This document shows positions 1-64,000 of a stretch of DNA of 64,000 nt, one piece after another; positions within the stretch are counted from its first letter, which is position 1; each line of letters begins with the position of its first letter. A model generated the notes under the pieces. The model made no database searches. It had not been told where the DNA came from and saw only the letters and a program-made list of their open reading frames with translations. The translations under genes and the position numbers were made by a program. The stretch is from the NCBI RefSeq assembly GCF_005403045.1, contig NZ_BJCL01000018.1, positions 1 to 64,000 on the forward strand, read 5' to 3'. Source of the DNA: Pseudaquabacterium pictum (lineage in GTDB: Bacteria; Pseudomonadota; Gammaproteobacteria; Burkholderiales; Burkholderiaceae_C).

Positions 1-13
1 GATCGCCTGCAGA

Positions 14-1063
14 TCAGAAGCGATGGCGAAGGCCAACACCGAGGCCCGTCTGCGCTCCGCGGCCTCCCATGAACGACGGCACCGGGTACGAGCCGGTGAT
101 TCGGTTGTTGTCCACCACGATGTAGGCGTCCGTCCGCTTCGACAGGAAGTAGTCCAGGCCCGTGAAGACCAGCTTGCGGTGTCCTGCGTTGACGTTCTTC
201 TGATGGTCGTCGGTGTAGCCGATCGTCCAGATCAGCAGGTCAGTCACGTTGTAGTTCAGGCCGCCGGTCAGCACCTGGTTTTTCTGAAGGCTGACGTCTT
301 GACTGCGGGTCATCATGCCCAGGTAGACCTTGAGCGCCTTGTTCACCGCCACGTTGCCGCCAAGACCGCGGATCTTGCGCGTGTCGGCGCCGGCGGCATT
401 CGTGTCCATGTCTTGCGCGTAGGCCACCAGTTCGACCGGCGCGGCGTTGTACGAGAGGCTCAGGCCATGTGCCTTGCCGTTGGTCTCGCGGGCGACCACA
501 TTCGCCGAGATGCCGAAGGCTCCCCACTTGTGCGCGTATCGCAGCATGTTGTCCTGGCGCGCCACGTGGTGTCCGCTCAGCACAGACAGTGCTGCTTCGC
601 TGGGGTTGGCTTGCGGTTGGAAGCGGCCCGACATCAAGTGCGCTTCTGTGTACTGACGACCCAGGCTGACGGTTCCCCAAGGTGTGCTCAGGCCAACCAG
701 CGATTCCCGGCCGAAGGCACGTCCATTGGGAGCTGCCGATTGGCCCAACCCGTTGCTGGCAGTGGATTGCTGCAACGACCCGGTCGACGGATCGATGCCC
801 TGCTCCAGCGAGAAGTAGGCGGTCATCCCACCGCCCAGGTCTTCGCGGCCGCGCACGCCGAAGCGGCTGCCGGTGTACGCGCCGTCGGCCAGGTTGGTTG
901 CGCCGCTCGTCGGCGCGTTCGTGGCGCGGCGAGCCATGGCGTCGATCAGTCCATAGACCTGGACGCTGTCGGTCGACTGGGCCTGTGCTGACGCACAAGC
1001 AATGACGCACAGGGCGCCCGCCGACCACTGGCGAATGGTCAGGGGCTGGGGGATCGAGGGCAT
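14..1063 (-). CDS. Gram-negative porin (Burkholderiales type)
   Basis: Outer-membrane beta-barrel porin of 349 aa for passive diffusion of small solutes. The N-terminus has a signal peptide ending near CASAQAQ, followed by SVQVYGLIDAMARR, the usual first strand of betaproteobacterial porins. Strands alternate through the protein and it ends in GLRHRF with the C-terminal Phe needed for outer-membrane assembly. The open frame extends 22 codons upstream, but the ATG at 1063 is preceded by GGAG at good spacing and puts the signal peptide at the start. It lies downstream of the IS21 end and is unrelated to the metal genes; it is probably resident chromosome. Confidence 0.9.
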   Translation of the reverse strand: MPSIPQPLTIRQWSAGALCVIACASAQAQSTDSVQVYGLIDAMARRATNAPTSGATNLADGAYTGSRFGVRGREDLGGGMTAYFSLEQGIDPSTGSLQQSTASNGLGQSAAPNGRAFGRESLVGLSTPWGTVSLGRQYTEAHLMSGRFQPQANPSEAALSVLSGHHVARQDNMLRYAHKWGAFGISANVVARETNGKAHGLSLSYNAAPVELVAYAQDMDTNAAGADTRKIRGLGGNVAVNKALKVYLGMMTRSQDVSLQKNQVLTGGLNYNVTDLLIWTIGYTDDHQKNVNAGHRKLVFTGLDYFLSKRTDAYIVVDNNRITGSYPVPSFMGGRGAQTGLGVGLRHRF

Positions 1064-1138
1064 GGAAGTCTCCAGAGTGAGAGGCCGGAGGTCGGCCAGG
1101 AAGGGTCGGAACCCGGGTAAGACGGCCACACTATTGCC

Positions 1139-1181
1139 GCCGACCGAATTCTGACCACCCGTGCCGACTGAACTTTGACCA
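1139..1181. repeat. Two direct repeats at the IS21-type end
   Basis: A 19-bp unit starting GCCGAC and ending TGACCA occurs at 1139-1157 and again at 1163-1181, matching at 16 of 19 positions. Several short repeats near each end are typical of IS21-family elements, where they bind the transposase. Their place just downstream of the istB stop supports this being the right end of that element (read on the minus strand). The exact outer end is not resolved. Confidence 0.55.
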
Positions 1182-1223
1182 GAGGCGGGTGGCAGTCGCG
1201 GGGACTGCCGTCTGTGGATAAGT

Positions 1224-1763
1224 CTATTCGCTGAGTGGGTTGGAGCCCTCCTGGTTGGGGTCTGTTGGGGGGCTGCGGCGGGCCTGCTCGCGCGCCCGGA
1301 TCCGGGTCTTGGCGGTGGCCGAGGAGTGCCGGAAGCGGTAGGACTCGTTGCCCGTCTCGATGATGTGGCAGTGGTGGGTAAGGCGGTCGAGCAGCGCGGT
1401 GGTCATCTTCGCGTCGCCGAAGACGGCGGCCCACTCGCCGAAGGTCAGGTTGGTGGTGATCATCACGCTGGTGCGCTCGTAGAGCTTGCTGAGTAGGTGG
1501 AAGAGCAAGGCGCCGCCGGCCTGGCTGAACGGCAGGTAGCCGAGTTCGTCCAGGATCACCAGGTCCATGTGCATCAGCGTGGCGCCGATGCGTCCTGCAC
1601 GGCCCTCGGCCTTCTCGCGCTCCAGCGCGTTGACCAGGTCGACGGTGGAGTAGAAGCGCACGCGCTTGCCGCGCCGGGTGATGCCGGCCACACCGATGGC
1701 CGTGCTCAGGTGGGTCTTGCCCGTGCCCGGCCCGCCGATGAACACCGCGTTGTGCGCCACCTC
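1224..1763 (-). pseudogene. istB: istB, IS21-family ATPase helper, 5' end missing
   Basis: IstB is the AAA+ ATP-binding partner of the IS21 transposase. The remaining 180 codons begin at [11 protein letters not shown] and hold the Walker A motif GGPGTGKTH, the Walker B segment [14 protein letters not shown] and the sensor-like MITTNLTF. About the first 80 residues of a normal IstB are lost, because the gene is cut exactly where the Tn3-type inverted repeat begins (1764). The reading frame stays open into the transposon up to 1880, but the added residues come from transposon DNA. istA is absent. The product is very unlikely to work. Confidence 0.85.
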
Positions 1764-1801
1764 GGGGTAATCGTATTTTTCCTGCAAATTGACACGGTAG
1801 G
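1764..1801 (+). repeat. Left terminal inverted repeat of the transposon
   Basis: 38-bp repeat starting GGGGTAATCG. Compared with the inverted right end it differs at positions 6, 14, 20, 36 and 38. The inner block GCAAATTGACACGGT is identical at both ends. The GGGG start is the signature of Tn3-family ends. Confidence 0.85.
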
Positions 1802-1868
1802 CCTGAAAAACTCCAACAGCGACAAGCACTTGCAAAACCGCCTCTCGCGGAGCTCTTGTGCTTTCGAT

Positions 1869-1881
1869 GCAAATTGACACG
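1869..1881 (+). repeat. Internal partial copy of the inverted repeat
   Basis: The 13-bp inner block GCAAATTGACACG of the terminal repeat occurs again here, in the same direction, 85 bp inside the left end and just after the recombinase stop codon. The bases before it (CTTTCGAT) resemble the CTTTCCA of the right end, so it may be the worn end of an earlier insertion or an extra transposase-binding site. Confidence 0.5.
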
Positions 1882-1901
1882 CTTCGACCCGCCCGGGCCG
1901 T

Positions 1902-3587
1902 TCACGCCGCAGGCGCCTCGAACGCCCCACCGATCTGCCTCGCCCGGCGAAGATCGTCCGAATGCAGGTACATGGACGTTGTCGACAAGGACGCGTGTCG
2001 CAGGTTGTCTCGCACCGTCGTCAGCTCGGCACCTCGCTGAAGCGCATGCGTTGCATGCGTGTGGCGCATCCAGTGCGGCGTGGCCCGCCGCAGCTTCTCG
2101 GCCAGCGCGGGATTCGTGTCGGCCAGGACATCGGCTGTCGTGGCGAAGAACCTTCTGACGATCGCCCACAGACGCTTGGACGTGATCCCGGCCTCGTCAT
2201 CGAGGCTGCCAAGCACCGGCGTGGCGGGGTTCCACTTCGCTGGCGTCACGGGGAGGCCCCGCTGAGCCAGGTGCCGGTCCAGAACACCACGCGCCAGCCC
2301 TGGCAGTACCACCTTACCGGCTTTGCTGCCTTTGCCGACCACGTGCAGCCAGGTATCGCCGTGCGCGTCGACCTCGATAGATCCAAGCTTGGCGTGCACC
2401 AGTTCGCCGGCACGCAGCCCCGTGCTGTAGCTGAAGTCGATCAGAAAGCGAAGCCTTTGAGCGGCGCTCGGCTGCCAACCGTACGACCACTCCAGCCCCT
2501 CGGCGACCGTCCTTACAAGCTTCCACTCACCCTCGGAAAAGGATCTCGTCGTGTCCAGGGTCGTCTGCCTGGCGCCGCGGACCTTGATGCCGGCGAAGGG
2601 ATTGGCCAGTACGTACCGCTGCTCGATCAGCCACCGGAACATCGAGCTCAGCACGGACAGCGCATAGGCCCTGGAGCGCGTGGACAGGCCGCCAGCGAAC
2701 GGCCGCCACTCGGTGGAGTGGCGAGGCGACGCCGGCCCTACCCAACGCTGCCTCGGCGTCGGTTGCCGCAAGAAAGCCCGGTACGTCACGGCGTCCTCGG
2801 TGGCCAGCGAGGATAGGGCCACGCCGCGCTCGACGATCGCCCACAGGATCAGCCGCTCAGCTTCCTTGCGGTAGGCCCGCTGCGTGGCGGGCGCTTCGTG
2901 CAGCGACAGCCAGGCCTGGACCGCCTCGTAGTCGTTGTTGGCCCGCAGGGCGCACGACGAGCGCGGCGCACGATGCAGGCCCACGGTGCCGTCGACCTCA
3001 TGAGGCACGACGAGCTTCTCCCAGGGAACTGCATCCGATGGCGCCTGGGTGACCAGCAGCGCGCGAGCACGGTCGGTCAGGTCTTCATGCGCGGCGAAGA
3101 ACGCCCCGATCCGGCGCGCACCGGCCTTGCCGATGCCGTCGATGTCGACCCACCAACGTCTGCGGCGGGGTACTCGACGCGTTAGGTCGGCTAAGGTCTT
3201 GATGCCAGCCTTGCGCAACGCAGCGGCTACGCGTGGCTCAAGCCAGTGGTCGACCCCGTCGCCGATCAGAGGTACGGGAACTGGCGCGCTGCGGAGTTGC
3301 TCAATGGCGGTGGCCACGGCGCGTGTGGCTGCGGGGCCTTTGCGGGCAGGTCCGGTGAAAAGCTTGGCCAGGTCGTCCCGATGGCGCGACCTAGCGAAGG
3401 CCGCGATGTCACGGCGGATCGCCCCGATGACGCCGCGCGACGACTGTCCCGCTGACCGCGCTTCACCGAGGTACCGCGCCACCGCATCCCTCGATGACAG
3501 CCCCTCGTGCCAGGCCCGAAGTGCCGCCAGCTCCGCCGCTTCAGGCAGCGACAGCAGCTTTGCGGTTACAGACAAGCCGGTTTCCAC
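1902..3587 (-). CDS. Tyrosine site-specific recombinase (cointegrate resolution)
   Basis: 561-aa recombinase of the phage-integrase family. The N-terminal third carries helix-hairpin-helix-like text (IDGIGKAGARRIGAFF), as in the long recombinases of some Tn3-family elements. The catalytic part holds YSTGLRAGELVHAKL (first Arg), HWMRHTHATH (His and Arg near 505-508), LRHAS (near 531) and the nucleophile Tyr in TTSMYLHSDD (near 540). In Tn3 elements without a serine resolvase, such enzymes resolve the cointegrate at a short site; a fitting palindrome lies 27 bp upstream. Translation seems to begin at a GTG without a clear ribosome site, so the start is uncertain. Confidence 0.85.
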   Translation of the reverse strand: METGLSVTAKLLSLPEAAELAALRAWHEGLSSRDAVARYLGEARSAGQSSRGVIGAIRRDIAAFARSRHRDDLAKLFTGPARKGPAATRAVATAIEQLRSAPVPVPLIGDGVDHWLEPRVAAALRKAGIKTLADLTRRVPRRRRWWVDIDGIGKAGARRIGAFFAAHEDLTDRARALLVTQAPSDAVPWEKLVVPHEVDGTVGLHRAPRSSCALRANNDYEAVQAWLSLHEAPATQRAYRKEAERLILWAIVERGVALSSLATEDAVTYRAFLRQPTPRQRWVGPASPRHSTEWRPFAGGLSTRSRAYALSVLSSMFRWLIEQRYVLANPFAGIKVRGARQTTLDTTRSFSEGEWKLVRTVAEGLEWSYGWQPSAAQRLRFLIDFSYSTGLRAGELVHAKLGSIEVDAHGDTWLHVVGKGSKAGKVVLPGLARGVLDRHLAQRGLPVTPAKWNPATPVLGSLDDEAGITSKRLWAIVRRFFATTADVLADTNPALAEKLRRATPHWMRHTHATHALQRGAELTTVRDNLRHASLSTTSMYLHSDDLRRARQIGGAFEAPAA

Positions 3588-3613
3588 GCGAGACAGTTTA
3601 CGCGTGTGGCAGT

Positions 3614-3645
3614 GCTATGCCGCTAAGGTTAGTTATCGGCATAGC
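3614..3645. other. Candidate core recombination site of the transposon
   Basis: A perfect 9-bp inverted repeat, GCTATGCCG and CGGCATAGC, extends inward to 13-bp arms with one mismatch, leaving a 6-bp centre GGTTAG. Arms of 11-13 bp around 6-8 bp are the layout of tyrosine recombinase core sites such as dif. It sits directly upstream of the recombinase gene, between it and the toxin-antitoxin pair, which is where resolution sites of Tn3 elements are found. Confidence 0.65.
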
Positions 3646-3762
3646 TGTGACAAAGCCCCCTCAATCTAAGCCTGCACCGTCGGGTTCGGGCCTGGCCCGC
3701 CCCTGGTTAGAACGAGCGGGGGAGTCACCGCAGCCGTCGCCGGCAAGCTCCATTTGCCGCAT

Positions 3763-3791
3763 TTGCTCTGTTAGCTGGATTTGCGTAGAAT
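3763..3791 (+). promoter_or_regulatory. Promoter of the antitoxin-toxin pair, possibly leaderless
   Basis: A -35 TTGCTC (3763-3768) and a -10 TAGAAT (3786-3791) are separated by 17 bp. The antitoxin ATG is at 3798, only six bases after the -10 box, so the transcript would start at or next to the ATG and have no Shine-Dalgarno leader. No ribosome site is visible before the ATG. Confidence 0.5.
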
Positions 3792-3797
3792 CCGACT

Positions 3798-4412
3798 ATG
3801 AGCACCAATCTCAGCACACCCGTCCTGCTACGCCGCATCGCGCAGCTTGAGGCCACCGTTGGGCGTCTCAGCGAAGACCTGGGCAGCTTGCGCTCGGCCG
3901 TCAGCAAGCAAGGTATGCAACTGCCAAGTACGCGGGGTGTTCGAGCCCGAGTGGCGCACGCCCAGTCCCCTGCCGCGGACTACCAGCACTCTCAGGCCAC
4001 TGGCGGCCTGGCTGGTGCGACCGCGCGCGGCGAGGCAGCGCGTGTCCAGTGGGTCAAGGATGGCCTCGTCGTGCCCGGCGAGCAACTCGCGCAGGCCTGG
4101 GGGCTGACGCGCCAAGCCTTGGCGCCGGCCGCAGACCGTGGCGAAGTCTTTGCAGTGAAGGTCGGCAACCGGCTTTACTACCCGCAGGCGTTCCTCGGGA
4201 TGGATCGCGAGGCCGTGGCAGCCATCTGCCGCGCGCTCGGTGACCTCGGCGCCAGCGAGAAGCTGATGTTCTGGCTGCGCGAACACGGCGCCCTCGCAGG
4301 AAAGAGCGTGGCCGCCGCGTTGGAGGCGGGGACTGCCCTGGCCAAGGTGGAGCGCTTGGCCGCGGTATGGGTGCGCGAGCGAGGCGCTTCGCGTGTCGCT
4401 GCGGCCGCCTGA
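3798..4412 (+). CDS. Probable antitoxin partner of the RES toxin
   Basis: 204-aa protein encoded directly before a RES-domain gene and overlapping it by 20 bp. The first 45 residues form a heptad-rich helix (RRIAQLEATVGRLSEDLG), probably for dimerisation. The middle (EQLAQAWGLTRQALAPAADR) reads like a helix-turn-helix, and KVGNRLYYPQAF follows. The C-terminal part is helical and alanine-rich, and could be the toxin-binding region. Antitoxins of this arrangement normally repress their own operon. I do not recognise a named family with certainty; the assignment rests on position and on the partner gene. Confidence 0.65.
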   Translation: MSTNLSTPVLLRRIAQLEATVGRLSEDLGSLRSAVSKQGMQLPSTRGVRARVAHAQSPAADYQHSQATGGLAGATARGEAARVQWVKDGLVVPGEQLAQAWGLTRQALAPAADRGEVFAVKVGNRLYYPQAFLGMDREAVAAICRALGDLGASEKLMFWLREHGALAGKSVAAALEAGTALAKVERLAAVWVRERGASRVAAAA

Positions 4413-4992
4413 TCCCGGTTCCTTCGAGGATCTGCTTCGACCGACCAGGATCGAAGTCGCGTCGCTCGTGCGCTTGAGCCGGCATCCGGCCACCGAGCCG
4501 TACTGGTCGGCCGGCATCTACCGCTTTGACGATGCAGATCCTAGCGGTGCCAGCCCATTCGGCACTTGCTACACCGCCAGCACAATCGAGGTTGCCTTCG
4601 CGGAGAGCGTCATCCATGAGTGCGGGCGGTTCGTCAACGGCAGCTACGAGGTGCCGGCCGCAGAACTGACGGAGCGCTCGGTCGTGCGGTTTACCTGTGA
4701 TCGGCGCAAGTCGCTGGTACTGGCTGACCTGACCGGTGCAGCGCTCAAGGCCCTGGGACTGAACAACGACATCAGTGCATCCGCCGACTACACGGCGAGC
4801 CAGGCCTGGGCGCGGGCGATCCACGCTGCGAGCCCACGCTGGGATGGAATCCGGTACGTGTCGCGGCAGATGAACAAGGGGTTCGCCTACGCCATTTTCG
4901 AGCGCAGAGGACTGCGCAAGCTGCGCGCCGACAAGCTCAAGCCGCAGCAGGTGGATGACCTCTGCGATCGGTTCAACGTCACCGCGGTCTGA
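4393..4992 (+). CDS. RES-domain toxin (NAD+-consuming type)
   Basis: 199-aa RES-domain protein. The family signature is visible: an Arg in VRLSRHP, Tyr in SAGIYRFDDAD, then FGTCYTASTIEVAFAES with Ser and Glu. RES toxins of Xre-RES pairs break down NAD+ and stop growth until their antitoxin is present. It starts at a GTG inside the end of the antitoxin gene in another frame, so the two are translationally coupled. Toxin-antitoxin pairs next to the resolution site are a known passenger of Tn3-family transposons, and this one should favour retention of the element. No catalytic residue appears to be missing. Confidence 0.8.
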   Translation: MSLRPPDPGSFEDLLRPTRIEVASLVRLSRHPATEPYWSAGIYRFDDADPSGASPFGTCYTASTIEVAFAESVIHECGRFVNGSYEVPAAELTERSVVRFTCDRRKSLVLADLTGAALKALGLNNDISASADYTASQAWARAIHAASPRWDGIRYVSRQMNKGFAYAIFERRGLRKLRADKLKPQQVDDLCDRFNVTAV

Positions 4993-5300
4993 CGGCGCCC
5001 CAGTCCGAACCCGAAGGTCGGCAACCTGGAGTACACCGGCCGTTCGTCGGCGAAAACCGGTCGGCTCCAGTCGGCCATAAGCAGTCTTACCCCGATGACC
5101 GTTATTGGGCAGCCAAATGGGCCCTCACCGGTCAGCACATTTCGAGTCTCCGAGCAATGCTACGGGTGCCATCGAAGGTCAATACCCGGCGGGCCTCGAA
5201 GCGGGACCGGCGCGCGCACGGTGGCCGTACCAGCAGGCGAATGCCGGTGCGGGAAGCACCTGATCGAGTTGGAACCAGCCCGGAGGAGCCGCCGCTCTTC
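4993..5300. other. Gap without a recognised gene
   Basis: 308 bp between the RES toxin and the convergent copper ATPase. No open frame here has a recognisable protein, ribosome site or family motif. Neither an inverted repeat of transposon type nor an RNA gene is visible. It is probably joining DNA from the assembly of the copper cargo. Confidence 0.5.
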
Positions 5301-7616
<2,316 letters not shown>

Positions 7617-7639
7617 GGCGCTCTCCTGTTGTCGCTGCC

Positions 7640-7670
7640 AGTTTTGACCTTGTCCCGGTGGGAAGGTCAA
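7640..7670 (-). promoter_or_regulatory. CueR-type promoter of the copper ATPase
   Basis: Read on the minus strand: -35 TTGACC (7665-7670), a 19-bp spacer containing the dyad CCTTCCC / GGGACAAGG, and -10 AAAACT (7640-7645). The over-long 19-bp spacer and the dyad are the hallmark of promoters activated by copper-loaded CueR. Confidence 0.8.
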
Positions 7671-7967
7671 GGGCGCGCTTTCGAGCGGCAACACGACCGC
7701 AATCGACAGGCCGAGAGCGGCCAAGCCGACCCAGCATAGCCAGAACAATGCCCGCTCTCACCAGAGGTGTGGCCCGTCCCAACGATCGAGGCGGACCTTC
7801 AGGGTCATGCCGAGGGCGGGGACGAGTGCCCCGCCAGCCAGCAGCGGCAGGGCATGGGCGCGCAGCCACTCCGGCAGCATCAGTGCCGCGCCGGCGCCAA
7901 GCACGACGGCTCCCATTCACGTGGCCAATTCGGCGGCCCTCTCGTGACCGCGAGGCCCGCCATTCAT
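7671..7967 (-). pseudogene. Small membrane protein gene with two in-frame TGA codons
   Basis: Starting at an ATG one base after the DUF2933 stop, one reading frame gives MNGGPRGHERAAELAT, a TGA (7917-7919), then MGAVVLGAGAALMLPEWLRA and the segment GMTLKVRLDRWDGPHLW, a second TGA (7758-7760), then [17 protein letters not shown]. Joined, this is a typical protein of two to three membrane helices of about 95 residues, with Trp expected at both stops. The third piece runs in the same frame into the ATPase with no stop of its own. I read it as a copper-cluster membrane protein broken by two TGG-to-TGA changes. A short 52-aa product from 7916 to 7758 could still be made. Confidence 0.5.
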
Positions 7968-7968
7968 G

Positions 7969-8205
7969 TCATGGCGGCGGTGTGCGGTCCTTGGGCTGCC
8001 CGCGGTCCCGATGGCCAGTTTGCCCGTGCCCATGGAAGAAGTGCATCAGCGGGCACGCCAGCAGAACCAGGTAAGGGATGGCCTGCGTCACGTGAGTCAG
8101 ATGCTCGGTGAGCAGGTAGTAGACGCCGACCGCGCCGGCTGCGAGCATGAAGATGCCCAGCGGCGAGCGCCAGCGCGACGGTGCCACGGGCTCCTCGTGA
8201 TGCAT
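7969..8205 (-). CDS. DUF2933 small membrane protein
   Basis: 78-aa protein with two membrane helices (PLGIFMLAAGAVGVYYLL and AIPYLVLLACPLMHFFHG) and a His-containing tail, matching the DUF2933 pattern ending in LLACPLMH. Members are common in copper and multi-metal clusters of proteobacteria, usually next to a metal ATPase; their role is not established. The ATG at 8205 lies 16 bp after the Met-rich lipoprotein gene, and the stop almost touches the next (broken) gene, so it belongs to the CueR unit. Confidence 0.75.
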   Translation of the reverse strand: MHHEEPVAPSRWRSPLGIFMLAAGAVGVYYLLTEHLTHVTQAIPYLVLLACPLMHFFHGHGQTGHRDRGQPKDRTPPP

Positions 8206-8221
8206 GACGCCCCTCGCCCGC

Positions 8222-8623
8222 CTACTTGGCGGCCGGTGGCTTCGTCGCCTCGCGGTCCATCATCATTTCCATCATGTCCATGCGCTTGCCCATCATCTCC
8301 GGGCTCATGCGCATGCCGCCACCCATCCCCATGCCGCCCTTGCTGCCGTGCATCCGGCCCATCATGGCCATGTTGTCCTGCATGAGCTTCATGTGCTCCT
8401 GCATCAGCTTGGCGCGCTCCTCCGGGGTCTTGGCGGCCATCATCCTGTCGTGCATCTCCTGCATCGACTTCATCATCGAGTCCATCTGGCCAGGTGTCGG
8501 TGCGGCTGAAGCTGCCGCAGCAGCCCCCGGCGGGTGATGGGCGGCGTGGTCAGGTTCCTTGGGGCCAGCGGCACAACCGGCCAGTACGAACGAGGTGCCG
8601 AGTACTGCCAGGGCAAGCTTCAT
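8222..8623 (-). CDS. Methionine-rich lipoprotein of the copper unit
   Basis: 133-aa lipoprotein with the lipobox VLAGC at residues 13-17. The mature part contains a His cluster (HAAHH) and is rich in Met, with runs such as MDSMMKSMQEMHDRMM and MMGRMHGSKGGMGMGGGM. Met and His clusters of this type bind Cu(I) in the periplasm, so a copper-buffering role is inferred. The open frame reaches up to 8887 across copZ, but the ATG at 8623 with GGAG in front and a proper signal sequence is clearly the start. It lies between the HMA chaperone and DUF2933. Confidence 0.8.
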   Translation of the reverse strand: MKLALAVLGTSFVLAGCAAGPKEPDHAAHHPPGAAAAASAAPTPGQMDSMMKSMQEMHDRMMAAKTPEERAKLMQEHMKLMQDNMAMMGRMHGSKGGMGMGGGMRMSPEMMGKRMDMMEMMMDREATKPPAAK

Positions 8624-8711
8624 GCTGATCTCCGTTGAAGGCGCCAGCCAGTATGCGCGCCGCATCGGTCGCCCCGGCTTGATGTGCCTCAAGGGACTTC
8701 GCGCCCCATGA

Positions 8712-8969
8712 TCAGGTGCGGCTGCAGCAGCCGCCCGTCTTGACAGGCTCTGCCACCACGGTGGTGGCCTGCACCGACACCGGCGTGTAGCCGGCCTCGG
8801 CGATGGCGTCGGTGAGGTCCTGTGCGTCCGCTTCGGTCGGCTCCACCATGACGAGGTGCTGCGCCAGATCGATGGTGACCTTCGCATCCTTGTCAGTGGC
8901 CTTGATGGCCTTTGTGATGGTGCTGACGCAATGACCGCAGGTCATGTCATTCACGCGAAAGACTTGCAT
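8712..8969 (-). CDS. copZ: HMA-domain copper chaperone (CopZ-like)
   Basis: 85-aa cytoplasmic protein with a single HMA fold. MTCGHC near residues 9-14 is the Cu(I)-binding site, followed by the usual helix and strand pattern. The C-terminus has an extra KTGGCC that ordinary CopZ proteins lack and that could bind another thiophilic metal. It would hand Cu(I) to the copper ATPases or to CueR. The ATG at 8969 follows AAGGAG; the upstream extension lies within the promoter. It is transcribed from a CueR-type promoter at 9001-9031. Confidence 0.88.
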   Translation of the reverse strand: MQVFRVNDMTCGHCVSTITKAIKATDKDAKVTIDLAQHLVMVEPTEADAQDLTDAIAEAGYTPVSVQATTVVAEPVKTGGCCSRT

Positions 8970-9000
8970 TTCGATCACTCCTTGGGTTGACGATGTGTTG

Positions 9001-9031
9001 ATGATTGGCCTTGTCACTGTGGAAAGGTCAA
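9001..9031 (-). promoter_or_regulatory. CueR-type promoter of copZ
   Basis: On the minus strand: -35 TTGACC (9026-9031), 19-bp spacer with CCTTTCC / GACAAGG, -10 AATCAT (9001-9006). Same layout as the other three CueR-type promoters in the window. Confidence 0.78.
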
Positions 9032-9125
9032 GTCATCCTGGATTCGCCGGGAATGGCGACGGGCAGTGCGAGGGCCTGAGCCTGCTGCCGGGTGGGCTGC
9101 CGCCGCCTCGCAAACCGAGCGCTCT

Positions 9126-9686
9126 TCAGTGCGAGCCGTGCGCGCTGTGGACGTTACGGGTCCAGGCCATCAGATCGGCATGTGGCGACGACGCGGCGCC
9201 TGCCTCGGTCACCTGACGGGGCTGTCGTGCTGGCGTCTTGCGCAGCGGCTGCTGGCCCACGCGCCCGGGTTCGGGCGTGGCCGGACTGTCGGCCGCCAGT
9301 TCCGCGAGGATCGCGCAGTGCGGATCGTCGCTGCCATGGCAGGACATCACCAAGCGCTCGAGCGCGGCCTTCATTGCCGCCATCTCGCGCATTTTCTCGG
9401 CCAGGTCGTCCAGGTGCCGTCTGGCCACCTCCTTGACCTCGCGGCTCGCGCGGCGCCGGTTGCTCCACAGGCCGAGCAGATCGGCGATCTGCGGGATCGA
9501 GAAGCCCAGGCTCCGGGACTGCCGGATGAAGCGCAGCACGGACACGTCACGCTCGCCGTACTGACGGTAGCCGGCGTCGGTGCGCTCCGCCTCAGGCAAG
9601 AGGCCGATCTGCTCGTAGTGACGGATCATCTTCGCCGAGACGCCCGCCGCCTTCGCCGTCTCGCCGATGTTCATGCTGCTGTTCAT
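9126..9686 (-). CDS. cueR: Copper-sensing MerR-family regulator (first CueR)
   Basis: 186-aa MerR-family activator. The N-terminal winged helix reads [20 protein letters not shown], then the long dimerisation helix, then the metal loop CHGSDDPHC (Cys spaced as in CueR). CueR binds a single Cu(I), Ag(I) or Au(I) and twists promoters with a 19-bp spacer into an active form. Two ATGs are possible; 9686 has GGAGA in front. About 50 residues follow the metal loop, longer than usual CueR. Its own promoter (9720-9750) has the same operator, so it is autoregulated. Confidence 0.9.
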   Translation of the reverse strand: MNSSMNIGETAKAAGVSAKMIRHYEQIGLLPEAERTDAGYRQYGERDVSVLRFIRQSRSLGFSIPQIADLLGLWSNRRRASREVKEVARRHLDDLAEKMREMAAMKAALERLVMSCHGSDDPHCAILAELAADSPATPEPGRVGQQPLRKTPARQPRQVTEAGAASSPHADLMAWTRNVHSAHGSH

Positions 9687-9719
9687 GGGTTCTCCGGGTT
9701 GAGTGGGGCCAGTCGCACC

Positions 9720-9750
9720 AGTGTTCACCTTCCCACGGGGGCAAGGTCAA
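9720..9750 (-). promoter_or_regulatory. CueR-type promoter of cueR
   Basis: On the minus strand: -35 TTGACC (9745-9750), 19-bp spacer with CCTTGCCC / GGGAAGG, -10 AACACT (9720-9725). The dyad matches the one upstream of the ATPase, which suggests autoregulation. Confidence 0.72.
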
Positions 9751-9775
9751 GCGTTTCCTGGGCCCCTGGCAGTGA

Positions 9776-10317
9776 TCACTGATGGCAGGCCGACCGCCTC
9801 GCTGCGCCGGGGGCGGATGGGATGTCAACGCGGCCCAGCACCTCGCCGAGGGGCCCTGTCTGCAGTGAGCCTTCGTCCGCGCCTGAACGCAGGCGCACGA
9901 GCATCCGCGGTCTGGCGAAGGGATCGCCCGGCGCCCGCAAGGCCAGCCGCAAGCCCGGTGCCGGCCGCGTGCCCGCAGCCAAAAAAGGGGGGTGATGGTG
10001 TGAAGCCACGCTCCATTGGACGAACTGGGGTCGGGCAAGGCGCAGCTGGCCAGCACCAGGCGCTGGGCTCTCGCATTGGCAGGGCCGACGCCTGCTCTCA
10101 CGGCTGCGTGCAGGTTGGCGTGGCTGGCGTCTTGCGTCAGTTCCGCGCGCGTGCGGGGCACCGCGACGACATCGCCCACACGTTCGCGCCCCCTTGCCGG
10201 CGTGGTCTGGCAGCCGGCCAGCAGTGCGGTGGCGGATGCCAGCAACACCGCTGCGACCTCTGCGCCGCGACGGATGCGTCATCCAGGCCCAGTGCGCGGT
10301 GTCGTCATCACTTCCAT
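9776..10317 (-). pseudogene. Lipoprotein gene broken by a TGA and a frameshift
   Basis: The ATG at 10317 follows AAGGAG at good spacing and reads MEVMTTPRTGPG, then TGA (10279-10281), then in frame RIRRGAEVAAVLLASATALLAG-C, a lipoprotein signal with lipobox LLAGC. The mature part runs to about LPDPSSSNGAWLHTITP. At a run of six A and six G (about 9981-9993) the frame shifts, and the sequence continues as FLAAGTRPAPGLRLALRAPGD to a stop at 9776. Restored, it is a lipoprotein of about 170-180 aa of unknown role. A start at the GTG 10248 would bypass the first stop but not the frameshift. Confidence 0.55.
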
Positions 10318-10456
10318 TGGCAGGCTCCTTGCCGAAACATCATGGGCAGCGACTTCGCCACCAGACAGCGCGGCGGCGGCAGCACTGTGTTGTCGCCACG
10401 GCAACACGGCCCTCCAAGACAATGCCAATCACCGCAGCCGAGGAAGATGGGGCCCG

Positions 10457-10774
10457 ATGGACCATCACGCCATGCAGTGTTTTTGTCGTGTCGTGGAAAC
10501 CGGCAGCTTCGCCACCGCCGCGCGCGATCTCGACGTGGCCCGCTCGGTGGTCACGCGCACCATCCAGGACCTGGAGGAGTGGACGGCCAGGAGGGTGCTT
10601 GAGCGCACTATGCACGCCATGCAGCTCACCGAGGCCTGCGACCGCTTCTATACCTACTGCCGGCGCGTGCTGCAGGACACGGAGCAGACGCTGTTGGCCA
10701 TGCGCCGCGCACCCGCCGAGCTTGCCGGGCGCATAACCATCTCGCCCCCCCGTGTCGCCGCCCCTCCTCCTTGA
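10457..10774 (+). pseudogene. LysR-type regulator, N-terminal fragment
   Basis: 105 codons starting MDHHAMQCFCRVVETGSFA, the DNA-binding helix-turn-helix of LysR-type regulators, continuing with the linker helix CDRFYTYCRRVLQDTEQTLL and the usual start of the effector domain, LAGRITISPP. The frame is then lost in a C-rich run and the remaining 200 residues are missing. A fragment ending at the linker cannot sense an inducer. It is divergent from the broken lipoprotein, which suggests that both belonged to one lost unit. Confidence 0.75.
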
Positions 10775-10928
10775 ACGACGTGCTCGGTGGCCTGGTCCGC
10801 GTACCCAAGCTGCCAGAGTGCGAAATCAGGGTTGCTGAACTTCATATGGAACCTGAGGTATCCATGCCGGTCCAGCGACCATGCCCCGCCGTATACCTGC
10901 CTGAACGAATGCGGTCGGCCACCTCCAA
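10775..10928. other. Gene remnant between LysR fragment and DUF4148 gene
   Basis: On the minus strand this stretch reads RQVYGGAWSLDRHGYLRF followed by SNPDFALWQLGYADQA with no start of its own, which looks like protein-coding text rather than random sequence. I cannot assign a family. With the two broken genes on its left it marks a decayed segment between the first CueR unit and copRS. Confidence 0.3.
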
Positions 10929-11264
10929 TCAACGACCGCCAATCATGTGAAGTTCCCGGCGCTCTTCCACGGTCAGGTTGAGAACCTCGTTCCTGACCTC
11001 CTCGCGGGTCCGCCCAGGCGTCGCGTTCTTGACCGGAACCGGCAAGCTGCGCTCCAGGTACCAAAGCGATCCATCCTTGCGCGCCGCTTCCAGTTCACGA
11101 AGAACGTCCGCGCGGGTCTTGGTGCTCTTGAAGTGCTCGGGATGGAAGATCGCGCCCCCGTCACCGTGGGACGGTTCATGCCACAACGAAGTGGCCGATA
11201 CGAAGGTGGGCGTGGTCAGTGCAACCGCCATCGCAAGAAGAGTAAGCGCCTTGTGGGTGTTCAC
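10929..11264 (-). CDS. DUF4148 periplasmic protein
   Basis: 111-aa exported protein, signal peptide ending near TFVSA. The mature part contains [19 protein letters not shown] and later REEVRNEV, the pattern of DUF4148, a small domain common in Burkholderiales and often beside copper or two-component genes; the function is unknown. It starts at a GTG (11264) with AAGGA in front. It is divergent from copR, and the palindrome at 11367-11390 lies between them, so CopR may control it. Confidence 0.75.
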
Positions 11265-11366
11265 GGTAGGGTTCCTTTCGGGGGTGTCGACCCTGGCTGT
11301 TCGTCAGGGCTGTGCCGATGGGCACAACGCAACCTTAGAAATTCCGCACCGACGAGGCACCAACGT

Positions 11367-11390
11367 CGAGATGACAAATTCGTCATCTCG
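11367..11390. promoter_or_regulatory. CopR/CusR-like operator between DUF4148 gene and copR
   Basis: Perfect 9-bp inverted repeat CGAGATGAC and GTCATCTCG around AAATTC. The core ATGACAAATTCGTCAT closely resembles the CusR/CopR box (ATGACA and TGTCAT halves). Its position between two divergent genes, 31 bp before the copR start, fits autoregulation and control of the DUF4148 gene. Confidence 0.7.
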
Positions 11391-11420
11391 GCCGACGCCC
11401 CCAAAGCTCAAAATGTGAAG

Positions 11421-12107
11421 ATGAAACTGCTCGTGATTGAAGACGAGGTCAAACTGGCCGAGTACCTGCGCAAGGGCCTGACTGAGTCAGGCTACGTCGT
11501 TGATGTGGCCCATGACGGCATCGATGGTTTGCACTTGGCGATGGAAGGCGGATACGACCTGCTCGTGCTCGACAGCATGCTGCCCGGCATCGACGGCCTC
11601 ACGCTGCTGGCAGCCTTGCGCAAATCGAAACAGACCCCGGTCTTGATGCTGACGGCGCGGGTTCACGTCGATGATCGGGTGCGGGGCCTGCAGGGTGGCG
11701 CCGACGACTACCTGACCAAACCCTTTGCGTTCTCCGAACTGACCGCGCGCATTCAGGTTTTGCTGCGCCGTGCTGCGCCTGCCCAAGCGTCTGCGGAACC
11801 CACCGTGTATCGGGTGGGCGATCTGGAAGTTGACCTGCTCCGCCGGAAGGCCACGCGGGCTGGCCAGCGGCTCGACCTCACGGCCAAGGAGTTCAACCTG
11901 CTTGCGCTGATGCTGCGTCGTCGAGGTGAGGTCCTGTCGCGCACGGAACTGGCCGCCCAGGTCTGGGACATGAACTACGACAGCGAGACCAATGTCGTCG
12001 AGGTCGCCATACGCCGGCTGCGCAACAAGCTCGATGCACCCTTCGAGCACGTGCTGCTGCACACCGTTCGTGGCATGGGCTACGTGCTTGAGGACCGCCA
12101 ACCGTGA
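11421..12107 (+). CDS. copR: Copper response regulator CopR/CusR type
   Basis: 228-aa OmpR-family response regulator. The receiver domain has the acidic pair in VIEDEVK, the phosphoacceptor Asp in [10 protein letters not shown] (near 51) and the Lys in YLTKPFAF (near 101). The C-terminal winged helix has [17 protein letters not shown] and the end [11 protein letters not shown]. This subfamily responds to periplasmic copper or silver through its kinase. An open frame extends far upstream, but the ATG at 11421 is the natural start of the receiver fold. It overlaps copS by 4 bp. Confidence 0.92.
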
Positions 12108-13516
12108 ATCACCGCCCGGTCGGCTCGCTGGGACGAAGGTTGTCATGCTGGCTTGCGCTGCAAACGCTGGCAGGCCTGGGCGCAGTCTGCGCCGTCGTCT
12201 ACGTCGTCGCCGCGATGAGCCTGTCTGCGCGCCAGACTGAATCGTTGATTCAGAAGCAGGCACTGATCCGGCACGTGCTTGACGAGGCCGCGGTCGATGG
12301 CGACATGGCTGTACTCAAACACCGACTCGACGACTTCCTGCTCGGGCACGAGGATCTTTCGCTGACACTCCAGGCAGGTGCCGACGAGCCGCTGTACCGC
12401 TCGGGCGGGGCTGCCAAGCCGACAGCCGAACGCAGCTCTCAATTCGACTTGCCATTCTCGCTGCGTGGTGCGCCTCAGGGAGCACGGTTAGTCACCGCGA
12501 CCTTGATACTGGACACGCGATCCGATCAGCGCCTTTTGCAGCGGCTGGCGTTCACGCTGTTTGCTGCTGCCGCGGTCGGTGCCCTGCTCGTCTCGCTGGG
12601 CGGGTTCCGGCTGGTCAGGCGTGGCCTGGCCCCCGTCCGCGACCTCGTCGAGCAGACCCGGCAGTTGGCGGCCGACAGCCTGCGCCAACGCCTGGACGGG
12701 ACGGCCCAGCCTGATGAGTTGCAGCCGTTGGTAGAACAGTTCAACGCGCTTTTGCACCGGCTGAACCAGGCCTACGAGCAGTTGGAGGGGTTCAATGCCG
12801 ACGTGGCGCATGAACTGTGCACGCCGTTGACCACCCTGATCAGCGCCACCGAGTTGGCGTTGCGCAAAACCCGAAGCGCCGATGATCTGCGTGAGTTTCT
12901 GGGCTCGAATCTGGAAGAGCTGAGGCGCCTGTCAGGCATCGTGCACGACATGCTCTTCCTGTCTCACGCCGATCGTGGGGCCATAGCTCGACGTGAAGCC
13001 GTACCTAGCCTTGCCGCTGTTGCCGCCGCTGTCATCGAGTATCACGAGGCCGCGCTTGAAGAGGCACGGCTTGATGTGCAGATCATCGGCGACGCTCCAT
13101 GCGAGGTCGATATTGCACTGGTCCGCCGCGCCTTGTCGAACCTGGTGGGCAACGCAACGCGCTACGCGAGCCGCGGCTCCACCGTGAAAGTGGAAATCGC
13201 CGAACAGCCCGGCAGGCAGTTGCGCATCGCTGTCATCAATCAAGGTGCGACCATCCCGGCTGAGCAGTTGCCGCGCCTGTTCGACCGGTTCTTCCGCGGC
13301 GACAGCGCACGCAGCGATGCTGGCTCCCACCATGGCCTGGGCTTGGCCATCGTGGCGGCCATCGCGCGCATGCACGGTGGCCGGACCTTGGCGCGCTCCG
13401 ACGGGGGTGTCACGTCGATCGGGCTGACCCTCTGCGCGGCCCCTTCAACACCGGCCGCTGATCTCCGAACAACCTCGGGCTCTGAAGTGCATTCGGGTAC
13501 CGCGCTGGGAGCTTGA
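12104..13516 (+). CDS. copS: Copper-sensing histidine kinase CopS/CusS type
   Basis: 470-aa membrane kinase. One helix near residues 20-40 and a second near 145-165 frame a periplasmic sensor of about 105 residues; then a HAMP segment ([16 protein letters not shown]), the H-box [16 protein letters not shown] with the phosphorylated His, the N-box [12 protein letters not shown] and the G-box [18 protein letters not shown]. The H-box has Cys where Arg is usual (HELRTPL), a small oddity. It starts at a GTG overlapping the copR stop. The final 40 residues after the ATPase are a low-complexity extension. Confidence 0.92.
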
Positions 13517-13519
13517 ACA

Positions 13520-13533
13520 TGACAAACCTGTCA
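13520..13533. promoter_or_regulatory. CopR/CusR-like operator before the periplasmic copper operon
   Basis: TGACA-AACC-TGTCA, a perfect inverted repeat with the same half-sites as the box upstream of copR. It lies 118 bp before the start of the next gene at 13652 and just after the copS stop, so the operon 13652-19452 is probably under CopR control. Confidence 0.65.
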
Positions 13534-13651
13534 CTTTGACGTCGGGGTTCTGTCGCCCTCAGGTTTGTACATTGGTGTGCCGTTACCTGCGTCACGGCGA
13601 CCACACAGCCGTTGTCGGCACGGGGCGCGCGCACTGCGCTAAAGTAGAAGG

Positions 13652-14098
13652 ATGGGTTTGTTGATCCGAGCGCTGTTGATTTGGTTGTTGGTGCTGGCAG
13701 TACCCGCGCAGGGTGCTGCTGCCGCGACCATGGCGTTTTGCGGACCCAATCACCATGGCGGCGGGGCAGCCACCCAGATGCAGCCCGCCCCAGCGGCTGG
13801 TCACGCACATCAAGACGGCGTCGCCTCGCAGGGGCATGAGCATCACCAAACCGCGGCCCTGGCGGACGAAGAGTCGGTCACCCCAGCCGTTGCGGCAGCT
13901 TCTGCCAAGGTGGGGGATGCCAGCAAGCACAAGTGCAGCGCCTGCGCTTCTTGCTGCTCGGTCAGCGCGATGCTGAACACGGTGCTGGCTGTGCCGGCAC
14001 CGGTCTTCATGCCCGCGGTGTTCTCCACCGTGGTGCCGAGCGTCGACGCGTTCGCCGCTGACGGCCCCGACCGCCCCCCTCGATTCGTTCTCGCCTAG
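13652..14098 (+). CDS. Secreted His/Cys-containing protein of the copper operon
   Basis: 148-aa protein with an N-terminal membrane or signal helix (LIWLLVLAVPAQGAAAA), a His-rich middle (GHAHQDG, GHEHHQT), the motif KHKCSACASCCSVSAML, and a second hydrophobic stretch near 110-130. His and Cys clusters suggest metal binding in the periplasm. Similar small proteins begin many copper operons, but I do not know a named family with confidence. It is the first gene after the CopR box, in the direction of the operon. Confidence 0.6.
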   Translation: MGLLIRALLIWLLVLAVPAQGAAAATMAFCGPNHHGGGAATQMQPAPAAGHAHQDGVASQGHEHHQTAALADEESVTPAVAAASAKVGDASKHKCSACASCCSVSAMLNTVLAVPAPVFMPAVFSTVVPSVDAFAADGPDRPPRFVLA

Positions 14099-14206
14099 CT
14101 GGCGGAGGCTCGCCGCGTGCGCTGACACGCGGGTCCTCGCCAGGTCCTGTCTCTTCCGTGCTGCGCATGCGGCATCGGAGTACCCAGACTTTGACGCGAG
14201 GACACC

Positions 14207-14641
14207 ATGGTCCACTCCCTTCCCATTTCTGTTTCTGTCGTGGTTAGGCGCCAGCGCCTGCTGCGCGCGGTGCCCGCCGTACTGCTGGCAGCTGCGTTGT
14301 TTGCCTTGCTGACAGCGGCCCAGGCGCAACCCTCTGCCAAGGCCGCCAGGCCCGACCCGCTCGATCCGAAGGCCAGCGTGACGACGCTGCGCTACGAATC
14401 ATCGTTCGCGCGGTACCGACTTCTCGGTGAAGAGAAGCCTGTCTCCTGGCGCGACGCGAACGACACCGTTACGCGGATCGGTGGCTGGCGTGTCTACGCC
14501 CGCGAGGCACAGCAGCCTGATCCGGCGCCCATTCCGGCACCCGTCTCCGCACCGGCCGTCAAGCCGACGGACACGCCGCCAGCAGCCAAACCCATGCCCA
14601 TGCCCATGCCTGCTGGGCATGGTGGACATAAGACGCCATGA
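14207..14641 (+). CDS. Conserved secreted protein of the copper operon
   Basis: 144-aa exported protein with a long N-terminal region (Arg-Arg then ALFALLTAAQAQ). The conserved-looking core is RYESSFARYRLLGEEKPVSW followed by DANDTVTRIGGW; the tail is Pro-rich and ends in MPMPMPAGHGGH, a possible copper-binding Met/His end. The ATG follows GAGGA. Its stop overlaps the start of the TolC-like gene, so the two are coupled. Its partner is probably the efflux protein, perhaps as a periplasmic accessory; this is inferred from position. Confidence 0.6.
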   Translation: MVHSLPISVSVVVRRQRLLRAVPAVLLAAALFALLTAAQAQPSAKAARPDPLDPKASVTTLRYESSFARYRLLGEEKPVSWRDANDTVTRIGGWRVYAREAQQPDPAPIPAPVSAPAVKPTDTPPAAKPMPMPMPAGHGGHKTP

Positions 14642-16074
14642 AGGCCCGCACCATGAACTTTCCGACATCCAGGTCGCCTCGACTGCGCCTGCTTGCCATG
14701 CTTGCCAGCGCCGCCGTGCTCGGCGGCTGCGCCAGCTTCACCCCCGACGGTGGCTTTGCAACGGTTGAGAAGACCACCAAGGACCGCCTGGGCAAGGACG
14801 TGCAATGGGCACGCTCGGACGCCGACCAGGACAGCATCAGCAAGCGGGTCGACGAGCTGTTGTCCAAGCCACTGACCGTGGACGCCGCCGTGCAGGTTGC
14901 CCTGCTCAACAACCGCGGTCTGCAGGCTGACTTTCAGGAACTCGGCATCACCGAGGCCGAGGTCGTGCAGGCCGGACGCCTGCCGAACCCGGGTTTCAGC
15001 TTCGGTCGCATGAGCCAGGGCGACGAACGAGAGATCGAGCGCGGCCTGCACTTCAACCTGGCGCGCCTGGTGGCGATGCCCTTGATCGGGCGCATGGAGG
15101 CTCGCCGCTTCGAGCAGGTGCAGGCCCGCGTGTCGATGAACGTGCTGTCGCTGGCCGCCGACACGCGCAAGGCCTACTTCACGGCCCTGGCGGCGGAAGA
15201 GACCGTGCGCTACATGCGGCAAGTGAAGCAGGCGGCCGATGCCAGCGCCGAGCTCGCCCGGCGCATGGAGCAGGTCGGCAACTTCAACAAGCTGCAACGT
15301 GCGCGCGAGCAGTCGTTCTACGCCAACGCTGCCCTCCAGCTGGCACGGGCCGAGCAGGCGCAGCGTTCCACGCGCGAGCGTCTGGTGCGGCTGTTGGGCC
15401 TGTGGGGCGCACAGACCCAGTTCGCCCTGCCCGAGCGGCTGCCCGATTTGCCGCCCTCGCCACTGGAACTGCCCGACGTCGAGCAGGTGGCGCTGGCCCA
15501 GCGGCTGGACGTGCAGGGTGCCAGGCAGGCCGCCGAGATGACAGCCAGCAACCTCGGCCTGACGCGGACCACGCGCTTCGTCAACGTGCTGGAGCTGGGC
15601 CTGGCGCGCAACAGCTCGAACGAGGCGCCGACCCAGCGAGGCTGGGAGATCGGCTTCGAGCTGCCGCTGTTCGACTGGGGCGGCGCGCGCGTCGCCCGTG
15701 CCGAGGCCATCTACATGCAGACGCTGCACCGCGCTGCCGAGACCGCGATCAACGCGCGCTCCGAGGTGCGCGAGGCCTACACCGGCTACCGCTCGGCCTA
15801 TGACATCGCACGGCACCACCGTGACGAACTCGTGCCGCTGAACCAGCGCATCGCCGAGGAGAACGTGCTTCGCTACAACGGCATGTTCATCGGCGTTTTC
15901 GAGCTGCTGGCTGACGCGCGCACCCAGATCGCCAGCGTCAACGCCTCCATCGAGGCGTTGCGCGACTTCTGGATCGCGCAGGCCGACCTCGACATGGCCC
16001 TCATCGGCAAGCCCAGCCTCAGCGCCGCTGCCGGCCCCGCGATGGCGGCCGAAGCCGCCGGCCCAGGACATTGA
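14638..16074 (+). CDS. TolC-family outer-membrane protein (copper operon)
   Basis: 478-aa outer-membrane channel lipoprotein. The lipobox is VLGGC at about residue 33. The protein has the two long heptad-rich coiled-coil stretches of the TolC fold (for example RRMEQVGNFNKLQRAREQ and, later, SEVREAYTGYRSAYDIARHH). No RND or ABC partner is encoded beside it, so it may work with a pump elsewhere or in periplasmic copper export with the oxidase. An ATG at 14653 with AAGG in front is an alternative start; 14638 overlaps the previous stop. Confidence 0.85.
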   Translation: MKARTMNFPTSRSPRLRLLAMLASAAVLGGCASFTPDGGFATVEKTTKDRLGKDVQWARSDADQDSISKRVDELLSKPLTVDAAVQVALLNNRGLQADFQELGITEAEVVQAGRLPNPGFSFGRMSQGDEREIERGLHFNLARLVAMPLIGRMEARRFEQVQARVSMNVLSLAADTRKAYFTALAAEETVRYMRQVKQAADASAELARRMEQVGNFNKLQRAREQSFYANAALQLARAEQAQRSTRERLVRLLGLWGAQTQFALPERLPDLPPSPLELPDVEQVALAQRLDVQGARQAAEMTASNLGLTRTTRFVNVLELGLARNSSNEAPTQRGWEIGFELPLFDWGGARVARAEAIYMQTLHRAAETAINARSEVREAYTGYRSAYDIARHHRDELVPLNQRIAEENVLRYNGMFIGVFELLADARTQIASVNASIEALRDFWIAQADLDMALIGKPSLSAAAGPAMAAEAAGPGH

Positions 16075-16091
16075 ACATGAAGGAATCTCAC

Positions 16092-17516
16092 ATGCTTTCC
16101 AGACGCAAGATGCTCGGCGGTGCCGGGGCCATCACCGCCGCCGCTGCCGCCGCCTCCGTCAGCAAGGTGGCGATGGCTGCGCTCCCCGAGCCCGTCATCC
16201 AGACCAAGCCCGACACCATGCCGCCGCTGGTGCCCAACACCGGGCGGCCCTACAACCCCGTCGTCACGCTCAACGGCTGGACGCTGCCCTGGCGCATGAA
16301 CAACGGGGTCAAGGAGTTCCACTTGGTGGCCGAGCCCGTGGTGCGAGAAATGAGCCCCGGCTTCAAGGCCCACCTGTGGGGCTACAACGGCCAGAGCCCC
16401 GGGCCGACGATCGAGGTCGTCGAAGGCGACCGCGTGCGCATCTTCGTCACCAACAAGCTCGGCGAGCTGACCAGCATCCACTGGCACGGCCAGCGCCTGC
16501 CCAACGGCATGGACGGGGTCACGGGCCTGAACCAGCCCGGCATCCCGCCTGGCAAGACCTACGTCTACGAGTTCGTCGCACGCCGGCCCGGCACCTTCAT
16601 GTACCACCCGCATGCCGACGAGATGGTGCAGATGGCGATGGGGATGATGGGTTTCTGGATCACGCACCCGAAGGCGAAGCACCCGCTGATCGACGAGGTC
16701 GACCGCGACTTCTGCTTCCTGCTCAACGCCTACGACATCGATCCTGGCGCTGCCACGCCAAAGATCATGACGATGCTCGACTTCAACCTGTGGAGCTGGA
16801 ACAGCCGCATCTTCCCCGGCATCGACCCGCTGGTGGTGCGGCACATGGACAAGGTACGCATCCGCGTCGGCAACCTGACGATGACCAACCACCCGATCCA
16901 CCTGCACGGCCACGAGTTCCTGATCACCGGCACCGATGGCGGCCCGACGCCCAAGAGCACGCGCCAGTACGAGGTGACGGCCGACATCGCGGTGGGGCAG
17001 ATGCGGCAGATGGATTTCCTCGCCGACGAGGAGGGCGACTGGGCCTTCCACTGCCACAAGAGCCACCACACGATGAACGCGATGGGCCACGACGTGCCCA
17101 CCATGATCGGTGTGGACCACCGTGGTGTCGCCAAGCAGATCACGAAGCTGATCCCCGACTACATGGTGATGGGCGAGCGCGGGATGAAGGACATGACGGA
17201 GATGGAGATGCCGCTGCCCGACAACACCGCCGCGATGATGGCCGGCCAGGGCCCCTTCGGCGCGGTCGGCATGGGCGGCATGTTCAGCGTGGTGAAGGTG
17301 CGCAAGGACCAGAAGCGCGGCGACTACACCGACCCGGGCTGGTACCAGCACCCGCCCGGCACCGTGGCCTACGAGTTCACCGGCGCACTGCCCGACCCAG
17401 CGCGCTTCAAGGCCGAGGCCAGCCCGGGGCCTGGCTCGATGCCGCCGGTGGCCAAGCCCGCCAAGGACATCGAGGTCAAGGTGCGCAAGCCGGCCGGTGG
17501 CCACTCGGGCCACTAA
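16092..17516 (+). CDS. Multicopper oxidase
   Basis: 474-aa periplasmic oxidase that probably oxidises Cu(I) to the less toxic Cu(II). All four copper motifs are present: HWHGQRLPNG, HPHADE, HPIHLHGHEF and HCHKSHHTMNAMGH (type-1 ligands His, Cys, His, Met). The N-terminus MLSRRKMLGG is a twin-arginine-like signal, as expected for an enzyme folded with its copper. The frame is open from a TTG at 16071, but the ATG at 16092 has AAGGA in front. Met-rich stretches (MVQMAMGMMG, MTEMEMPLP) may bind extra Cu(I). It lies just after the TolC-like gene. Confidence 0.92.
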   Translation: MLSRRKMLGGAGAITAAAAAASVSKVAMAALPEPVIQTKPDTMPPLVPNTGRPYNPVVTLNGWTLPWRMNNGVKEFHLVAEPVVREMSPGFKAHLWGYNGQSPGPTIEVVEGDRVRIFVTNKLGELTSIHWHGQRLPNGMDGVTGLNQPGIPPGKTYVYEFVARRPGTFMYHPHADEMVQMAMGMMGFWITHPKAKHPLIDEVDRDFCFLLNAYDIDPGAATPKIMTMLDFNLWSWNSRIFPGIDPLVVRHMDKVRIRVGNLTMTNHPIHLHGHEFLITGTDGGPTPKSTRQYEVTADIAVGQMRQMDFLADEEGDWAFHCHKSHHTMNAMGHDVPTMIGVDHRGVAKQITKLIPDYMVMGERGMKDMTEMEMPLPDNTAAMMAGQGPFGAVGMGGMFSVVKVRKDQKRGDYTDPGWYQHPPGTVAYEFTGALPDPARFKAEASPGPGSMPPVAKPAKDIEVKVRKPAGGHSGH

Positions 17517-17587
17517 GCGCCCGCAGAGATCGCCGCACGGACACGACCCACTGCCCCTTTTGATCGCAACACCTCAAGGAAGCGCTC

Positions 17588-18133
17588 ATGAACAACCCCA
17601 TCACACGCCCGCTCGCCCGCCGCGCAGCCATCACGCGGATGGCGGCAGCCACTGCGGCCGCCGCGCTGCCTTTGCTGACTGCGCCCGCACAGGCCCACAC
17701 CGACAAGCCGCACGCCCCCAAGATGGGCCCGGTCGTCAAGGAACAGAAGGACTGGGGCATCGCCGGCGATGCCAAGAGCGCCAAGCGCAGAATCGAGGTC
17801 GGCATGGCCGACAACATGCGCTTCACGCCGGAGCGCATCGAGGTGCGTCAGGGCGAGACCGTGAAGTTCGTGGTCCGCAACACCGGCAAGGTGATGCACG
17901 AGTTCGTCATCGGCACGAAGGCTGAGAACGCCAAGCATGCTGAGATGATGGTCAAGCATCCGAACATGGAGCACGACGAGCCCTACATGGCGCACGTGCC
18001 ACCCGGCAAGACCGGCGAGATCGTCTGGACCTTCAACCGCGCCGGCCAGTTTGAGTTTGCCTGCCTGATCGCCGGCCACTACCAGGGCGGCATGGTGGGC
18101 ACGATCATGGTCGCGCCGGGGGGCAGGGCATGA
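17588..18133 (+). CDS. Cupredoxin-domain periplasmic copper protein
   Basis: 181-aa exported cupredoxin. A Tat-like or Sec signal (ARRAAITRMAAATAAA) ends near QAH. The blue-copper fold follows, with ligands His in VMHEFVIG and Cys, His and Met in FACLIAGHYQGGM. A Met/His-rich insert (AKHAEMMVKHPNMEHDE) lies between the two. Likely role: carrying copper or electrons to the multicopper oxidase encoded just upstream. The ATG follows AAGGA. The stop overlaps the start of the DUF411 gene. Confidence 0.88.
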   Translation: MNNPITRPLARRAAITRMAAATAAAALPLLTAPAQAHTDKPHAPKMGPVVKEQKDWGIAGDAKSAKRRIEVGMADNMRFTPERIEVRQGETVKFVVRNTGKVMHEFVIGTKAENAKHAEMMVKHPNMEHDEPYMAHVPPGKTGEIVWTFNRAGQFEFACLIAGHYQGGMVGTIMVAPGGRA

Positions 18134-18621
18134 GACACCTGAACAGACGCCGTGCCCTGGTTTCGCTGCTGGGCGCAGCCGGCTTGGCGTCTGTGCCTGC
18201 CGTGCTGCGGGCACAGGGCCAGGCGGTGCTCGTCGAGGTCTGGAAGAGCCCGACCTGCGGCTGCTGCAAGGACTGGATCACGCACCTGGAGGCCAACGGC
18301 TTCAGGGTCAAGGTCAACGATGTCGGCAACACCGCTGCCCGTGCGCGGCTCAAGGTCCCTACCAAGCTCGGCTCCTGCCACACGGCTTGGGTCGGCCGCT
18401 ACGCCATCGAGGGGCATGTGCCCGCAGCCGACATTCAACGGCTCCTGAAAGAGCGCCCCGAGGCGATCGGCCTGGCCGTGCCAGGTATGCCGGTCGGCTC
18501 CCCAGGTATGGATGGTCCTGCTTTCGACAATCAGCAGGACCCCTACGACGTGTTGCTCATCGCCCGCGATGGCAGCACCCAGGTCTTCAATAGTTACTTC
18601 AAGTCAAAGGAACGTTCATGA
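18130..18621 (+). CDS. DUF411 periplasmic metal-binding protein
   Basis: 163-aa exported protein, signal peptide ending near VLRAQ. The DUF411 signature is clear: VEVWKSPTCGCCKDWITHLE with the CGCC metal site, then LGSCHTAWVGRYAIEGHVPA and GLAVPGMPVGSPGM. Members occur in copper and silver resistance clusters and are thought to bind copper, but the biochemistry is not settled. It overlaps the cupredoxin gene and the CusF-like gene by 4 bp each, so the three proteins are made together. Confidence 0.88.
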   Translation: MRHLNRRRALVSLLGAAGLASVPAVLRAQGQAVLVEVWKSPTCGCCKDWITHLEANGFRVKVNDVGNTAARARLKVPTKLGSCHTAWVGRYAIEGHVPAADIQRLLKERPEAIGLAVPGMPVGSPGMDGPAFDNQQDPYDVLLIARDGSTQVFNSYFKSKERS

Positions 18622-18980
18622 ACCACCCACAGCACTTCTTCCGCACCGCCGGTCTGGCTCTGGTGCTCTCAGCCGCCGCCGCGATGCCGGCGTGGGCCTC
18701 GAAGGACCACGGATCGCACGGTGCCCATGGCAATGCGACTGCACAGGCCGCCACGGGCGACATGACCGATGGCGAGGTGCGCAAGGTCGACAAGGAGGGC
18801 GGGAAGCTGACCCTCAAGCATGCCGACATCAAGAGCCTGGACATGCCGGCGATGACGATGGTGTTCGTCGTCAAGGACAAGGCGATGCTTGACAAGCTCA
18901 AGGCCGGCGACAAGATCAAGTTCAAAGCCATCAACGACGCTGGCAAGTTCACCGTCACCGAGATGCAGATGGCCCAGTAG
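18618..18980 (+). CDS. CusF-like copper-binding protein
   Basis: 120-aa exported protein. After the signal (AAAMPAWA) comes a His-rich segment (KDHGSHGAHG), then the small CusF barrel: GEVRKVDKEGGKLTLKHADI, LDMPAMTMVFVVKD with the Met ligands, and KIKFKAIN. CusF binds Cu(I) or Ag(I) in the periplasm and passes it to export systems. It is the last gene in the overlapping run 17588-18980. Confidence 0.88.
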   Translation: MNHPQHFFRTAGLALVLSAAAAMPAWASKDHGSHGAHGNATAQAATGDMTDGEVRKVDKEGGKLTLKHADIKSLDMPAMTMVFVVKDKAMLDKLKAGDKIKFKAINDAGKFTVTEMQMAQ

Positions 18981-19065
18981 GTCGTGCAGGCTCGGCCCTC
19001 GATGGGCCGGGCCCTCGGCTTTGCTCAGACCCGATGCACGATCCGACCGACCCTCGCTTCACAGC

Positions 19066-19452
19066 ATGAACATCAAGAACATCCGAACCTGCGTGGCATG
19101 TGCTGCAGCCACGCTTTGCGGCGGCGCGCTGGCCGCGAGTCACATCGTGGACATCGCCTGGTCGCCCGATGGCCGTTTCGCGCACAAGGCGCAGATCGCA
19201 GCGGGCAAGTTCGTCGAGGTCTGCGGCAAGCTGGCCGTGGGGGAGGGCATTCGCTGGAACTTCGCTGCGGGCGCGCCGGTGGACTTCAACATCCACTACC
19301 ACGTCGGCAAGGAGGCCGTGTTCCCGGCCAAGCAGGCACAGATCAGCAGTGGCCGCGACACGCTGAACGTCACCGTGGCGCAGGACTATTGCTGGATGTG
19401 GACGAACAAGGGCAGCGCCCCGGTGAGCTTGACGGTCGACCTGGCGCGCTGA
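19066..19452 (+). CDS. Small secreted protein of unknown function
   Basis: 128-aa exported protein, signal peptide ending near GGALA. The mature part has VDIAWSPDGRFAHKAQIAAG, KFVEVCGKL, DFNIHYHVGKEAVF and QDYCWMWTN. With His, Cys and Met in a beta-rich sequence it could be a periplasmic metal-responsive or lectin-like fold, but I do not recognise the family. It lies 85 bp after the CusF-like gene in the same direction and convergent to the second cueR. Confidence 0.55.
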   Translation: MNIKNIRTCVACAAATLCGGALAASHIVDIAWSPDGRFAHKAQIAAGKFVEVCGKLAVGEGIRWNFAAGAPVDFNIHYHVGKEAVFPAKQAQISSGRDTLNVTVAQDYCWMWTNKGSAPVSLTVDLAR

Positions 19453-19480
19453 GTCGACTTGCAGCAGCCGGTGGGGTCGA

Positions 19481-19960
19481 TCAGGTGGCCCGGCGGCGCG
19501 CGCGCCCCGGTTGCAGCCCGGCGGTCCTGCCGACCGCATGGTGGCTCCCGGCTGCCGGCGCGGCCGTCTCGTGGGAGAGCGAGTCGATGATCGGGCAGTC
19601 CGGCCGATCGTCACCGTGACAGCAGTGCACGAGGTGCTCGAGCGTGGCCTTCATCGACTGCAACTCCTTGAGCTTCTCGTCGAGTTCCTCGATGTGCGCC
19701 TGCGCAAGCGCGCGTACCTGCCGGCTCGGCCGCTTGCGGTCCTGCCAAAGACCGAGCAGCTCGCGAATCTGTTCGATGGAGAAGCCCAGGTCGCGCGACT
19801 GGCGGACGAAGCGCAGCGTGCTGACTTCCTTGGCGGTGTACTGCCGGTAGCCGGAATCGGTGCGTGCCGCTTCGGGGAAGAGCCCGACGCTCTCGTAGTG
19901 CCGGATCATCTTGGCCGACACGCCCGAAGCCTTGGCGGCCTCGCCAATGTTCATGCTCAT
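19481..19960 (-). CDS. cueR: Copper-sensing MerR-family regulator (second CueR)
   Basis: 159-aa CueR. The DNA-binding head [20 protein letters not shown] is close to that of the first copy; the metal loop is [10 protein letters not shown], with an additional Cys before the first ligand. The start overlaps the copA stop by 4 bp, so copA and cueR form an operon driven by the CueR-type promoter at 22472-22502, which would be positive autoregulation. About 25 residues follow the metal loop and end in an Arg-rich tail. The protein is clearly related to the first copy but not identical to it. Confidence 0.9.
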
Positions 19961-22440
19961 CGCTGCTCTCCGAGGGCGGCCACGCTGCCACGCTGCCGAT
20001 TTGTCGAGCCTGTCGGGTCTGCCGGCGAAATCGCCCGTGCGTGGGCGACGCCCTGCCAGCGGCGGAGCGTCAGCGCGTTCAGCACCACGCTGACGCTGCT
20101 GAAGGCCATCGCGGCGCCGGCGATGACCGGGTTCAGCAGGCCCAACGCCGCCAGCGGAATGCCCAGCACGTTGTAGCCGAAGGCCCAGAACAGGCCCTGC
20201 TTGATCTTCGAGTAGGTGCGCCGTGAGATGTCCAGCGAGTCGGCCACCAGGCGCGGATCACCGCGCATCAGCGTGATGCCGGCGGTCTCGGTGGCCACGT
20301 CGGCACCACCGGCCATCGCGTACGACACCGAAGCTGCGGCCAGGGCCGGGCCGTCGTTGAGGCCGTCGCCGACAAAGGCGACGATGTCGCCGGCCTCACG
20401 CAGTTCCTTGACGATGGCCGCCTTGTCGCCGGGCAGCACCTCGGCACGCACTTCGGCGATGCCCAGTTCCTTTGCCACGGCTTCAGCCGCGCCGCGGTTG
20501 TCGCCGGTCAGCATGACGGTGCGGATGCCGAGCTGATGCAGCCGGGACACGGCCTCCACCGCGGCGGGCTTGATCGTGTCGCCGAAGGCCAGCAGGCCGA
20601 GCAGACGCTGCTGGCCGGCATCGGACTGCGACTGCACCTGAACCAGCCACGACACCGTCCGACCCTGCTGCTCGAGACGCTGGGCTTCAGCGTGCAGTCG
20701 GCCTTCTTCGAGACCCAACTCGCGCAGCAGGCGCGTGCTGCCCAGCGCCAGCGTCTGGCCGCGCACGATGCCCTGCACGCCGCGCCCCGACAGGGCCTGC
20801 GCATCGTGCGCCTCGGGCACCGGCAGGCGCTCGTGGCGAACCTGGTCCATCACGGCCACGGCCAGCGGATGGCTGCTGGTTTTCTGCAGTGCTGCCGCTA
20901 GGCGCAGCACCTCTTCCCGCGTCGAGCCGTCCGCCGCCACCACCGCGGCCAGCGAAGGCTTGCCCTCGGTGAGCGTGCCGGTCTTGTCGAACGCGACTAC
21001 GGTGACGGCATGTGCGACCTCCAGTGCCTCGGCATCCTTGATGAGGATGCCGTGGCGCGCGGCCACACCCGTGCCGGCCATGATGGCCGTCGGCGTGGCC
21101 AGCCCCAGTGCACACGGGCAGGCGATCACCCACACCGCGACAGCGTTGATCAGCGCCTGTTCCCAGTCACCGGTGAAGCCGAACCAGCCCACGAAGGTCA
21201 GCAGCGCGATGACCAGCACCACCGGCACGAACACTGCGCTCACGCGGTCGACGATGCGCTGGATGGGTGCTTTACCGGCCTGGGCGGATTCGACCATGCG
21301 GATGATGCGGGCCAGCGTCGTCTCGGCGCCGATGGCCGTGGTGCGCACCGTCAGCGCGCCTTCGGCGTTGATGGCGCCGCCAGTAACCTTGTCGCCCACG
21401 CCCTTGGCCACCGGCAGGCTCTCGCCGGTGATCAGCGATTCGTCGATGTGGCTTCGGCCTTCGACGATGTCGCCGTCGACCGCGATGCGGTCACCGGGGC
21501 GCACGATCACGAGGTCGCCCACCAGGACCTGGTCCACCGGAACGTCCAGCTCGGCGTCGCCGCGGCGCACGCGTGCGGTGGTCGGGCGCAGCGCGTTCAG
21601 CGCACGGATGGCGTCGGCCGTCTGCCGCTTCGCGCGCTGTTCCAGCCACTTGCCCAGCAGCACCAGCGTGATGACGGCCGCGGAGGCCTCGAAGTACAGG
21701 TGCGGCATGCCGTGCTCTGCGTGCTTGAACAGCAGGTAGACCGACAACCCGTAGGCCGCCGAGGTGCCCAGCGCCACCAGCAGGTCCATGTTGCCGGTCT
21801 TGGCGAGCACGGCCTTCCAGCCGGCGCGGTAGAAGCGCCAGCCGAGCCAAAACTGCACCGGCGTGGCCAGTGCCAGCTGGAGCCAGCCGCCCAGCATCCA
21901 GTCGATGCCGAAGAGCTGCAGCAGCATCGGTAGCACCAGCGGGAGTGTCAACGCGCCGCTCACGGCGACCGGCAACCAGGCCGGCAGACGTGGGGTCGGT
22001 GCCGGCTTCGTTTCCTGGAGCTCCTTCGCGGTGTAGCCGGCCTTCTCGATGGCCGACTTCAGCGTGGCGACCGGCACGGTCGACAGCGCCCGGATGCTGG
22101 CCTTCTCGGTGGAGAGGTTGACCGTGGCGCCCTGGACTCCTTGCACCTTGAGCAAGGCCTTCTCGACACGGGCGACGCAGGAGGCGCAGGTCATGCCCTC
22201 GACCTGCAGCGTGGTCTCGGTCGTCGCGATCTCGTAGCCGGCCTTGCGCACGGCAGCGGCCAGCATGTCGGCGGTCACGGTGGCATCGGCCTGCACCGAG
22301 GCGTGTTCGGTCGCCAGGTTGACGCTGGCTTCCCGGACACCAGGCACGGTCTTGAGCGACTTTTCGACGCGCATGACGCAGGAGCCACAGGTCATGCCGG
22401 TGACCTGTAGCTTGATCTCGGAGCATGCGGCGGTGATCAT
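19957..22440 (-). CDS. copA: Copper-exporting P1B-type ATPase CopA with two HMA domains
   Basis: 827-aa inner-membrane Cu(I) pump. Two N-terminal HMA domains ([12 protein letters not shown] and [12 protein letters not shown]) precede the membrane core with TGESLPV, the CPC site in [13 protein letters not shown], the phosphorylation site [11 protein letters not shown], the HP motif region SSHPLAVAV and [11 protein letters not shown]. The frame is open to 22542, but those codons lie across the promoter; the ATG at 22440 has GAGG in front and is downstream of the -10. It differs from the other ATPase in its metal-binding N-terminus, so the two are not duplicates. Confidence 0.93.
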
Positions 22441-22471
22441 GAAAACCTCGGGCAGTTGTTCGATGTTGCGC

Positions 22472-22502
22472 ATCGTCAAGGTTCTGACAATGGCAAGGTC
22501 AA
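22472..22502 (-). promoter_or_regulatory. CueR-type promoter of copA-cueR
   Basis: On the minus strand: -35 TTGACC (22497-22502), 19-bp spacer with CCTTGCC / AGAACCTT, -10 GACGAT (22472-22477). The dyad is less regular than in the first CueR unit. The 31 bp between the -10 box and the ATG set the gene start. Confidence 0.7.
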
Positions 22503-22542
22503 CAGCCGCAGGCGATTCTGCCTCCAGCGATAGTGGACTCAA

Positions 22543-22855
22543 GGACGGATCGCTTGATGCTCACACACCGGGAGGGTGAACAGTCGGCCTGTCGGCAGCC
22601 ACGAGTTCGCGGAAACTTTTGGCGGGCCTGACTGGATTTGCTGCTTGTTCAGCGACTGCACAAGCTCCCGTGTCGGCAACCCCCCTTGCCTCGGTTGATG
22701 GAGTTCACCTCTGTTGCTGATGACCGGTCTTCGCCGCAGAGATCTTTGGTCTGAGTGTCGTCAATGGGTCGTTGGCCGCCCGTCACCTGTCGCCGCTGAA
22801 GGTCAGCTGACCGTCCCATCGCCGACATCCCGGCTTTCGGGACGGTACCGCGGGC
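22543..22855. other. Gap between copA and tnpA
   Basis: 313 bp without a supported gene. Near its right edge, TCCCG-GCTTT-CGGGA (22828-22842) can form a short hairpin just downstream of tnpA, but no run of T follows on the minus strand, so a terminator is not convincing. I see no inverted repeat of transposon type and no resolution site here. Confidence 0.45.
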
Positions 22856-25795
22856 TCACCGGCCAGGCCTGGCCGCGCCAAGCCCGGCGGTGCCCTCTAC
22901 CAGCACGTCCGCGTAGCGCTCGACGTTGAACCGGAACGTCCCACGGAAGTTGATGTGCGAGAAGTGCGCCGGGCCAATTCGCCGCAGCCAGTCCTCCTCG
23001 ATGCCGACGCCATCCCGGTTGAGCTTCGTCACCACTGTGTCCATGCGATTCGTGTTCCACGCCAACACGATGTTGGTCAACAGTGCGTGAGCTCCCGAAA
23101 TTGCCGCCATCTCTTGCCGCCGGCGGCCACGCTCAGGGGCCACCTGGCCGCCATGAATGGCACGCTGCAGCTGATGCACCGACTCGCCCCGGTTGAGCAG
23201 GGTGTGTATCTCGCGCCGATAGTCCGGGATGGCCAGGTAGTCGCACAGAAACAGCGTTCGCAGCAGGCGCCCAAGGTGTTCTGCAGCGCGGTGCAGCGGG
23301 TCGCCAACCGCTGCTGACCCCAGCCGGTGGATGGCATGCGCCGCGGACACCTTGCCCGCCCGAATCGACGCCGCCAGGCGCACCAGGTCGTCCCAGCCGC
23401 GCTCGATCGCCTTCACCGACACCCGGCGCACGGTGACGCCCTCCAGGCTCTCCGGCACCGGCCAGCCCCTGGGCACGAAGAGCTTCCGCTCCCGCAGATC
23501 GCGCAGCCGCGGGCACAGGTCGAAACCCAGGAGCTTGGCGATGGTCATTGCCACGTTCGTGACGCCGTGGGTATCGACGGCCAGCAGGGAAATGCGAATC
23601 CGGTCTTCGGCACGGTTGTGCTGCTCGACGCCTTCGACGGCCACGCCTGCCTGCCGCTCGTTCAGCACGATGGGCTGGTCGTAGAACAAGCCCCAGCGGT
23701 CGCGAACGTGGGTATACAGCCCCGCAGCATAGGTGCGCCGGCGCGGGTCCACCCGGGCTGTCCACAGGTGGCGGCTGGCGTCCATGGCCATCATGTCGGC
23801 CGAGCCCTTGGTGCCGTCGCCCCAGAGTGCCGCGATCGGCAGCGCGTTCTGGTACTCCGACACCCGTTCGTTGGCCCGGCGCAGCCTGCCGCTCAGTTCG
23901 ACGGCCCGCATTGCCGTGGAGATGTGCGCCGCGTCGATGCCGGGGATCATCGAGCCCACGCCCTTGGCGTCGAGATCGGTGCCATGGGCCAGGAGCGCGC
24001 CGTAGATGGCCAGCAGCTCGTTGCTCGACGACGGACGGCGGGCCAGCAGCGCCTCGCTGAAGTGGGTGGCGGCGTCGACCTCCAGCAGCAGGTCTGGCAA
24101 CTGGACGGATCCGATGTGCTTGAAGACAGCCTCCCGGGTCTTGCGTGGCTCCACTTCCTCGTCCATCGGTCGGATTGGCGGCAAATGCAGGAGCTTGTCT
24201 GCGCCGATCTCGATCTGACCGCGACCGGCGGCCTCAGCCAAGGCCGTCAGGCCGACCGACACGCCCGCCAGGATTGGCTCCAAAAACGCCATGACCTGGT
24301 CGGGCAGGCCGAGAATCTGGTGGTGCAGTTCCTTCGTGCGGCTCCAGTCGGCACCTGCCAGCAGCATCGACTCGCGGGCGCGGAAACTGATCGAGTGGTT
24401 CACCCACGCGCTGCCGCGCCGCAGGCTCTTGCGCAGCGCCATCATCGTGCTGGCCTCGAATGCCCGGTACCGAGACTGAGGATCCAGGTCGCTGACGATC
24501 GTGTTCCATGCGGCGCCCACCGGCGGCAGCTCGAAGTCCTGCGGGATCTCCTTGGTGCCGAGGCCTTGCAGACGCTGCCAGGCCTGCCATTGGTCGTGGC
24601 CGGGGTCGCCCGACGCGCCGGCAAACTCGATGTCGCGAAGGCCCGCCAGGTGGGCATGAACGCGCCGGTTGTCCTCGGCCAGCGCCCTACGGACCTGGGA
24701 CGCGAAAGTGCTGGTGCCAGCCTCGCCGATGTCGTCCAGCAAGGCGCGGGCTTCGAGCACGCGATCGCGCCAGGGTTTGGACTCGTCGTGGAGCACCGAC
24801 TTGGCTTTGAGGGCCTGCTGCAGCGTCGCGCCGTTGCTGCGCGAGCGTCCTTTCTCGACCCGCTCGGCTGCGCGCCGAACCAGGTCCTGGCTGCGCCGTG
24901 ACGCCTGCAACAGCGCCATGTCGGTCAGTTCCAGCAACGTCACGTGCAGGAAGCAGGTGATCTCGACCGTCTGGCGCTGCCGCTCGATGCGCGCGGTCAT
25001 CGAAGGGCGGCGCATCTGAACGTGGGCGGCGTAGGCCTGCTGCTTGCTCAGCGCCACGCCGTCCAATGGCCAGACGTGCACGCCCAGTGCTTTCAACGCC
25101 CGGATCTTCTCCAGCGTCTCGGACATCGTGCTCGGCGAGTGGCGCTTGGGTGGCGTCTTGAGCCATTCAAGCCGGGTGCCTACGCCCCCGGACTGCGTTG
25201 CGTAGCACCAGTCGATGGCCTTGAGGAGGGCTGCCTTGCCGACGCCGGCCTCGATCGTGGCTGCCATGGCCGCCTCGGTGGCGTCGAAGGCCTCGCGCGC
25301 CAAGTCTGCAAGGCGGCGCGGCCCAGGGATGACGATGCGCCGTTCGTACAGCCACATGCGGGCGGTTTCGGCGAGATCGTCGGGATGCGCGGCCTCGAGC
25401 GCGGAGATTGCCAGAACCTTTTGAAGTTGGTCGACACCAGCCGCATCCAGGTCTAGCAGGCCGAGGTAGGTGCGAGCCCATGCTTGATGTTCGTACAGCG
25501 TCTGGCGGCGAGCGTAGAGGGACCGCAGGCTGGCGATGCTCACGGCCGGGGTTTGAAACGCCTCACAGACGGCACGCAGCAGGGTCTTGGGCACCGACGC
25601 GAACCGGTCCATTGGGCGGCCGCTGGCCCGCAGGAACAGCATCTGAATGGCTGCCGCGACCCGGCGATCGTGGCGAAAGCGCCCTGCGACCGCAGCGATG
25701 TCGTCCGCGCTCATGCAGAAAGATTGCTGGACGTCGAATTCCGACAGCCTGGTGGGCAGGTTCTCCGCGCCAATGAAGCGCTTGGCGAAGGACAT
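22856..25795 (-). CDS. tnpA: Tn3-family transposase TnpA
   Basis: 979-aa transposase, the usual length for Tn3-family TnpA. It begins [20 protein letters not shown] and has the typical N-terminal DNA-binding half, then the catalytic DDE part: [19 protein letters not shown] with an active-site Asp, the central segment [16 protein letters not shown], and the C-terminal [12 protein letters not shown] that precedes the final conserved helices. It makes the cointegrate by replicative transposition; the recombinase at 1902-3587 would resolve it. The gene ends close to the cargo and starts 108 bp inside the right inverted repeat. Confidence 0.93.
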
Positions 25796-25902
25796 GGTGA
25801 CACCGTTCTGGCAGTCGAAACCGCCAATCTACCTGGGTCGGGCGCGGCGCGAGTCCCTACATGCCCAGGCGCCGCATCGGGCTGGCGACGGCCTGGTCAG
25901 CG

Positions 25903-25940
25903 GCCACCGTGTCAATTTGCTGGAAAGATACGATAACCCC
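25903..25940 (-). repeat. Right terminal inverted repeat of the transposon
   Basis: 38-bp repeat, read inward from 25940 as GGGGTTATCGTATC, then TTTCCAGCAAATTGACACGG. It matches the left end at 33 of 38 positions. Directly outside it, at 25941, arsenite oxidase coding sequence begins in mid-gene. Confidence 0.85.
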
Positions 25941-27431
25941 AAGTTCACCAAGGGCTTCGACGACGCGATGAAGGTCAACCGCATGTCGCTGGAGGACGGC
26001 TCGAAGGCGACCGGTATCCCGGTGGCCAAGCTGCGCCAGGCTGCCGACTGGGCCTACAAGACCAAGGCCTCGGGGCACCGCCCGCGCACCTTCCATGCCT
26101 ACGAGAAGGGCATCATCTGGGGCAACGACAACTACGTCATCCAGAGCGCGTTGGTGAGCCTGGTGCTGGCGACGCAGAACGTCGGCCGGCGCGGCACCGG
26201 CGTGTGCCGCATGGGCGGCCACCAAGAGGGCTACACCCGCCCGCCTTACCCCGGCGACAAGAAGATCTACATCGACCAGGAGGTCATCCAGGGCCGCGGG
26301 CTGATGTACACGATCTGGGGAACCAACCCCTTCCAGACGACGCTGAACGCCGAGGAGCACCGCCGCGTGCTCGGGCGGCGGGCGCAGATCGTCAACGAAG
26401 CCATGACGCGGGCCAAGGGCGCGAGCGTCGAGCAGATGGTGGACATCATCTACGACGCCTGCAAGAACAAGGGTGGCATGTACATCGTCGGCATCAACCT
26501 GTATCCGACGACGCTGGCCGAAGAAGCGCACATGCTGCTGCCGGCCACGCACCCTGGCGAGATGAACTTGACCTCGATGAACGGCGAGCGGCGCCTGCGT
26601 CTGTCCGAGAAGTTCATGGACCCGCCCGGCTCGGCCAAGCCCGACTGCCTGATCGCCGCCGACATCGCCAACACGCTGAAGGCGATGTACCTGAAGGACG
26701 GCAAGGCCGACATGGCCAGGCGCTTCGACGGCTTCGACTGGAAGTCGGAAGAGGATGCCTTCAACGATGGCTTCCGCCGCGCCGGCCGTCCTGGCGCGCC
26801 GCCGATCGACAGCCAGGGCGGCGACACCGGCTACCTGGCCACCTACGAACTGCTGCGCAAGGCCGGCAACAACGGCGTGCAGCTGCCGATCAAGCGCGTA
26901 GAAGGCGACAAGCTGATCGGCACCGAGATCCACTACGCCGACGGCAAGTTCGACACGAAGGACGGCAAGGCCGAGTTCAAGCCGGCACCGTGGAATGGCC
27001 TGCCCAAGATCGTGGCCGACCAGAAGGCCAAGCACCGCTTCTGGATCAACAACGGCCGCGCGAACGAAGTCTGGCAGACCGCGTACCACGACCAGTACAA
27101 CAGCTTCGTGCGCGACCGCTACCCGATGGCCTACCTGGAGATGAACCCCGAGGATGCGCGCGCGCTGGGCGCGGCTGCCGGCGACGTGGTTGAGGTCTTC
27201 AACGACTTCGGCAGCACCTACGCGATGGCCTACCCGATGAAGGCCATCAAGGCGGGCCAGACATTCATGCTGTTCGGCTACATCAAGGGCGTGGCGGGCG
27301 ACGTGACCAGCCCCTGGGTCGACCGCAACGTGGTGCCCTACTACAAGGGCACCTGGGGCAGCATCAAGCGGGTGGGCAGCGTCGACGACTGGAAGCAGAG
27401 CATCAGCTTCAAGGAACGGCGCTTCGCCTGA
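25941..27431 (+). pseudogene. aioA: aioA, arsenite oxidase large subunit, 5' part missing
   Basis: 496 residues from the C-terminal 60% of the molybdopterin subunit of arsenite oxidase (normally about 830 aa). Recognisable stretches are [39 protein letters not shown] and TRPPYPG, and near the end [20 protein letters not shown]. The first third, with the 3Fe-4S cluster motif and the first cofactor domain, is gone, as is aioB. The frame reads without a break into the transposon end, but no proper start is present. The remaining sequence has no further damage, so the loss looks recent. The enzyme cannot be functional from this locus. Confidence 0.88.
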
Positions 27432-27519
27432 CAAGCCAAGCCTTGTCTCCTCGCGGCGCACGGCGCCGTGTTGGGGGGTGCCTGCGGGCGCCCCCCGTTT
27501 TCAAGAGGACATCCGCACC

Positions 27520-28221
27520 ATGCAGGCGCAGACCTTTTCCGGGATCCACGACATCACGGGCGAGAGCCAGACGCGGCACGGCGGCATCGCCAGCGAGCCC
27601 ACCGCGGCGGCCGATCTCGATGGCTTCGGCTTCGCACGCGCCCTGATCGAGACACGCCAGAACGTGTCACCCAAGCGGCTGGTCGAGCCGGGGCCGTCGC
27701 CGCAGCAGTTCGAGGCACTGATGTCGCTGGCGGCCGCTGCCCCCGACCACGGCCTGCTGATGCCGTGGCGCTTCATCGTCGTACCTGCAAGCCAGCGCCA
27801 CGCGCTGGCCGAGGTCTTCGCCCTGGCGCTGATCGATCGCGACGCGGGCGCGACGCTGGAGCAGATCGAGTCGGCGCGCGAGAAGGCCTACAGGGCGCCC
27901 CTGCTGATGGTGGCGGTGGCCTGCCTGGGTCCGCGTGAGCCTGACATCCCCCGGCTGGAGCGCATGATCTCCATGGGGGCTGCCGTGCAGAACCTGTTGC
28001 TGGGTGCGCATGCCATGGGCTTCGGCGCTGGCCTGACGAGCGGGCAGGCGATGAAGTCCAAGCGCATGCACGCGCTGTGCGGTCTCGGCCACGAGGAGTT
28101 CGCGGTCTGCTGCGTGAACATCGGCACCGCGAGCAAGCGCAAGAGCGCTGCGCGCCTGCGGCCCGTACCCGCCGAATTCGTCAGCGAACTCGGCGCGGCG
28201 CTGCCATCGCGCTGCAGCTGA
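27520..28221 (+). CDS. Nitroreductase-family flavoprotein
   Basis: 233-aa FMN-dependent nitroreductase-like protein. ALIETRQNVSPKRLVEPGPS matches the N-terminal FMN-binding region and PDHGLLMPWRFIVV the following strand; the helix MGAAVQNLLLGAHAMGFGAG is the typical dimer-interface segment. The ATG at 27520 follows AGAGGA; an earlier ATG lies in the spacer. It is 88 bp downstream of aioA in the same direction, so it may have been part of the arsenite oxidase operon, whose flavin or cofactor chemistry it might support. Its present promoter is unknown because the upstream part of the operon is lost. Confidence 0.8.
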   Translation: MQAQTFSGIHDITGESQTRHGGIASEPTAAADLDGFGFARALIETRQNVSPKRLVEPGPSPQQFEALMSLAAAAPDHGLLMPWRFIVVPASQRHALAEVFALALIDRDAGATLEQIESAREKAYRAPLLMVAVACLGPREPDIPRLERMISMGAAVQNLLLGAHAMGFGAGLTSGQAMKSKRMHALCGLGHEEFAVCCVNIGTASKRKSAARLRPVPAEFVSELGAALPSRCS

Positions 28222-28277
28222 CCCGGCTCGTCAACCGCAGCCTGGTTGGGCCGCTCCGTCCGGCTCCTTCGGCTCGC

Positions 28278-29462
28278 TCAGAGCCGTTCGATGGCCAGCG
28301 CGATGCCCTGACCACCGCCGATGCACAGGGTGACGATGCCCCGCCTTGCTTCGCCGCGCTGGATGGCATGCAGCAGCTTGGTGGCCAGCACGGCACCGCT
28401 CGCACCGATCGGATGGCCGTGGGCGATCGCGCCGCCATCGACGTTGACGATGTCCTCAGCAAAGCCGATCTCGCGCAGACAGGCGAGCGCGATGGCCGCG
28501 AAGGCCTCGTTGATCTCGACCCGGTCCACATCGCCCACCGACCAGCCGGCGCGCGCCAGGGCCTGGCGCACGGCCGGCACCGGCCCCAGGCCGAAGAAGC
28601 CGGGCTCCACCGCGCCGACGCCGTAGCTCACCAGCCGCGCCATCGGCACGAGGCCCTGTTTCTCGGCCCACGCTGCATGGGTGACGACCATCGCCGCACC
28701 GGCGGAGTTCAGGCCCGGCGCATTGCCGGCCGTGATGGTGCCCTCCTTGCGGAAGGCAGGCTTGAGCTTGGCCAGCGACTCGGCGGTGGTCTCCGGCCGG
28801 TTGTGCTCGTCCTTTGCAAACAGCGTCGGGCCCTTGCGACCCGGCACCTCGACGGCAACGATCTGCGCGTCGAACTTGCCTGCGGCCTGGGCCGCCGCGA
28901 AGCGCTGCTGGGAGCGCAGCGCCCAGCGGTCCTGATCCTCGCGACTGATGCCGGTTTTCAGCACGAGGTCTTCCGTGTGCCAGCCCGAATGCTTGCCGCT
29001 GAAGGCGTCGTTCAGCCCGTCGTAGAGCATGCTGTCGAGCATCGTCACGTCGCCCATGCGGGCGCCCCAGCGGCCCTGGGGCAGCAGGTAGGGCGCTCGG
29101 TCCATGTTCTCCATGCCGCCGGCGATGGCGCAGTCGATCATGCCGGACCAGATCTCGAGCGCCGCGCTGACGACGGCCTGGGCACCGGAGCCGCACACGC
29201 GGTTCACCGACAGCGCCGGCACGTCGACGGGCAGCCCGGCGCCGATGCCGGCCTGCCGGGCCGGGTTCATCTTGCCGCCGGCCTGGATGACGTTGCCCAT
29301 CACCAGCGTTTCGATCTTGTCGGCGGCAAGGCCCGAACGCTTCAGCGTCTCGCGGATCGCTGCAGCGCCCAGGTCGGAGGCCGCGACGTCCTTGAGGCTG
29401 CCGCCGTAGGTGCCGATGGCGGTGCGGACGGGGTGGCAAAGAACGATGTGTCGACTGGTCAT
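28278..29462 (-). CDS. Acetyl-CoA acetyltransferase (thiolase)
   Basis: 394-aa thiolase, joining or cleaving acetyl and acyl groups on CoA. Catalytic residues are visible: Cys in [14 protein letters not shown] (near 88), His in NEAFAAIAL-flanked region and GHPIGASGA, and the second Cys in [15 protein letters not shown]. The ATG at 29462 follows AGGAGA; the longer frame to 29498 lacks a ribosome site. It is convergent with the nitroreductase and separate from the sulfur operon, and is probably an ordinary fatty-acid or ketone-body gene of the host. Confidence 0.9.
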
Positions 29463-29552
29463 GGTGTCTTCTCCTGTGCGTTTGAGCGCGTAACTCACTA
29501 TCAGATGCCTAAGGACGGGCCTGTTGCTTGATGGCCATCAAGCAACTCCCTG

Positions 29553-29825
29553 TCATGGCGCGCCGTCGTCTGATGGGCGCCGTCCGGTCGGACAGATCGC
29601 GTTGACCGGGGCCTCGCCACGCAGGTACTGCGCCTCCTGCTCGTCGGTCGCACGGCGCACCTCGACCAGATGGGCCCTGTCGCCATAGAGCTCGCGCAGT
29701 TCCGTGGACATCAGCGCGCGCACGTCAACCCCGGGACCGAAGACCTTGAACCAGCGACGCGGGCGGCCCTCGTAGCGGAAGTCCACCACCCAGGTCGTCG
29801 AGGTCCTGAAGAATTCAGACGGCAT
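29553..29825 (-). CDS. Small protein of unknown function
   Basis: 90-aa soluble protein beginning MPSEFFRTSTTWVVDFRYEG and continuing with RRWFKVFGPGVDVRALM and LRELYGDRAHLVEVRRATDE. The composition and the overlap of 11 bp with the upstream amidotransferase gene support a real gene translated by coupling. A GTG at 29834 is an alternative start. I do not recognise the family. It is the last gene of the long leftward set. Confidence 0.6.
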   Translation of the reverse strand: MPSEFFRTSTTWVVDFRYEGRPRRWFKVFGPGVDVRALMSTELRELYGDRAHLVEVRRATDEQEAQYLRGEAPVNAICPTGRRPSDDGAP

Positions 29826-30666
29826 GGTCGGCACGGGCCGCTCCGGCGGGCGCGGAGGTCGTCGAATCTCCCGTGAGGATCCGGCCGTCCCGGATCGCCA
29901 CCAGTTCGCCGCTGGCCAGCGGCTGCCACGGGTCGTCCGTCAGCGGCACGCTGGCCACCCAGACGACCGAGGTGCCGTCGGTGTGCACCACCACGCCCGC
30001 GTCCTGGTCGGACGCTGCGGCGTCGGGCGGACAGTTCCGCTGCCGGATCCAGAGCCCTGGCGGCTCGGAGCGGCCGTTGTGTTGCAGGCGCCGGTCGCCA
30101 TGGGCGAACAGCGCATCGCCGTCGGCATACAGGAAGTTGGCAGGGCCGAGCGCACGAAGTTCGGCGGCGAACGCGGCCAGCACCGAAAGCCGGCGCTCCA
30201 AGGGCGGCGCGCGACCTTCGAGCCACAGCGTGCTCAGGCGTGCCAGCAGTGCACAGAAGGCCAACTCGGAGTCGGTCTGGCCGACCGCCCGGCTGGCTGC
30301 GCGGTCGACCGGGACCGCGCAATCGATACCGGGGAGGTCGCCGTTGTGGGCGAAGACGTGGGAGCGGCCGCCCAGCAGACGGACGAAGGGCTGGGTGTTG
30401 GCCAAGGACACCTCGCCGCGTGTGGCGTGGCGGATGTGCGAGATCGCCAGCCCGGTCGCCGGTCCCTGGGTTTGGAGGAAGTTCACCAAGGCGCTGTCGG
30501 CGGCTGGGCGTGGTTCGCGGAACAGGGCGACATCGCGTCCCTCGTAGAAAGCCACACCCCAGCCATCGTGCGATCGACCCAGCAGGCCACCGCGTGCGGC
30601 CAGGGTGTGCAGCGAGAAGGTCAGCCGCGCCGGCCGGGAACTCGACAGCGCCAGCAGCTCACACAC
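29815..30666 (-). CDS. Class II glutamine amidotransferase
   Basis: 283-aa protein of the class II (Ntn) glutamine amidotransferase family. Removal of Met exposes the catalytic Cys in M-CELLALSSSRP. Other family features are GRSHDGWGVAFYEG, ISHIRHATRGEVSLANTQPF and FAHNGDLPG. Such YafJ-like proteins stand alone without a synthetase domain, and the true acceptor of the ammonia is not known. It follows the ferredoxin-like gene by 15 bp in the PFOR part of the gene set. Confidence 0.88.
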   Translation of the reverse strand: MCELLALSSSRPARLTFSLHTLAARGGLLGRSHDGWGVAFYEGRDVALFREPRPAADSALVNFLQTQGPATGLAISHIRHATRGEVSLANTQPFVRLLGGRSHVFAHNGDLPGIDCAVPVDRAASRAVGQTDSELAFCALLARLSTLWLEGRAPPLERRLSVLAAFAAELRALGPANFLYADGDALFAHGDRRLQHNGRSEPPGLWIRQRNCPPDAAASDQDAGVVVHTDGTSVVWVASVPLTDDPWQPLASGELVAIRDGRILTGDSTTSAPAGAARADHAV

Positions 30667-30681
30667 CGAGCGCCTCCGAGG

Positions 30682-31344
30682 TCACAGCGGCGTGGCCGAC
30701 ACCAGCACCAGCCCCGCGTCGTGCACCAGCTTCTTCACTTCGTCGAGGAACGACGCAATGGAGGCCTGCTCCTCGGAGGTGACCTCGAAGCTCATGAACG
30801 AAGGCGCCTTCTGGCGCGCGCCCTTCACCGTGGGCACTTCCAGCCGCAGGTTCACCACGTCGAAGGGCTTGCCTTCGATCAGTTCCTCCAGCCGGACCAG
30901 GAAGCGCTTGTCGCCGAACTCGCCGGCCAGCTCCACCTTCGCCCGCGTCGGCAGGTGGGCCACCGCTTCCTGGGCCGTGGCGCGGGCCTTGAGCGCGTCC
31001 TCGCGCTCGTGCTTGCGCAGCGCTTCCTTCTTGACGGTGCGGAAGATCTGCCGCTCGCGCTCCATCTTCCACACCGAGTCCAGGCTGGGGAAGCTGATGG
31101 CGCTGGTCGGGCAGACGTTTCCGCAGGTGGCGCAGCCCACCGCGCACTCCATGGGTGCCACAGCGACGGCAACCTGCTCGTGCATCTCGTAGACGCCGCG
31201 GCCGCAGGTGACGTAGCAGAGCTGGCAGCCGATGCAGGCGTCCGCATCGACCGTGGGCATCCAGGGAATGTCGTCGCGCGGGATGCCGTGCCAGGTCTTC
31301 TTCTCGGGCTTGGCAGGCGTGGCGGGGGTGGCAGCAGTGGTCAT
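30682..31344 (-). CDS. 4Fe-4S ferredoxin-type protein
   Basis: 220-aa protein. The N-terminal third binds two 4Fe-4S clusters through DADACIGCQLCYVTCGRG and CAVGCATCGNVCPTSAI. The remainder is a helical domain with many charged residues (KKEALRKHEREDALKARATA) and a C-terminal segment of unknown role. The start overlaps the stop of the DHOD-like gene by 4 bp. With PFOR and the DHOD-like flavoprotein next to it, it is a plausible electron carrier for pyruvate oxidation or for the reductive reaction. Confidence 0.8.
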   Translation of the reverse strand: MTTAATPATPAKPEKKTWHGIPRDDIPWMPTVDADACIGCQLCYVTCGRGVYEMHEQVAVAVAPMECAVGCATCGNVCPTSAISFPSLDSVWKMERERQIFRTVKKEALRKHEREDALKARATAQEAVAHLPTRAKVELAGEFGDKRFLVRLEELIEGKPFDVVNLRLEVPTVKGARQKAPSFMSFEVTSEEQASIASFLDEVKKLVHDAGLVLVSATPL

Positions 31345-32408
31345 CGGGGTTTCCTTCCAGGAGGGCCGTCACGCCAGCCTTCGAGCGTGCGGATGTAGTT
31401 CATGCGGGTCCAGGCACTGGGGTCCGGCACCCGGTCGAGGTTCAGCAGGCTGCGCGCTTCGGCGCTGGTGGCGTACCCCTTGCGCGCCAGCCAGGCCCGC
31501 AGATCGGTGTGCACGCGGTGGAGGTGCTCCGGTCCCTTCGCCATCAGCGAAGAGGCCAACTGGACCACGTGGGCACCGCAAAGCACGGCGCGCGCCGCGT
31601 CCTCGCCACCGTGCACCCCACCCGAGCAAGCCAGCGAAAGTTCGCTGGTGGTCGACAACACGGCCAGGGCATGCAGCCGCAGCGGCAGCTCGGCCTCTGT
31701 CGAACTCGTGAGGCTGCGGCGCACTTCCAGCCTGTCGAGGTCGATCGTCGGTTCGTAGAAGCGGTTGAACACTGTCACGCCGCGCACGCCGACCTGTTCC
31801 AGCCGGTGCACGAAAGCGGGCACCGATGCGTAGAAGGGCGTGAGCTTCACGTTGACCGGAATCGACACGCTGGCTACCACCGATGCCACCAGCTCGATCT
31901 GCCGCGCTTCCACCTCGGCGCCCGACTCGATGGCCAGCGTCGCCACGTCGTACAGGTTCAGCTCCAGCGCACTGGCACCGGCATCGGCGATGCGCTGCGC
32001 GTAGAGCACCCAGCCGCCGGGTGTCGTGCCGTTCAGGGATGCGACGACCGGGATGTCCAGGCGCTGGCGCAGCTGGGTCAGCTCGCGCAGGTAGTCGTCA
32101 CCGTCGAACGACAAGCCTGGAGCGGCCGGCGCGAAGCTGGTGGCCTCCGCGTTCATGTCGGTGTGGCTGTCGATCAGCCGGTACACGGCCATCTGCTCCT
32201 CGACCAGTTGCTCCTCGAACAGCGAATGCATGACGATGGCGCCTGCGCCAGCCGCCTCGAATGCCGCGGCCATGTCGGGGTCGCGCGAGATCGGGCTGGC
32301 AGCAACCACCAGCGGGCTCTTCAGCGTCAGGCCGAGCCACTCGGTGCGCAGGTCGGGCCGGTTGTCGGAGATGAGGTTCGACATGGGGTCGGGCCTGTGA
32401 TCAGCCAT
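31341..32408 (-). CDS. Dihydroorotate dehydrogenase-like flavoprotein
   Basis: 355-aa FMN barrel protein of the class 1 dihydroorotate dehydrogenase-like group. LKSPLVVAASPISRDPDMA is the start of the barrel, DIPVVASLNGTTPGGW and VNVKLTPFYASVPAFV carry Asn and Lys residues expected around FMN, and ACSGGVHGGEDAARAVLCGA is the phosphate-binding end. Proteins of this subgroup are often encoded beside PFOR and probably have another substrate than dihydroorotate. The ATG at 32408 overlaps the PFOR gene by 8 bp; the frame open to 32618 is antisense to nothing useful and is rejected as start. Confidence 0.82.
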   Translation of the reverse strand: MADHRPDPMSNLISDNRPDLRTEWLGLTLKSPLVVAASPISRDPDMAAAFEAAGAGAIVMHSLFEEQLVEEQMAVYRLIDSHTDMNAEATSFAPAAPGLSFDGDDYLRELTQLRQRLDIPVVASLNGTTPGGWVLYAQRIADAGASALELNLYDVATLAIESGAEVEARQIELVASVVASVSIPVNVKLTPFYASVPAFVHRLEQVGVRGVTVFNRFYEPTIDLDRLEVRRSLTSSTEAELPLRLHALAVLSTTSELSLACSGGVHGGEDAARAVLCGAHVVQLASSLMAKGPEHLHRVHTDLRAWLARKGYATSAEARSLLNLDRVPDPSAWTRMNYIRTLEGWRDGPPGRKPR

Positions 32409-35400
32409 GGTGCTGCTCCGGCGGCAGGTGGATGCGGGCCAGTTGCTCGTACAGCGCCTGGCGCTGTCGCACGGCGTCGCGCGCCGCGTCCTGCAACGCC
32501 CGAAAGCGCTCGGGCGAGCGCAACTCGACCATCCTGAAGCGCGACTCGCCGGCCATGTAGTCGGCCACGTCGATCGTCGGCGGCCCCGAGTCGAGCTGCA
32601 GTGGCGACTCGCCTGCATCCACCCGCCGTGGGTCGAAGCGGTAGAGCGGCCAGGTGCCGCTGGCGATGGCCTTGCGCTGCTGAAGCGGCGAGTTCACCAG
32701 GTCGTAGCCGTGGGCGATGCAGGGGCTGTGCGCGATCACCAGCGAAGGGCCGGGGTGCCGCTCGGCTTCCAGCATCGCCTTCACGGTCTGCTCGGCATGC
32801 GACTGCATGCCCACCTGGGCCACGTAAACATGGCCGTAGCCCATGGCCAGCAGCCCCAGGTCTTTCTTGCGGATGGACTTGCCCGCGGTGGCGAACTTCG
32901 CCGAGGCACCCAGCGGCGTGGCCTTGGACTGCTGGCCGCCGGTGTTGGAGTAGACCTCGGTGTCGAGCACCAGCACGTTGACCTTGCGGTGCGAGGCGAG
33001 CACGTGGTCCAGGCCGCCATAGCCGATGTCGTAAGCCCAGCCGTCGCCGCCGACGATCCAGACGCTGCGCGGCAGCAGCGCGGTGGCCGCATCGCGCAGC
33101 GCCAGGGCCTCGGGCGAGCCATCTGACGCCAGGCGCTGTTCCAGTTCGGCGACGCGGGCACGCTGCGCTGCCGCCCAGACCTCACCATTGCCCTCGACAT
33201 CGGTCGCGAGGCCTGCCGAGGACAGCAGGCCGGCGATCAGTTCGGCCGGAAGGCGGCCGTTCCAGGCCTGCAGCAGCGCCTTCGCGCGCGCTGCGGCTGC
33301 ATCCAGCGCGAGCCGCATGCCCAGACCGAACTCGGCGTTGTCTTCGAACAGAGAGTTCGACCAGGCCGGGCCGCGCCCCTGCGCATTGGTCGTGTATGGC
33401 GTGGTCGGCAGGTTGCCGCCGTAGATCGACGAGCAGCCGGTGGCGTTGGCGATCAGCAGGCGCCCTCCGAAGAGTTCGGTCAGCAGGCGCAGGTAGGGCG
33501 TCTCGCCGCAGCCGGCACAGGCGCCCGAGAACTCGAACAGCGGCTGGCGGAAGGTGACGGTGCGGTGGTCCAGGGCCAGCCCCGCGAGCGGGGCGGACGC
33601 GATGTGTTCGAAGAAGGCAAAGGCCTCGCGTTGTCGTTCGCGATGGCTTTCCAGCGGCTCGGAGACCAGGGCCCGGCGCCGCGGATCGTGGTGGTCCTTG
33701 GCCGGGCAGACCTCGATGCACAGGCCGCAGCCGGTGCAGTCCTCGGGCGCGACCTGCACCGTGTAGGCCATGCCTTCCAGCTGCGGCTCGAAGCCCTCGG
33801 GAATCGACTTGAACCCGGGCGGCGCCTCGGCCAGCGCCGTCGGCGCGTAGACCTTGGTGCGGATCGCCGCATGCGGGCAGATCATCGCGCAGCGGTTGCA
33901 CTGCACGCACAGGTCGGGCTGCCAGATCGGGATGTCGAGCGCGATGGCTCGCTTCTCCAGCCGGCTGGTGCCGGTGGGCCAGGTGCCGTCGGGCGGAAAG
34001 GCGCTGACCGGCAGTTCGTCACCCCGGCCTTCAATCAGCAGCCGCGTCACGCGCTGAGCGAAGTCGGGCGCATCGGCCGGCACGGCGGGGATGCGGGTGC
34101 GCAAAGACGAAGCCTGGGCCGGCACCGGTACCTCGACCAGGGCGGCCAGCGTGCCTTCGAGCGCTGCCATGTTGCGCCGGACGACTTCGGGGCCGCGTCG
34201 GCCCCAGGTGTCTTCCAGCGACTGCCGCAGGTGCTGCATCGCCTCCTCCATCGGCATCACCTGGGATAGCGAGAAGAAACACAGCTGCATGACCGTGTTG
34301 ATGCGGCGGCCCAGGCCGGCGCGTTCGGACTGTGCATAGCCGTCGATCGCGAACAGCCGGCAGCGGCGGGCTATCAGCTGCTGCTGGGCTTCCAGAGGCA
34401 GGCTCGCCCAGACCTGGTCGGGCGGCACTGCGGTGTTCAGCAGCACCGTCGCACCCGGGGCAGCGCAGGCAAGTACATCGCGACGATCCAGGAACTCAGG
34501 CGCGTGCACGGCCACGAACTGCGCCTGGCTGATGCGGTAGGTCGACCGGATCGGGCGTGGCCCGAAGCGCAGGTGCGACACCGTGGTCGAGCCCGCCTTG
34601 CGCGAGTCGAACTCGAAGTGGCCCTGGGCATAGAGCCCGGTCTGCTCGCCGATGATCTTGATCGTGGCCTTGTTGGCCGAGACGGTGCCGTCGGAGCCGA
34701 GCCCGAAGAACACCGCCCGCGTCTCGTCGGGGGCTTCGAGTTCACGGTCGAAGGCGGCGTCGAAAGGCAGCGAGCTGTGCGACACATCGTCGCGGATGCC
34801 GACCGTGAAGCGGATCGGCGGCTTCGTCTGGCCGAGGGCGTCGAAGACCGCCTTCACCATCGCCGGCGTGAACTCCTTGCCGGCCAGGCCGTAGCGCCCA
34901 CCGATGACGTGCGGCATCTGCGCCAGGCGGCCTTCGGCCACGGCGGCCAGCAGCCCGCAGGACGCCTCCTGCAGCAGCGGCTCTCCGCTGGAGCCGGGCT
35001 CTTTGGTGCGATCGAGCACCGCGATGGACTGGACGCTGGTGGGCAGCGCCCGCAGCAGGTGTTCGACCGAGAACGGCCGGAACAGGCGCACCTTGAGCAC
35101 GCCGACGCGCTCATCCCGTGCCGCGAGGAAGTCGGCCGTCTCGTGCGCGCACTCCGCGCCCGAGCCCATCATCACGATGATCCGCTCGGCCTGCGGGTGG
35201 CCGGCGTAGTCGAACAGCCGGTAGCGGCGGCCGGTCAGTTCCGCGAACCGGGCCAGCGTGTCGTCCAGCAGGCCGGGGAAGGCCGCGTAGAAGGGCTCGA
35301 TGGCCTCGCGGCTCTGGAAGAAGGTGTCCGGGTTCTGCGAGGTGCCGCGGATCACCGGGCGCTCCGGGTCCAGGGACCGGCCGCGGTGCGCCTGCATGGC

Positions 35401-36015
35401 GGTCGCCGGCAGCAGGGCCCGCAAGGTGTCGTCGTCCAGCGTGGCGACCTTGGTGATCTCGTGCGAGGTGCGGAAGCCGTCGAAGAAGTGCAGCACCGGC
35501 ACGCGTGCCGCGAGTGTCACCGCATGGCCGACGGCGGCCAGGTCCTGGGCCTCCTGCGCCGAGCTGGACGCGAGTAACGCAAAGCCCGTGCCGCGCGCCG
35601 CCATCACGTCGGAGTGGTCGCCGAAGATGGACAGCGCATGGGTGGCCACACTGCGAGCGGCCACGTGCATGCAGAACGACGTAAGCTCCCCGGCGATCTT
35701 GAACAGGTCCGGCAGCATCAGCAGCAGGCCCTGCGATGCCGTGAAGGTCGTCACCAGCGCTCCGGCCTGCAGGGCGCCGTGCACCGCGCCGGCCGCACCG
35801 CCTTCGGACTGCATTTCCACCACCTGCGGCACGGCACCAAACAGGTTGGCGCGGCCGTCGGCTGCCCAGGCGTCGGCGTACTCGCCCATCGCCGAAGCCG
35901 GCGTGATGGGGTAGATCGCGATCACCTCACTCGCGCGGTAGGCCACGTGGGCGACGGCCTCGTTCGCGTCCATCGTGCGGATCACGGCTGACTTTGGGGA
36001 TCGATCTGAGTCCAT
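32401..36015 (-). CDS. nifJ: Pyruvate:ferredoxin (flavodoxin) oxidoreductase
   Basis: 1204-aa single-chain PFOR that converts pyruvate and CoA to acetyl-CoA, CO2 and reduced ferredoxin. All domains are in order: IYPITPASAMGEYADAW (domain I), the CoA-related and linking domains, the two 4Fe-4S clusters CNRCAMICPHAAI and CTGCGLCIEVCPAKD, then CAGCGETPY and NATGCSSIYGGNLP with the thiamine-diphosphate part GGDGWAYDIGYGGLDHV, and VYSNTGGQQSKATPLG. The ATG at 36015 is chosen; a TTG at 36051 overlaps the stop of the CDF gene and is an alternative. An oxygen-sensitive PFOR inside a sulfur gene set is uncommon in aerobic Burkholderiales. Confidence 0.92.
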   Translation of the reverse strand: MDSDRSPKSAVIRTMDANEAVAHVAYRASEVIAIYPITPASAMGEYADAWAADGRANLFGAVPQVVEMQSEGGAAGAVHGALQAGALVTTFTASQGLLLMLPDLFKIAGELTSFCMHVAARSVATHALSIFGDHSDVMAARGTGFALLASSSAQEAQDLAAVGHAVTLAARVPVLHFFDGFRTSHEITKVATLDDDTLRALLPATAMQAHRGRSLDPERPVIRGTSQNPDTFFQSREAIEPFYAAFPGLLDDTLARFAELTGRRYRLFDYAGHPQAERIIVMMGSGAECAHETADFLAARDERVGVLKVRLFRPFSVEHLLRALPTSVQSIAVLDRTKEPGSSGEPLLQEASCGLLAAVAEGRLAQMPHVIGGRYGLAGKEFTPAMVKAVFDALGQTKPPIRFTVGIRDDVSHSSLPFDAAFDRELEAPDETRAVFFGLGSDGTVSANKATIKIIGEQTGLYAQGHFEFDSRKAGSTTVSHLRFGPRPIRSTYRISQAQFVAVHAPEFLDRRDVLACAAPGATVLLNTAVPPDQVWASLPLEAQQQLIARRCRLFAIDGYAQSERAGLGRRINTVMQLCFFSLSQVMPMEEAMQHLRQSLEDTWGRRGPEVVRRNMAALEGTLAALVEVPVPAQASSLRTRIPAVPADAPDFAQRVTRLLIEGRGDELPVSAFPPDGTWPTGTSRLEKRAIALDIPIWQPDLCVQCNRCAMICPHAAIRTKVYAPTALAEAPPGFKSIPEGFEPQLEGMAYTVQVAPEDCTGCGLCIEVCPAKDHHDPRRRALVSEPLESHRERQREAFAFFEHIASAPLAGLALDHRTVTFRQPLFEFSGACAGCGETPYLRLLTELFGGRLLIANATGCSSIYGGNLPTTPYTTNAQGRGPAWSNSLFEDNAEFGLGMRLALDAAAARAKALLQAWNGRLPAELIAGLLSSAGLATDVEGNGEVWAAAQRARVAELEQRLASDGSPEALALRDAATALLPRSVWIVGGDGWAYDIGYGGLDHVLASHRKVNVLVLDTEVYSNTGGQQSKATPLGASAKFATAGKSIRKKDLGLLAMGYGHVYVAQVGMQSHAEQTVKAMLEAERHPGPSLVIAHSPCIAHGYDLVNSPLQQRKAIASGTWPLYRFDPRRVDAGESPLQLDSGPPTIDVADYMAGESRFRMVELRSPERFRALQDAARDAVRQRQALYEQLARIHLPPEQHHG

Positions 36016-36047
36016 GGGGTCGTCTCGATCCGCGCTGGCGGTGTTCG

Positions 36048-37004
36048 TCAATGCGCGTGCGGGTGCACGGGGACGGCTGCCGTTGGCGGCGTTGTCAACG
36101 TACCGGCGGGCGCCAGCGTGGCACAGGCCGGGGTGAATGGCACCCGGACTACCTGGATCGTCACGTGCTCGATCTCGAAGTGCTCATGCAACTCGTCGGT
36201 GGCGTGCTTCAGGAACGCATCGTCGGCGTGGCCCTGCGGCATCACCAGGTGCGCCGTCATCGCGATCTCGGACGTGCCCATCGCCCAAACGTGCAGGTCG
36301 TGCACCCGCTGAACGCCGGGCAGCGATTCCAGCAGTGCCTGCACCGCATGCAGGTCCACGCCTTCGGGCACGCCGTCGAACAGCAGGTGCAGCGACTGCT
36401 TGAACAGGTTCCAGGTCCCCACCACGATGACGGCGGCGATCAGCAGGCTGACCACCGGGTCCAGCCAGGTCCAGCCGAACCACAGCGCCAGGCCTCCGGC
36501 CACCACCACCCCCGCCGAGACCAGCGCATCGGCGGCCATGTGCAGGAAGGCACCGCGGATGTTGAGATCGGACTCGCGCCCACGCATGAACAGCAGCGCC
36601 GTGGCGGTGTTGACCAGGATGCCGATGCCGGCCACCACCATGATGGTGACGCCCTCGACGGCCTGTGGTGTCTGCAGACGGTGCACCGCTTCCCAGGCCA
36701 GCGAGCCCATGGCCACGAGCAGCAGCAGGGCGTTGATGAAGGCCGCGAGGATGCTGGCGCGCTTCCAGCCGTAGGTGTGGCGGGCGTCGGGGCGCAGGCG
36801 CCCGGCCAGTGCGCCACCCCAGGCCAGCACCAGGCCGATCACGTCGCTGAGGTTGTGGCCGGCGTCGGCCAGCAGCGCCAGCGAGTTGATCTTCCAACCG
36901 TAGAAGGCCTCGATGGCGACAAAGGCGATGTTCAGCGCGATGCCGATGCCGAAGGCGCGGTCGAAGTTGGCCGGCGCGTGGCTGTGATCGTGCCCCGCAC
37001 TCAC
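36048..37004 (-). CDS. Cation diffusion facilitator (CzcD-like)
   Basis: 318-aa inner-membrane exporter for Zn(II), Cd(II) or similar cations in exchange for protons. The N-terminus has HDHSHAP. Membrane site residues appear in SLALLADAGHNLSDVIG (HxxxD in helix II) and LHMAADALVSAGVVVAG (HxxxD in helix V), and the cytoplasmic domain has HDLHVWAMG. The tail ends with HPHAH. It overlaps the OsmC gene start by 4 bp. Its presence in a sulfur gene set may reflect zinc handling, or it may simply be cargo. Confidence 0.9.
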   Translation of the reverse strand: MSAGHDHSHAPANFDRAFGIGIALNIAFVAIEAFYGWKINSLALLADAGHNLSDVIGLVLAWGGALAGRLRPDARHTYGWKRASILAAFINALLLLVAMGSLAWEAVHRLQTPQAVEGVTIMVVAGIGILVNTATALLFMRGRESDLNIRGAFLHMAADALVSAGVVVAGGLALWFGWTWLDPVVSLLIAAVIVVGTWNLFKQSLHLLFDGVPEGVDLHAVQALLESLPGVQRVHDLHVWAMGTSEIAMTAHLVMPQGHADDAFLKHATDELHEHFEIEHVTIQVVRVPFTPACATLAPAGTLTTPPTAAVPVHPHAH

Positions 37005-37444
37005 AGAGAAACCTTTCGGCGCAGCACGCCGGAGAGTTCGGTGCCCGGCGCGACCGTGTTGAACACCGTGCCGTACTTGCGCACGTTGTCGTGCAGCAGG
37101 TCCAGCCGCCGGTCTGTCTCGTCGGTGTCGACGACGATCTCGTAGGTGATGGACTCCATGCGGGGCGGCACGTCTTGGCGCACGCCATGCACATGCACTT
37201 CCACGCCACGCAGCGAGAACTTCAGGATCGGCGTCACGCGCTCGATGCCTTTGATCATGCAGGCCGACAGGGCCGCCAGCAGCAGTTCGGCCGGGTTGAA
37301 GGCCTCGCGGTTGCCCGCCATGTCGGTGTCCAACGTGATCACGGCGTCCTTGCAGCGCGATTCGCTGGCGTGTGTGCTCTGACGAACAGACACGACGTCG
37401 AACTGCATCTTCGGATTTGCGGACTCAGGCATGGACGCTCGCAT
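37001..37444 (-). CDS. OsmC-family protein
   Basis: 147-aa OsmC/Ohr-fold protein. Cys in ESRCKDAV and Cys in LLLAALSACMIKGIERV correspond to the redox pair of the family, and the middle carries VEVHVHGVRQDVPPRM. OsmC proteins reduce organic or sulfur-derived hydroperoxides. The ATG at 37444 has AAAGAG in front; an ATG at 37432 is also possible. It lies between a CcdA-like gene and a CDF exporter and overlaps the latter. Possible role: removal of sulfane or peroxide by-products of sulfur oxidation. Confidence 0.82.
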   Translation of the reverse strand: MRASMPESANPKMQFDVVSVRQSTHASESRCKDAVITLDTDMAGNREAFNPAELLLAALSACMIKGIERVTPILKFSLRGVEVHVHGVRQDVPPRMESITYEIVVDTDETDRRLDLLHDNVRKYGTVFNTVAPGTELSGVLRRKVSL

Positions 37445-37471
37445 CAAATCTCTTTGGGACCCGTCGGCCCA

Positions 37472-38155
37472 TCAAACCACGAATCCGAGGCCTTGGGCGA
37501 TCCACCAGACCCCGGCTGCACCCAGCAGCACCGCAAAGCTGCGCCGCCCCGGCAGCCAGCGCTGGGCCGACGCAAAGCGCTGCATCAGTGCCGTGGCTGC
37601 ACCCGGCATGGCGCCGGCCGCCAGCAGCAGCACGCTGTGGCCGATGCCGTAGGCGAGCAGCATGCCCGCGCCCCACCACATCGATTCCCCGAGCACGCTG
37701 CCCGAGCCGGCCAGTGCGAGTGCGGCGGCCAGGGCCGGGGTGGCGCAGGGGCTCATCACGGTGCCGATCAGCGCGCCCAGCAGCAGCGCGCCCCACAGAC
37801 CAGACCGCGCCAGCCGCTGCTGCAATGCCGATGGCAGTTGCAGGCCGCAGGCAGCAGCCTCTGAGCGCCAGAGCCAGACGGCAGCGGCAACCACGAACAC
37901 GCCCACGCCGACCGACCAAGGGCCAGGCAGGGTGCCCAGCAGCATGCCGAGCCGCGCCGCCATCAGGCCCAGCACCAGCAGCGCCGCGTTCATGCCGGCC
38001 ACGAAGGCCAACGCCAGCACCCACGCACGCCGCGGCGTGACCGACTGGCCGCCCACAAAGCCGACCGCCACCGGCACGGCCACCAGGACGCAGGGCGATG
38101 CCGAGGTGAGTACACCGCCGACCAGGGCAGCCAGCAGCGCTTCGGTCCCGTTCAC
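37472..38155 (-). CDS. CcdA/DsbD-like membrane thiol transporter (SoxV-like)
   Basis: 227-aa membrane protein with six or more helices. The paired Cys of the family lie in SPCVLVAVPVAVGFVGG and IGTVMSPCATPALAAALALA. It moves electrons from cytoplasmic thioredoxin to periplasmic thiol proteins. Together with the thioredoxin-like gene directly upstream (overlap 4 bp) it corresponds to the SoxV/SoxW pair that keeps the SoxYZ carrier in its active, reduced form. Confidence 0.82.
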   Translation of the reverse strand: MNGTEALLAALVGGVLTSASPCVLVAVPVAVGFVGGQSVTPRRAWVLALAFVAGMNAALLVLGLMAARLGMLLGTLPGPWSVGVGVFVVAAAVWLWRSEAAACGLQLPSALQQRLARSGLWGALLLGALIGTVMSPCATPALAAALALAGSGSVLGESMWWGAGMLLAYGIGHSVLLLAAGAMPGAATALMQRFASAQRWLPGRRSFAVLLGAAGVWWIAQGLGFVV

Positions 38156-38583
38156 GACGGCCGCCCTTCCAGACGAGCCACGATGGCAGCGCTGGACATC
38201 GTGCCCAGGTTGCGATGGATCTCGTTGCCCGCGGCGTCGAAGAACACCTGCGTGGGCATGAGCTGGATGCGGAAGCGCTGCAGGTAGCCTCGGTGCTTCT
38301 GCGAGATCAGGTCCACGTTCATCACCGTGAAGCGGGTGCCGTGCTCGCGCTGCAGGGCCGCGAGCACGGGCTTCATCTCGCGGCAGGCGGCACAGGCGTT
38401 GGCGCCGAACTGGATCATCGCCGGGCGACCCTGGCGCAGAGCCTGCTCGACGGGATCCGCGAGCGGAGCGGTGGCGGCTGTGTCCGCTTCAGGCGGCATC
38501 CCACGCAGGTACAGCGCCAGTCCCAGGCCGGAAGCCGCGACACCCGCGGTACCGGTCAGGGTGAGAAGGTGGCGCCGATTCAT
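38152..38583 (-). CDS. Periplasmic thioredoxin-like protein (SoxW-like)
   Basis: 143-aa exported thioredoxin. The N-terminus is a Tat-like or membrane-anchored signal (MNRRHLLTLTGTAGVAA). The active site is NACAACREMKPVL (CAAC), followed by DLISQKHRGYLQRFRIQLMP with the cis-Pro in LMPTQVFFD. It probably receives electrons from the CcdA-like protein encoded downstream and reduces Sox carrier thiols. The gene ends overlapping that gene. Confidence 0.85.
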   Translation of the reverse strand: MNRRHLLTLTGTAGVAASGLGLALYLRGMPPEADTAATAPLADPVEQALRQGRPAMIQFGANACAACREMKPVLAALQREHGTRFTVMNVDLISQKHRGYLQRFRIQLMPTQVFFDAAGNEIHRNLGTMSSAAIVARLEGRPS

Positions 38584-38598
38584 GGTCCGATTGCAGTC

Positions 38599-39117
38599 TC
38601 AGCAGCAGGACCCGCCCTTGGGCGATGCCGGGCTGCAGCAGTTGCTTGATGCCGGCGCAGCTTCGCAGCATCCGGCGGAGGCCGAAGGCGTCGATGTGCC
38701 GTCGCAGCATCCCGATGACGTGGCTTTCGTGGCCGATGGACCGCAGCAGGCAGCCGCTGCGGCCCCGGCAGGCGCCGCATTGCCGGTCACCGGGAATCCC
38801 TTGCGAGCCCACTTCGCCAGGCCGCCGTCCATGTTGGCGACATCTGTGAAGCCCTGGTACATCAGGAAGTAGGTCGACTTCAGGCTGCGCGGGCCCGACT
38901 CGCAGGCCAGCACCAGCGGCCGGTCGCGCGGCAGTTCGTCGAAGCGCCGCTCGAACTCGGACAGCGGCATCTGCACAAGCGCCGGCACATCGAAGGCCAT
39001 GCGGGCCACCTCGGCGCGTTCGCGCACGTCGACCAGCAGCGCCCCTTCGGCGAGCAGGCGGCGGGTGGTGGTGGGGCAGACCTCGCGGGCCGCAGGCAGA
39101 TCGACACGTGCATTCAT
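38599..39117 (-). CDS. Rhodanese with a cysteine-pair tail
   Basis: 172-aa protein. Residues 10-110 form a rhodanese domain (LLVDVRERAEVARMAFDVPA; active-site Cys in LVLACESGPRS, near 68), which carries sulfane sulfur as a persulfide. From about 120 to the end a low-complexity tail holds five Cys-Cys pairs (AACCGPS, GCCDG, GCCEA, NCCSP, GSCC) separated by Ala, Ser and Pro. Such a tail is not part of ordinary rhodaneses and looks like a binding site for soft metals, arsenite or sulfur. No signal peptide is present, so it is cytoplasmic. The neighbours are redox proteins of the sox set. Confidence 0.85.
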   Translation of the reverse strand: MNARVDLPAAREVCPTTTRRLLAEGALLVDVRERAEVARMAFDVPALVQMPLSEFERRFDELPRDRPLVLACESGPRSLKSTYFLMYQGFTDVANMDGGLAKWARKGFPVTGNAAPAGAAAAACCGPSATKATSSGCCDGTSTPSASAGCCEAAPASSNCCSPASPKGGSCC

Positions 39118-39139
39118 GGGGTGTGCTCCTCAGGTTTGT

Positions 39140-39373
39140 TCAGGCGGCCAGCCACTGTTCGACCTTGCCGCGGCTGGGCACGCCACCGGCGTGCACCACC
39201 TTGCCGTCGATCACCACGCCCGGGGTGCTCATCACGCCGTAGCCCATGATCTCGCGCAGTTCCTCGACCTTGGCCAGCGTCACCGCCACGCCCTTGTCCT
39301 TGGCCACCTGCTCGATCAGTGCGATGGTGTTCTTGCAGTTGGCACAGCCGGTGCCGAGTACCTTGATGTCCAT
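39140..39373 (-). CDS. Small thioredoxin-like protein (TM0996 type)
   Basis: 77-aa redox-active protein with the active site GTGCANCKNTIALI (CxxC at residues 10-13) and the cis-Pro in VMSTPGVVIDGKVV. Small proteins of this group are often encoded next to DUF318-type permeases and arsenic or sulfur genes and may move electrons or bind metal. It is cytoplasmic, as no signal is present. It lies between the MBL and rhodanese genes with short gaps. Confidence 0.88.
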   Translation of the reverse strand: MDIKVLGTGCANCKNTIALIEQVAKDKGVAVTLAKVEELREIMGYGVMSTPGVVIDGKVVHAGGVPSRGKVEQWLAA

Positions 39374-39407
39374 GGAGATCTCCTGAGGGAATGGGTTGGG
39401 AACGCTG

Positions 39408-40349
39408 CTACTCGCGTTCGAGTTCGAGGTAGGTGCGGCTGGCGTTGCCGGGCATCAACTCGGCCGCGTTCAGCAAGCGCATGAAAGGGGCGCCATCGAA
39501 GGACTTCACTGCCGCGCTGACGTCCGTGCCGTCGTCCACGGCCTTCTTCATGTGCGCGCGCAGGGCCTGCAGGTAAGACTGGGTGTCGGCCTGCGCGGTG
39601 GCGAGGTTCGTCACGCGGCCGTGACCTGGCACCAGCACGGCGGGCTTGAGCTGTTCGATGACCGCGAACGTGGCCAGCCAGGTCTTGGTGTTGCTGACGG
39701 GAATGACGCCCAGCATGCGATCGACGTAGACCACGTCGCCGGTGAAGAGCACATTCTTCTGCGGCAGCCACACCATCGTGTCGCCCGGCGTATGGGCGCC
39801 GCCGCGGTGCTTGAACTCGAAGGTGATACCGCCGAGTTCGATCCGCTCGTCTTTTGCCTTGAGCCAGCGCGAGGGCAGGGTGGGCACCGTGCCGTCGGCC
39901 TTGGCGCCCAGCACGGCCTTCAATCCCTGCAGGTGGTCGTTGCCGCGGTTCTTCATGTCGGCTTCGCCCGCAGCATGCGCGATCAGCTCGGCCCCTTGCG
40001 CCTGGAAGTAGCCGTTGCCCAGCCAGCGGTGATCCTGTCCACCGGTGTTGACCACCCACTTGATCGGCTGGTCCGTGACCTTGCGCACTGCCTCGGCGAT
40101 CTGGCGCGCGCTCTGGAAGGTGGCGCCGCTGTCGATCAGGACTGCGCCGGCCGGCGTCACCACCAGGCCGATGTTGGCGTTCAGCCCTTCGTTCTCGGCG
40201 GTGCGGGCGCCGGTGTCGCCGACGTGTGCATAGACGCCGTCGGCCATGCGCTGGAAACCCACCTCGACGGCTTGCGCGTCGGCGGCGGCCCAGGCCAGTG
40301 TGCTCCCGAGCAGCAATGCGGCGGCGTGGCGAAGGCTCAACCCGCGCAT
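39408..40349 (-). CDS. Periplasmic MBL-fold protein with a degenerate zinc motif (SoxH-like)
   Basis: 313-aa exported protein, signal peptide ending near AAADAQA. It has the metallo-beta-lactamase fold (LIDSGATFQSARQIAEAV, AHTPGDTMVWLP, FTGDVVYVDRMLG, LVPGHGRVTN). The canonical zinc motif HxHxDH is here VNTGGQDHRWLGNGYF, so the first two His are replaced by Gly and Gln while DH and the later His and Asp remain. It may bind only one metal. MBL proteins of this kind (SoxH-like) occur in sox clusters. The start at 40349 overlaps the end of the DUF2892 gene. Confidence 0.8.
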   Translation of the reverse strand: MRGLSLRHAAALLLGSTLAWAAADAQAVEVGFQRMADGVYAHVGDTGARTAENEGLNANIGLVVTPAGAVLIDSGATFQSARQIAEAVRKVTDQPIKWVVNTGGQDHRWLGNGYFQAQGAELIAHAAGEADMKNRGNDHLQGLKAVLGAKADGTVPTLPSRWLKAKDERIELGGITFEFKHRGGAHTPGDTMVWLPQKNVLFTGDVVYVDRMLGVIPVSNTKTWLATFAVIEQLKPAVLVPGHGRVTNLATAQADTQSYLQALRAHMKKAVDDGTDVSAAVKSFDGAPFMRLLNAAELMPGNASRTYLELERE

Positions 40350-40567
40350 GCACTGGCCCCGCTGTCCTTCAGCCCCAGCGCCTTGAAGATCTTCGCCGCG
40401 GGGCAGAACCCCGTAAAACCCATCTGGAAGAGGTTGGCGCCGACGAAGGCAGTGAACCACAGCCAGCTGATCTTGGTCAGGTCGATCTGGCCGCTGAAGT
40501 GGGCCAGCACAAGACTGAGCATGATCATGAAGCCGGCGAAAACGCTGACGGCACGGTTGACGGTCAT
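40337..40567 (-). CDS. DUF2892 membrane protein (YgaP-like)
   Basis: 76-aa protein with two membrane helices (AVSVFAGFMIMLSLVLAHF and WLWFTAFVGANLFQMGFTGF), then FCPAAKIFKALGL, the typical ending of DUF2892 proteins, which are related to the membrane part of YgaP rhodaneses. The ATG at 40567 follows GGAGA. In this operon the rhodanese and the membrane anchor are encoded as two separate proteins, and they may act together in sulfane-sulfur handling. Confidence 0.82.
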   Translation of the reverse strand: MTVNRAVSVFAGFMIMLSLVLAHFSGQIDLTKISWLWFTAFVGANLFQMGFTGFCPAAKIFKALGLKDSGASACAG

Positions 40568-40626
40568 TCGATGTCTCCTGGAGTTCGAGGATGGAGGTGG
40601 AGTTGCGGGGGCGGCAGCGGTTGCCT

Positions 40627-41679
40627 TTACAGCACTGCGTTGAAGACGAAGCCCACAATCAGGATGCCGGTGGCGACGACCGCAGCAAAAGTGGCGATCA
40701 AGCGCACCTTGAGCACCTTGCGCAGGATGATCATCTCGGGCAGCGAGAGCGCAATGACGCTCATCATGAAAGCCAGTACGGTGCCCAGCGCAGCGCCCTT
40801 GGCCAGCAGCGCCTGCACGATGGGGATGATCCCGGCGGCGTTGGTGTACATCGGCACGCCGATCAGCACCGCCAGCGGCACCGACCACCAGGCGTCTTTG
40901 CCCATGAACGAGGCCATGAAGTCCTGCGGCACCCAGCCGTGGATGCCGGCACCGATGGCGATGCCCGCAAGGATGTAGGGCCACACCTTGCCCACGATCT
41001 CGCGCACGCTGGCGAACCCGCCTTCGATGCGCTCTACCAATGTCATGCCGTCACTGCCGGCGACGGCCTGCACCTTGGGCATGTCGCGCACCCAGTCCTC
41101 TAGGTGGGCTTCCATCTTCAGGCGGCCGATGACCCAGCCGGCCACGATGGCCACCGAGAGACCGAGGCCGAGGTAAAGCGCTGCGATCTTCCAGCCGAAC
41201 AGGCCGAACAGCAGTGCCAGGGCCACCTCGTTGACCATCGGCGCCGAGATGAGGAACGAGAAGGTCACGCCCAACGGCACGCCGGCCTGCACGAAGCCGA
41301 TGAACAGCGGGACGGCCGAGCACGAGCAGAACGGTGTCACGATGCCCAGACTGGCGGCCATGACGTTCGCCGCGCCTTCGCTGCGACCGGCCAGCAGCGC
41401 GCGGGTGCGCTCCGGCGTGAAGTAGGAGTTGATCATCCCCATCACGAACACCACGGCGGTGAGCAGCAGCAGCACCTTGGGCGTGTCGTAGAAGAAGAAC
41501 TGCAGCGCACCACCCAGGTGGCTGTCTCGATCCACGGGCAAGGCTGCCACCAGGGCTTCCGACGCAGGGATCAGTGACTGGTACAGCGCCCACCAGGCGG
41601 CCGCAGCCAAGAGCAGGAAAGTGCGCGGGTGCTGCCGCGGCATCTGCAGCGTGCGTTGGGACAGGGACAGACTGGTCAT
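40627..41679 (-). CDS. DUF318-type permease (ArsP-like)
   Basis: 350-aa permease with eight or more predicted helices and the family signature GIVTPFCSCSAVPLFIGFVQ (CxC within a membrane helix), plus FLISAPMVNEVALALLFGLF and GVPMYTNAAGIIPIVQ. Related proteins (ArsP) export trivalent organoarsenicals, but for most members the substrate is unknown; with sox and thioredoxin genes around, a sulfur compound is an alternative. The frame reaches to 42045, but the ATG at 41679 is the natural start before the first helix. Confidence 0.85.
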   Translation of the reverse strand: MTSLSLSQRTLQMPRQHPRTFLLLAAAAWWALYQSLIPASEALVAALPVDRDSHLGGALQFFFYDTPKVLLLLTAVVFVMGMINSYFTPERTRALLAGRSEGAANVMAASLGIVTPFCSCSAVPLFIGFVQAGVPLGVTFSFLISAPMVNEVALALLFGLFGWKIAALYLGLGLSVAIVAGWVIGRLKMEAHLEDWVRDMPKVQAVAGSDGMTLVERIEGGFASVREIVGKVWPYILAGIAIGAGIHGWVPQDFMASFMGKDAWWSVPLAVLIGVPMYTNAAGIIPIVQALLAKGAALGTVLAFMMSVIALSLPEMIILRKVLKVRLIATFAAVVATGILIVGFVFNAVL

Positions 41680-41732
41680 GTTGGGGCCTCTTGCATTGAA
41701 GACGAAGAGCCCCGCAAAAGGATTCGCGGCTG

Positions 41733-42257
41733 TTACAAGAAGCGCGCGATGCCCTCGATGTCTTCCGGGAACAGCTGACCGGCTTCGCTCATCACGACCC
41801 GACCGTCGCGCCCCAGCACCACCGTCACCGGCAGGCCTTTGGGTTTGGGCAGCACGCGGGCGATGTCGGGCGAGACCCAGGCAGATGCGAAGCCGTAGCC
41901 CTTGCGCGCCAGGTGGGCTGCGGCTTCCTCCGGTTTCTTGTCGATCGACAGGCCGATGACCCGCAGGCCGCGGGGACGGTGGGTGCGTTGCAGTTGGTCG
42001 ATCAGCGGCGACTGCACCGCACAGAATGGGCACCAGCTGGCCCACCAGTACAGCACCACGACCTGACCGGCCAGGTCGGCCGTGCGCAAGCCGCTGCCGT
42101 CCAGCAACGTCAGGTCCGGCAGGGGCAGACGCGACCCGACGGGTGGCGGCGGGCCGGCATTCCGTTCGCTGGCCGGTGGGGTTTGTGCCTGGGCGCCGGC
42201 CGCGACCCCACCCGCTGCCATCAAGGCGAACTGGAGCAGCGGTCGGCGCGAGGGCAT
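41733..42257 (-). CDS. TlpA-like thiol:disulfide protein
   Basis: 174-aa exported redoxin. The signal is RRPLLQFALMAAGGVAAG and ends near GAQAQ. The thioredoxin domain has VVVLYWWASWCPFCAVQSPL (CPFC) and the cis-Pro in KGLPVTVVLG. TlpA-type proteins reduce cytochrome and enzyme thiols in the periplasm. It follows soxZ by 44 bp and gives the operon a second periplasmic thiol reductant besides the SoxW-like protein. Confidence 0.87.
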   Translation of the reverse strand: MPSRRPLLQFALMAAGGVAAGAQAQTPPASERNAGPPPPVGSRLPLPDLTLLDGSGLRTADLAGQVVVLYWWASWCPFCAVQSPLIDQLQRTHRPRGLRVIGLSIDKKPEEAAAHLARKGYGFASAWVSPDIARVLPKPKGLPVTVVLGRDGRVVMSEAGQLFPEDIEGIARFL

Positions 42258-42301
42258 CGCAAGGCCTGGGCGATCGATGGGCGACTCAGTCGAGGAAGGC
42301 G

Positions 42302-42613
42302 TCAGCTGACAGTGGCCTCGTCGCTGCGCTTGTCGCCACGGTTGTCGGTCCAACTGACGCTGATCTTGTCGCCCGCCTTTGCACCTTTCACGCTGAACTG
42401 CAGGAAGGGGTTCTTGGCGACCGACGGTCCCCATTGAGCGGTCAGGACAGGCTTGCCGTTGTGGGTGGCGCTGACTTCCTGGATGAACCAGGCTGGGATG
42501 GCCTTTCCGGCAGAGTCCTTGCGTTGGCCGGTCTCCATCTCGTGGCTCATCAACACACGGACAGTAGCCTTGTCGCCGGCGGCCTGGGCACGAATACGCA
42601 TCGGGTCTGCCAT
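42302..42613 (-). CDS. soxZ: Sulfur-carrier complex subunit SoxZ
   Basis: 103-aa SoxZ, the scaffold partner of the SoxYZ carrier of thiosulfate oxidation. MRIRAQAAGDKATVRVLMSH, WFIQEVSATHNGKPVLTAQW and NPFLQFSVKGAKAGDKISVS are the usual Ig-like strands. It has no signal and is exported with SoxY. The ATG at 42613 overlaps the soxY stop region; the codons before it are not needed. Confidence 0.92.
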   Translation of the reverse strand: MADPMRIRAQAAGDKATVRVLMSHEMETGQRKDSAGKAIPAWFIQEVSATHNGKPVLTAQWGPSVAKNPFLQFSVKGAKAGDKISVSWTDNRGDKRSDEATVS

Positions 42614-42614
42614 G

Positions 42615-43073
42615 TCAGCCTCCACACCCGCCGAGGGTGACCTTGATTTCCTTCTGGGCGTACAGCACCCGGCCGTCCGCCATCATCGCCAGCGCGATCA
42701 CGTTCGAGGACTGGCCCATCTTCACCCGGGTGGCGATGTTGGCGTCCACGGCGTCGGTGACGTCGAAGACCGCTGCCAGCGCGTTCGGGTTCTTCTCCAC
42801 CAGCAGCGCCAGCCGCTTGACGCCGGCCAGCGAGGTGGATGCGCCGACCGGTACGACGGCGCCGTTCTCGGCGATATCGGGTCCGGTGATGGTCACATCG
42901 GCACTCGGCGTGGGCGCGCTCCCGCCCAGGGCCTTGACCGCCTCGGCCAGCGTCTTGGCGTCGAAGGCGTCCTTGCTCCAGGCGGCCAGCGCCGCAGCGG
43001 GCAGCAGGCCTGCGCCGGCCATCAGCGCGGCCACGCGCGCACCATGGCCCAGGGTCTCGCGACGGGTGATCAT
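42615..43073 (-). CDS. soxY: Sulfur-carrier protein SoxY
   Basis: 152-aa SoxY. It has a Tat signal (ITRRETLGHGARVAALMAG) and the C-terminal GGCGG swinging arm whose Cys carries the sulfur substrate between Sox enzymes. The frame continues upstream within soxX, but the ATG at 43073 starts the Tat signal. It lies between soxX and soxZ in the usual order. Confidence 0.94.
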   Translation of the reverse strand: MITRRETLGHGARVAALMAGAGLLPAAALAAWSKDAFDAKTLAEAVKALGGSAPTPSADVTITGPDIAENGAVVPVGASTSLAGVKRLALLVEKNPNALAAVFDVTDAVDANIATRVKMGQSSNVIALAMMADGRVLYAQKEIKVTLGGCGG

Positions 43074-43084
43074 GATGGGCGCCC

Positions 43085-43741
43085 TCACTGGTTGATCGGC
43101 GAAGCCGGGTCGAGCAGGTAGGCCGTCAGGTCGGCCACCTGTTTCGGCGACAGGATGCCCTTGTGGCCCAGGCGCGGCATGTTGGAGCAGGCGTTGTAGA
43201 CCTTGGCGTTGTAGATCTTCTCGTAGGTGTACTTGACGATGGGCTCGCTTTGCCCGCGGACCTTGCCGTAGCTCTGCAGCGAGGTGCCCAGGTTGCCGAA
43301 GGCCACTTCCTTCTTCTCGCCCTGGTGGCAGGCGTAGCAATTGCCGCCGCGCACGGCGTTGGGGTTGCTGGGAATGAAGCTGCCGATGCGGTAGCCGAAA
43401 CCATCGTTGAATATCTTCTGGCCAGCCTTCCAGTCGCCCAACAGGCGCCCACCCTCGGGGTAGGCCATGTTCCTGGCTTCACGGGCACGGATGGCTTCGG
43501 CCAGGGCGTCTCCAGGTTTGCCGCGCGTGGTGGTGCAGTCCTTCTGGGTGTCGTCCTGCTGCAGGCGACTCAGGTCCTGGCCTGGTCCGGGCAGGAAACT
43601 CTCCGCCACGTACTGGTCGACCAGGCGGGTGGTCTCTGCTGCGGGGTCGGCTGGCGTTGCACAGCCGGCCAGAATGGCGACGGCGCAGAGGGCTCCGGCG
43701 GTTAGCGCAATGGGGGTTCGGGTAGGGGAACGGTTCATCAT
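43085..43741 (-). CDS. soxX: Cytochrome subunit SoxX
   Basis: 218-aa c-type cytochrome, subunit of SoxAX, which links thiosulfate to the SoxY thiol. The N-terminal signal carries a lipobox-like LAGC (AILAGCATP), so it may be lipid-anchored. The haem site is GGNCYACHQGEKKE (CxxCH) and the distal Met is in CSNMPRLGHKG. Start at 43741 (GGGAGGG in front), with a second ATG three bases later. The first 80 residues are an extension as in long SoxX proteins. Confidence 0.92.
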   Translation of the reverse strand: MMNRSPTRTPIALTAGALCAVAILAGCATPADPAAETTRLVDQYVAESFLPGPGQDLSRLQQDDTQKDCTTTRGKPGDALAEAIRAREARNMAYPEGGRLLGDWKAGQKIFNDGFGYRIGSFIPSNPNAVRGGNCYACHQGEKKEVAFGNLGTSLQSYGKVRGQSEPIVKYTYEKIYNAKVYNACSNMPRLGHKGILSPKQVADLTAYLLDPASPINQ

Positions 43742-43758
43742 GTTTCGGCCCTCCCGGT

Positions 43759-44598
43759 TCAGCGACGCATGCCCGGCAGATCGAGGGTGCTGCCCTCGGC
43801 CTGCTTGGTCAGGTAGGAGATCAGCGCCACCGCGGCCGGCGAGCCCAGGTCGATGTCGGGCAGCCGCATCTGCCAGTGGCAGTCCCACATGCGGTGCTGC
43901 ATGGTGCGGACGGCGTTGTGCGACACGCGATAGGTGGGCCAGGAACTCATCACGTTGTCGGTGTGCTTCTTGTTCAGGCCGTTGAACAGCGACTGCAGCC
44001 GGATGCGCTTGCCGTCCTCGGCATGGCAGGTGGCGCATGAGAAGTCCATCGGACCATGCTGGCGCCAATACAGCGCCTCGCCGACCTTCACCGACTCGAG
44101 CTCCTTCGGATGCTTCGTCGGCGGGCTGAGCTTCATGCCGTCAGATTGCGCCGCCACGTAGGCGGTGATGACCTCGAAATCGGTGTTCGACTGGTTCTTG
44201 GTCTCGTTGGCGAAAGGCAGCGTCTTGACCTGCTTCGCGTCGCGGCCCTGCAGCGTGACCATGCAGGTCACCAGCCGCGACTCGAGATCCTGCACGCGCT
44301 GGGTGTCGGCAAACCAGCGCGGCAGTTGCGCATAGGCGCCCTTGAGCACACCGGGCCCGAGGCCGAAGTCGCACTTCTCCAGCGTGGTCGCCTTGGGACC
44401 GGCGGCGGTCCTGAACAGGCGCTCACCTCGGTCGATCATGAGCAGGCCAGGGTTGCCGTCCTTGTCGGCCAGCGCCTGCCGGTAGGCCTGCACCGACGGG
44501 TCGGTGTCCTGGGCCACCGCCGGATGGGTGGCCATGGCCAGGGTGGCCGCTGCGCAGGCGCCAAGTTCCCGCCAGCGCTGTCTTGCGCTTGTTGTCAT
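43759..44598 (-). CDS. soxA: Cytochrome subunit SoxA, single-haem type
   Basis: 279-aa SoxA. The signal peptide ends near PAVAQ. One haem motif is present, FSCATCHAEDGK near residue 190; the N-terminal haem site of the two-haem form is absent, leaving CDFGLG and LVTCMVTL, as in single-haem SoxA proteins. The catalytic Cys, modified to a persulfide, is in RMWDCHWQMRLP. First gene of the sox part, 96 bp downstream of the Crp/Fnr regulator. No soxB or soxCD is near. Confidence 0.93.
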   Translation of the reverse strand: MTTSARQRWRELGACAAATLAMATHPAVAQDTDPSVQAYRQALADKDGNPGLLMIDRGERLFRTAAGPKATTLEKCDFGLGPGVLKGAYAQLPRWFADTQRVQDLESRLVTCMVTLQGRDAKQVKTLPFANETKNQSNTDFEVITAYVAAQSDGMKLSPPTKHPKELESVKVGEALYWRQHGPMDFSCATCHAEDGKRIRLQSLFNGLNKKHTDNVMSSWPTYRVSHNAVRTMQHRMWDCHWQMRLPDIDLGSPAAVALISYLTKQAEGSTLDLPGMRR

Positions 44599-44694
44599 CC
44601 GCTGTCTCCTCGCCTTAAGACCCTTGATGGGTGCCCGATTCTTGAGAGCGAGGTGTCCCGCAGAACATGATCGAAATCAGGTCAGAGGGCGGGG

Positions 44695-45312
44695 TCAACC
44701 CGAACAGCTCTCCCGAGGCGTGGCCGCCTGAACGGGGATCACGCCGCCGTCTTCACGGCGGATCTCGCCGCTGGCTTCGAGCTCGGCAAGAGTGCGGTAC
44801 AGGGTCTCGGGTTCGAGTCCCAGCTCGCGTGCCCAGTCCTGCAGCTTGACGCCACCGCTGCGCAGCGGGCCCTCGCACACCAGGTAATGGCGAACCCGAT
44901 CCCGTGCCCGCTTGATGCGCAGGCGTTCAACTCGCGTGCACTGCCGGCGCAGGTCGGCAGCGAGTTGCCCCGCGAAGGCCATCGCGAAGCTGCCGTCGGA
45001 AGACAGTGCGTCGCGCAGTTCGCACACGGGGATGCGGACCACCTCGGTGGGCGACGCAGCACGGGCATCGCAGCTGTAGTGGGGCACCAGCATGGCCGAC
45101 TGGGCGAAGAATTCGCCGTCGCGCGCCCGTTGCATCACGGCCTCGGAGCCATCGCTGAGATAGCGCACTGCCAGCAGTTCGCCTTCCAGCACGAAGTGAA
45201 TGTGCTCCACCTTCTCGCCCACGTGGAACAGGCGCTCGTTGCGGGTCAGCCCGACCCGCGTGGATTCCTGAATCAACGCGGGCGGCAGGAAGGAGGGCAG
45301 TGCATCGCTCAT
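44695..45312 (-). CDS. Crp/Fnr-family transcription regulator
   Basis: 205-aa regulator. The N-terminal cyclic-nucleotide-like domain contains VGEKVEHIHFVLEGELLAVR and GEFFAQSAMLVPHYSCDARA; the C-terminal helix-turn-helix has LQDWARELGLEPETLYRTL. It has few Cys and none of the N-terminal cluster ligands of Fnr, so it does not look like an oxygen sensor of that type. It overlaps the ECF sigma gene by 4 bp and lies directly upstream of soxA, so it probably controls the sulfur operon. Confidence 0.85.
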   Translation of the reverse strand: MSDALPSFLPPALIQESTRVGLTRNERLFHVGEKVEHIHFVLEGELLAVRYLSDGSEAVMQRARDGEFFAQSAMLVPHYSCDARAASPTEVVRIPVCELRDALSSDGSFAMAFAGQLAADLRRQCTRVERLRIKRARDRVRHYLVCEGPLRSGGVKLQDWARELGLEPETLYRTLAELEASGEIRREDGGVIPVQAATPRESCSG

Positions 45313-45911
45313 GGGCACGATGGTGTCATGCCGTCTGCCCGGCCGTCATGGCCGCATACCCGCCCGTCGTCGGGATCAAAGTTGACTCGGCAGGCGGTGG
45401 TGAGCCGGTCGCGCATGCGCTGCCGTGCGCGCAGCAGGCGCGACTTGGCTGCGGGCAGGCTGAGGCCGTGCTGTTCGGCGAATTCACGCTGCGTCTGGCC
45501 CCGGATGTCGCACGCCTGCAGGATGGCGGTGTCCTCGGGCGCCAGCTCACCGAGGACACGATCCACACAGCCTGCCAGTGCGTCGACCGGTTCGAGCGTT
45601 TCTGCCGTCGGCGCCTGCAGTTCGGCTTCGGCGTCGTCCAAGGGGACGTGGTGCTTGGCCACCCGGGCGCGGTCGATCACGGCGTTGCGCGCAACCTGAA
45701 ACAGCCAGGCGCGCGGGTTGTCCAAGCTGCAGAAGCCTTGGCCCTGGCGCATCGCCTTCACGAACACGTCCTGTAGCAAGTCCTCGGCCGCATGCCCATC
45801 GGGCAAATGGTGCTTCAGGAAGCCACGCAACTCGCTCTCGTGCGCCTGCCACGCGGCAGCCACGCAGGCAAAACTGCCGTCGAAGCGGGGGGGTGTGGGT
45901 AAGGAGCTCAT
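45309..45911 (-). CDS. ECF-type RNA polymerase sigma factor (SigZ-like)
   Basis: 200-aa sigma-70 factor of the ECF group. Region 2 has HAAEDLLQDVFVKAMRQGQG and NPRAWLFQVARNAVIDRARV; region 4 has QREFAEQHGLSLPAAKSRLL with the recognition helix. It most resembles SigZ-type factors, which lack a linked anti-sigma gene, and here none is visible. About 30 residues follow region 4 with two Cys and three His, a possible sensor tail. The ATG at 45911 is chosen over a TTG at 45929. It is the first gene of the set and divergent from the arsenic operon. Confidence 0.85.
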   Translation of the reverse strand: MSSLPTPPRFDGSFACVAAAWQAHESELRGFLKHHLPDGHAAEDLLQDVFVKAMRQGQGFCSLDNPRAWLFQVARNAVIDRARVAKHHVPLDDAEAELQAPTAETLEPVDALAGCVDRVLGELAPEDTAILQACDIRGQTQREFAEQHGLSLPAAKSRLLRARQRMRDRLTTACRVNFDPDDGRVCGHDGRADGMTPSCP

Positions 45912-45980
45912 CGTGGCGTTTCCGGACAAGCATAGCCCGTGAGGCGGGGCCAGAAACCCAGCCGCTTGCAGTCTTCCATA

Positions 45981-46000
45981 AATTCAAGTATTGTTGAATT
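45981..46000. promoter_or_regulatory. ArsR operator
   Basis: Perfect inverted repeat AATTCAA-GTATTG-TTGAATT with 7-bp arms, directly before the arsR ATG at 46002. ATTCAA and TTGAAT half-sites are the usual target of ArsR-type repressors. The ATG begins two bases after it, so bound ArsR would also block translation start. Confidence 0.75.
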
Positions 46001-46001
46001 C

Positions 46002-46343
46002 ATGGATAAACACAGTGTCGTTCAGGCGCTCGCAGCGCTGGCCCACCCGGTGCGCCTGGAGGCTTTCCGGGCCCTGGTGGTGGCCGGCCACGACGGTCTT
46101 GCCCAGAAGGCGCTGGCCGAAGCGGTCGGCGTGGGGCCGACCAACCTGGCCTTCCACCTGAAGGAGTTGGCCACGGCCGGCCTCGTCAACCAGGCGCAGG
46201 CGGGCCGCTTCGTCATCTACCGCGCCGCCTTCGAGCAGATGAACGGTCTGCTCACCTACCTCACCCTCAACTGCTGCCAGGGCCTGCCCAAGGCAGCGGC
46301 TGCCGACGCAGCGGTCGCCGCGTCCGATGCCTGCGGCTGCTGA
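46002..46343 (+). CDS. arsR: ArsR-family metalloregulator
   Basis: 113-aa winged-helix repressor. DNA-binding segments are LAHPVRLEAFRALVVAG and VGVGPTNLAFHLKELATAGL. Metal-binding cysteines are in the C-terminal TLNCCQGLP pair, with a further CGC at the very end (DACGC). The paired Cys at the C-terminal side is one of several As(III)-site types found in ArsR. It starts directly after its operator and leads the operon arsR - fusion - MFS, with about 30 bp before the next gene. Confidence 0.9.
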   Translation: MDKHSVVQALAALAHPVRLEAFRALVVAGHDGLAQKALAEAVGVGPTNLAFHLKELATAGLVNQAQAGRFVIYRAAFEQMNGLLTYLTLNCCQGLPKAAAADAAVAASDACGC

Positions 46344-46372
46344 AGCCCGCACCCCTCATCCAGGAGACTCGT

Positions 46373-48379
46373 ATGTCCGCCATCCGTTTGCGCCAGGCCC
46401 ATCCCGCCGACTGGCCCGCCGTTGAAAGCCTGCTGATCGCCAACCGTCTGCCGGTGGACGGCGCTCGGGAACACCTGTCCACCTTCGTGCTCGCCCAGTC
46501 TGGGCTGGAGGTCGTCGGCTGTGCGGGTGTCGAGCCGCGTGGCGAAGTGGCCCTGCTGCGCTCGGTCGCGGTGGCGCCCGGCCTGCACCGACAGGGCATC
46601 GGCCAGCAGATGGTGTCGCTGCTGCTCGATGAAGCGCGGCGTCGCAACTTCAAGACGCTCGCGTTGTTGACGACCACCGCCCGGCGCTGGTTCGAAGGCT
46701 TCGGCTTCAAGGTCGCCGACCGCGCGACAGTACCTGCCGCGCTTAAGGCGTCGGCCGAGTTCCAGGGCGCCTGCCCCGCCAGCGCCGACTTCATGGTGCT
46801 GACGCTTCAGAGCGATAGCCCGTCCGGGCTCGAAGCCTTGCCGGTCGCCGTGCACGGCGCCGGCCCGGTCGGCCTTGCAGCGGCCGCGCAGCTGATCGAG
46901 CGTGGCATCCCGTTCGTCATCCTCGAAGCCGCATCCACGGTCGGCGCCAACCTGCTCGACTACGGCCACGTGCGGCTGTTCTCACCCTGGCGCTACGACA
47001 TCGACCCGGCGATGGCCAGACTGCTGCAGCCGACCGGCTGGCAGTCGCCTTCAGCCGACGAACTGCCGCTGGCGGGCGAAGTCGTGCAGCGCGTGCTGGA
47101 ACCCTTTGCGCGTCTGCCGCAGGTGGCATCGGTGCTCCAACTGTCGACGAAGGTGATCGCCGTCACCCGGGAGGGCTTCGACAAGGTGAAGAGTGCCGGC
47201 CGGGAGAACGCGCCGTTCGTGATCCGTGCCGTCCGCGAGGGCCGGACCTTCGAGCTCAAAGCGCGCGCGGTGATCGACTCCACCGGCACCTGGAACACGC
47301 CCAACCCGGTTGGCGCCAGCGGCTTGCCGGCGATCGGTGAACCTGAGGTGGCGGACCGCATCTTCTACGGCATCCCCGACGTGCTCGGTACGCACCGAAG
47401 CCGCTATGCCGGCCAGCGCACTCTCGTGGTCGGCGCCGGCCACTCGGCGGCCAACGCGCTGCTGGCTCTTGCCGAGCTGGCCTGGCAAGCGCCGGGCACG
47501 CGGCTGCTGTGGTCGGTCCGGTCACCGGTGCTCACGCGTGTCTTCGGCGGTGGAGACGCCGATGCGCTGCCGGCCCGCGGGGCGCTCGGCAGTTCGCTGC
47601 GCAACTTGCGCGACTCGGGCGGCCTGACCTTCCACGCCGGACTGCGCATCACGCGCATCGAACGACAGGGCGATGCGCTGGGCATTGTGGGTGTCGACGC
47701 CGACGGACATGAGCAGCGGCTCGACGGCATCGACCAGATCATCTGCGCTACCGGCCAGCGCCCCGACCTCTCGATCACGAGCGAGCTGCGCGTGAAGCTG
47801 GACCCTTGGCTGGAGTCCAACGAGGCCCTCGGTCCGCTGATCGATCCGAACCTGCACAGCTGCGGCACGGTGCGGCCGCATGGGCACCGCGAACTCGCCC
47901 ATCCGGAGCCGGGGCTGTACACCGTCGGGGTCAAGAGCTATGGCCGCGCGCCGACCTTCCTGATGGCCACGGGCTTCGAGCAGGTGCGCTCGGTGGTGGC
48001 CGCATTGGCGGGCGACCTGGAAGCTGCCGACCGGGTCGAGCTCGATCTGCCGGAAACGGGCGTCTGCAGTGTCGGCGGCAGCGCGACGGAGGGCCTGGCC
48101 GGCGCGGCGTGCTGTGGCCCTGCGACCGCTGGTGCTGCGGCCTCTGCCGCCGAGCCAACCGCCGCTTGTGGTCCGGCGTCCTGTGGCACCGCTGTCCCGG
48201 CCTCGACGCCTGCCGCCGTGCAGGCGGTGGGTTGCTGCGGCGGAGCCCCTCGGGCCAACGCATCGGCCTGCTGCGCCCTCGATGAACTGAAGAAGGCCGA
48301 GGGTGCGGAAGGCTGTGGCTGCGGCACAACCCTGCCGCCCGCACGCGAGCCGGCTCGCGCCAAGGCGGCCTGCTGCTGA
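46373..48379 (+). CDS. ArsN2-like acetyltransferase fused to FAD monooxygenase, Cys-rich tail
   Basis: 668-aa fusion. Residues 1-150 form a GNAT acetyltransferase of the ArsN2 type (acetyl-CoA site VAPGLHRQGIGQQMVSLLL). Residues 155-555 form an FAD/NADPH oxidoreductase of the ArsO group with HGAGPVGLAAAAQLIERG, the NADPH site LVVGAGHSAANALLALAELA and the end IICATGQRPD. From about 560 a tail holds 13 Cys in CC and CGC pairs (AACCGP, GCCGG, ACCAL, GCGCG, AACC). In known ars operons arsN and arsO are separate genes. The ATG follows GGAG. It could acetylate and oxidise arsenic compounds captured by the tail; that is inference. Confidence 0.88.
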   Translation: MSAIRLRQAHPADWPAVESLLIANRLPVDGAREHLSTFVLAQSGLEVVGCAGVEPRGEVALLRSVAVAPGLHRQGIGQQMVSLLLDEARRRNFKTLALLTTTARRWFEGFGFKVADRATVPAALKASAEFQGACPASADFMVLTLQSDSPSGLEALPVAVHGAGPVGLAAAAQLIERGIPFVILEAASTVGANLLDYGHVRLFSPWRYDIDPAMARLLQPTGWQSPSADELPLAGEVVQRVLEPFARLPQVASVLQLSTKVIAVTREGFDKVKSAGRENAPFVIRAVREGRTFELKARAVIDSTGTWNTPNPVGASGLPAIGEPEVADRIFYGIPDVLGTHRSRYAGQRTLVVGAGHSAANALLALAELAWQAPGTRLLWSVRSPVLTRVFGGGDADALPARGALGSSLRNLRDSGGLTFHAGLRITRIERQGDALGIVGVDADGHEQRLDGIDQIICATGQRPDLSITSELRVKLDPWLESNEALGPLIDPNLHSCGTVRPHGHRELAHPEPGLYTVGVKSYGRAPTFLMATGFEQVRSVVAALAGDLEAADRVELDLPETGVCSVGGSATEGLAGAACCGPATAGAAASAAEPTAACGPASCGTAVPASTPAAVQAVGCCGGAPRANASACCALDELKKAEGAEGCGCGTTLPPAREPARAKAACC

Positions 48380-49548
48380 TGCTGAAGCGCCGCAGCGGCA
48401 CGGTTGCGGCGCTGGGCACGGCCCAGACTCTCGCTTGGGCCTCAACCTACTACCTGCCGGCCATCCTGGCCGCGCCGATGGCGCGCGAGCTGGGCGTCTC
48501 GACGCCGACAGTGTTTGCGGCCTTCAGCGGCGCGCTGATCGTGTCGGCGTTCGTGGGGCCGCGAGCGGGCGCGGCCATCGACCGCCATGGTGGGCGGCCC
48601 GTGCTGATGCTGACGAGCATCGTCTTCGCACTCGGCCTCGCCGGCCTGGGGCTGGCTCGGGACGTCGTCGGCCTCTTCGCCGCCTGGGTGGTGCTGGGCA
48701 TCGGTATGGGCAGTGGGCTCTACGAGGCGGCGTTCGCATCGCTCGTGCGCCTGTACGGGAAGGACGCACGCAGCAGCATCACGGCCATCACCCTGATCGC
48801 CGGGTTCGCCAGCACGGTCGGCTGGCCGCTGTCTGCGGTGCTTGAGGCCGAGTACGGCTGGCGCGCTGCGTGCTTCACCTGGGCCGCACTGCACCTCGTG
48901 CTGGGGCTGCCGCTGAATGCGTTGCTGCCGATCGCCAGAAAGGCTGCGCCAACGGCCACTGACGCACCGATGGAGGTCGGTACGCATCTCTCGCCATCGT
49001 CAGCGCCCGAGTCCCAGATGCCGACGGTGGTGCTGTCGTTCGTCTTCGCGGCGACGTGGTTCATCTCGACCTCGATGGCGGCCCACCTGCCGCAGCTGAT
49101 GCTGGCCGCCGGTGCGACGGTGGCGACAGCCATCCTCGTCGGCAGCCTGATCGGGCCGTCGCAGGTGGCCGCGCGTCTTCTCGAGTTCGGCTTGCTGCGC
49201 CGGGTTCATCCTTTGCTGTCCGCCCGCTTGGCGGCTGCAGCGCACCCGCTGGGTGTCGCACTGCTGCTGATCGCAGGGCCCGTGGCTGCGCCGCTCTTCG
49301 GCGTGCTGCACGGGGCGGGCAACGGCATCCTGACCATTGCCAAGGGCACGCTGCCGCTGGTGATCTTCGGGCCGCAGGGATACGGCCTCCGGCAGGGCTT
49401 GCTCATGGTGCCGGCACGCGTCGCGCAGGCACTGGCGCCCTGGCTGTTCGGCATGGCGCTGGACGTTTGGGGAACTGGCGCCCTGGCCGTGTCTGGCGGC
49501 CTCGGGCTCGCAGCCTTACTGGCTCTGCTGGCTTTGCGGGGGAGCTGA
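48379..49548 (+). CDS. MFS transporter of the arsenic operon
   Basis: 389-aa major facilitator with twelve predicted helices. The motif A equivalent is GPRAGAAIDRHGGRPVLML, and GIGMGSGLYEAAFASLVRLY and AKGTLPLVIFGPQGYGL are further conserved-looking stretches. Its ATG overlaps the stop of the fusion gene (TGATG), so it is translationally coupled. Likely exporter of the product of the fusion enzyme, similar to arsenic MFS exporters ArsK and ArsJ in role but not identified as either one. Confidence 0.82.
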   Translation: MLKRRSGTVAALGTAQTLAWASTYYLPAILAAPMARELGVSTPTVFAAFSGALIVSAFVGPRAGAAIDRHGGRPVLMLTSIVFALGLAGLGLARDVVGLFAAWVVLGIGMGSGLYEAAFASLVRLYGKDARSSITAITLIAGFASTVGWPLSAVLEAEYGWRAACFTWAALHLVLGLPLNALLPIARKAAPTATDAPMEVGTHLSPSSAPESQMPTVVLSFVFAATWFISTSMAAHLPQLMLAAGATVATAILVGSLIGPSQVAARLLEFGLLRRVHPLLSARLAAAAHPLGVALLLIAGPVAAPLFGVLHGAGNGILTIAKGTLPLVIFGPQGYGLRQGLLMVPARVAQALAPWLFGMALDVWGTGALAVSGGLGLAALLALLALRGS

Positions 49549-49571
49549 ACAGGGCAAATGTCCTCATGCGA

Positions 49572-50108
49572 TCAGCGCAGCGCCAAGTCGGCAATGAGCC
49601 TGGCCTTCAGTGCTCGCTCGCGGATCGCGTCCTCGGACTCGGTTGCCCAGGTGAACGTGCTTTTCCAGGCCCAGACCATGCCGTCGAGCCGGACGAAACG
49701 CACTTCGCCTGCCTTGCCCGCGACCGTCGTCGCTGGACGCTGCCCCTCGAAATCGAAGTTGATCGTGTGCGAGCCGGGCTTGAGCCTGTAGCGCACCATC
49801 GTGTTCGGCAGGGTCTCGACGGCGGCTCCGCTGTCCGCCTGGACCTTGACGAAGTTGCGGCCGTCGCCCCAGTTGCGCCGCACGACATAAACAGTCAGCG
49901 CATTCGGGTCGGGCGCAAACTGCTTGGCCTGTGCGTCGGCGTTCAGGCTCGGTACCGCGGCCGTGGTGCAGGCGATCACCCGGCCCTTGTTGGTCTTGTG
50001 GCAGTACGGGATCTCGGCGGTGGGATCGGGCGCCGGCGGCGTGGCGCACCCCGCAAGCAGCCCGGCCACCAGGACCACCGAGGCGCAGGTCAATCGGCTG
50101 GCAGTCAT
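49572..50108 (-). CDS. Lipoprotein, DUF2846-like
   Basis: 178-aa lipoprotein, lipobox GLLAGC near residue 20. The mature part has KGRVIACTTAAVPSLNADAQ, LTVYVVRRNWGD and RYRLKPGSHTINFDFEGQRP, resembling DUF2846 proteins with a beta-sandwich. The function is unknown. A GTG at 50117 is an alternative start. It is the last gene of the RND efflux operon, convergent with the MFS gene. Confidence 0.65.
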   Translation of the reverse strand: MTASRLTCASVVLVAGLLAGCATPPAPDPTAEIPYCHKTNKGRVIACTTAAVPSLNADAQAKQFAPDPNALTVYVVRRNWGDGRNFVKVQADSGAAVETLPNTMVRYRLKPGSHTINFDFEGQRPATTVAGKAGEVRFVRLDGMVWAWKSTFTWATESEDAIRERALKARLIADLALR

Positions 50109-50113
50109 GGCTT

Positions 50114-50503
50114 TCACTTAACTGTGAAGCGCACGGAGCCAGCTGACTTGCCAGCGATGGTCACCAGGGCCACGACCTTGGTGCCGGGTCCGACCTTGAA
50201 AGCGCCCGAGGCTTCGAGCTTGTCGCCCGCCGGCTTCAGTTCGACTTCCTGCTTCTCGGTGCCCGTGAGCAGCGTCAGCTTGGCGCTGGCCTTGGACACG
50301 TCCGCGGGCTTGCCGTGGTCGCGCAGGTGCAACTGGATCATCGTGGGCTTGGCGACCAGTTCGTAGTCGATGTCCTTGACTTCGACGACGACGCCGCCGT
50401 GCATCGGCTTGTGCTCATGCGCATGGTCGTGTTTGTCGCCGGCGGCAAAGGCAGAACCGGCCAGGGCCAGGGTGATGGAGGCGAGGAGGGCTTGCGTCTT
50501 CAT
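50114..50503 (-). CDS. Periplasmic His-rich protein of the efflux operon
   Basis: 129-aa exported protein, signal ending near GSAFA. A His cluster KHDHAHEHKPMHGG follows directly, then strands VVVEVKDIDYELVAKPTMI and VRFTVK. The His cluster suggests periplasmic zinc or cobalt binding, and the fold is a small beta domain. The ATG at 50503 follows AAAGGA. It lies directly downstream of the RND pump gene, where accessory metal-binding proteins of HME efflux systems occur. Confidence 0.72.
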   Translation of the reverse strand: MKTQALLASITLALAGSAFAAGDKHDHAHEHKPMHGGVVVEVKDIDYELVAKPTMIQLHLRDHGKPADVSKASAKLTLLTGTEKQEVELKPAGDKLEASGAFKVGPGTKVVALVTIAGKSAGSVRFTVK

Positions 50504-50555
50504 GAGAGTCCTTTCGGGTTGGTGGGTGTGAACAGGGGAAGTGGTCAAAGCGCCA

Positions 50556-53500
50556 TCAAAGGGCTTCAGCGTCCTTGTCGTGCATCAGCGCCTCGGCCGG
50601 CTTGCGACCGAAGAGCCAGAACATCGCGGGCGTGAGGAAGGTGTCGAGCATGGTCGAACTGATGAGGCCTGAGAAAATCACCACGGCCACCGGGTGCAGC
50701 ACTTCGGTCCCGGGCTGCTCTGCCTCGAACAGCAGCGGGGCGAGCGCGAAGGCCGTGACGAGCGCCGTCATCAGCACCGGGCTCAGCCGCTCAAGCGAGC
50801 CGCGCAGGATCATCTTCTGGTCGAAGGACTCGCCCTCGAAGCGCATCAGGTTGATGTAGTGGCTGACCTTCAGGATGCCGTTGCGCACCGAGATGCCCGC
50901 CAGTGTGATGAAGCCGACCAGGGCCGCTACCGACAGCGGCTGGCCCGACAGCCACAGGCCGATCACCGCGCCCACCAGGGCGAGCGGGATGTTCACCATG
51001 ATCAGCGCCGACAGCGTGGCCGACTTGTAGCGGCTGTAGAGCACCACGAACATCAGCGTGAGCGACACGATGGACAGCAGGCCGACGAGCCGCGAAGCCT
51101 CCTCCTGCGCCTGGAACTGGCCACCCAGGGTGATGAAGTAGCCCTCGGGCAGCTTCGTCTCGGCCACCACCTTGCGGATGTCGGCCACGATCTCCGACAG
51201 AGCGCGCCCGGAGGCGTTGGCCGACAGCACGATGCGCCGCTTGCCGTCGTCGCGACTGATCTGGTTCGGGCCGTCGCCGTCCTCGATGGTGGCGATCTTC
51301 GACAGCGGGATGCGCCCGTTCGGCGTCTCGATCAGGATCTGACCCAGGCCTTCCACAGACCGCGCCGATTCCGGCAGCTTGACCACCAGTGCGAATCGGC
51401 GGCTGCCCTCGACGATCTGCGTGACCTTCTCGCCCTCGACCAGGGCCTGCAGCGCGTTCAGCACCTGGGGTGCCGGCACGCCGTACTGCGCCGCCGCGGC
51501 GTAGTCGATGCGCACCTTGATCTGTGGTGCCAGCACCTGCTTCTCGATCTGCAGGTCGGCAATGCCTTGGATCGCAGCCAGCTTCGCGCGCAGCGCATCG
51601 GCTTGGCCGCGCAGGGCGTCCAGGTCCTCGCCGAAGATCTTGATGGCGATCTGCGAGCGCACGCCCGACAGCATGTGGTCGATACGGTGCGAGATGGGCT
51701 GGCCGATCTCCAGCGCGGCCGGCAGGTTCACCAGGCGCGAGCGGATGTCGGCCTTGATCTCGTCCATGCTCCGAGTGAGTTCGGCCGTCGGCTTCAGGCC
51801 CACGTCGAGTTCGCTGACGTGCACGCCTTCCGCATGCTCGTCCAGCTCGGCCCGGCCACTGCGGCGCCCGACGTGCGTGACCTCGGGCACCTGCTTGACC
51901 AGCACCTCGGCCTGACGGGCCAGCGCTGACGATTCCGTCAAGGTGACGCCCGGATTCAGGCGCAGGCCGATCAGCAGCGTGCCCTCGTTAAAGGGCGGCA
52001 GAAAGGTCGTCGGGAAGAACGGCACCGCCACCGCGGCCACCAGCACTGCGGTACCCGCCGCCGCCATGGCGGCCTTCGGCCGATCCAGCACGCCCTGCAG
52101 GCTGCTGCGGTAGCGCGCCTTCAGCCAGGCCAGCACCTTGGTGTCGCCGTGATCCAGATTCTTCATCCGCGGCAGCAGGTAGAAGCTGAGCACCGGCGTC
52201 ACCGTCACAGAGACGATCAACGAGGCCAGCGTCGAGACAATGAAGGCGATGCCCAGTGGCACGAACAGCTTGCCCTCCAGCCCCGGCAGCGCGAACAGCG
52301 GGATGAAGACGAGCACGATGATGACCGTCGCGTACAGGATGGCTGACCGCACCTCCATCGTGGCGTGCGCGACCACCTCGATCGGGTGCAGGCGACTGTG
52401 GGGATGGTTGGCTCGGTCGGCCTTCAGCCGCCGCAGCACGTTCTCGACTCCGACCACCGCGTCGTCGACCAGGCCACCGATGGCGATGGCCAGCCCACCG
52501 AGCGTCATCGTGTTGATCGACAGCCCGAAATACTTGAAGACCAGCGCGGTGATGAAGATCGACGCCGGGATGGCCGTCAGCGCGATGATGGTGGGTCGCA
52601 GCGTTCCGAGGAAGAAGAACAGGATCACCGCCACGAAGATCGAAGCGCCGATCAGCTTGCCCTGCAGCGTGGTGATCGAGGCCTCGATGAAGCTGGCCTG
52701 GCGGAAGGTCACGCGCGGTGCCTCCATGCCGGCCGGCAGTGACGCCTTCAGCCCGACCAGCGCGTCCTCGATGGACTTGGTGAGCGCGATGGTGTCGGCG
52801 GTCGGCTGCTTCTGGATGCCCAGGATCACCGCCGGCTTGCCTTCGTATCCTGCGTCGCCGCGCTTGAGCGCCGCGGCGAAAGTCACCTCGGCGATCTGGC
52901 GCATCAGGATCGGTTGTCCGTCCTTGGAGGTCAGCGCCAGGTTCTTCAGGTCATCGAGCCGGGAGGTCCGACCGAGGTTGCGAATCAGGTACTCGCGCCC
53001 GTTCAGCTCCAAAAAGCCTCCGGAGGTGTTGGACGAGTAGCCCTTCAGCGCGCCTTCGAGCTGGTCGTGCGTGATGCCCAGCTCCGCCATGCGGGTGGTG
53101 TTCGGCTGAACCTGGAACTGGCGGACCTCGCCGCCGATCGGGATCACCTGCGCCACGCCCGGCACCGACAGCAGCCGTGGGCGCAGCACCCAGTCCGCGT
53201 ACTCGCGCACGGCCATCGCGCTGATCTTGCTCGGATCGACCGGGATGGCGATCTGCATGATCTCGCCCATGATTGAGCTGATCGGGCCCATGCGCGGCAC
53301 CACGCCTTCGGCGATGCCTTCCTCCATCGAAGACAGTCGTTCCGAAACCAGTTGCCGTGCCCGGAAGATGTCGGTGCTCCAGTCGAAGGTGACGTAGAGG
53401 AAGGACAGGCCTGCCGACGAAGTCGAGCGCACCGACTCCACGCCAGGCAGACCGTTCATGGTCGTCTCCAGCGGGAAGGTGATGAGCTGCTCCACCTCCT

Positions 53501-53675
53501 CGGCGGCCATGCCGCCGGCCTCGGTCATGATGGTGACGGTGGGCTTGTTGAGGTCCGGGAACACGTCCACCGGGGTGGTGGAGAGCGTGAACGCGCCGTA
53601 GGCCATCAGCACGACGCTGGCGATGATCACCAGCAGCCGGTTCGTCAGGCTGTTATCGAGTAGCCACTTGAACAT
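50556..53675 (-). CDS. Heavy-metal RND efflux pump (CzcA/CusA family)
   Basis: 1039-aa inner-membrane RND transporter. It starts FKWLLDNSLTNRLLVIIASV, has the proton-relay helix IGGLVDDAVVGVENVLRRLK with two Asp and a Glu, the porter-domain stretches typical of HME pumps, and the ending YINLMRFEGESFDQKMILRG. Metal ion is not fixed by sequence alone; czcI and the CadR-type regulator nearby suggest Zn(II), Cd(II) or Co(II). The start is the first ATG, one base after the adaptor stop. Confidence 0.92.
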   Translation of the reverse strand: MFKWLLDNSLTNRLLVIIASVVLMAYGAFTLSTTPVDVFPDLNKPTVTIMTEAGGMAAEEVEQLITFPLETTMNGLPGVESVRSTSSAGLSFLYVTFDWSTDIFRARQLVSERLSSMEEGIAEGVVPRMGPISSIMGEIMQIAIPVDPSKISAMAVREYADWVLRPRLLSVPGVAQVIPIGGEVRQFQVQPNTTRMAELGITHDQLEGALKGYSSNTSGGFLELNGREYLIRNLGRTSRLDDLKNLALTSKDGQPILMRQIAEVTFAAALKRGDAGYEGKPAVILGIQKQPTADTIALTKSIEDALVGLKASLPAGMEAPRVTFRQASFIEASITTLQGKLIGASIFVAVILFFFLGTLRPTIIALTAIPASIFITALVFKYFGLSINTMTLGGLAIAIGGLVDDAVVGVENVLRRLKADRANHPHSRLHPIEVVAHATMEVRSAILYATVIIVLVFIPLFALPGLEGKLFVPLGIAFIVSTLASLIVSVTVTPVLSFYLLPRMKNLDHGDTKVLAWLKARYRSSLQGVLDRPKAAMAAAGTAVLVAAVAVPFFPTTFLPPFNEGTLLIGLRLNPGVTLTESSALARQAEVLVKQVPEVTHVGRRSGRAELDEHAEGVHVSELDVGLKPTAELTRSMDEIKADIRSRLVNLPAALEIGQPISHRIDHMLSGVRSQIAIKIFGEDLDALRGQADALRAKLAAIQGIADLQIEKQVLAPQIKVRIDYAAAAQYGVPAPQVLNALQALVEGEKVTQIVEGSRRFALVVKLPESARSVEGLGQILIETPNGRIPLSKIATIEDGDGPNQISRDDGKRRIVLSANASGRALSEIVADIRKVVAETKLPEGYFITLGGQFQAQEEASRLVGLLSIVSLTLMFVVLYSRYKSATLSALIMVNIPLALVGAVIGLWLSGQPLSVAALVGFITLAGISVRNGILKVSHYINLMRFEGESFDQKMILRGSLERLSPVLMTALVTAFALAPLLFEAEQPGTEVLHPVAVVIFSGLISSTMLDTFLTPAMFWLFGRKPAEALMHDKDAEAL

Positions 53676-53676
53676 G

Positions 53677-54789
53677 TCAGCGCACCTGGTTGATCAAGGT
53701 GGCGCCTTGCGTGGCCACACGATCGCCGGCCTGCAAGCCCGAGGTGATCGCGACGTGCACACCGTCCAGCGGCTCCACCGTGACCGTTCGCGGCTCGAAG
53801 CGTTCCGGCGCTGCCTTGACCCAGACGACCGTCTGGTTGGCCGGGTTCTTCATCAGCGAGGCCACCGGCACGGAGACGCCCTTGACCTTGTCCCTGGTCT
53901 GCACGAACACGCGCACCGGCTGGCCGACAGCCAGCAGGGTCAGAGCATCACCCTGAGCCCGAAAGGCGAGCGGCAGCGCCTGTTCGCGCAGGCTGCGCGA
54001 CGCCCCGATGAAGGTCAACGGCACCCGCTTGTCGCCGACAGCCATCGTCGCCGCGCCGATGTTCGAAGCGATGGCGGCATCGAAGGCGAGTGCCTCGATG
54101 CGCAGGCGTGAGGGGTCGACGATCTCGAAGATCAGTTCGCGCGCATCGACCACTTGGCCGGCCACCACGTTGGCGGAGGCGATCACACCGGACACCGGTG
54201 CCACCAGCGCCTCGCGGGTGGACAGGCCGCCCCCGACGGCGGCGATGCGCGCCGTCAGGCTGGCGGCTTCGCTCTCGGCCGCCTCGATCTCCTTGCGCGG
54301 CACCGTGTCGGCCAGCTCCTGCAGACGCGCGATGCGCTTGTCGGCCAGCGCCTTGGCGGCGCGCAGCTCGGCGAGCTGCGCGGCCTGGTTGGAGCGTTCG
54401 ATCGGCGCCGCCGACGGCACGACGTAGGCCAACACTTCACCCTTGCGCACCGCCTGCCCAGGGTTGGGCAGGCCACGCGGCCCCGGCTCGATGCGGCCGG
54501 CGTTCAGCGGCTGCACCTTGCCACCGGCGTTCGGGTCCATCAGCACCTTGGCGCCCAGTTCCACGGTGCGTGGCAGTTCCGCAGCTTCGGTGACGAGGGT
54601 GCGCACGCCCAGCTGGCGCTGCGCGGGCTTGGGCAGGAACACGCTGCCGTCCGGCTGGCGCTGCGGGCCGTTGGCGCTGGGCGCTGCGGGCGCGCCGCCA
54701 TGGTCATGACCCTCACCGGCATGGACGGGGGACAGCACTGCCAAGGCGAACCACAGCGCGAGGCTGGTGGTGATCAAGGTGCGCTTCAT
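53677..54789 (-). CDS. RND periplasmic adaptor (CzcB family)
   Basis: 370-aa membrane-fusion protein. Signal ends near SPVHA, followed by GEGHDHGG. Regions are the barrel-sandwich (GRIEPGPRGLPNPGQAVRKG), the alpha-hairpin (AKALADKRIARLQELADT) and the beta-barrel (LAVGQPVRVFVQT, PVASLMKNPANQTVVWV). It links the RND pump to the outer-membrane channel. The ATG at 54789 overlaps the previous gene stop by 4 bp. Confidence 0.92.
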   Translation of the reverse strand: MKRTLITTSLALWFALAVLSPVHAGEGHDHGGAPAAPSANGPQRQPDGSVFLPKPAQRQLGVRTLVTEAAELPRTVELGAKVLMDPNAGGKVQPLNAGRIEPGPRGLPNPGQAVRKGEVLAYVVPSAAPIERSNQAAQLAELRAAKALADKRIARLQELADTVPRKEIEAAESEAASLTARIAAVGGGLSTREALVAPVSGVIASANVVAGQVVDARELIFEIVDPSRLRIEALAFDAAIASNIGAATMAVGDKRVPLTFIGASRSLREQALPLAFRAQGDALTLLAVGQPVRVFVQTRDKVKGVSVPVASLMKNPANQTVVWVKAAPERFEPRTVTVEPLDGVHVAITSGLQAGDRVATQGATLINQVR

Positions 54790-55340
54790 GCTGCACCTCC
54801 GGCGCGAACGTTGCGAGCACCCACGACGCGACGCCCACCCCAAAGAAGCAGGGCCAAGACCGCCACGCCACCGGCGCCCCAGCCTGCGTACTTCGTCCAG
54901 GCGTGGGATGCGACAGCCTCCTCGGTGTGCGCCTCCTCGTGGATGTCGAGTTCACCGGCCAGCAAGTCGGTTTCTTTGCCGGCGATGACGGTTGCGGCGA
55001 CAGGCAGAACGCCGGGCTTGGGCTCGGTAGGCAGCACGACCTCGTACTCGTCTTCGCCTTGCTTCTCGGCCTTGAACTTCGCGCCGCCGATCTCGAGCTC
55101 GATCTGCGCGCCGCGCACCGGGCTGTTGTCGGCAAAGCGGTCGAGGTACAGCGTGATCTGCTTGCCGTTGAGCACACCGACGAGTTCAAAGATCTCGGAC
55201 ACAGCCGAGAAGCGCGGGAGCGCCTGTCCGACGGCCGCGGGTGCAGCGTCACCGTGGTCATGGCCTTCGCCGGCCCAGGCAGGGGATGCGACTAGGAGGG
55301 CCGCCGCGAGCAGTGCGGCCGGGAGATACGGGAAGTTCAT
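54786..55340 (-). CDS. Extra periplasmic single-helix protein of the efflux operon
   Basis: 184-aa protein. After the signal (ASPAWA) comes GEGHDHGD, the same His motif as in the adaptor, then an adaptor-like beta domain (VLNGKQITLYLDRFADNSP, GAQIELEIGGAKFKAEKQGE) and near the C-terminus one membrane helix (WGAGGVAVLALLLWGG). It is not part of the standard three-gene efflux system. It could be a periplasmic metal collector anchored at the inner membrane. It overlaps the adaptor gene. Confidence 0.7.
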   Translation of the reverse strand: MNFPYLPAALLAAALLVASPAWAGEGHDHGDAAPAAVGQALPRFSAVSEIFELVGVLNGKQITLYLDRFADNSPVRGAQIELEIGGAKFKAEKQGEDEYEVVLPTEPKPGVLPVAATVIAGKETDLLAGELDIHEEAHTEEAVASHAWTKYAGWGAGGVAVLALLLWGGRRVVGARNVRAGGAA

Positions 55341-55405
55341 GGAGGGGTTCCTGAAGAATTGGGTGGGCAGCGTCATGGACGTGTTGCCGGGGCTTCGCTG
55401 CGGCG

Positions 55406-56710
55406 TCACTGGGGGAGCAGGCCGAGGGCCTGGCGCCAGGCAGAGATCGCTGCTGAGAGCTCGATGCGGGTACGGGCCGCCTGTCGGTCGGCCTCGGCGG
55501 CTTCGGCCTCGATGCGCAGGCGTGTCGGCAGATCGGTTTCGCCGAGTCGGAACGACTTGTCGAAGAAGCCGCGCGACTCGCGGGCCAGCTGCGCGCGCCT
55601 TTCGGCGGCGGCCAACTGGGTGCGCGAGGCCTCGACCCGCACGCGCGCCGCTTCCCGTTCTGCGATGAGACGTTCGCGTTCCAGGGCCAGTTGCGCCTGG
55701 ATCTCGGCGGCCTCGGCGCGCGCGTTGGCGCGTCGGGCATCAGAGCGTGGGCCAGCGCCGAAAGGGATGCGGATGCCCAGCGTGATGGTTTGCTGGGAGG
55801 CCTCGCCGCGGGCACCGCGGTCACGCGTCGTCGCCAGCATCAGCTCGGGGTTGGCGCGCGACTGGCTCGCAGTCAGTGCGACGGTTCGCTCGGCCACAGC
55901 TGCCCGGTCCTTGAGTTCCTGCAGCGCGGCGTGGGCTTCGAGGTCAGCTGCTGCGGCGCCGGGATCCGGCTCAGTCAGGGTGTCGCCTGCCTCGGACAAG
56001 GCAGGTGCGGTGCCCGCAAGTGCGCGCAAATGCTGTCGGGCCGCCGCAAGGCCGGCCTCTGCCTGCGCCACGCTGGCTTCCGCGCTGGCCACGGCGCCAT
56101 CAGCCTGGTGCTGGTCGGCGCGTGCCAGATCGCCAGCCTTCGCACGCCGAGCCACGTCGGCGGCGATGAGGCGGGTGTTGTCCAGCTGATCGCGGGCGGT
56201 TCCGACCTCGATACGCGCACGCTGCCATTGCCACCAGGCGTCGCGAACGGTGGCTGCCACGCGCAGTTGGGCCGCGGTTGCCCGGCTCTCGATGGCGGCA
56301 CCTTCGGCGTCGGCCAGCGCCGCGCTGCTGCCGCGCTCTCCAGGCAACCACAGCGGCACGGCGATGCCGACCTCGACTTCGCGCGCGCCGTTGTTGCTGC
56401 CCAGGCGGTCGGTCTTGTTCGAGACTTCCAGGGCCGCCGGCTCGGGCGTCCACGCCTTGGCGGCACTTTGTTGGGCACGCGCGGCGTCGCGGCGCGCCTG
56501 CAGTGCCATGGCCTCGGGCTGGCGGGCCCAGGCGGCGTCAAATGCTTGCCGCAGGCTCAGCGGGCTGGTGGCGCCGGCTGCGCCGACCGTGACAGGGGGT
56601 GCAGTGGTCGCGGTCGCTGTCTGTGCCTGCGCGGCCAAGCTGCAGGCGGCCATGGTGGCTGCTGCGCTGGCGCGCAGCAGCCAGACCGTTGTTCGAGTTC
56701 TAGGTGTCAT
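55406..56710 (-). CDS. TolC-family outer-membrane channel (CzcC type)
   Basis: 434-aa outer-membrane efflux protein, signal ending near AAQAQ. Heptad-rich coiled coils (ERERLIAEREAARVRVEASR among others) and repeated strand segments (GIAVPLWLPGERG, GIRIPFGAGPRSD) show the duplicated TolC/CzcC fold. The ATG at 56710 has TGGAG in front. It is upstream of the extra protein, adaptor and pump, as in czcCBA operons. Confidence 0.88.
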   Translation of the reverse strand: MTPRTRTTVWLLRASAAATMAACSLAAQAQTATATTAPPVTVGAAGATSPLSLRQAFDAAWARQPEAMALQARRDAARAQQSAAKAWTPEPAALEVSNKTDRLGSNNGAREVEVGIAVPLWLPGERGSSAALADAEGAAIESRATAAQLRVAATVRDAWWQWQRARIEVGTARDQLDNTRLIAADVARRAKAGDLARADQHQADGAVASAEASVAQAEAGLAAARQHLRALAGTAPALSEAGDTLTEPDPGAAAADLEAHAALQELKDRAAVAERTVALTASQSRANPELMLATTRDRGARGEASQQTITLGIRIPFGAGPRSDARRANARAEAAEIQAQLALERERLIAEREAARVRVEASRTQLAAAERRAQLARESRGFFDKSFRLGETDLPTRLRIEAEAAEADRQAARTRIELSAAISAWRQALGLLPQ

Positions 56711-56853
56711 CCGATGCTCCAGTGTTGAAAACAACTCACGGGAGATCGGCAAGCGGCGACCAAGAGGTCGCGTCGTGCCCGAAGGCGCCGCATGCTGCGG
56801 CGCGCACTCAGGCGCGAACGGGCTTCAGAGAAGGAAGAGACCCGCCTCGCCGA

Positions 56854-57252
56854 TCAGGCGAGGGGCAGCCACTGAGGGCGTTCGGGTCGGGTCGGTGCGT
56901 GCGCACCACTGGCTTCGTCGAGGGAGGCGCTGCGATGCCCCGTCGAGAGTGCACCAGGCAGCGCCGACGGCAGATTCAGCATCATGCTGCAGGTGCCGTG
57001 GCAATGGCCGCAGTCCAGGTCCATGGCGCCGGGCGCTTTGCCATCACCGGCATCCGGGTTCACATCCGAGGTGGTGGTTGGATCGGCGTCCAACCCGGCC
57101 CCGTTGCTGGCGTCAGCATGGTGCTGGTGGTCGTGGTGACCGAAATGCTCGGCCCCGGCCTGGGTCTCGTGCCCGCAATACGACGCCACGGCCGCCCAGC
57201 TGAACTGGAGCGGCAAGAGGGCGAGCAGGACGATGGCGAGGATTCGACGCAC
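56854..57252 (-). CDS. czcI: CzcI-family regulator-like periplasmic protein
   Basis: 132-aa exported protein beginning RRILAIVLLALLPLQFSW, ending the signal near SWA, then SYCGHETQAGAEHFGHHDHQ, the typical His-rich start of CzcI. A second site has LDCGHCHGTCSMM. CzcI proteins head czc operons and modulate their expression; the mechanism is not settled. The start is set at a GTG (57252); an open frame reaches further upstream without a signal sequence. Confidence 0.8.
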   Translation of the reverse strand: MRRILAIVLLALLPLQFSWAAVASYCGHETQAGAEHFGHHDHQHHADASNGAGLDADPTTTSDVNPDAGDGKAPGAMDLDCGHCHGTCSMMLNLPSALPGALSTGHRSASLDEASGAHAPTRPERPQWLPLA

Positions 57253-57316
57253 GGGCAAGAGTCTAGCGGCTACAGGGTTGGCCTCGGCGCGACCATGGCG
57301 ACCGGACTGTGGGGTT

Positions 57317-58030
57317 TCACCACTTCGCGGCACGAATGCGTGCAACGTTGCGGTTCATCCGGTGGCGGATCACGCGTTCGTACAGCCAACGCTTGAGGCC
57401 AGACAGGTTGGAACCGTGGCGCGCGTAGAAGGCGTCCGGGCTGTCGAAGAGGCCGAAGTCGTCGGCGATGCCTTCCTTCTGGATGTAGGTGTCCTGGCCA
57501 CGCCATTCGACGCCGGGAGCCGACAGGTCGCGAGTGGCGGCGCCGTAGCCGCAGAAGCGGCGCGCCTGGGGGAAGCGGCGCTGCAGGCTGGCCAGGTAGG
57601 GCGCATCGAGGATGAAGCCTTCGAGTGCGATCCAGCGGCTTTCCAGACTGACTTCGACCCAGCTGTGGATGATGCGCTGGGGGGCCAGTGCGTAGGCCAG
57701 GCCGGTGATCGCGCCCTTCTGCAGCGGCTTGTCGATCGTGAAGCCATGGAAGCGGCTGGGGATGCCCACCGCGCGCAGCAAGGCCATCAGCAGCGTGCTC
57801 TTGGTGTTGCACTGGCCGATGCCGTCGGCCAGCACCGTGGATGCCGGCAGTTCGTCGCCCTCGTTGTAGCCAAAGGCGATCTCGTTGCGGACGAAGTCGT
57901 AGACAGCGCCGATGCGGTCGTAGGGGCTGAGGGTTCGCCAGCCGCGACGGGCGACCAGGGACTCGATGTCCGGGTGGTGAACATCTAGCAGCGGCGTCGC
58001 TGCCAACAAGGGGTGCATGGCGTCGGACAT
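57317..58030 (-). CDS. Transglutaminase-like (cysteine protease-fold) protein
   Basis: 237-aa protein with a transglutaminase-like core: catalytic Cys in ADGIGQCNTKSTLLMALLRA, His in RIIHSWVEVSLES and Asp in EGFILDAPYL. These proteins cleave or crosslink amides; here the substrate is unknown. No signal peptide is visible. It lies 13 bp after the CDF gene and 64 bp before czcI, so it seems to be transcribed with both, an unusual neighbour for a metal operon. Confidence 0.82.
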   Translation of the reverse strand: MSDAMHPLLAATPLLDVHHPDIESLVARRGWRTLSPYDRIGAVYDFVRNEIAFGYNEGDELPASTVLADGIGQCNTKSTLLMALLRAVGIPSRFHGFTIDKPLQKGAITGLAYALAPQRIIHSWVEVSLESRWIALEGFILDAPYLASLQRRFPQARRFCGYGAATRDLSAPGVEWRGQDTYIQKEGIADDFGLFDSPDAFYARHGSNLSGLKRWLYERVIRHRMNRNVARIRAAKW

Positions 58031-58043
58031 GGCGTCGTTCCCT

Positions 58044-58676
58044 TCAAGCTTGCGCCGGCACAGGGCGCAGTTCAGCCCGGGCCTGCTGGATGACGGAGCG
58101 CGCGGCGGTCAGCGCGAGCACGCCCATGACCGCGGCGACGGCCAGGTCGGGCCAGCCGCTGCCGGTGCCGAAAACGCCCAGCGCAGCGGCCATCACTGCC
58201 ACGTTGCCGATCGCATCGTTGCGGCTGCACAGCCACACCGAGCGCATGTTGGCGTCGCCCTCGCGCCAGGCGTAGAGCATCGCGGCCACCGACACGTTGG
58301 CCAGCAGCGCCAGGGCGCCGATCGCGCCCATCGTCACCGGCTCGGGCACAGTGCCCGCGGCGGCCGACCAGGCGGCCCGGCCGAGCACGAACACGCCGAA
58401 CGCGCCCATGGTCAGGCCCTTGAAGAGAGCGGCCCGTGCGCGCCAGGTCAGGGCCATGCCGAGCACGAGAAGCGAGATGCCGTAATTGGCCGCGTCGCCG
58501 AAGAAGTCGACCGCATCTGCCAGCAGCGACACCGACCCGGCGCGCAGGCCACCGGCGAGTTCGATGCCGAACATCACCGCGTTGATGATCAGCGCCACCC
58601 ACAGCACGCGGCGGTAGCGCGGGCTCTGGCTGGCGGGTGGGGCGGTGCAGCCGTGGCTGCAGCAGGAGTCGCTCAT
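58044..58676 (-). CDS. Short cation diffusion facilitator
   Basis: 210-aa CDF transporter, only the membrane part, with no cytoplasmic domain. The N-terminus SDSCCSHGC carries a Cys pair that could bind metal. Membrane-site residues are in SLLADAVDFFGDAANYGI and SRNDAIGNVAVMAAAL. It is directly downstream of a CadR/PbrR-type operator and divergent from that regulator, so it is probably the main Cd(II), Zn(II) or Pb(II) responder gene. Confidence 0.87.
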   Translation of the reverse strand: MSDSCCSHGCTAPPASQSPRYRRVLWVALIINAVMFGIELAGGLRAGSVSLLADAVDFFGDAANYGISLLVLGMALTWRARAALFKGLTMGAFGVFVLGRAAWSAAAGTVPEPVTMGAIGALALLANVSVAAMLYAWREGDANMRSVWLCSRNDAIGNVAVMAAALGVFGTGSGWPDLAVAAVMGVLALTAARSVIQQARAELRPVPAQA

Positions 58677-58703
58677 AAGAGGCTTTCGCGTGTCGATGCA
58701 GGT

Positions 58704-58734
58704 ATTTGAAACCCTGTAGCGGCTCCAGAGTCAA
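58704..58734 (-). promoter_or_regulatory. CadR/PbrR-type promoter of the CDF gene
   Basis: On the minus strand: -35 TTGACT (58729-58734), a 19-bp spacer with the dyad CTCTGGAGCCGCTACAGGGT (partly beyond), -10 TCAAAT (58704-58709). ACTCT / AGGGT halves are typical for Cd/Pb-sensing MerR-family regulators. Confidence 0.72.
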
Positions 58735-58791
58735 GCGGCTATGCTGCGATTCGTTGGCGTGTCACTCCGCGCACGTCGAGAGCCCTGAACC

Positions 58792-59130
58792 ATGTTCGAT
58801 TTCCTTCGCTTCACAGGACTGTTCTTCATCACCGCGATCGCCGAGATCGTCGGCTGCTACCTGCCCTGGCTGGTGCTGACCCAGGGCCGCCCGGTCTGGT
58901 GGCTGTTGCCCGCGGCGGCTTCGCTGGCGGCATTCGCGTGGCTGTTGACCTTGCATCCGAGCGCTGCGGGCCGCACCTATGCGGCCTACGGTGGTGTCTA
59001 TGTCGTTGTTGCGTTGCTCTGGTTGTGGCGCGTCGACGGTGTCATGCCGACGCGATGGGATCTCGTCGGTGGCGCCATCTGCCTCGCCGGCATGGCGATC
59101 ATTGCGCTGCAGCCCAGGGCTGCCAGCTGA
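58792..59130 (+). CDS. ynfA: YnfA-family (UPF0060) membrane protein
   Basis: 112-aa membrane protein with four helices. [40 protein letters not shown] and [15 protein letters not shown] are the family pattern. YnfA resembles small multidrug exporters, and some family members affect tolerance to cations or dyes. It is divergent from the CDF gene and precedes the MerR-type regulator by 15 bp, so it is probably part of the Cd/Pb response. Confidence 0.9.
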
Positions 59131-59145
59131 AGAGGAGGCACGACC

Positions 59146-59616
59146 ATGAAGATCGGCGAACTGGCCCTGGCGGCGCAGACCCAGGTCGAGACCATCCGCT
59201 ACTACGAGCGCGAGGGCCTGCTGCCGCAGGCGCCGCGCAGCGAAGGCAACTACCGCATCTACGGGCCCGAGCACGTCGAGCGTCTGGCGTTCGTGCGCCA
59301 TTGCCGGTCACTGGACATGACGCTGGACGAGATTCGCGTGCTGCTGCGCTTCAAGGACCAGCCGCAGGCGGAGTGCGGCGAGGTCAACGCGCTGCTCGAC
59401 GAACACATCGGCCATGTTGCCACCCGCATCCGTGAGTTGCGCCAGCTGGAGAAGCAACTGAAGGCGCTGCGCGAGCAGTGCGCGGGCAGCAGCGAGGCTG
59501 CACGCTGCGGGATCCTGAACGAGCTGGTGCAGGCCTCGTCAGTGCCGGCTGCCGCAGCGGCCAAGGTGCCTGGTCACCACGTGGGTGGCTCGCACACTCG
59601 CGGCAGTCGACGTTAG
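59146..59616 (+). CDS. cadR: Cd/Pb-responsive MerR-family regulator
   Basis: 156-aa regulator. The DNA-binding head MKIGELALAAQTQVETIRYY belongs to the CadR/PbrR group, as do Cys in AECGEVNALLDEHI and the loop CAGSSEAARCGI. The tail is His-containing (GHHVGGSHT), like that of CadR proteins. The ATG follows GAGGAGG. It should act at 58704-58734, about 410 bp upstream on the other strand. A Pb(II) specificity is equally possible. Confidence 0.88.
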   Translation: MKIGELALAAQTQVETIRYYEREGLLPQAPRSEGNYRIYGPEHVERLAFVRHCRSLDMTLDEIRVLLRFKDQPQAECGEVNALLDEHIGHVATRIRELRQLEKQLKALREQCAGSSEAARCGILNELVQASSVPAAAAAKVPGHHVGGSHTRGSRR

Positions 59617-59752
59617 CAGTGACGAGCAGGTCTGCTGGGCTGCCAAGCACGACAACACATTTTCGCTCCACATGTGCGGCGGGCTCGCCGTGCAGAGCAC
59701 TTGCGGCCAGCACGCGTCGCGGACGCCCGGCTGCGGTGGCGCTCAAGGCCGC

Positions 59753-60166
59753 TCAGGGCACTTGCTCCTCGAACTGCATCAGAGCCTCGATCAATGGGCA
59801 GTTCACCTTGCGTTTCGTCGTCGAGCAGCTGCTGACCAGGTCTTGCAAGGCAGCCTCCAGAACCCGCAGGGCCTGCAGCCGTTGCCGCACGTCCGCGAGT
59901 TTGTGCTCGCCAATCTGTCGTGCTGCCGAACATCCTCGCCCATCGTCGAGCGACAAGAGTGCGTGCACGTCATCGAGGGTGAAGCCCAGCGACTGCGCCC
60001 GCTTAATGAAACGCAGTCGCGTCAGCGCCGATGGTGCATACCTGCCGATGCCGCCGGCCGGGCGGTCAGGGACGGCCAGCAGGTCGCGGCGCTGGTAGTA
60101 GCGAACCGTCTCAACGTTGACCCCGGCCGCTGCGGCAAGTTGGCCGATCGTCATTTGTTCCATCAT
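59753..60166 (-). CDS. merR: Mercury regulator MerR
   Basis: 137-aa MerR. Head MTIGQLAAAAGVNVETVRYY, Cys in DDGRGCSAARQIG and the pair in LVSSCSTTKRKVNCPLIEAL correspond to the three Hg(II) ligands. It is divergent from merTP with the operator between the genes. Two ATGs (60166, 60163) are possible. Longer ends differ from the classical Tn501/Tn21 MerR in detail, but all metal ligands are kept. Confidence 0.92.
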   Translation of the reverse strand: MMEQMTIGQLAAAAGVNVETVRYYQRRDLLAVPDRPAGGIGRYAPSALTRLRFIKRAQSLGFTLDDVHALLSLDDGRGCSAARQIGEHKLADVRQRLQALRVLEAALQDLVSSCSTTKRKVNCPLIEALMQFEEQVP

Positions 60167-60170
60167 GGGC

Positions 60171-60201
60171 TTGACTCCGTACTCAGGTACGTACCTAGAC
60201 T
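60171..60201 (+). promoter_or_regulatory. MerR-type operator-promoter of merTP
   Basis: -35 TTGACT (60171-60176), 19-bp spacer with the dyad around CCGTACTCAGGTACG, -10 TAGACT (60196-60201). This is the layout of mer promoters. The dyad overlaps the start region of merR, so merR is likely repressed as well. Confidence 0.8.
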
Positions 60202-60230
60202 AGCTGCAATCGATCCCTACAGGAACAGGT

Positions 60231-60581
60231 ATGTCACGGCCCTTGACGACTTCCGGCTCACTGCTGGGCGGCGCCGCCGCTGCAATTGGCGCTTCGGCCT
60301 GTTGCGCCGGCCCTTTGCTGCTGGTGGTGCTCGGCGTCGGTGGCGCGTGGGGTTCGCGTCTGGTGGCCCTGGAGGTTTACCAGCCTTACTTCATCGCGGC
60401 TGCGCTGGCGTTCTTCGGTTACGCGTTTTTCAAGCTGTACCGCAGTCCTGAGGCCTGTAAGCCAGGCGAGGCGTGTGTCATCCCCGCAGTGCGCCGACGG
60501 CAGCGTGTCATCTTCTGGGTGGTCGCCGCTGCGGCAGTGGCCTTGATGGCGTTTCCGCTGTATGCGCCGCTCTTCTACTGA
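60231..60581 (+). CDS. merT: Mercury transporter MerT
   Basis: 116-aa inner-membrane protein with three helices. The Hg(II)-binding Cys pair is in IGASACCAGPLLLVVLG (residues 24-25), the second pair in the loop SPEACKPGEACVIP. MerT takes Hg(II) from MerP and brings it into the cytoplasm for reduction by MerA. It is the first gene after the mer promoter and has AGGAACAGG in front. Confidence 0.92.
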   Translation: MSRPLTTSGSLLGGAAAAIGASACCAGPLLLVVLGVGGAWGSRLVALEVYQPYFIAAALAFFGYAFFKLYRSPEACKPGEACVIPAVRRRQRVIFWVVAAAAVALMAFPLYAPLFY

Positions 60582-60590
60582 GGTCATCCC

Positions 60591-60875
60591 ATGAAGTTCA
60601 TTCCTGTCCTGATTGCTGGCCTTGTTGCCTCCGCGGGCGTCATGGCCGCCGGCTCCCGCACGGCTACGCTGGACGTGACCAAGATGGACTGCGCGGTGTG
60701 CCCGATCACCGTTCGGAAGGCGCTCGAGAAGGTGCCTGGCGTGGAGACCGCCAAGGTCGACTTCAAGACCAAGCGCGCGGTCGTCGCGTTCGACCCGGCG
60801 AAGACCTCGCCCGAGGCACTGACCCGGGCGACCGCTGACGCGGGCTTCCCTTCGTCGGTGGGTTCGGTGAAGTGA
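60591..60875 (+). CDS. merP: Periplasmic mercury-binding protein MerP
   Basis: 94-aa HMA-fold protein. Signal peptide ends near VMAAG. The metal site MDCAVCPITVRKALEKVPGV (Cys 34 and 37) is close to the usual MTCAACPITV. It scavenges Hg(II) in the periplasm for MerT. The stop overlaps the next start (GTGA). Confidence 0.93.
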   Translation: MKFIPVLIAGLVASAGVMAAGSRTATLDVTKMDCAVCPITVRKALEKVPGVETAKVDFKTKRAVVAFDPAKTSPEALTRATADAGFPSSVGSVK

Positions 60876-61108
60876 CCGAAATCGTTCTTCAATCGGTCCT
60901 TGCCTGCCCGCACTGCGGGCATGCGAAGGAGGAAACGATGCCGACAGACGCCTGCCAATGGTTCTACGAGTGCGAGAACTGCAAGACGGTATTACGCCCC
61001 AAGCCGGGCGACTGCTGCGTGTTCTGCTCGTACGGCACGAACAAGTGCCCGCCCATCCAGGCAGATGGTTCGTCGTGCTGCGGCTGTCCGACGACAGAGC
61101 CGAGTTGA
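60872..61108 (+). CDS. GDCCxxCSYG small protein of the mer operon
   Basis: 78-aa cytoplasmic protein with eleven Cys, among them CPHCGHAKEETMPTDACQWF, YECENCKTVLRPKPGDCC and VFCSYGTNKCPP, ending in SSCCGCPTTEPS. Proteins with GDCCVFCSYG are known mer-operon passengers, probably zinc-ribbon-like metal binders; the role is unknown. It starts at a GTG overlapping merP. It occupies the place where merA would be expected; merA itself is not found in this window. Confidence 0.85.
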   Translation: MTEIVLQSVLACPHCGHAKEETMPTDACQWFYECENCKTVLRPKPGDCCVFCSYGTNKCPPIQADGSSCCGCPTTEPS

Positions 61109-61360
61109 CATAACTAATATCGACGCTCATTCCGGGCCGCTTGACAGCCCGAGGGGCCATTTTGACGATCTTGATCGACCTGGCAGCGTCCCGAAGCAGG
61201 TCTTTCACAGCTGCCGTCGCTGCCCGCCCAGCGCCTTGCCAAGCGCGTTGCTGGTCGAGCAAGTGCTTCGGTCGACGACGTGCGTTGCCTCGGCTGAGCA
61301 ATCTCGTCGGCGTCGATTTACGCGCCGGCATGTGCACCGCGCTACCGCGCGGCCCTGTGG

Positions 61361-61639
61361 TCAGGCGAAATTGAAGTAAAAGCGGGCCGCAAGCACGAGA
61401 GTCGCGCGACCTTCCATCTGCTTGGCTCGCTTGAGAGCCGCCGGGGCGAACAGCGCCTGCGTCACCTCGTTCTGCTGCACGCCTTCTCGTGCCTCGGCTC
61501 CACTGACGAAGTGCTCATCGAATTCCCGTGCAAAGCCCGCGCGAGCATCCTGCTCGTTTTCCGCGTAGGCGACGCGCGCCAAAAGTGTCCTGCCCTCACC
61601 GGTAGCGCCATAGTCTTGCCACACAGTCCACAGTTTCAT
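61361..61639 (-). CDS. Hypothetical protein
   Basis: 92-aa protein beginning MKLWTVWQDYGATGEGRTLL and continuing with ARVAYAENEQDARAGFAREF. Codon use and the coherent sequence support a real gene. No signal peptide or membrane helix is visible. I do not recognise the family. The 252 bp before merP side (61109-61360) hold no gene I can support. Confidence 0.6.
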   Translation of the reverse strand: MKLWTVWQDYGATGEGRTLLARVAYAENEQDARAGFAREFDEHFVSGAEAREGVQQNEVTQALFAPAALKRAKQMEGRATLVLAARFYFNFA

Positions 61640-61913
61640 GTTTCGGCTCTTTCGCTGACCACCATTCGCGGCGTGCGCCGTGCAAATCGATCCGAGGGAG
61701 GACCGCGTTGCCGACGCAGATCCTCGCCTGTCGAAGCCAGTGGTACAAATCTGCCATGACTACTGTCCACTGCACCATCGAGACCGACCCAGATTCCGGC
61801 GGCTTTGTGGGCTGGGTGATCGGCTTCAGGCACTTCGCAGCAACCGGTTCAACGCCGGACGAGGTCGAATCCAGGCTTCGACGTCAGGTCCTGAGCGTTC
61901 ATGAGTCCGGCGG

Positions 61914-61919
61914 CCTAGT
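61914..61919. repeat. Target duplication of the IS481 element, left copy
   Basis: CCTAGT, repeated at 62940-62945 on the other side of the element. It fits the N-CTAG-N target known for IS481. Confidence 0.85.
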
Positions 61920-62853
61920 TGTTGAGTTTCAACAGGTTGTTCCCGAACAGGCGGTAGGCTGGAGGGCGGTAGCCGAGGGCTGAGTGTGGCCGCCGGGCGT
62001 TGTAGTAGGCCAGGAAGGCTGGCAGCCATGCCGTTCGCTCGGCGCTGTTGGCCCATACCCGTCCGTAGGCCCATTCGCGCAGGCAGGTCTGGATGAAGCG
62101 CTCTGCCTTCCCGTTGGTCTGGGGGCAATAAGGCTTGGTGAACGAGTGCTTGATGCCCAGGGCCTGGCAGGTCTTGGCGAACAGCTTAGAGCGGTACGCA
62201 CTGCCGTTGTCGGTGATCAGCCGCTTGATCGTCACGCCCAGCGCGGCGTAGTGCGCCACACTGGCCTTGAGGAACTCCACCGCCGAGGTCTTGCGCTCGT
62301 CGGGGTGCATCTGAACGAAGCCCGCACGCGAGTGGTCATCGATGGCCACATGCGCGAACTCCCATCCCGCGCCCTCGACCGAATCGCGGCGATCGCCAGT
62401 CACGCGATGGCTGGGCCGCACGATGCGCCCGAGCTTCTTGGTGTCGATGTGAAGCAGCTCGCCGGGCGCTTCGTGCTCGTAGCGCACGACCGGCTTGGCC
62501 GGCTCCAGCGCACTCAGGCTGGACAGCCCCAAGCTGGCGACGAAGCGGCTGATGGTGGCCACGCTGCGGCCGACGACCGCGGCGATCCGGCGCACCGGCA
62601 TGCGGCTGCGCCGTAGGCCCTCGATGCGCTCTGCCAGTTCGGCGTCGATGCTGTTGCGAGTGCGCAGCGGGCGAGAACTGCGATCGACCAGGCCATCCTC
62701 GCCTGCGGCCTCGTACCTCGCGAGCCACTTGCGTGCTGTGCGCAGGCTCACCCCAGCGGCGTTGGCCGCCGCCGCCAGCCCCATCTGGGCAACCCGTTCG
62801 ACCAGCAGGCGCCGGCCCTGCCAGGTCAATCTGGCATTCTTATGGGTGTTCAC
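61915..62853 (-). CDS. IS481-family transposase
   Basis: 312-aa DDE transposase. N-terminal helix-turn-helix (LAAAANAAGVSLRTARKWLA), then catalytic Asp in ELLHIDTKKLGRIVRP, Asp in LITDNGSAYRSKLFAKTC and Glu in PYCPQTNGKAERFIQTCLRE. The start is a GTG (62853), giving the usual NTHKNARLT opening. Its stop codon TAG (61915-61917) lies outside the element, in the duplicated target CCTAGT. Confidence 0.9.
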   Translation of the reverse strand: MNTHKNARLTWQGRRLLVERVAQMGLAAAANAAGVSLRTARKWLARYEAAGEDGLVDRSSRPLRTRNSIDAELAERIEGLRRSRMPVRRIAAVVGRSVATISRFVASLGLSSLSALEPAKPVVRYEHEAPGELLHIDTKKLGRIVRPSHRVTGDRRDSVEGAGWEFAHVAIDDHSRAGFVQMHPDERKTSAVEFLKASVAHYAALGVTIKRLITDNGSAYRSKLFAKTCQALGIKHSFTKPYCPQTNGKAERFIQTCLREWAYGRVWANSAERTAWLPAFLAYYNARRPHSALGYRPPAYRLFGNNLLKLNN

Positions 62854-62939
62854 TCGGTCGATCCCTTCTGTGAGTCCTGAAGCGTTGCAACTCCAGTCTC
62901 CCAGACCCGGCCGGGTGAACAACCTATTGAGACATCACA
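61920..62939. mobile_element. IS481-family insertion sequence
   Basis: 1020-bp element. Terminal inverted repeats of 23 bp start TGTTGAGTTTCAACAGG (left) and TGTGATGTCTCAATAGG (right, read inward) and match at 18 of 23 positions, with an identical inner GGTTGTTC. It is flanked by the direct repeat CCTAGT. The insertion split the HicB-like gene. The IS is outside the 24-kb transposon and is a separate event. Confidence 0.88.
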
Positions 62940-62945
62940 CCTAGT
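62940..62945. repeat. Target duplication of the IS481 element, right copy
   Basis: CCTAGT, identical to the left copy at 61914-61919. Confidence 0.85.
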
Positions 62946-62997
62946 CCTCGACAGCGAATTTGTCCGAACCTTCAGCATCGAACTGCCGCTGACGTAG

Positions 62998-63480
62998 TTA
63001 GAGCACCTCCAGCCTCGGCGGCCGTGCGCGCGACAGCCGCGCACAAGCCGCGTCGATGTTCGTGATGCCAAGTTTCAGCAATTCCTGCCGCATGGTCTCG
63101 GCGTCCATATCCCTCAGGAGGTAAAGCTCAACCCAATCACGCGGCGACCGTGTCCAGCTCGCGTTGCTCAGCTCCCAGCGCTGGGGGAAGTGCCGATCGG
63201 TAGCCTCACTGGCGATTCGGGTCTGCTCGCTGAGTTCGGGGCAACGGCTTGCATGCCAGAGGACTTCCTGCGCGGCCTCAATCGCTACCAGCTGTCTCGC
63301 AAGATTGTCGTCGTCCTGCTCCAGAAAGCAGGTGGCCACTGCGCGATCATCGGGGAACGCAGCCAGCACGGCCGCAACGTCCGACTTCAACTCAGCGGGC
63401 GCGCCAGGGTCGCTCTGAATGTCTCCCAATGTCGCTCTTGCCCAGCGCAGGGCACGGCGGCGTTCAGATGGCATCGTCAT
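62998..63480 (-). CDS. Hypothetical protein with BPSL0761-like N-terminus
   Basis: 160-aa soluble protein. The beginning MTMPSERRRALRWARATLGD matches the start of BPSL0761-family proteins found in Burkholderiales. The middle has LEQDDDNLARQLVAIEAAQE, and the C-terminal half has SPRDWVELYLLRDMDAETM. The function is unknown. The start is set at 63480, which overlaps the upstream gene stop by 4 bp. Confidence 0.65.
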   Translation of the reverse strand: MTMPSERRRALRWARATLGDIQSDPGAPAELKSDVAAVLAAFPDDRAVATCFLEQDDDNLARQLVAIEAAQEVLWHASRCPELSEQTRIASEATDRHFPQRWELSNASWTRSPRDWVELYLLRDMDAETMRQELLKLGITNIDAACARLSRARPPRLEVL

Positions 63481-63746
63481 GGCAACTCCGGGGGCTTCCC
63501 GATCAGTATGCCGACCGTAGCGCTGCCGGGCAGCCCCAGTTTCCCGAAGAAGGCCTCAAGCTCATCGTCTTCGACGTCTGAACGGCCTTCGCCGGCAGCC
63601 ATTCTTCGCCCAGGGCTCACCGGCCCCACGTGTGCCCGTTCGATCTTGACGCCGCTGACGAAAAAGCCCGCGCCAAGGGCCTGAATGCGGTCAACAACGC
63701 TTAGCTGGCACGCCCCTTCAGGCCGAATCGACACAAGCCCTGACAT
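63477..63746 (-). CDS. Hypothetical protein
   Basis: 89-aa protein beginning MSGLVSIRPEGACQLSVVDR and continuing with IQALGAGFFVSGVKIERAHV. It ends ATVGILIGKPPELP. It overlaps the downstream gene by 4 bp, which suggests coupled translation and supports it as real. I do not recognise the family. The frame extends further upstream, without a good start. Confidence 0.55.
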   Translation of the reverse strand: MSGLVSIRPEGACQLSVVDRIQALGAGFFVSGVKIERAHVGPVSPGRRMAAGEGRSDVEDDELEAFFGKLGLPGSATVGILIGKPPELP

Positions 63747-63875
63747 CGGGGCCGGCCGAGAGCGGGCGCCACCTGGCTTGCAAGCCGTTCCCTTTGCAGC
63801 TGCAGGCGGGACCGGAGCGGGCAAGGCGCGCGATCCTGGCGATGGCCTGCTGCACTTTCAAGGATCGGAGATTTC

Positions 63876-64000
63876 ATGGACGGATTCAACTCGACTTTTA
63901 GCCACAGAGGTCAGCACCACGGCCAGCGGCAGGTGCCGACGGACGTGTGCGCTGACATCCTGTGGTTACGGGTGGGCTTCAGCACGCGTTTCGACGCCGT
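63876..64000 (+). CDS. Start of a gene running off the window
   Basis: An ATG with GGAG in front opens a frame MDGFNSTFSHRGQHHGQRQV that continues to the edge of the window (41 complete codons). His and Gln are frequent. The family cannot be told from this part. Confidence 0.45.
   Translation, partial: MDGFNSTFSHRGQHHGQRQVPTDVCADILWLRVGFSTRFDA

Follow-up and report, generated by a model that had tools for sequence, protein, structure and literature searches.

The window, a stretch of 64,000 nucleotides of Pseudaquabacterium pictum, contains a gene at 46373-48379 on the forward strand that, according to the list of open reading frames and the translation, stays open from its ATG through 668 codons without interruption. 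The sequence-only reading of this DNA had claimed that one gene encodes a GNAT acetyltransferase, a flavoprotein and a Cys-rich tail, and the unbroken frame, the profile matches and the count of cysteines confirmed this. Its architecture, in which an ArsN2 acetyltransferase is fused to an arsenic-operon flavoprotein behind arsR, is conserved.

The gene lies, as had also been proposed, between arsR and an overlapping gene for an MFS pump. Upstream, at 46002-46343 (+), we found a gene for an ArsR-type repressor of 113 amino acids, which has a Cys pair (NCC) and ends in CGC; in the profile search it was above the cut-off for HTH_20 and reached 52.9 bits with HTH_metalloreg, for which the cut-off is 55. 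Downstream, at 48379-49548 (+), lies the gene for an MFS transporter of 389 amino acids, whose start codon (48379-48381) overlaps the stop codon of the fusion (48377-48379) by one base. This transporter is a distant relative of ArsK and scored 232.2 bits on the ArsK model NF033733, below the cut-off of 400. When the distinct flavoprotein sequences described below were compared, the next gene downstream was a relative of the MFS gene in 26 of the 32 fused and in 21 of the 39 unfused cases. It seems probable that arsR, the fusion and the MFS gene form a three-gene operon under the control of ArsR.

An inverted repeat, ATTCAA-N6-TTGAAT, is located at 45982-45999 (+), 2 bp before the arsR start codon, and had been read as the operator of arsR. 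The window has a single copy of the core, TCAA-N6-TTGA, where 0.27 copies are expected, and at least one copy was present in 25 of 100 shuffled sequences. The core alone is not rarer than chance, so that the case for an operator-like element rests on its position and on its repetition in eight related loci (L003, L004, L007, L008, L019, L022, L030 and L033), where the full repeat again lies 1-2 bp before arsR. The consensus of ArsR sites quoted in an excerpt of PMC9137774 is ATCAA-N6-TTGAT.

arsR was found directly upstream of 6 of the 32 fused genes and somewhere in the locus in 23 of them. In L011, arsC-type, aquaporin-type, ArsH and MarR-type genes separate arsR from the fusion (ArsH and a weak MarR match were assigned by model, the arsC-type and aquaporin-type genes by eye). 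We also noticed a Cys-containing MarR-like regulator (VVADCC...QCHLLTELGR) directly 5' of the fusion in L005 (5510-5995), L011 (5501-5998) and L026 (5503-5982), loci in which arsR stands farther off; the copy in L011 was below the model cut-offs. This protein is possibly a second arsenical sensor.

Several other genes were observed around the operon, all on the reverse strand. The sulfur-oxidation genes for SoxY, SoxX and SoxA (42615-44598) lie beside it, a permease gene at 40627-42045 has SaoE and SO_0444 as its nearest models and is below both cut-offs, and a thioredoxin of the MTH895/ArsE type is encoded at 39140-39373. A heavy-metal RND pump of the CusA/CzcA type (50556-53675) is located downstream of the operon.

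The ArsN2-type acetyltransferase domain

The first part of the fused protein (46373-46810 (+), residues 1-146) belongs to the ArsN2 type of GNAT domain, as the earlier reading had placed it at residues 1-150: residues 13-143 matched the ArsN2 model NF040501 with 143.3 bits, above the curated cut-off of 125. The acetyl-CoA loop (RQGIGQ) is intact, and its glycines G75 and G77 are kept by every one of the 31 fused sequences compared. By simple pairwise counts, dN/dS of the GNAT domain was 0.11-0.37 in 10 of 11 pairs, compared with 0.08-0.21 for the flavoprotein domain; the eleventh pair, L015 and L018, is nearly identical and thus uninformative. The GNAT domain is under purifying selection where it is retained. 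Its best match among solved structures was N-acetylglutamate synthase. An excerpt of PMC6465285, a paper that names the ArsN2 clade and centres on ArsN1, places ArsN2 as the clade closest to the N-acetylglutamate synthases, and there it is ArsN1, not ArsN2, that was shown to acetylate arsinothricin. The function of ArsN is called unclear in passages of PMC6205960 and PMC12607644.

An ArsN2-type match at E ≤1e-25 was found in 25 of 398 genomes of the phylum, the window's genome included. When we searched about 1.5 kb of flanking sequence at 26 other ArsN2-type loci (six of them below the model cut-off, three of them ArsN2-ArsC fusions), the flavoprotein was found at none, so that the link between ArsN2 and the flavoprotein is strong only in the group of the window. 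Inspected by eye, these 26 loci adjoin arsR, acr3, arsC or arsH, or stand outside ars operons. The ArsN2-ArsC reading frames were continuous in L120, L121 and L123, where the ArsC part was recognised by eye. Fusions of ArsN2 with ArsH were suspected from open frames in L111, L124 and L126, and translation resolved these into separate overlapping genes. In L129 (976-2118 (-)) an ArsN2-type GNAT and a second GNAT, which by eye looks like a phosphinothricin acetyltransferase, share one reading frame. In two of the 14 annotated plasmid loci that were viewed, an ArsN-type gene lies near an unfused flavoprotein: in Niallia it belongs to ArsN1 family A, and in Ensifer it encodes an ArsN1-like GNAT that falls short of the model cut-off.

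The flavoprotein family and its Cys-rich tail

The second part of the protein (46838-48049 (+), residues 156-559) carries an FAD loop, GAGPVG, at residue 162, an NADP loop, GAGHSA, at residue 354, and Cys497 within HSCGTV; Pfam Pyr_redox_3 (residues 162-471) and Pyr_redox_2 (residues 271-501) matched above cut-off. We collected 71 distinct members of this family, and the FAD loop was present in all of them and the NADP loop in 65. Cys497 and Cys565, the latter in TGVC, are invariant in alignment A2 (n=37), and across all 71 members the cysteine of TGVC is present in 71 and HSCGT in 67. Many relatives contain a TGA codon within the match, which raised the idea of selenocysteine; in loci on the forward strand it proved to be the ordinary terminal stop immediately after the C-terminal Cys.

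The domain at about residues 155-555 had been described as an ArsO-like FAD/NADPH oxidoreductase. The flavoprotein in this description held, whereas ArsO did not: on the ArsO model NF040505 the window domain scored 34.5 bits against a cut-off of 425, a true ArsO can occur next to it, and a fingerprint is missing. Class B monooxygenases have the fingerprint F-x-G-x3-H, which is present in the ArsO of Streptomyces sp. FR-008 and in 0 of 71 members of the window's family. On the plasmid of strain FR-008, arsR-acr3-ArsO is accompanied by a separately located homologue of the window domain, after which an MFS gene follows; the ArsO model gave 554.1 bits for the true ArsO and 51.9 bits for the homologue. 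This homologue shares 51% identity with the window protein over 438 columns. The FR-008 ArsO (356 amino acids) gave a single significant alignment, to residues 178-371 of the window protein, with 31% identity over 204 columns; both are members of one flavoprotein superfamily. In three fused loci (L026, L031 and L035) a separate ArsO is found close to the fusion. Judged by these comparisons, the flavoprotein is ArsO-like at the level of the superfamily only.

The order arsR-flavoprotein-MFS was found in Ensifer, Hydrogenophaga, Shinella, Neotabrizicola, Rhizobium and Nitrobacter, and in Priestia with one small gene between; in Rhodococcus and Roseomonas the flavoprotein homologues adjoin MFS genes. 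The 14 annotated plasmid loci span Alphaproteobacteria, Betaproteobacteria, Actinomycetota and Bacillota. An arsR-type gene is mostly close by in them, and an MFS gene lies at most three genes downstream in 11, the exceptions being L067, L080 and L081. The flavoprotein thus belongs to a widespread arsenic-operon family distinct from ArsO. This family is probably ArsV, an identification based on operon logic. The order arsR-flavoprotein-MFS, which the window shares, is what we take to be the arrangement of ArsV/ArsW operons, presumably arsR-arsV-arsW or arsR-arsV-arsK. No model named ArsV was present among the best 25 of 44 NCBIfam matches. Passages of a review (PMC10080717) assign the oxidation of methylarsenite to ArsV and the export of methylarsenate to ArsW; the ArsV paper, by its title in the reference list of PMC11719878, describes ArsV as widely present in soil bacteria. 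Judging by their titles, the reports on ArsV and ArsW (Zhang 2022, Chen 2021) likewise concern an arsenic-operon flavoprotein and an exporter; compared by description only, an ArsN domain goes unmentioned there, whereas the window protein has one.

The structure of the protein was predicted with a mean pLDDT of 73.4 and a pTM of 0.59, and pLDDT was below 50 at residues 464-502, which include Cys497, and across most of the tail. In a fold search ranked by E-value the flavin-dependent monooxygenase DiatB came first, followed by YpdA, with N-hydroxylases after them; by target TM-score the YpdA reductases reached 0.72-0.76 versus 0.50-0.53 for DiatB. The YpdA profile also matched the flavoprotein family weakly. 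The predicted fold resembles both flavin monooxygenases and YpdA-type reductases.

The tail (48050-48376 (+), residues 560-668) ends in CC and is mostly of low model confidence. A tail of about 100 residues with 13 cysteines had been expected, and we counted 13 Cys in the 109 residues from PETGVC onwards compared with four in the first 559 residues, an enrichment with a binomial p of ~1e-10 if Cys makes up 1% of residues. The comparison with metallothionein fared less well: residues 560-668 matched no Pfam family at E ≤1 and no metallothionein profile, and the richness in Cys is the sole likeness. Within the tail, a conserved Cys module, CCGGAPRANASACCALDELKKAEGAEGCGC, is encoded at 48233-48322 (+) (residues 621-650). 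The full module was found in the C-terminal part of 27 of the 71 distinct members (6 fused and 21 unfused), at least three tail cysteines in 70, and a C-terminus of CC, with or without one further residue, in 46, including all 32 fused sequences. In the phylum of the window, genes of the families f48 and f51 that have no GNAT end in TGVC...CCGGPAK..ASACCAADETAKK.G.SGCGC or similar, and the f48 rows group with the Nitrobacter plasmid gene in the flavoprotein tree. The idea that the tail is a novelty of the fusion was therefore dropped, as it occurs throughout the family with or without GNAT; to judge from this spread, the Cys tail is older than the fusion and a standing feature of the flavoprotein family.

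In two loci, L034 (5758-6001) and L040 (5779-6001), the Cys module was observed at the N-terminal end of the flavoprotein, in the same reading frame and in the place of GNAT, and the C-terminal tails there are without it. A Cys pattern that is kept while the module switches ends would fit a flexible arsenic-binding arm. The dN/dS of the tail was 0.08-0.93 (10 pairs) and exceeded that of both GNAT and flavoprotein in 7 of these pairs, and in several fused members the Cys pattern is degraded, with only four to six cysteines left. This looser constraint counts against a strict role of the tail.

Distribution and history of the fusion

Scanning genome contigs, we obtained 40 loci, of which 27 were unbroken fusions, two were broken fusions (L018 and L039), ten were unfused flavoproteins (L041 among them, truncated by the end of its contig) and one was a piece of GNAT. 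These loci and further genomes and plasmids yielded the 71 distinct flavoprotein sequences, 15 near-identical duplicates being merged; L039 and L061 (frame breaks), L041 (contig end), L042 (GNAT only) and the window copies L001 and L068 were left out of the flavoprotein tree. Of the 71, 32 are fused with similar linkers, 31 of them unbroken and one, L018, broken in GNAT, a proportion biased towards fused forms because the query was fused. L018 was excluded from the GNAT conservation and the GNAT tree, and was kept in the flavoprotein tree and, past the break, in the dN/dS pairs.

Where their group was known by title or by kinship, the fused loci belong to Burkholderiales, with the exceptions of L007 from a Silanimonas bin, L029 from a Klebsiella bin and L035, assigned to Pseudomonadota only. 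Mis-binning or transfer may explain two contigs: that of L007, which lies near L008, a Rubrivivax row, and the 7.3-kb contig of L029 (Klebsiella pneumoniae bin), which is probably a Burkholderiales contig in the wrong bin. In the family of the window, 19 of 200 genomes had a strong match to the flavoprotein, of which 11 were fused, 7 were unfused and 1 was broken, and the class-level search added two other carriers among 369 genomes at E ≤1e-30, both unfused. We also searched 72,556 plasmid records for the fused form; 258 had a match and none of these covered 80% of the query, which led us to reject a spread of the fusion on plasmids.

In the flavoprotein tree, the 32 fused rows shared a clade of 43 (support 100/99) with 11 unfused rows, and nine changes of fusion state were needed, six of which were forced by well-supported branches. 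In the GNAT tree the fused GNATs needed two changes, with a single change in 26% of the bootstrap trees, and a single clade of fused GNATs was not rejected (p-AU 0.319). The distances between GNATs and between flavoproteins were correlated across the 31 fused sequences (rho 0.66), and 0 of 2000 permutations gave a value as high. In the unfused L019 and L021, what appear to be the first residues of GNAT (ISLRPAQPTE and SLRPAHPADE, respectively) stand directly before the flavoprotein, and these leftovers look like the scars of in-frame deletions; in the other nine unfused members of the clade no GNAT scar was seen. Read together, these alignments and trees support one fusion followed by repeated loss of GNAT as the simplest history, and repeated gain of GNAT is a possible alternative.

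Fusions of ArsN with ArsC and with ArsD are described in passages of PMC6205960. They likewise tie ArsN to an arsenic protein; the partner there is ArsC or ArsD, not a flavoprotein. The window domain is above the ArsN2 cut-off and joined to a flavoprotein, in contrast to the 26 other ArsN2-type loci without one, and a search of the open-licence literature found no ArsN-flavoprotein fusion. The novelty claimed for the gene is thus narrower than had been supposed: a flavoprotein with a Cys tail beside arsR and an MFS gene is widespread, and what is new is ArsN2 tethered to this arsenic-operon flavoprotein, mostly in one bacterial group.

Possible function of the fused protein

We tentatively favour a reading, which we rate a little short of an even chance, in which the flavoenzyme oxidises a trivalent arsenical delivered by the tail and destined for export, with the tethered acetyltransferase acting on amino-bearing arsenicals. 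The target of the operon would be a trivalent arsenical, an organoarsenical or an antimonite-like thiophile. The flexible Cys tail (CCGG...ACC...GCGC...CC) would bind the trivalent arsenical and pass it on to the active site, possibly close to the conserved Cys497, where it would be oxidised with NADPH and FAD to the pentavalent form; this product would no longer bind thiols and would leave through the MFS protein. Amino-bearing arsenicals would be N-acetylated by the tethered ArsN2, and one protein could thus disarm both ends of such a molecule. The substrate, the redox direction, the transfer between cysteines, acetylation and export are steps that we infer, and the oxidative direction in particular is judged from operon context. 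The fused architecture is a hint that acetyltransferase and flavoenzyme share one arsenic compound as their target. No arsenite methyltransferase over the cut-off was found in the host genome, which counts against this mechanism, as do the small number of fused genes with arsR immediately before them, the looser constraint on the tail, the low model confidence around Cys497 and the missing flavoprotein at the 26 other ArsN2-type loci; an acr3 gene of the host is on another contig.

The GNAT domain could also be a passenger that has no arsenical substrate of its own and was fused by operon proximity, serving glutamate-like metabolites, dimerisation or solubility, a possibility that we regard as real and somewhat doubtful. 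The domain is missing from 11 members of the fused clade, so that acetylation is dispensable, and ArsN2 joins its neighbours readily, being also fused to ArsC (L120, L121 and L123; a passage of PMC6205960). Purifying selection and the retention of the acetyl-CoA loop glycines in every unbroken fused sequence argue otherwise, as does the presence of ArsN1 family A in Niallia and of the ArsN1-like GNAT in Ensifer near unfused members of the family.

MerA, the mercuric reductase, is likewise a flavoprotein; it bears an appendage of metal-binding cysteines and has a pair of Cys at its C-terminus. The flavoprotein of the fusion might be a reductase or a metal(loid)-thiol recycler of the YpdA, thioredoxin reductase or MerA kind, with the Cys tail as a redox relay, delivering trivalent arsenic to the pump; we consider this rather unlikely. 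The window protein resembles MerA in its Cys appendage and terminal CC, homology of the appendages not being implied; the two differ in the arsenic context of the window protein and in its flavoprotein domain, which has no CxxC, Cys458 and Cys497 being the only cysteines there before the tail, and this speaks against a reductase. Among the listed fold matches YpdA had the highest target TM-score, which weakens the reading of oxidation and strengthens that of a reductase, whereas the first match by E-value is a flavin monooxygenase. The weak match of the family to the YpdA profile points towards reduction as well, and with the monooxygenase fingerprint missing in 71 of 71 members and the better TM-scores of YpdA, oxidation over reduction is not established. 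The nearest relative of the MFS protein is ArsK, which by the title in the reference list of PMC11719878 exports trivalent arsenicals, the form that a reductase would supply. That gene prediction or assembly joined two genes, for which nothing speaks except the high GC content with many overlapping reading frames, is practically out of the question: the frameshift that the sequence-only reading had wanted checked was not found, and 32 distinct fused sequences with similar linkers, 31 of them without a stop or frame break, already refute it.

A more specific form of the oxidation reading, which we hold to be improbable, is that ArsN2 acetylates trivalent hydroxyarsinothricin or arsinothricin and that the flavoprotein oxidises the same molecule, held by the tail, and passes it to the MFS pump. 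Both compounds are glutamate analogues, and the best solved relatives of the ArsN2 domain acetylate glutamate. An excerpt of PMC8552651 names trivalent hydroxyarsinothricin, whose arsenic is trivalent, as an intermediate in a soil Burkholderia. The review PMC12607644, in the passage at hand, credits arsN, with its clade unstated, with arsenate resistance together with arsC or arsD, and this speaks for inorganic arsenic instead. If the arsinothricin reading were true, ArsN2 would gain its missing substrate class and the operon would be one for antibiotic resistance rather than a general arsenic operon. The covalent link of ArsN2 to a flavoenzyme, together with the purifying selection on GNAT, is a direct and testable clue to the substrate of ArsN2, and the capture and transfer of arsenic can be dissected with the natural forms that the family offers, some having GNAT and others lacking it, some with the Cys module at the N-terminal and others at the C-terminal end.
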